Below, piece after piece: positions 1 through 19,429 of a stretch of DNA of 19,429 nt. The notes beneath the pieces were generated by a model. It had not been told where the DNA came from. It worked only from the letters and a program-made list of their open reading frames with translations, and did no database searches. How positions within the stretch are numbered: position 1 is the first letter of the stretch; the number at the start of each line of letters is the position of its first letter. The position numbers and the translations under genes were made by a program. Source of the DNA: Chloroflexota bacterium (GTDB taxonomy: Bacteria; Chloroflexota; UBA6077); assembly GCA_021806765.1 (NCBI GenBank), contig JAJZQR010000080.1, positions 1-19,429 of the forward strand, in the 5' to 3' direction.

Positions 1-497
1 TCACGGCCTATGATGGACGTCCGGATTGTCAGGCAGCCGGGGCCAGTGACCTCTCCCAGGAACTTCGTGCGCCCATACAGGTCCTCGGCGTCGGAAATGT
101 CGCTCTCGACGTATCCCCCCTTTCGGCCAGAAAAGACACAGTCCGTGCTGACGTGGATCAGCCGGGCACCGGCAGCCTGGCACAGAGATGCCAGCCGATG
201 GGGGAATAGCGAGTTGATGGTCAGGCTGAGGATCGGATCCCTGGCCGCGGGGAGCTGCTTGACTATCCCTATGGCGTTTACGACCACGTCGGGACGGACC
301 GAAGCTACGGCCCTCACGACCGTGTCGAAGTTACCGGCGTCGATCCCGCCCAGGGTCCGTTCTCGCTCGAAGATGCCGTAGCGGGCGTAGGCCGCACCGT
401 GACCGCGGACGGTTGCCCATGTGTCGAAGCGCTCTCTGAAGAGCTGTGATAGCTTGTGGCCCAGCATGCCGGACCCGCCCATGATCAGCACACGCAT
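1..497 (-). CDS. RmlD-like sugar-nucleotide reductase (SDR), C-terminus cut by window edge
   Basis: An extended short-chain dehydrogenase/reductase of the RmlD (dTDP-4-dehydrorhamnose reductase-like) type, expected to reduce a 4-keto-6-deoxy sugar nucleotide with NAD(P)H in the cytoplasm. The 165 visible residues hold the Rossmann glycine motif MGGSGMLGH at residues 6-14, the segment VVVNAIGIVKQL near residue 85, STDCVFSGRKGGY near 125 (serine/threonine of the active site) and YGRTK near 145 (the Tyr-x-x-x-Lys catalytic pair). The reading frame is open to base 1, so roughly the last 100 residues or more are missing. The ATG at 497 is preceded by GGAGG at 509-513 and a nearer GAGGA at 502-506, and lies 18 bases after the WbuB-like transferase, so the two are probably cotranscribed. 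Proteins of this type often sit beside WbuB-like transferases in 6-deoxy-HexNAc pathways; the exact substrate is inference. Confidence 0.85.
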   Translation of the reverse strand, partial: MRVLIMGGSGMLGHKLSQLFRERFDTWATVRGHGAAYARYGIFERERTLGGIDAGNFDTVVRAVASVRPDVVVNAIGIVKQLPAARDPILSLTINSLFPHRLASLCQAAGARLIHVSTDCVFSGRKGGYVESDISDAEDLYGRTKFLGEVTGPGCLTIRTSIIGR

Positions 498-515
498 GTC
501 GTCCTCAACCTCCGC

Positions 516-1757
516 TTACCGCCTGGGCATTATCCCATTCTGCGTCAACTCCTGCATCCAACCCACCAGGCGGTCCAGCAGCATCTCACGCTCAAAGTGG
601 GACTCGTAATAGGCTCTACCCTGCAATCCCATCGTCTGCCGTTCCGATGTGGGCATCCGATACATCGCCAGGACAACCTCCGCCAGAGCATTCGCGTCCT
701 CTGGCGGGGAGATCAGGCCGGCGCCCGCATCCCTAATGACGCTCGCACCCTCGCCCTCTAACGCGCCGATTACTGGACGCCCGCAGGCCAGGTAGGACTG
801 CACCTTCGCCGGTATTGTCAGGGCAAAGATCGGGTCACGCCGCAGTGTGACCAGTAGGGCGTCGGCGAGGGAGAAGTACCGCGGCATGCTTTCCACAGGG
901 CGACTGCCAAACAGGTGAACGGTGGAGCTCAAGTTGCGGTTCGCCACCTGGGTCTTAACCCAGTCGTACATTCGCCCGTCCCCCAGAATTATCCACTGGA
1001 TGTCGTTGTATCCCCGTAACCGCTCGGCAGCGGCAAGGATAGTGGGAAAATCCTGGGCTGCGCCAACATTCCCTGCGAAGAGGACCCGAAAACCATTGGG
1101 CAGTTCGTTACGCTCGGGAGCATCGGTTTCCAGTTCTACCGGCTGGTACAGCCCCTCCGCCCAGTTTGGGAAGTAGCGTACTCGTCGTGGATTTGCCCCA
1201 ACCTTCTCGACCCTTGGGACGAAGCCCTCTGCTTGGACCAAGAGGAGGTCGGAACTTTGATAGATGAATCGAACGAGCCTTTCCACCATACCAAGTATCA
1301 TGGGAGACCGAACTGCTCCAGTGGCGGAGAGGCTTTCCGGCCACAGGTCCTGCACCCAGAACATGACCGGAGCTCCCTTCAGTCTTTTGAGCAGCAGGGC
1401 CGGGATGCCAACGGTGATGGGCGAGGGTTCGTAGACGAAGATCAGGTCGAACTGCCCCCGGCACCGGAGAGGGCCGAGGAGACTGGCGGAGGCGGCAAAC
1501 GATAGGTAGTTGATGGCCAGGCGCGGCCCGTTGCCATTTCCTCTCGGCAGCAGCGGCACTCGTACCACCTCGATACCATGGTAGTCCTGCCGCGTTGGTC
1601 CTGAGAGACCGTAGCCGGGGAAGAACTCCCCACCAGGGTAGTTTGGCATGCCCGTAAGCACGGTGACCGCGTGACCCCGCTCGTGCAGGCCCAGGGCGAG
1701 GTCGTTGATCCGAAAAGCTTCTGGCCAGAAGTACTGGGAGACGATCAGGATACGCAA
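516..1757 (-). CDS. WbuB-like family 4 glycosyltransferase
   Basis: A GT-B fold, retaining GT4 glycosyltransferase of 413 residues. The N-terminus RILIVSQYFWPEAFRINDLA, the VTVLTGMPNYPGG segment at residues 31-43 and FWVQDLWPESL near 133-143 are the hallmarks of the WbuB-like subgroup, whose named member is a putative N-acetyl-L-fucosamine transferase of E. coli O-antigen clusters. The C-terminal donor domain shows RVLFAGNVGAAQDFPT at 224-239 and the nucleotide-binding stretch PAKVQSYLACGRPVI at 316-330. The start is TTG (1757-1755): the family's conserved N-terminus begins exactly there and there is no better upstream start. Only four bases separate it from the preceding GT4 stop, so it probably depends on coupling. 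It probably adds a sugar to the growing lipid-linked unit on the cytoplasmic face; donor identity is not shown by the sequence. Confidence 0.92.
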   Translation of the reverse strand: MRILIVSQYFWPEAFRINDLALGLHERGHAVTVLTGMPNYPGGEFFPGYGLSGPTRQDYHGIEVVRVPLLPRGNGNGPRLAINYLSFAASASLLGPLRCRGQFDLIFVYEPSPITVGIPALLLKRLKGAPVMFWVQDLWPESLSATGAVRSPMILGMVERLVRFIYQSSDLLLVQAEGFVPRVEKVGANPRRVRYFPNWAEGLYQPVELETDAPERNELPNGFRVLFAGNVGAAQDFPTILAAAERLRGYNDIQWIILGDGRMYDWVKTQVANRNLSSTVHLFGSRPVESMPRYFSLADALLVTLRRDPIFALTIPAKVQSYLACGRPVIGALEGEGASVIRDAGAGLISPPEDANALAEVVLAMYRMPTSERQTMGLQGRAYYESHFEREMLLDRLVGWMQELTQNGIMPRR

Positions 1758-1761
1758 GTTC

Positions 1762-2817
1762 TTATACTTCCAACCCTTCGAGTATCGAGAGGAATTGCCG
1801 CGCGTCCACTATGGCCGAGCCAAGCTCTGCCACGCCGATGAACCGCTTTACTGCGCGGGCAATGGATGTTGGAGATGTGGGGTCGAACGTCTCCTCCGGG
1901 TCGACGAGATCGCGCACGTAATCCAGTTCCGAAGCTAGAATTGGCAAACCGGCCTGTCGCGCCTCGATAAGTGGTAGGCCAAAGGACTCCAACAGAGATG
2001 GATAGACTAGTGCAACGCCCTCTCGATACAGTTCCTTGAGCCCGCCTGGAGGAATGTGGCCCAGATTCTCAACTCTCAGTGAGTGCGCCTGCTTCATACT
2101 GTCTATCCATGAACACAGCAGTGGCCAGTCTCGCTGTGGCAGCGTGAGGTGCAGTGTAGGAAAGATCCCTTCGGTGGCCAGCAGTCTCCATGCTGCTATC
2201 AGGTTCCTGTGGTTCTTGTGGGGCTCACCAGAGGCCACATACAAGAACTCCCAGTTGTCCGTTTCCGTCGGGGTAGTGCGGCGTCCTGACCGTTCAAAGC
2301 CATGCGGATCGCCGGGGGCGAACGGAAGCACATGAACAGGGGTCCTTCCTTTCAACAGGCCGACAAGAGCATCCTTCATTGATGGTGTCTGCACGACAAA
2401 AGCATCCGCGTGTGAGTAGAACTTCCGTACCCAGCGCCGCTCCGCGCTGATACGAACTTTCACCCATAAGGGGAAGCCGTGCAGCCCAGACTGATCCAGC
2501 AAGTACCGGTTCTGTGCAAACACCAAAACTGGAGCGGCGAGTCTGAACAGGGGAGGAAGGTTCCCGAAACAAAGCACTCGATCGGCTGTCGCAGACGCTT
2601 GGCGCAGATGCCATTCAGCAAGGAGCCTCCCTCCGAAGGACGGTACCACACGTTCGACACACAAGCCGCTGGGAACGGGGAAACCCACATCGAATCGGGA
2701 ATCCAGGAGGATCTTCCCCTGAAAGGATGGGGGCAAGGCCTTGAGCAGGGCAAGGAGCAGACTGCGTCCCCCTCCTGCGTGCACATTGGGCGCGTGAACA
2801 ATCCATCTAGTGGACAT
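1762..2817 (-). CDS. Family 4 glycosyltransferase
   Basis: A GT4-type glycosyltransferase of 351 residues. The N-terminal acceptor domain starts MSTRWIVHAPNVHAGGG, a glycine-rich loop typical of GT-B enzymes. The donor domain shows FLYVASGEPHKNHRNLIAAW at 191-210 and the EX7E motif ESFGLPLIE, with glutamates 277 and 285, followed by ARQAGLPILASELDYVRDLV. This is the standard donor-nucleotide site of GT4. The frame extends upstream to 2874, but I chose ATG 2817 because the GT-B fold begins there; this start overlaps the preceding GT4 gene by 11 bases, consistent with translational coupling. No good Shine-Dalgarno sequence is visible before it. Donor and acceptor are unknown. Confidence 0.9.
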   Translation of the reverse strand: MSTRWIVHAPNVHAGGGRSLLLALLKALPPSFQGKILLDSRFDVGFPVPSGLCVERVVPSFGGRLLAEWHLRQASATADRVLCFGNLPPLFRLAAPVLVFAQNRYLLDQSGLHGFPLWVKVRISAERRWVRKFYSHADAFVVQTPSMKDALVGLLKGRTPVHVLPFAPGDPHGFERSGRRTTPTETDNWEFLYVASGEPHKNHRNLIAAWRLLATEGIFPTLHLTLPQRDWPLLCSWIDSMKQAHSLRVENLGHIPPGGLKELYREGVALVYPSLLESFGLPLIEARQAGLPILASELDYVRDLVDPEETFDPTSPTSIARAVKRFIGVAELGSAIVDARQFLSILEGLEV

Positions 2818-4036
2818 GGTTGGTGCCGGCGTCCAATGTCTGGCTGGGCATGTGTTCCTCCAGCACACGATCAATCAGCACACACAGCCGTTGTCTTACT
2901 GTCTCGAGGCCATATGCTTCCCACGCGGCAGCACTTGCCAACCGGCTTCTTTCCAGCCAGTCAGGTCCGTGGTTGTCGATGGCGTTCCTCAGGGTGTTGG
3001 CAAGATCATCTGGCGACTCTGACTCTGCGTAGCAAATCCCTAGCTCCAGCTCGGGCTCGATCTGGCCCATGCGAGTCGAAACCACCGGGCAGCCCACCGC
3101 GAGGTATTCGATCATCTTGAAAGGGAAAACACTTCCTGGTTTCACCTGGCCGGCCCGGTGGGGGTTGACGCAGACGCTGGCTTCTGCCAGCATCCTTACC
3201 AGTTGCCCCCGCGGTACAAAACCGTGGAACCGGATGTGGCTTTCTTTGAAGCGTTGTTCGAGTTGAGAGCGCATCGGCCCATCCCCTACGATGTGCAGTT
3301 CTGCATCCTGAAAATGCCCACGTTCCCATGCCTCGCAAAGCAGGTCGATACCCTTGCTTGGTTGGATCGTGCCGGCGAACAGAACGCGCAAAGGGCTATC
3401 TCTACCCGACGTTCGGGTGGCTAAAGCCTCGCGGAGGTCCTGCCCCAGGATTCCCCTCACCAGAAGCTTGTTGGGGACTTCGAACTGTGCCAGGAGTTCG
3501 GGGCTTGGCGCGAAGACGCCGTGCGCTCGACTGGCAAGCCGATTCCGGATCCAGTTCCACACTCGGTTCTTCCAAGTTCTGCGACCATCGGGCATGACGT
3601 CCGTGTCGTCCTCGTACTCTATGAGCAGCGGAATGCCGAACCTGGATATCGCTCTATCGGCAACTATGCCTTCAGCTAGGCCGAAGTTGTAGAGGATAAC
3701 GAGGTCAAAGGGATGGCGCGTCTGTTCATTGACAAATGCCATCCAGAGGGTGGCCATGGCAACAACCTGGCTGACAACAGGGGCGTCGAGGGCAGCAGCA
3801 TAGCGAACCGTTGATGAGCCGGTCGGGGCCAACTTCGACGCGAAACCCGCATGCCAATGGCCCTTTCTCTCGGCGACGATGCCTGGAGATAGTATGGTCA
3901 CGTCGTGCCCTGTGTCCGCAAGCAGAGATGCGACAGTCTGTATCTTCTGGGACCCCGCCAGCGCAAGATTGCGATGGATTCCGCGCCGATCGATGAGATC
4001 AGGACCCTGGTAGTTGGCGATATACGCGATACGCAT
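2807..4036 (-). CDS. Family 4 glycosyltransferase
   Basis: A 409-residue GT4 glycosyltransferase with complete GT-B architecture. The N-terminus MRIAYIANYQGPDLIDRRG leads into QTVASLLADTGHDVTILSPG (33-52), the usual first Rossmann unit. The donor domain has VLFAGTIQPSKGIDLLCEAW at 218-237 with the conserved lysine near 229, then LHIVGDGPMRSQLEQRF and FPFKMIEYLAVGCPVVSTRM at 304-323. The acidic pocket glutamate is E310; the first glutamate of the usual EX7E pair is replaced in this segment. The ATG at 4036 follows a 98-base gap that holds a strong hairpin, so this gene may begin a sub-segment of the operon with its own translation rate. It overlaps the next GT4 by 11 bases. Substrates cannot be read from the sequence. 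Confidence 0.92.
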   Translation of the reverse strand: MRIAYIANYQGPDLIDRRGIHRNLALAGSQKIQTVASLLADTGHDVTILSPGIVAERKGHWHAGFASKLAPTGSSTVRYAAALDAPVVSQVVAMATLWMAFVNEQTRHPFDLVILYNFGLAEGIVADRAISRFGIPLLIEYEDDTDVMPDGRRTWKNRVWNWIRNRLASRAHGVFAPSPELLAQFEVPNKLLVRGILGQDLREALATRTSGRDSPLRVLFAGTIQPSKGIDLLCEAWERGHFQDAELHIVGDGPMRSQLEQRFKESHIRFHGFVPRGQLVRMLAEASVCVNPHRAGQVKPGSVFPFKMIEYLAVGCPVVSTRMGQIEPELELGICYAESESPDDLANTLRNAIDNHGPDWLERSRLASAAAWEAYGLETVRQRLCVLIDRVLEEHMPSQTLDAGTNHVH

Positions 4037-4075
4037 TGTTCACCACTCTCTTGAGATCGGTCGTGGCGGGGAACT

Positions 4076-4138
4076 GTGCTTCAGGCCGCGCCGTGGTGCA
4101 AATGCGAGCGCAGGCCGGCATTTGCACGGGTGCTTCAG
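4076..4138. repeat. Nine-base direct repeats flanking a hairpin
   Basis: GTGCTTCAG occurs at 4076-4084 and again at 4130-4138, enclosing 45 bases that contain a perfect 10-base inverted repeat. The second copy includes the stop codon of the polymerase gene. The layout looks like a target-site duplication around a tiny palindromic insertion, but 45 bases is short and chance is possible. Confidence 0.4.
4096..4127 (-). other. Intergenic hairpin after the wzy-like gene
   Basis: GTGCAAATGC at 4096-4105 pairs perfectly with GCATTTGCAC at 4118-4127 around a 12-base GC-rich loop. It lies 8 bases past the wzy-like stop on the transcribed strand. No run of U follows on either strand, so it is not a classical intrinsic terminator. 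It could act as an mRNA stabiliser, a processing site or a transcription pause between the polymerase and the following glycosyltransferases. The inverted repeat is seen directly; the role is inference. Confidence 0.55.
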
Positions 4139-5541
4139 CTCACCTGTGTCGTGCTTTCCGGCAATCTCGCTTGAGAAGGTGAGCGCCGTGCCACTGGCCC
4201 GGAAGCCGACCAACCGTTCGCCGACCTCAACTGTTTCTTGAGGCGTTGGATAACAGTGGCAATCAGCAGCGTCCAGAGGATCGCCAGGGAGTTGCCTGCT
4301 TGGAGAAATGCGTTGGTTTGAACGGTCTGAAGGGCCGCCAGCAACGCTAGCGTACCGATGACCTGGCCGAGCAATCGAGTGCCTCGTAGCCTAATCGTTG
4401 CCACCTGGCAGAGGGCCATGAGTATTGCCATGTAGAAGGGCATGAAGCTGAAACCGAAGTCGCCAACCAGCAAAGGGATGAGGGTGGGTGGTGCGAAGGC
4501 GAGGATTCCGTATTCCTTTACGAGCATCGGTTTCAGCGAGGCAAGCTCGCTACTTCTCGATCCCTGCAGCAGGCCGATGCGCTCGAGCTGCAGAGTGGGC
4601 CACTCGAAAAGGTCCCTTCCCAGACCGAGAGGTACCTGCGAGGCAAGGGTGGTAGCGACTGGCTCTACGGCTGGAATAGACACCGCGAAGTAGCTGACGA
4701 ACTGGTCCACTGACCTCTCCACGAAGGTTTCCTCCTGGGCATCCGCTCTTGTCGTTGATCCATAGCGCCATTCCCCTATTGCAGCAAAGACGAGAACGGC
4801 GCACGAAATATAGAGGACGACTCGAGATACCAGGCGAATCAGTCTGCGCCTCGATGGGGTCAACTCGTAGAAGAGTAGAAATGACGCCCCATAAGGGAGG
4901 AGTATGCCCAGGAGAAAGCCGCGCCCCCCCATGGATAGACCGAACGGGGCAACAGCGATTGTGAGGAGAAGCAGTCTGCGAAAACGTACCCTGGAGGAGG
5001 CATCGCTCATTCCCAACATGATGGCGAGGACAGGCGACGCTGTAGTCAGATACGAGGCCACCCTACCAAAGGGTGTCAGTGAGTTGGTCAGATAGCTGAG
5101 GCGGATATCTAAGTATAGGGTTGGCAGATTCACCCCAACCATGAACAGGCGTTCGATCAGCTGGACAAGGCCAATCATGAACAGGAGGGCGATCGCATGC
5201 TTGAAGTGGCGGCGAAGCAGGACTTCCATAGCGATGAACCTCTGAGCCGCGCTGGCCGACCTAGGTATCCGTCCGCCCAGGAGGCTGCCAATCAAGAAAC
5301 CTATGAAGGCTCCCCAGTGGGCCTGGCGGATGAGTTCAAAGGTACCTTCGCTGGCGATAGGGACTCTCCCGAAGGACTGGGCTGTGACAGCCTGGGTCTC
5401 CGAATAGGCGTAACATGCCAGGACGAAAACCCACGCTCCCCAGTAGGCGAGGGAGGCCGAAACCCAGGCCCTGTTCAGCAGCCGCGTTATCGCGATGCTG
5501 CCGATACCCAACAGGATGGTAAGCAGAAGCGTTTCGTTCAT
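4135..5541 (-). CDS. wzy: Wzy-like O-antigen/capsule polymerase
   Basis: A 468-residue integral membrane protein with about a dozen hydrophobic segments from MNETLLLTILLGIGSI onward, a larger loop in the C-terminal half (about residues 260-370, containing ERSVDQFVSYFAVSIPAVEP and PLGLGRDLFEWPTLQ) and a polar tail rich in Ser, Arg and Gln. Length, topology and the arginine-bearing loop SMGGRGFLLG near 210 fit oligosaccharide repeat-unit polymerases, which link repeat units on the outer side of the inner membrane. Wzy proteins are poorly conserved, so the call also rests on context: a Wzx-type flippase and many glycosyltransferases are in the same run. I chose the ATG at 5541, which overlaps the preceding stop as ATGA; the open frame upstream (to 5616) has no hydrophobic character and lies inside the previous gene. 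A ligase or other polytopic protein is the main alternative. Confidence 0.8.
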   Translation of the reverse strand: MNETLLLTILLGIGSIAITRLLNRAWVSASLAYWGAWVFVLACYAYSETQAVTAQSFGRVPIASEGTFELIRQAHWGAFIGFLIGSLLGGRIPRSASAAQRFIAMEVLLRRHFKHAIALLFMIGLVQLIERLFMVGVNLPTLYLDIRLSYLTNSLTPFGRVASYLTTASPVLAIMLGMSDASSRVRFRRLLLLTIAVAPFGLSMGGRGFLLGILLPYGASFLLFYELTPSRRRLIRLVSRVVLYISCAVLVFAAIGEWRYGSTTRADAQEETFVERSVDQFVSYFAVSIPAVEPVATTLASQVPLGLGRDLFEWPTLQLERIGLLQGSRSSELASLKPMLVKEYGILAFAPPTLIPLLVGDFGFSFMPFYMAILMALCQVATIRLRGTRLLGQVIGTLALLAALQTVQTNAFLQAGNSLAILWTLLIATVIQRLKKQLRSANGWSASGPVARRSPSQARLPESTTQVS

Positions 5542-6512
5542 TCCCGTCGATCCAACAACCCCGCGTCGTCGATCAGGAAGGACCGCTCCGTTTTCAGCCG
5601 CGGATCGGCCAGGCACTCTACGCAGACCCCCGCATCCAAGCAGACAGTCTGAAGAGGCTCTAGCTGCGCAAGTATGTTGGCGGAGCCAATACCGCCGGCC
5701 ACCAGCACCAGATCTATCGGCGGTTCGAGGATGGCCAGGTCGACATTGTCGGTCATAGTTCTCGTTGGCGAAATGGGAAGAAACTGGACATCCAGCGCTC
5801 CCTCCGATCTCAGGCTGGCCTCTATCAGGGTGCGCTTATGGCGATCCGCGGAGGTGGCGACGGCAATCCGATGCCTTCCGTAGAGCGAGCGGCGTTGTGG
5901 CCCGTTCAGCAGAGCATACACGAAGTAGAACGAGGTGTAGTTCAGTTCGCCAAGTTCCATCCCATTCCTGTCCAGCCATTCGCAGACGAGGTCGATATAC
6001 TCTTCACTGAAGCGACCGGGCGAGCGCGTAAAGTGGATAGCCAGGATGCCTTTGTGGGCGATGTGCTGGAGATGCTGCACGTAAGCGCGCCGCATCGCGG
6101 GCAATTCGGCTGCGGTGTAACTCTCCCCCCACATGGTGGAGATGTCGGAAGCTCGGAATGGCTTGCACACACGGCGCGCAATTCCTGCCAGGCGTCGCCA
6201 CCAGGTTCGGGCCGACATCGAGCGGGCTTGGCGACCGATAGGGGCCCTACGGCCGACGGCAAACGCGAACTCCCCATCTGCCATACGATAGACTGGGAGA
6301 TACTTCTTTCCCATCGCCGACAGCACGCGTTCAGTGAACCTCTCGAACTGAAGTGCGGCGGGCTCCGGTCCAAGCATCAGCTGCATGATAGCAGCCTCTC
6401 GGGTCGCCATCTCGAAACCTGGCAGAAGAAGGTGTGTCTCATACAGCAGGCGGCGACGCAGTGCAAGCCTGCCGCGCTCTTCTGCCAGCTGATTTGCAGT
6501 CTCGTCTCTCAT
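5538..6512 (-). CDS. Putative GT-D fold (DUF1792-like) glycosyltransferase
   Basis: A soluble 324-residue protein that does not look like GT-A or GT-B enzymes. Residues 72-82 read LPVYRMADGEF, resembling the R-F-G-D-G-E motif in which the Asp-x-Glu (here D79 and E81) binds the donor in DUF1792 GT-D transferases. Later features fit too: STMWGESYTAAELPAMRRAY around residues 128-147, GILAIHF, and near the C-terminus VDLVLVAGGIGSANILAQLE followed by VCLDAGVCVECL, the position where this family has its G-rich strand and the D-x-G motif. The N-terminal 60 residues are charged and helical, without a match I recognise. ATGA overlaps on both sides lock it between a GT2 transferase and the polymerase, so its product is likely needed in step with them. 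The family call is by motif only. Confidence 0.65.
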   Translation of the reverse strand: MRDETANQLAEERGRLALRRRLLYETHLLLPGFEMATREAAIMQLMLGPEPAALQFERFTERVLSAMGKKYLPVYRMADGEFAFAVGRRAPIGRQARSMSARTWWRRLAGIARRVCKPFRASDISTMWGESYTAAELPAMRRAYVQHLQHIAHKGILAIHFTRSPGRFSEEYIDLVCEWLDRNGMELGELNYTSFYFVYALLNGPQRRSLYGRHRIAVATSADRHKRTLIEASLRSEGALDVQFLPISPTRTMTDNVDLAILEPPIDLVLVAGGIGSANILAQLEPLQTVCLDAGVCVECLADPRLKTERSFLIDDAGLLDRRE

Positions 6513-7531
6513 CGTCCCTGCGCCTTCTCTGAGCCGAAAGCACGCTGGATCCGAACCCGCACCCTGCGAGCGATAGCCAAACCCATGTCCAGCCAGGTAA
6601 CCCGGCCGGTCCTCAAGCTATCCAGGATGACCCGGTCGACTTCCGGAAAGGTCGAACGCAGCCTCCAGAGCCGCATCAACGCAAATGCTCCCGCCTCGCG
6701 GTCCATTTCCATTAAGGGGTTGTAAAGCTCCCGAAACGCGATGCCAGCGAGTGCGTAAGCCAAGGTGGTTCGAGGCTGCGTGCTCAATGCCCTGTTGTGG
6801 GCCAGTAGATTGACCAGAGGCTTAGTCACGTGGGCGAACAGAGGATAGCGACTAGCGGCACGAAGGTATGTCCACACGTCTGGTCCGGCTCCGTGCTCTC
6901 CATAGTGCACGCCCTGCGGATCTGGGATGTCTTCCGACAGCGCGGTTGCCAGGTCGTGGGTGCGGAACACCGCGCAACTGGGGGAAACGGGCAGCGCGGG
7001 CCCTCGACCTGCGAGCGCCGATTCCAGATAGGTGCGAGACGGCCAAAGCCCGTCGCGGGGTAGTTGGTAAAGGATAGTACCTGTGCTCGCCATGTCGATG
7101 CTTGCGCCCGCAAAGCTGCCTCTTGGCATTGCGTCATCGATCGTATGTTCCCATCGTCTGGCGCTGGTGTAGGCAAAGCCAACGCGATCGTCGTCCAAGT
7201 GCGGAACGGTCAAGTGGAGAAAGTCAGGATCGTACCAGTCATCGCTGAACAACAGGCAGGTCAAGGCCCCCCTTGCCAATGACACACAACGTCGCCAATT
7301 GCCCAGCGGGCCGATGTTCTCGGGGTTGTGGTATGTCCGGAGACCGGTGGCACGGTAGGCTCGGACGACGTCAAGGGTGCCATCGGTGCTGGCGTTGTCG
7401 ACCACCACAACCTCGACGGGTTCGTAACTCTGCGCGAGTGCGCTTTCCACCGCTCGTTGCACGAACGACTCACTGTTGTAGGTGGGGATTACCACGCTAA
7501 CCAGGGGGCTGTAGCTGGTTGCCTGGGTCAA
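6509..7531 (-). CDS. Family 2 glycosyltransferase
   Basis: A 340-residue inverting GT-A enzyme. VSVVIPTYNSESFVQRAVES (11-30), VEVVVVDNASTDGTLDVV (39-56) and NPENIGPLGNWRRCVSLARG (69-88) are the classical GT2 nucleotide-binding elements; LLFSDDWYDPDFL (93-105) supplies the metal-binding acidic residues D97 and D98 in place of the usual D-x-D. The C-terminal half has no recognised motif and probably forms the acceptor region. The start is TTG at 7531 with AGGAGA nine bases upstream; no in-frame ATG competes and the fold starts at once. It follows a 58-base gap after the CgeB-like gene and overlaps the GT-D-like gene by ATGA. Confidence 0.92.
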   Translation of the reverse strand: MTQATSYSPLVSVVIPTYNSESFVQRAVESALAQSYEPVEVVVVDNASTDGTLDVVRAYRATGLRTYHNPENIGPLGNWRRCVSLARGALTCLLFSDDWYDPDFLHLTVPHLDDDRVGFAYTSARRWEHTIDDAMPRGSFAGASIDMASTGTILYQLPRDGLWPSRTYLESALAGRGPALPVSPSCAVFRTHDLATALSEDIPDPQGVHYGEHGAGPDVWTYLRAASRYPLFAHVTKPLVNLLAHNRALSTQPRTTLAYALAGIAFRELYNPLMEMDREAGAFALMRLWRLRSTFPEVDRVILDSLRTGRVTWLDMGLAIARRVRVRIQRAFGSEKAQGR

Positions 7532-7540
7532 AGAGCTGTA

Positions 7541-7546
7541 TCTCCT
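7541..7546 (-). promoter_or_regulatory. Ribosome binding site deciding a TTG start
   Basis: AGGAGA on the minus strand, nine bases before TTG 7531-7529. It supports the non-ATG start of the GT2 gene. The 58-base gap around it (7532-7589) otherwise shows only a weak 5-base stem GGCTG/CAGCC and no convincing promoter. Confidence 0.7.
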
Positions 7547-7589
7547 ATTTGCGGTGATAGGGGCTGAATCAGCAGCCTACTGGTCAGGG

Positions 7590-8792
7590 CTAGGACTGCA
7601 CGAAGAGTGACATCATCTGTCGTAGGCGGTGTTCCCAGGTGTGGTCTCCTAACGAACGAGCGAGCGCCGCCTCTCGCACGTGCTTTGCTTCGTCGGGATG
7701 CCGCAATACCCAATGAGCCAGATCGGCGCACTCTTCGGGCGAGCTGTAGCACAGTATCTCCTGCCCGATTCGGAAGTGATCGGCTAGTTCTGGATTGTAG
7801 GTAGTCAAGTACAAAGAGCCGCACATCGGTACTTCGAAGTCACGGCCTTTGAGGTGCTTCACTCCATCCATATGCCCTACACCGCCTACGCCGAGGACTA
7901 TGTGAGCTCGGCTGTACAAACCCACTGCTTGCTCGAAACTCAGGAATCCCTGCGGCCACCCGGCTCCATAGGTCTCGACATGAAAGCCGTGCTTGCGTAG
8001 GTAGTCCACTAGGTCGGTTCGAAACCCGTAGGCCTGGCCGATGAACAGGAGTTCTATATCTCGGTGCAGGTTCAAAGGATGGTGGAAAGTCGGGTCGGCC
8101 GCCTCAGGTGCATACCACCCGGTACCGCCAGCGTCGAGGACAATCTGGGCTCCGGTTCTCCACGTTGTCCAGTAGAGATCGCACTCCCGCGCCACCCTGA
8201 GTTGGTGTGACTCCTCCCGGCGGTGGACGCCGACGGGAAACTGCTGCTTGTCGTCTAGGCTCATGATGATGGTCCATATCCCTCGTCGGGCCAGCTCCTC
8301 CAGAAGCTCGCTGGATATGAACTCTCCTGAGGCGTAGAAGAAGGCAACAGTTACTGCTCGCTCCCGATCGACCGTATCGATCAAGGACAAGAAACTCTCG
8401 GCTAGTCTGTGGCGCATCTCATCGGTAGGGGGGCGGCTCAGGACCTCGGCTGAGAGCTCCATGCCGAACTCCAACAGGGCGAAGTGAGCAACACGCTCAA
8501 AGGACGGCCACAGTCCGTACTGTTCCCACACGCTGCTTCCAAAGGCAACCACCACTGGCTTGCCATCGGGACCGAAACACCGTCGGCGTTCGTGCTGTCT
8601 CTCCTGCAGCCGCTCCTTGATCAGGGCTTCGGAGTAAGGGCCTCCGCTCGTCCGTTCGTCTAGCCAGCTATGCAACAGTGCGTTGAACCGCCGCAACTGC
8701 TGGTGGCGCCGGTAGGCGCGCCACAATGCGTATGCTTTCGTTCCCGAAACCGAGGAACGCAACCTGCCCCGTGCAAGATTTCGTAAGTTCAT
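7590..8792 (-). CDS. CgeB-like glycosyltransferase
   Basis: A 400-residue protein whose C-terminal third matches the CgeB / glycosyl transferases group 1_2 pattern: IELLFIGQAYGFRTDLVDYL near residue 265, VETYGAGWPQGFLSFEQAVG, then KHLKGRDFEVPMCGSLYLTT and the final cap with SPEECADLAHWVLRHPDEAK. The N-terminal part (VVVAFGSSVWEQYGLWPSFE at 80-99, VTVAFFYASGEFISSELLEE and GIWTIIMSLDDKQQFP) looks like the companion DUF3880-type half. Such proteins are GT-B transferases found in spore-coat and surface-polysaccharide loci. The frame stays open to 9137, but that part lies inside the flippase gene and shows no fold; ATG 8792 overlaps the flippase stop as ATGA. Donor and acceptor are unknown. Confidence 0.85.
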   Translation of the reverse strand: MNLRNLARGRLRSSVSGTKAYALWRAYRRHQQLRRFNALLHSWLDERTSGGPYSEALIKERLQERQHERRRCFGPDGKPVVVAFGSSVWEQYGLWPSFERVAHFALLEFGMELSAEVLSRPPTDEMRHRLAESFLSLIDTVDRERAVTVAFFYASGEFISSELLEELARRGIWTIIMSLDDKQQFPVGVHRREESHQLRVARECDLYWTTWRTGAQIVLDAGGTGWYAPEAADPTFHHPLNLHRDIELLFIGQAYGFRTDLVDYLRKHGFHVETYGAGWPQGFLSFEQAVGLYSRAHIVLGVGGVGHMDGVKHLKGRDFEVPMCGSLYLTTYNPELADHFRIGQEILCYSSPEECADLAHWVLRHPDEAKHVREAALARSLGDHTWEHRLRQMMSLFVQS

Positions 8793-10309
8793 ATGCGTCC
8801 CGCGACAACGGTCTGAATGCGTCGAAGCACGAGCCTTGTTTCCCAGCGACAGGGTCGGGAAAGCAGCAGGAGCGTGGCCGTGTAGCAGCCTGCGAAACCG
8901 GCTACGTAAGAGCCGAACTCGATCCAGTTCGTTGCGTCCACCAGTGAGAACGCCAGCATGGGAGGAACCGCAGCGGCAAGGGCATACGCCGCTTCCCGCA
9001 CGGCTTCCCAACGATCCTGAGGAGACAGCTTCAACAGGGTGGAGAACGAAGATGGGAGATACCAGGTCGACACCGCAAGTACGGCCAGAAGAGGGGCAGC
9101 GGCTACCCCGAAAAGCCCTAGACTTCGGGCACCCCACATCATTAGCAGCACGCGGAGAAGACTTTCAATCGCGCTTGCGATACTGGTCCCCCTAATGTTG
9201 CCCAGCGCCACGCACAGGTTACGCAAGACGTAGGATGCCACCGTCACCGGAAACGCCAGGCAGATCGCCAGGTTGACTGGGTCGCCCGGGTACAGTCCGG
9301 CGCCGACCCACAGGCGGATGAAGTCCTGGTTGAAGGTGAGGAACCCTCCAAACATGATTCCCAGCAGCCAGGCTGTGATGCGCAGAAGCCGTAGCAGCGC
9401 GTCGCGCGCCTTGTCTAGTTCGCCGGCTCCAACTACGTGGGCGATGGCGGGCATGAAGGCGATGGCGGGCCGTGCGACGGCCCACTGGGCGATTTCCGGT
9501 GCCTTGCGCGCCAGGACCAGGGGGGGGGTACTCTCGGGCCCCAGGAGACGGGCGACTACGAAGGCCTCGGCGTTGCTGGCAACCGTGGTTGCTGCCGAGG
9601 AGAGGGATGTGAAGGACAGCAGGCCCAGCAGGCCGGGCAGTTCGCGCAGAGACGCCGAGAGTCTCAGCCTGCTGCGGTGCATCCTCCACACGAGGTACCC
9701 AAGGTTCCCAGCGGCAAGCCCCATCCCTCGTACCAAAACGCCGGCCGGGATCGCTAACACCCCGTGGCCAGCGAACAGCAGCAGGATGGTCAGGGCGATG
9801 CTACCGGCAGTGACAGTCACGTAGACCAGCCCGATCCCTAGACTGCCCTGAAGGCCCTGGTTGATGGCGGTCACGGGGTAGGAGAAGATCATGGCTATCG
9901 TCCCCAGGACCGCCAGCCAGAAAGCCTTCTGTATAGCGGCCTGGTCTGCTGGCGCTTCCAGGTTTACCCAGTTCCCGACCTGATTGGTTGCTGCAAGACC
10001 CGCAAGTAGCACGACCAGAGCGATCAGTACGGCAAGGACGAGACCATTGGAGAGGAGCACCTGAATCTCTCTGGTGTCATTCCTGCCGAAGGCCGCACCT
10101 ACTCTTTGCTGTAGAACGGTAGACAGTCCTGGATCGACGGCTGTGATCCAGGCCAGCACGTTGCCCGTCGCCAGCCACGCGCCGTACAGGTTGAGCGGGA
10201 TGTACTTGAGATAGAGCGGAACCAGCACGACCCCGGACACCGTCGCCAGGGCGATGGCGGCGTAGTGGAAGAATAGATTCCATTGCGTTGTCCGTCGTCT
10301 GCTTCTCAT
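8789..10309 (-). CDS. wzx: Wzx-type polysaccharide flippase
   Basis: A 506-residue polytopic protein of the MOP/polysaccharide-transporter superfamily, expected to flip undecaprenyl-linked repeat units across the inner membrane. About 12-14 hydrophobic helices are visible, starting with the N-terminal pair NLFFHYAAIALATVSGVVLV and LYGAWLATGNVLAWITAVDP; the sequence VDPGLSTVLQQRVGAAFGRN at about 57-76 is the typical first cytosolic loop after helix 2. The C-terminal half repeats the pattern with an additional helix pair. The ATG at 10309 follows TAAGG about ten bases upstream. The gap before it (10310-10421) contains no clear promoter or terminator. A run of nine C on the coding strand (9520-9528) encodes Pro-Pro in the segment STPPLVLARK. 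A close relative exporter (e.g. teichuronic type) is possible but the Wzx role fits the polymerase nearby. Confidence 0.88.
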   Translation of the reverse strand: MRSRRRTTQWNLFFHYAAIALATVSGVVLVPLYLKYIPLNLYGAWLATGNVLAWITAVDPGLSTVLQQRVGAAFGRNDTREIQVLLSNGLVLAVLIALVVLLAGLAATNQVGNWVNLEAPADQAAIQKAFWLAVLGTIAMIFSYPVTAINQGLQGSLGIGLVYVTVTAGSIALTILLLFAGHGVLAIPAGVLVRGMGLAAGNLGYLVWRMHRSRLRLSASLRELPGLLGLLSFTSLSSAATTVASNAEAFVVARLLGPESTPPLVLARKAPEIAQWAVARPAIAFMPAIAHVVGAGELDKARDALLRLLRITAWLLGIMFGGFLTFNQDFIRLWVGAGLYPGDPVNLAICLAFPVTVASYVLRNLCVALGNIRGTSIASAIESLLRVLLMMWGARSLGLFGVAAAPLLAVLAVSTWYLPSSFSTLLKLSPQDRWEAVREAAYALAAAVPPMLAFSLVDATNWIEFGSYVAGFAGCYTATLLLLSRPCRWETRLVLRRIQTVVAGRI

Positions 10310-10421
10310 ACCCGTACAACCTTACTCCGGGATGACACCGCTGCTCGGAAGCCAGAAATAGGAGATAGGTGATCGACGCAAGGATCCCCGAGGCAGGATC
10401 GGACCATGCTGACCGGAGCCA

Positions 10422-11483
10422 CTATATTGGACGGTCGCGTCGCTGACGCTTGATATAGGAGCGCAGCCTACCGGCAAGATTCGTCTTCAGCAGCAGGACG
10501 TGGATCAGACTTCTAGGTTTCGCGACCAGCCATGGCCAGTGGGAGCGCAGTTCCCTCACTGCCTGGCGATACTTGGCAGGCTGCTCCGTGACGAGTTCAC
10601 CGACAGCCGTAGCCCAGAGGAAGCTGACATAGGTATAGTAACTTTCCCGCCGCGCGCTAGCCGCGCGGTTCGGTAGGTTGCGGACGGCGTAGGGATGTGT
10701 GAATATCTCCCACCATTTCGCCCAAGTAATGGGATCAAACCGAATGCGACGGTAGTCATCGTCACAGGTGGCCAAGTGTTCGGACAGGACGCACAGGATA
10801 GGTTGAGCAGAACGCTGGAAGACAGAGTAGCATAGCGCGATGAACCAGTAGCCGAACCCCATGAACGGCTCCAGGTGCCGGTGATCGCTGACGCTTAAGG
10901 GAACGTGCTTCAGCACGTAGATGCTAAGTTTTGGATAGGTGGCAGAGAGTTCGATCAACTGAGTAGGATCCGTTACGATCCTCACGCGCTCCGAGAAGTT
11001 GAATGTCTTGGACTGAGAGCCCGGCGGTTGCTGCAAGTTAAACAACAGCAGGTCGGGAGTCGTCGAGGTCAGCGCGTCGTGCACAGAACCGATGGCTCCC
11101 GGCAGCAGGAGATCGTCGTCGGAGAAGAACCAAACGTACTCACTCGTGGCGGTCTCGTAGAGAAAGCGCATGTTGCCATCAAGCCCTAGGTTCTGAGGTT
11201 GATGGAAGGAGAGCAACTTGTAGTTGTGGGGACGGTACGACAACAACACCTCACGAGTAGCGTCGGTGGAGGCGTTGTTGCTCACGGTGACGTCAATTTG
11301 CCCTTTGAGACCCGATCTCGCGATCTCCTCATCGAGGTTGCGAAGCAACCTCAGAAGCTTAGGGGCTCTATTATGAGTGGGAATCAGGAAACTCAGGGTG
11401 TTCTGGTGAGCCAAAGGCGATACATCCCTCTGCTGGCTGGAGACGGATTCGGGGACCATTGCGCGCGGGTCATCGAAAGGCAT
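10422..11483 (-). CDS. Family 2 glycosyltransferase
   Basis: A GT-A fold enzyme of about 353 residues. TLSFLIPTHNRAPKLLRLLR near the N-terminus, VTVSNNASTDATREVLLSY and PQNLGLDGNMRFLYETATSE are standard GT2 elements; VWFFSDDDLLLPGAIGSVHD carries the acidic metal-binding cluster at about 122-124. The C-terminal region beyond 200 is rich in aromatic residues and has no motif I can name. Start choice: ATG codons exist at 11489, 11483 and 11459. I prefer 11483 because GGGA sits seven bases ahead of it; 11489 has that sequence too close. It overlaps the methyltransferase gene by 14 bases, so the two are likely coupled. Which sugar it transfers is unknown; proximity to tyv and the methyltransferase makes the dideoxyhexose a candidate donor, as inference only. 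Confidence 0.9.
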   Translation of the reverse strand: MPFDDPRAMVPESVSSQQRDVSPLAHQNTLSFLIPTHNRAPKLLRLLRNLDEEIARSGLKGQIDVTVSNNASTDATREVLLSYRPHNYKLLSFHQPQNLGLDGNMRFLYETATSEYVWFFSDDDLLLPGAIGSVHDALTSTTPDLLLFNLQQPPGSQSKTFNFSERVRIVTDPTQLIELSATYPKLSIYVLKHVPLSVSDHRHLEPFMGFGYWFIALCYSVFQRSAQPILCVLSEHLATCDDDYRRIRFDPITWAKWWEIFTHPYAVRNLPNRAASARRESYYTYVSFLWATAVGELVTEQPAKYRQAVRELRSHWPWLVAKPRSLIHVLLLKTNLAGRLRSYIKRQRRDRPI

Positions 11484-12405
11484 ATGCATGTCCCGAGGGC
11501 AGGAGTTCGATGGGAAGCTCCTGGAGCTGGTGAGATGGGAGTGAACAAGCTATCCGGTTGTTCTCGTCCCTAACATACGCGAGCAGCACATGATCAGCTC
11601 CCCAGAAGGACTGCTGGGTAACGGACTCTTGGGAAAGCAATGGGCTCTCCGTGAGCGCCCAGGTGGAGATGAACGCATCACAAGAAAGGTCGATACAACC
11701 ACAGAGGGCAACGGCTGATGGCACCAGGTTGACTCTGCCAGGAGCGAGCCCCTCCCCTGTACGCACGATATGCACCGAGTGCTCACCCTCCACGCTAAAC
11801 AGATAGATGTATTGAAGTGCGAGCATCTCTGGCAGATCAACAATGCAGTATGTGACTTGCTCTCGCATCCTCCTGATCAGCCGAGCCATGTCTCCGTATC
11901 CCCCTCCCCACTCAACGATCCTCGCGGCGTCCCAAATCCGCTTTCCGGACGCCGAAGCGTATTTGGCGAGATGGTATGCGTGGTGGGCTCGATTGGCAGA
12001 GGTCAACCACTTGGTGTCTGTAACGTTTGGAAGCCCGACGTAGTCTTCACGAAGCAACAGTCGGGCGATCTCAGGGCCAAACACGCCCTCGACATAGTCA
12101 GCGCGGAGGCGCGCCGCACGTCCGCCCCTCCGCCTCCCAAACACCATCGTGCTCGCGATGAGTGGATGGGAGAGAAACCCAATTGGGACTCCCTGTTGGA
12201 AAGCCGCGCTGATGTCCTTTGCCCATCTACCCCAATCGTAGGTGGAAGAGGTAGACGGCAAGGCTGCCGGGCTGTTCCGATGAAGGTCGGCACATATGTC
12301 GTGGTAACGTCGACTGATAGCATCGAACCTCTCGGTTTGAGCTATCACCTTTAGACGCTGGCGAAAGAGGAGTTGGAGCATACTCTCGCTTACTAACGCT
12401 ATCAT
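11470..12405 (-). CDS. Putative sugar O-methyltransferase
   Basis: A 311-residue SAM-dependent methyltransferase. The SAM-binding motif I is ARIVEWGGGYGDMARLIRRM (161-180) and the acidic residue after strand two is in TYCIVDLPEMLALQYIYLFS (D190). The long N-terminal helical part and the mid-domain FGPEIARLLLREDYVGLPNV (109-128) resemble the putative sugar O-methyltransferase family found in polysaccharide clusters. The C-terminal segment CDAFISTWALTESPLLSQES fits the rest of that fold. It would methylate a hydroxyl of a nucleotide sugar or of the lipid-linked oligosaccharide. The start ATG 12405 is the first in frame; ATG 12381 is an alternative and neither has well-spaced Shine-Dalgarno sequence. 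It follows tyv after a 108-base gap in which I see no promoter or terminator. Confidence 0.82.
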   Translation of the reverse strand: MIALVSESMLQLLFRQRLKVIAQTERFDAISRRYHDICADLHRNSPAALPSTSSTYDWGRWAKDISAAFQQGVPIGFLSHPLIASTMVFGRRRGGRAARLRADYVEGVFGPEIARLLLREDYVGLPNVTDTKWLTSANRAHHAYHLAKYASASGKRIWDAARIVEWGGGYGDMARLIRRMREQVTYCIVDLPEMLALQYIYLFSVEGEHSVHIVRTGEGLAPGRVNLVPSAVALCGCIDLSCDAFISTWALTESPLLSQESVTQQSFWGADHVLLAYVRDENNRIACSLPSHQLQELPIELLPSGHAYAFR

Positions 12406-12513
12406 TCCTCACCATCGGGCACTGCTGCTGGTCGTGATGGCTTTGGGCACGTACAACGGCCATTTCCCCAGACAGAGGGCTCAACAGCTCAACCGCTGTG
12501 AAAGTGGCGCAGA

Positions 12514-13545
12514 CTAGCTAAGCCAGTCCAGCATTGACCTGATTCCATCGCGGGCGCTTATCATCGGCTCCCACCCAAGCTCGGAGGCTAGGTTTCCGAT
12601 GTTGGCTACAAATATCTTCTGATCGCTCTGCCGCCGGGGAAGTTGTGTGTACTTCAACTGAACGTCCAGCATCTCTGCGAGCACAGCGAACAGTTCCAAC
12701 AGCGAAAGACTATTCCGGGCACCGCCACCCACGTTGAACGCACGTCCACCCACTAAATGTATCTGGGCAGCAGCGCTACCATACAATCGCACGATGTCTT
12801 CTGAGTTAAGAACGTCGCGAACCTGCTTCCCGCTCCCCGAGATGGTGAAGGCGGGACTGGGCAGGCCAGACTCTTGTGCTCGCTTGGTCTCGAGGGCTTT
12901 CAGACAGAACCATCCGATCCAACCCTGGTCATAGGTGGCAAACTGCCGTCCACCGTACATGGAGGAGTGGCGGAAAACCACCGTTCTCAGGCCGAAGATG
13001 CGGGCGTAGTCCAGCATGTACTGGTCTGCGGCCCCCTTCGAGCATCCGTAGGGAGAGTGAAAGCTAAGAGGAATCGACTCGTCGAATCCGTCCGGGTAGT
13101 CGGGCGCCACGTATCGGGTGGGATGCTCCTCATAGCGCACCCACTCCAGGTCACCGTACACCTTGTTGGTCGAAGAGTAGAGCACGACTGTAGCCGGGGA
13201 GCGTAAGCGCACCGCCTCAAGAACGTTTAGAGTCCCGAGCGCGTTGACCTCGAAGTCCAGGCGGGGGTCGGCGACACTGGCGGTCATAGCTACCTGACCA
13301 GCCAAGTGTGCCAAAGCGTCAGGTCTGGTTTCCTGAACCAGGCGTTCAACTGCATCCCTGTCTCGAACGTCGCCGTTCACGAACCGCCAGCCTTTTCCAT
13401 GGCGAGAATGCAACCAGGCTAGGTTCGCTTGGGATCCCGTCCTGCTCAAGTTGTCAAGAACGACAACCTCCTCGCCTTTCCCGAGGATGGCGTCGGCTAA
13501 GTTCGTCCCCACGAATCCGCAACCGCCCGTAATCAACCAGGTCAC
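12514..13545 (-). CDS. rfbE: CDP-paratose 2-epimerase (CDP-tyvelose synthesis)
   Basis: Catalyses the NAD-dependent C2 epimerisation of CDP-paratose to CDP-tyvelose, the last step of the tyvelose route. The 343 residues match the Salmonella Typhi RfbE/Tyv type closely from memory: [15 protein letters not shown] (4-18, NAD site), [11 protein letters not shown] near 81-91, [13 protein letters not shown] (123-135), [20 protein letters not shown] (162-181, with catalytic Y166 and K170) and [20 protein letters not shown] (191-210). Length equals the family's usual length. The start is GTG 13545, overlapping the rfbH stop as GTGA, with GGAG seven bases ahead at 13553-13556. Known homologues are few outside enteric dideoxyhexose clusters; other CDP-sugar epimerases are less likely given these motifs. 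Confidence 0.93.
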
Positions 13546-14882
13546 GACTCAACTCCACTGCGAACTTTAGTCCGCTCGTTGACGAATGTTGTGATGCTAT
13601 CGACGACGTATGACAGCATCGACTCGCTTAGCCCAGGATACACTCCCAACCAGAAGGCATTGTTCATCACGAAGTCAGTGTTGTTCAAAGTGCCGACCAC
13701 ACGATACGGAACGCCCTGGTAAGCTGCCTGTCGTGTGAGGTTTCCGCCAAAGAGCAGGCGCGTTCCGATCTTGCGGCTTTCGAGGAAGCGTACCAGTTCG
13801 CCGCGCGTGAAGGGAGCCTCGGTGCGTACCGCGACTAGGAAGCCAAACCAGCTAGGGTCGCTTCCGGGAGTGGCTCGAGGCAGGACCAGTAACTCCTCCA
13901 GCGGCCTCAGCCCATCATGAATAAACTGCCAATTGCGTCTTCGTGCCTCTATGAAGCTAGGCAGCTTTTTCAACTGGGCTACGCCCACCGATGCCTGCAT
14001 GTCTGTCAGTTTGAGGTTGTAGCCTATGTGGGAATAGGTGTACTTGTGATCATATCCGTAAGGGAGATCACCGATCTTCCAGTCAAAGCGCTTGCCGCAA
14101 GTGTTGTCCTTACCTGGCTCGCACCAGCAGTCCCGTCCCCAATCACGGAAGGACTCTACCAGGGTCTTGAGACGTGCATGGTGGGTTAGCACGCAGCCAC
14201 CTTCTCCGGTCGTGATGTGGTGAGCTAGGTCGCAACTCACAGTCGCCAGATCGCCGAAGGTGCCAGTATTTCGGCCCTGGTAAACACTCCCGAGCGCGTC
14301 GCAATTGTCCTCGATTAGCCACAGGTCATGACGCTTGGCTACTCTCAAGACAGTCTCTACTTCAAAAGGGTTGCCGAGTGTATGGGCGAGCATGATCGCC
14401 CGTGTCTGGGGGGCAATGGCATCATCCAGGTATCTGACATCAACATTGTAGGTGGCCGGCTCAACGTCCAGGAATACTGGCACGAGACCGTTCTGTACTA
14501 TCGGGTTGACGCTGGTTGGGAATCCGGCTGCGATGGTGATCACCTCATCACCAGGCTTCAAGCGTCGCTCCCCAAGTCTTGGCGAGGTGAGCGCTGCCAG
14601 CGCCAGCAGGTTAGCCGACGAGCCCGAGTTGCACAGTATGGCGTGTCGCGTTCCCACGAAAGTTGCCAGCTCCTGCTCAAACTGCGCCGCAAATCGGCCC
14701 GTAGTGAGCCAGAAGTCCAGGGAAGCGTCAACCAGGTATTTGATGTCCTCGGCGTCAAACACCCTGCCGGCGACTGGTACGGGCGTTTCGCCCGGGACGA
14801 ATTCGCGCACCGCGAAGGCTTCGGCATGGTAGGCCGAAACCATTGTCAGAATGGCCTCTCGCAGTTCCTTAGCTTGCATCAT
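13542..14882 (-). CDS. rfbH: CDP-6-deoxy-D-xylo-4-hexulose 3-dehydrase (E1)
   Basis: PLP and [2Fe-2S] enzyme that removes the C3 hydroxyl of CDP-4-keto-6-deoxyglucose together with an E3-type reductase, committing the sugar to the 3,6-dideoxy series. The 446 residues show the aminotransferase-like fold ([20 protein letters not shown] at 84-103; [18 protein letters not shown] at 187-204). Where ordinary aminotransferases have the PLP lysine, residues 220-224 read AHHIT, with H221 in that place, as in RfbH/AscC. The iron-sulfur ligands fit the reported C-X57-C-X1-C-X7-C pattern exactly: C194, C252, C254 and C262. The start ATG 14882 (a second ATG at 14879) has GGAAGG eight bases ahead and overlaps the preceding gene by 14 bases. 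Confidence 0.95.
13553..13556 (-). promoter_or_regulatory. Ribosome binding site for the GTG start of rfbE
   Basis: GGAG seven bases before GTG 13545-13543, lying inside the end of rfbH. It supports the GTGA overlap as the true start of the epimerase. Confidence 0.65.
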
Positions 14883-15813
14883 GACTCGGACCTTCCACTT
14901 GATCGCGGAACCAGTTCACCGTCTCCATCAACCCAACTCGCAACGACCAGACCGGCTGCCAGGCGAGCAGTTCTTGAGTGGGTTGCGGTGCCGCTACTTG
15001 AGGTTGCTCTCCAATCCGGTCCGGCACTGCGCCGAACTCGGGGCGGACTCGACTACCCGTGAGTTCAACCAGGGTCTCCACCACATCACGGATCGAGGTG
15101 CCTACCCCCGTACCCAATTCGATTGCTTTTCCCTCGATGCTGGGCTGGATGCCCGCTCTTAGTAACCCTCGTACCACGTCCCCTACGTACACGAAGTCGC
15201 AGATGCGCGATCCGCTTGTCAAGCGTGGTGGCTTGTCCTGAAGTAGCCTGGAGATCGTGTGAGGGATCAACTTCGTGGAGCCCTGCCGCGGACCGTAGGT
15301 CATGAAAGGGCGAACCATTACCGACGGTATACCGTACACGTGCTGAAACATGTCGGTGTACAAGCTAGCCGCTAGCTTTGCAGCAGCGTATGGCGAGTTT
15401 GGTGAGCCGCCCACCAGTTCCTCAGACGATCCCAACACGACGGTACGATCGCAGGGCGACTCGGTGACAGCCAGCAGCAAGTGGACAGAACCCACCAGGT
15501 TGGCTTGGAGAGTTGGTAGGACCAGAGCCAGTTCCTGTCCGGCGGCCACCCGGCCAGCTAGGTGATACACCAGTTGGGGAGTGACCCGGGCGACGGTCGC
15601 TCGGACGGCTTCTGCGTCCGCCAAGTCGACTGCCCACCCCGTGTACCCGTATGTGAACGGCACTGTTTCGGCTGAACGACAGACGCCGTGAACCTCTGCA
15701 CCCAGCGCTACTAGCGCTTCACATAGATGTCTGCCGATGAAGCCGGTGGATCCAGTCACTAACACTCTACGTCGGGCAAATGCGTCTCCGAACTCATCCT
15801 GCCAAGAATTCAC
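14869..15813 (-). CDS. SDR reductase, candidate CDP-paratose synthase
   Basis: A 314-residue extended SDR enzyme. The NAD(P) motif [20 protein letters not shown] spans 15-34, [12 protein letters not shown] is near 82, GSSEELVG begins at 127 and the catalytic pair is [13 protein letters not shown] with Y141 and K145. The C-terminal half, [20 protein letters not shown], then [20 protein letters not shown] and [13 protein letters not shown], follows the layout of paratose/abequose synthases (RfbS/RfbJ). In the pathway it would reduce C4 of the CDP-3,6-dideoxy-4-keto sugar to CDP-paratose, the substrate of the next-but-one gene. Two starts are possible: TTG 15855 or GTG 15813; I prefer GTG 15813 because GAGTGG lies close before it and the fold begins there. 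The annotated start overlaps rfbG by 20 bases. Another 4-reductase or epimerase is the alternative. Confidence 0.78.
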
Positions 15814-16795
15814 GGTACCACTCGATCGTCTCGCGCAAGCCGCGCTCGAGGCCAAATTCGGGCCGCCAAGCCAGCACGGTGCGGGCCTTCTTTGCGGAGA
15901 GATACTGCGACCGGATTTCTCCGTGAGCGCGGTCCAGTATCTGGGTTTCGATATGTTGGGTGTCCATCAGCCTCTGGATGGTTTGTACCAACTCTAGCAC
16001 GGTGATAGGAGACTCTGTGCTGAAGTTGAAAGCTTGACCCTGAACCGACGTTTCACCAAGACACTCAGCCAATCGCAGGTAAGCCTGTGCTACATCCCGC
16101 ACATAAATATAGTCTCTCACATAAGTGCCGTCGCTACGGATAAGGGGCCGCTCGCCCTTGAGGTACGACCGAATGGTGGTCGGCACGATCCGGCTCCAAT
16201 TCAGATCTCCTCCCCCGTACACGTTTCCGCAGCGGGCGATGGCTACTGGCAGAGCGTAAGCGTGGTAGTAGGCCTGAGCCAGCAGGTCAGCGCAACTCTT
16301 CGACACCTCGTAGGGATATCGGCCATTCAGGGGCATGTCCTCGGTGTAAGGGAGTGTAGATGTCTCACCGTAGGCTTTGTCGCTTGATGCAATGACTACC
16401 TGTCGAACCAAGTCTCCGTGCAGCCGGCAGGCCTCCAGCAGGTTATAGGTTCCACGAATATTGGCCTCGAAAGTGGGCAGCGGAAATCGATTTGCAGTTC
16501 CGACAATAGTCTGCGCTCCTAGGTGGAATACCGTGTCTGCCTCACTCTCATTGATGGCGCGCTCCAGTGTCCAGAGGTCTTCCAAGGTACCATTGACCAC
16601 GGAGACTCTTGCTATGTCACCACTACGGAAGAGTTCTGATTCCGGGTCTGCATCCCGAACGAGAACCAAAACACGGGCACCTAGACCCAACAACTCCTTC
16701 ACAACCCAGGAGCCAACAATCCCTGTAGCCCCAGTGACGAAGACTCTGCGCCCCTGCCACCAATCCTGGCTTCTCGATCCGCGGCGTGCAGTCAT
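15794..16795 (-). CDS. rfbG: CDP-glucose 4,6-dehydratase
   Basis: Converts CDP-glucose to CDP-4-keto-6-deoxyglucose with bound NAD. The 333 residues contain [20 protein letters not shown] (16-35), [14 protein letters not shown] (90-103), [12 protein letters not shown] (135-146) with the S-S-D-K form of the dehydratase active site, and [13 protein letters not shown] (160-172) with Y162 and K166. [20 protein letters not shown] and [14 protein letters not shown] follow, as in the RfbG subgroup. It is somewhat shorter than the roughly 360 residues of the enteric enzyme. The open frame continues to 16876, but I chose ATG 16795, which overlaps the rfbF stop as ATGA; upstream codons add an unconserved tail inside rfbF. 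Position right after rfbF supports CDP-glucose rather than dTDP- or GDP-linked substrate. Confidence 0.88.
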
Positions 16796-17565
16796 TCTGC
16801 AGAAACCCTCCAAGGCGCACTGTCCCGCTGCCACAGGCTTTCCAGGAGCCGCACGTCGCGCAGGGTGTCCATGCACTGCCAGAACCCAGTGTGCCTGTAC
16901 GCGACCAATTGACCGCTCTCGGCTAATCGTTCCAGCGGTTCCCGCTCAAACACTGTCTTGTCTCCGTCTAAGTAGTCCAAGACACCCGGCTCCATGACAA
17001 AAAAGCCACCGTTGATCCAGCCCTCTCCGATCTGTGGTTTCTCAGTAAACTGCTGCACTAGATCTCCGTCGAAGCTCAGCCCGCCAAACCTAGCTGGTGG
17101 GCGGACGGCGGTGACTGTTGCTAGCTTCCCATGGGCACGATGAAACGCGACCAAGTCTCGGATGTTAACGCTAGCCACTCCGTCGCCATAGGTCATCATG
17201 AATGTCTCGCTGTGGACCCAAGGGGCCAGGCGCTTGATACGTCCACCTGTATCGGTTTGAAGACCCGTGTCAATAAGGTGAACCATCCAGTCCTCGCGCT
17301 CGCCGTCGTGCACTTCTGTCTGCCCACTATCCAAATGGATGCTAAAGCTGTTCCGAAGCGCGTAGTAGTTCAGGAAGTAGCTCTTAATGACCTCACCCTT
17401 GTATCCCAGCGCCACGACGAACTCTTTGTATCCATAGGCTGCATAGATGCCCATAATGTGCCATAAGATTGGGCGCCCGCCAATCTCAACCATGGGCTTA
17501 GGCTTCAGCGTTGTCTCTTCCTGCAGGCGGGTGCCAAGTCCCCCTGCAAGAATAATCACTCTCAT
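16792..17565 (-). CDS. rfbF: Glucose-1-phosphate cytidylyltransferase
   Basis: Makes CDP-glucose and pyrophosphate from CTP and glucose-1-phosphate, the entry step of all CDP-3,6-dideoxyhexoses. The 257 residues carry the nucleotidyltransferase signature [18 protein letters not shown] (1-18), the [18 protein letters not shown] stretch (21-38), [20 protein letters not shown] (49-68), [12 protein letters not shown] (123-134, metal-binding aspartate D128), [11 protein letters not shown] and [12 protein letters not shown] near the C-terminus. Length and motifs equal those of known RfbF proteins. The ATG at 17565 follows GGGGTGAG and lies 12 bases after the fucose-synthase stop. Confidence 0.96.
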
Positions 17566-17577
17566 GGACTCACCCCA

Positions 17578-18648
<1,071 letters not shown>

Positions 18649-18659
18649 CTAGCTTGCCC

Positions 18660-19429
18660 TTAGCCGATTGCCGGCCACCTGAACCATCCGGCTAGGGATA
18701 GTAGGGAGGCCGTGTCGAAGAAGCCGAGCATGCCCACAACTGTGACGAAGGCCAGACCATTTCGCTGGCCACGGGGCAACATGCTACATCCCTCTGCGAG
18801 CAACAACGCCAGCGGCACGAGGGCCACGAACAGGAACCTTCCCTGCAGAACCTGCAGCCGGTATGCGAAGGAGTCGTCCTGGTAGGCGGCCAGGTAGCGC
18901 AGGTACGCCGTCGCGACGGTGGCAGCTATCGCCGCCACCAGTGCAACGCGGATGGGCAGCGGGCGTAACGATGTGGGATGTCCGCTCCCGAGCAGCCGAG
19001 TGACAAACGATACGTAGCCGGCGACTGCGAGCAGCACGATCGCGGTTGGTGCCGCGTACCACATCAGATCGGGATGCACCGACTCTCCCAGGAAGGCCGA
19101 CCAGAAGCTGGTGAACAGGTAGGGCAACGGTGCCGTACCAGTGAGCGCAATCATCTCTTGCCCCTTCGACCAGTCCCACACCATCGAGAGGGACCAGGAT
19201 GCCACCGCTCTCATGTAGCCGCCCTCGGGTGTTCTCAGGGTCGCGACGCCCAGCACGGCCGCCAGCGCAACCACCGGGAGCAGCCACTTCAATCGGCCGG
19301 TCCTGAACTCCCGGAACAGCACGAGCGCCGCTACTCCCGTGCACACTGCCACCACCGGCAATATCTGTCCCTTGGTTATCAGCGCAGCTGCCATGGCTAC
19401 CGCAGTGGCTGGGATCGCCCAACGGGGGA
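18660..19429 (-). CDS. Polytopic membrane protein, N-terminus cut by window edge
   Basis: The reading frame is open to the right edge of the window, so only the last 256 or so residues are seen. They hold several hydrophobic helices (ILPVVAVCTGVAALVLFREF, WLLPVVALAAVLGVATL, AIVLLAVAGYVSFVTRLL, RVALVAAIAATVATAYL, GRFLFVALVPLALLLAEG, LAFVTVVGMLGFFDTASL). The phrases YLFTSFWSAFLGE and LQVLQGRFLFVALVPLALLL resemble the C-terminal part of large membrane glycosyltransferase-like proteins (DUF2142 or GT39-type). These act on lipid-linked sugars at the outer face of the membrane. The assignment is tentative. It sits 47 bases before the fucose-synthase start (29 if that starts at 18630), so cotranscription is likely. 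Confidence 0.6.
   Translation of the reverse strand, partial: PRWAIPATAVAMAAALITKGQILPVVAVCTGVAALVLFREFRTGRLKWLLPVVALAAVLGVATLRTPEGGYMRAVASWSLSMVWDWSKGQEMIALTGTAPLPYLFTSFWSAFLGESVHPDLMWYAAPTAIVLLAVAGYVSFVTRLLGSGHPTSLRPLPIRVALVAAIAATVATAYLRYLAAYQDDSFAYRLQVLQGRFLFVALVPLALLLAEGCSMLPRGQRNGLAFVTVVGMLGFFDTASLLSLAGWFRWPAIG

Follow-up and report, generated by a model that had tools for sequence, protein, structure and literature searches.

The sugars tyvelose, paratose and abequose are reported, in a survey of glycan pathways, primarily from Salmonella and Yersinia (PMC7725333). In Salmonella enterica group D, the ddhDABC-prt-tyv genes are described as encoding the cytidylyltransferase, the 4,6-dehydratase, the 3-dehydrase, the reductase and the 2-epimerase, in addition to ddhD (E3) (PMC3715488). 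The 3-dehydrase E1 of Yersinia pseudotuberculosis (3bcx) has a dedicated E3 partner, while SpnQ of Saccharopolyspora, another PMP and [2Fe-2S] 3-dehydrase, acting on a dTDP-sugar in an antibiotic pathway, is reported to work with general ferredoxin or flavodoxin reductase systems (PMC8987622). Outside the enterics, RfbF, RfbG, RfbH and RfbS of a flagellar glycosylation island of Clostridium butyricum make up a CDP-paratose gene set known by prediction; the passage on them names these four components and no 2-epimerase, and the word tyvelose does not occur in it (PMC13317340). Characterised CDP-tyvelose 2-epimerases (TyvEs) are reported to include those of Thermodesulfatator, Methanocaldococcus and Persephonella (PMC13098431). 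The Thermodesulfatator atlanticus enzyme, TaTyvE (9rl0), turns over CDP-glucose and CDP-6-deoxyglucose (PMC7851689) and appears from the published accounts to have been assayed mainly with CDP-glucose and its analogues (PMC7851689, PMC13098431).

Here, a stretch of 19,429 nt (the window, in its whole length) was compared with other loci, which are given L-numbers (L001, L021, L092 and so on) where they have to be told apart. Between positions 17565 and 12514 of the minus strand, five ORFs lie in the order F-G-S-H-E, as the preliminary description had read them, and overlap by ATGA at the F/G junction, by 20 nt at G/S, by 14 nt at S/H and by GTGA at H/E (Table 1). The likely start of rfbG is the ATG at 16795, within the overlap with rfbF, inside a longer ORF opening at GTG 16876, and that of S is the GTG at 15813, inside a longer ORF from 15855. 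A repeat search of positions 12000-18700 returned a single inverted repeat, which lies inside the fucose-synthase-like gene.

Table 1. Genes of the window discussed in the text, with the profile or structure matches of their products.
Predicted product	Positions	Strand	Matches
GDP-L-fucose synthase-like SDR, preceding rfbF	17578..18630	-	NF047922 285 bits, below cut-off 500
RfbF/DdhA, glucose-1-phosphate cytidylyltransferase	16792..17565	-	TIGR02623 383.4 bits, cut-off 300.25; PDB 1tzf 311 bits
RfbG-like CDP-glucose 4,6-dehydratase, divergent clade	15794..16795	-	TIGR02622 210.5 bits, below cut-off 278.45
Window-type SDR in the CDP-paratose synthase slot (S)	14869..15813	-	Pfam SDR families
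RfbH/E1, CDP-4-keto-6-deoxyglucose 3-dehydrase (PMP, [2Fe-2S])	13542..14882	-	NF011936 712.5 bits, cut-off 423; 3bcx 565.6 bits
RfbE/TyvE, CDP-paratose (CDP-tyvelose) 2-epimerase	12514..13545	-	9rl0 490 bits; 1orr 438 bits
Putative sugar O-methyltransferase (NanM-like, weak)	11470..12405	-	TIGR04371 36.6 bits, below cut-off 44; no Pfam
Family 2 glycosyltransferase	10422..11489	-	PF00535 62.3 bits
Polysaccharide flippase-like membrane protein (MatE, marginal)	8789..10309	-	PF01554 24.7 bits, cut-off 24.9
Glycosyltransferase (Glyco_trans_1_2)	7590..9137	-	PF13524 91.8 bits

With a probability of about two in three, we read the five overlapping genes as a translationally coupled CDP-tyvelose operon of a Chloroflexota host, probably of the Anaerolineae, which would use a general electron donor for RfbH and serve an exported surface glycan. 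RfbF would make CDP-glucose, to be converted by the divergent RfbG into CDP-4-keto-6-deoxyglucose; RfbH, with PMP and its [2Fe-2S] cluster, would then remove the C3 hydroxyl, drawing electrons from a ferredoxin or flavodoxin with its reductase, as SpnQ does, rather than from a dedicated E3. The SDR encoded by S would reduce the C4 ketone to give CDP-paratose, whose inversion at C2 by RfbE would yield CDP-tyvelose, and the neighbouring transferases and flippase would build and export the glycan.

Family scores and active-site residues make the identities of RfbF, RfbH and RfbE secure at the level of sequence. The score of RfbF lies above the TIGR02623 cut-off, as expected of an enzyme of CDP-tyvelose biosynthesis. 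The two best PDB matches of RfbE are both CDP-tyvelose 2-epimerases (9rl0 and 1orr), the third reaching 123 bits, and the protein has the catalytic triad, the TNK and VAM segments and the CDP-pocket residues of the family. It is identical to the Salmonella enzyme StTyvE (1orr) at 18/18 of the substrate, cofactor and catalytic positions compared, and to TaTyvE, its best match, at 17/18; site 230 is Ser in the window RfbE and in StTyvE but His in TaTyvE. Epimerisation of CDP-paratose at C2 is its predicted activity.

The proposal of an rfbG gene is upheld by an active-site motif and by phylogeny, though not by TIGR02622, whose cut-off is missed. G carries SDK...YEVSK, an instance of the [ST]DK...YxxxK type that is listed for CDP-glucose dehydratases and is reported for inverting UDP-GlcNAc dehydratases as well (PMC8987622, Table 1 for the former), and the window-type clade branches next to classical RfbG and 1wvg, as their sister (join 100/99). 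Both observations are in line with a CDP-glucose 4,6-dehydratase.

The reductase had been called RfbS-like. It has the SDR active site (GSSEE...SPYAAAK) and relatives fused to RfbH, but it falls outside the clade of reductases usual beside RfbH and RfbE; both clades are supported at 100/100 and differ in their motifs, in a set that contained no authenticated RfbS sequence. This set comprised 64 rows, the window included, and admitted an SDR ORF only if it immediately preceded E or was flanked by G and H. Some loci therefore have no row, and four of the rows named here (L047, L048, L067, L072) are examples of SDRs of a different kind. A tree placing window-type S and the usual reductases together on one side of a branch was not rejected by the AU test (p 0.274), and therefore a wholly separate origin of S is not claimed; a denser SDR tree puts the two in one region at a support of 86, which is not starred. 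S scored above the cut-off of no NCBIfam model. It shares the GSSEE...SPYxxxK stretch with the GDP-4-keto-6-deoxy-D-mannose reductase RMD (2pk3), a C4 ketoreductase, at about 24% identity, although RMD uses another nucleotide sugar, and we do not claim the two as sisters, the tree support being 88/75. The AlphaFold model of S (mean pLDDT 86.1) matches extended SDRs of several functions, a fold compatible with reductase and epimerase alike.

What ties S to the 3-dehydrase is the large number of proteins in which a relative of S and RfbH form one chain. In L021, S and H form one ORF of 898 aa, in the order F-G-[S-H]-E; among the matches listed (the best 120 of 5553), an SDR domain is joined to RfbH in 25, and of the 17 of these 25 domains that were taken into a tree, 4 fall with the window type in a clade of starred support 100. 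Motif and fusions are supportive of a predicted reduction of CDP-4-keto-3,6-dideoxyglucose to CDP-paratose. It is less probable, at perhaps one chance in a handful, that the operon yields a different CDP-sugar, S acting on another keto-sugar or giving the opposite C4 configuration and RfbE using that product. Such an outcome would suit the position of S outside the usual clade, the presence of a window-type S in L092 beside F-G without H or E, and the acceptance of other substrates by RfbE-family enzymes such as TaTyvE (PMC7851689); however, the S frame of L092 is interrupted, and the fusions to RfbH and the agreement of RfbE with StTyvE at all compared sites argue for CDP-paratose as the intermediate.

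RfbH keeps C193, H220, C251, C253 and C261, that is, the four [2Fe-2S] cysteines and the His in place of Lys that mark an E1 and that it has in common with the Yersinia enzyme. The cluster cysteines are kept in 60/60 RfbH rows passing a filter of at least 300 bits and more than 85% coverage, which dropped, among others, the partial or split L012, L039 and L068 and the homologues of 31-33% identity in L034, L056 and L062. The preliminary description had every CDP-linked step supplied by the five genes; F, G, S, H and E are indeed present, but the claim was overstated, since RfbH needs an electron donor (E3) and none is among them. No ORF within the window carries the E3-type cysteine pattern (RfbI/AscD/DdhD), and we reject an overlooked local E3 because the same search found E3-type ORFs adjoining F in 10 loci, in addition to five unrelated ORFs elsewhere. 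No full-length E3, with its ferredoxin domain first or last, was found in any of 9 related Chloroflexota genomes (MAGs). The query with the domain first misses E3-like genes with the domain last (L074, L077); the ferredoxin-last query recovered both of these as positive controls and gave no match in the genome of L021. These negative results might also mean that the host has an incomplete pathway, RfbH being slow or altered and little or no 3,6-dideoxyhexose being made. This we consider improbable, given the conserved cluster cysteines, the reported functioning of SpnQ on general systems (PMC8987622), and the finding of a full-length E3 of the common type in only 13 of the 65 genomes searched (covering 65 of the 80 loci with RfbE), which suggests, gaps in MAGs allowed for, that many hosts do without it. 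A general donor for RfbH is the reading we retain by analogy.

That the cluster does not look enterobacterial was borne out by the phylogenies of RfbE and RfbH that had been proposed as a check. RfbE lies in a Chloroflexota-dominated clade (99, starred), apart from StTyvE; two changes are needed on this tree because L021, of the Planctomycetota, is nested inside, and a single Chloroflexota clade is not rejected (p 0.44). RfbH, in a tree built without L052 (intein-like insert) and with L021 trimmed to its last 440 residues, clusters at 98 (starred) with five further Chloroflexota rows plus one more row, away from Yersinia E1. L092 is syntenic with the window, and its genome is of the class to which the Anaerolineales MAG of L030 belongs. 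The trees and this synteny speak for a Chloroflexota host. A recent transfer of an enteric rfb block, to which the gene set (that of Salmonella group D minus rfbI/ddhD) could be thought to speak, is extremely unlikely in view of both trees and of the other clades to which G and S belong.

We take ddhDABC-prt-tyv to correspond to rfbI-F-G-H-S-E. The window differs from it in having no ddhD, in S preceding H, in the clades of S and G and in its Chloroflexota-like host. The near-Salmonella order noted earlier is real but not unique, F-G-S-H-E recurring in 10/80 loci and F-G-H-S-E in 34/80. Tyvelose genes outside the enterics, which had been regarded as unusual, are ordinary at the gene level: at least 575 confirmed RfbE-encoding stretches were found in one scan and several non-enteric TyvEs are characterised, that of Thermodesulfatator having already been purified, so that little is left of the surprise. 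In the titles and abstract openings of the open-licence papers listed (for two of the searches, 15 of 1,225 and 12 of 841 matches), no description of RfbH fusions or of tyvelose in Chloroflexota was found.

As in Salmonella group D, the operon stands among other glycan genes, a flippase gene and transferase genes included. The flippase expected further on is present, though only marginally MatE-like, with 51% identical homologues in L092 and L001; the glycosyltransferase at the far end of Table 1 has a 60% identical homologue in L092, and homologues of the fucose-synthase-like SDR, 71-73% identical, immediately precede F in both L001 and L092. Since Chloroflexota are reported to lack LPS genes, as well as BAM genes (PMC5826079, PMC13319060), the glycan is probably something other than an O antigen.

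More tentatively, and at slightly less than even odds, a second lineage of C4 reductases, distinct in phylogeny, may complete CDP-paratose synthesis in Chloroflexota and Planctomycetota, fused to RfbH, with RfbH running on a general donor and the 3,6-dideoxyhexose placed on a non-LPS glycan in a monoderm phylum. The genes compared here suggest that 3,6-dideoxyhexose pathways are far more widely spread than Salmonella and Yersinia, and surveys keyed to RfbS- and RfbI-like genes could overlook clusters like that of the window. Two questions become testable with purified enzymes: which reductant serves RfbH in hosts lacking an E3 gene and, for the SDR-RfbH fusions, whether deoxygenation and ketone reduction may take place within one polypeptide.

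The five genes of the window designated F, G, S, H and E, which encode RfbF, an RfbG-like dehydratase, a reductase of the SDR type in the RfbS slot, RfbH and RfbE, respectively, are best read, from their sequences, as a pathway for the synthesis of CDP-tyvelose. The preliminary description, in which they form a complete CDP-tyvelose branch outside the usual setting, is sound in outline, but "complete" is too strong, since no dedicated E3, the electron-donating reductase partner (RfbI/AscD/DdhD) of RfbH (E1), is in sight. The setting was likewise overstated, as an RfbE-alignment scan gave at least 575 confirmed RfbE-encoding stretches, and the 80 loci retained from it span Chloroflexota, Pseudomonadota, Bacteroidota, Campylobacterota, Bacillota, Cyanobacteriota, candidate phyla and one archaeal MAG. 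The reading frames overlap at all four junctions (ATGA at F/G, 20 nt at G/S, 14 nt at S/H and GTGA at H/E), and a GDP-fucose synthase-like SDR (FCL) gene ends 12 nt ahead of F. 3' of E lie genes for a methyltransferase that is weakly NanM-like, a family 2 transferase, a flippase matching MatE marginally, and more transferases. Three ORFs, all within the cluster, have zero Pfam matches (4135-5616, 5538-6512 and 18660-19394), the second having a homologue at 41% identity in the syntenic locus L092.

Positions of the five putative CDP-tyvelose genes
Gene	Coordinates	Strand	Start
F (RfbF)	16792-17565	-	
G (RfbG-like)	15794-16795	-	picked from overlap and homologues
S (SDR reductase)	14869-15813	-	picked from overlap and homologues
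H (RfbH)	13542-14882	-	
E (RfbE)	12514-13545	-	

RfbF and RfbH exceed their NCBIfam cut-offs (383.4 vs 300.25 and 712.5 vs 423 bits, respectively). For RfbE, no NCBIfam model above cut-off was found among the 25 matches listed; its top two PDB matches, at 490 and 438 bits, are both CDP-tyvelose 2-epimerases, and the third scores 123. Eighty of the 81 RfbE rows, window counted, match the Thermodesulfatator atlanticus CDP-tyvelose 2-epimerase at 17 sites (site 230 excluded), the sole exception being L046, with Ser for Thr at 124. Salmonella TyvE and the window RfbE have identical residues at all 18 positions taken from PMC7851689 and PMC13098431. In the RfbE tree the window protein falls in a group (99, starred) whose other members are nine rows from Chloroflexota and one from Planctomycetota, apart from Salmonella TyvE. 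Of the six Chloroflexota rows other than the window in the RfbH tree, five share its clade, as does one further row (98, starred). C193, H220, C251, C253 and C261 are kept in the window RfbH and in all 60 rows passing a length and score filter, and we take C193, C251, C253 and C261 to be the residues binding the [2Fe-2S] cluster. What this histidine and these cysteines do is described in PMC8987622. An intein-like insert is found at the Cys193 position in the RfbH of L052 (5490-8153, Elusimicrobia MAG; PF14890 at 34.4 bits, slightly below cut-off) and near Cys251 in six RfbH proteins among the 120 matches listed for the L021 fusion query described below (P0273, P0298, P0299, P0337, P0345 and P0359; precomputed PF14890 assignment); at both sites the residue following the insert is apparently a [2Fe-2S] site cysteine.

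The dehydratase G is divergent, scoring 210.5 bits against the CDP-glucose dehydratase model, under the cut-off of 278.45. Its SDK...YxxxK motif is the pattern of CDP-Glc 4,6-dehydratases in Table 1 of PMC8987622, according to which inverting UDP-GlcNAc dehydratases have this motif too. In a careful tree the window-type G clade (support 93/85) is sister to classical RfbG and PDB 1wvg, with a join of 100/99. Seven of the 80 loci, six of them from Chloroflexota, have a homologue with 45-60% identity.

The reductase S matches generic SDR families only (NCBIfam and Pfam). The usual reductases of this slot carry an NTDT...YxLSK-like motif and the window type GSSEE...SPYAAAK, of which GSSEE is common to the C4 reductase RMD (PDB 2pk3). 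Each clade has 100/100 support, but placing the two on the same side of a branch was not rejected by an AU test (p 0.274). Window-type S adjoins E in 5 of the 80 loci, all Chloroflexota (L001, L003, L026, L030 and L037). A sixth locus, L021, has it as a fusion with RfbH, and the Chloroflexota loci L002, L004 and L005 have the usual kind instead. Window-type S looks rare: with at most 5-7 candidates scored per genome, matches were obtained in 8 of 301 genomes of a phylum sample, where only the centre genome, selected for having this reductase, scored high (the other seven 208-240 bits), and in 3 of 396 of a class sample, two already in the RfbE scan and one, G403, new; an order sample gave 1 of 20, the centre. 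Still other SDRs hold the RfbE-adjoining slot in a Muribaculaceae MAG (L072, GSSEE-YG) and a gammaproteobacterial MAG (L048, GTSYE-YG).

In the Planctomycetota locus L021, a single 898-aa ORF joins window-type S (38.6% identity) to RfbH (63%), preceded by F and G and followed by E. With this fusion as query, an SDR and an RfbH domain were found together in 25 of the best 120 of 5553 matches; by hit coordinates among the matches listed, the SDR part is N-terminal in 22 and C-terminal in 3, and by score it is closer to the window type than to the usual reductases in 20, lower against the window type in 4 and like neither in 1. When 17 of the SDR parts were placed in a tree, 4 grouped with the window type (100, starred) and another 7 made up a starred clade adjoining it (join 83, unstarred). 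A further 2 belonged with the usual reductases (97, starred); of the rest, 2 were isolated and 2 formed long branches. Since more than one reductase branch is fused to RfbH, the fusions argue that S would act on the RfbH product. Other RfbH fusions, by precomputed Pfam, are with family 2 glycosyltransferases (P0295 and P0332) and with a thiamine-diphosphate enzyme (P0281; PF02776/PF00205/PF02775), which we presume may be YerE-like.

E3 supplies the electrons that RfbH requires (PMC8987622). An ORF with the E3-type cysteine pattern lies immediately upstream of F in 10 loci, Pfam upholding the E3 architecture in all three pattern ORFs scanned, and no ORF of the window has this pattern. A common-type E3 query gave full-length matches (at least 200 bits) in 13 of 65 genomes, 8 of 40 in one set and 5 of 25 in another; because it missed the E3-like genes of L074 and L077, whose ferredoxin domain is last, that type was used in a second search. 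Neither type had a full-length match in the 9 Chloroflexota genomes searched, 3 of which gave partial matches under a looser limit; as the genomes searched are mostly MAGs of unstated completeness, absence of E3 from these nine is suggestive only.

Locus L092 comes from G403, a genome in the class to which the Anaerolineales MAG of L030 also belongs. It has seven genes in common with the window at 41-71% identity: FCL, F, G, S, those for the flippase and a transferase, and one more. At that place it is without H and E and has a stop inside the S frame; downstream follow a second piece resembling the G end and then other genes, and the stretch 8771-10420 resembles a sugar-module exchange. Two further loci, L018 and L019, have near-identical clusters with identical RfbE in MAGs of one KatS3mg series labelled Sericytochromatia and Leptospiraceae, which would reflect mis-binning or very recent transfer. 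Chloroflexota are reported without LPS and BAM genes in PMC5826079 and PMC13319060; hence, provided that the host assignment is correct, the glycan of the window is unlikely to be an O antigen. What is new in this cluster is the combination of genes: no dedicated E3 seen, a divergent dehydratase, and a second reductase branch linked by fusion to RfbH.
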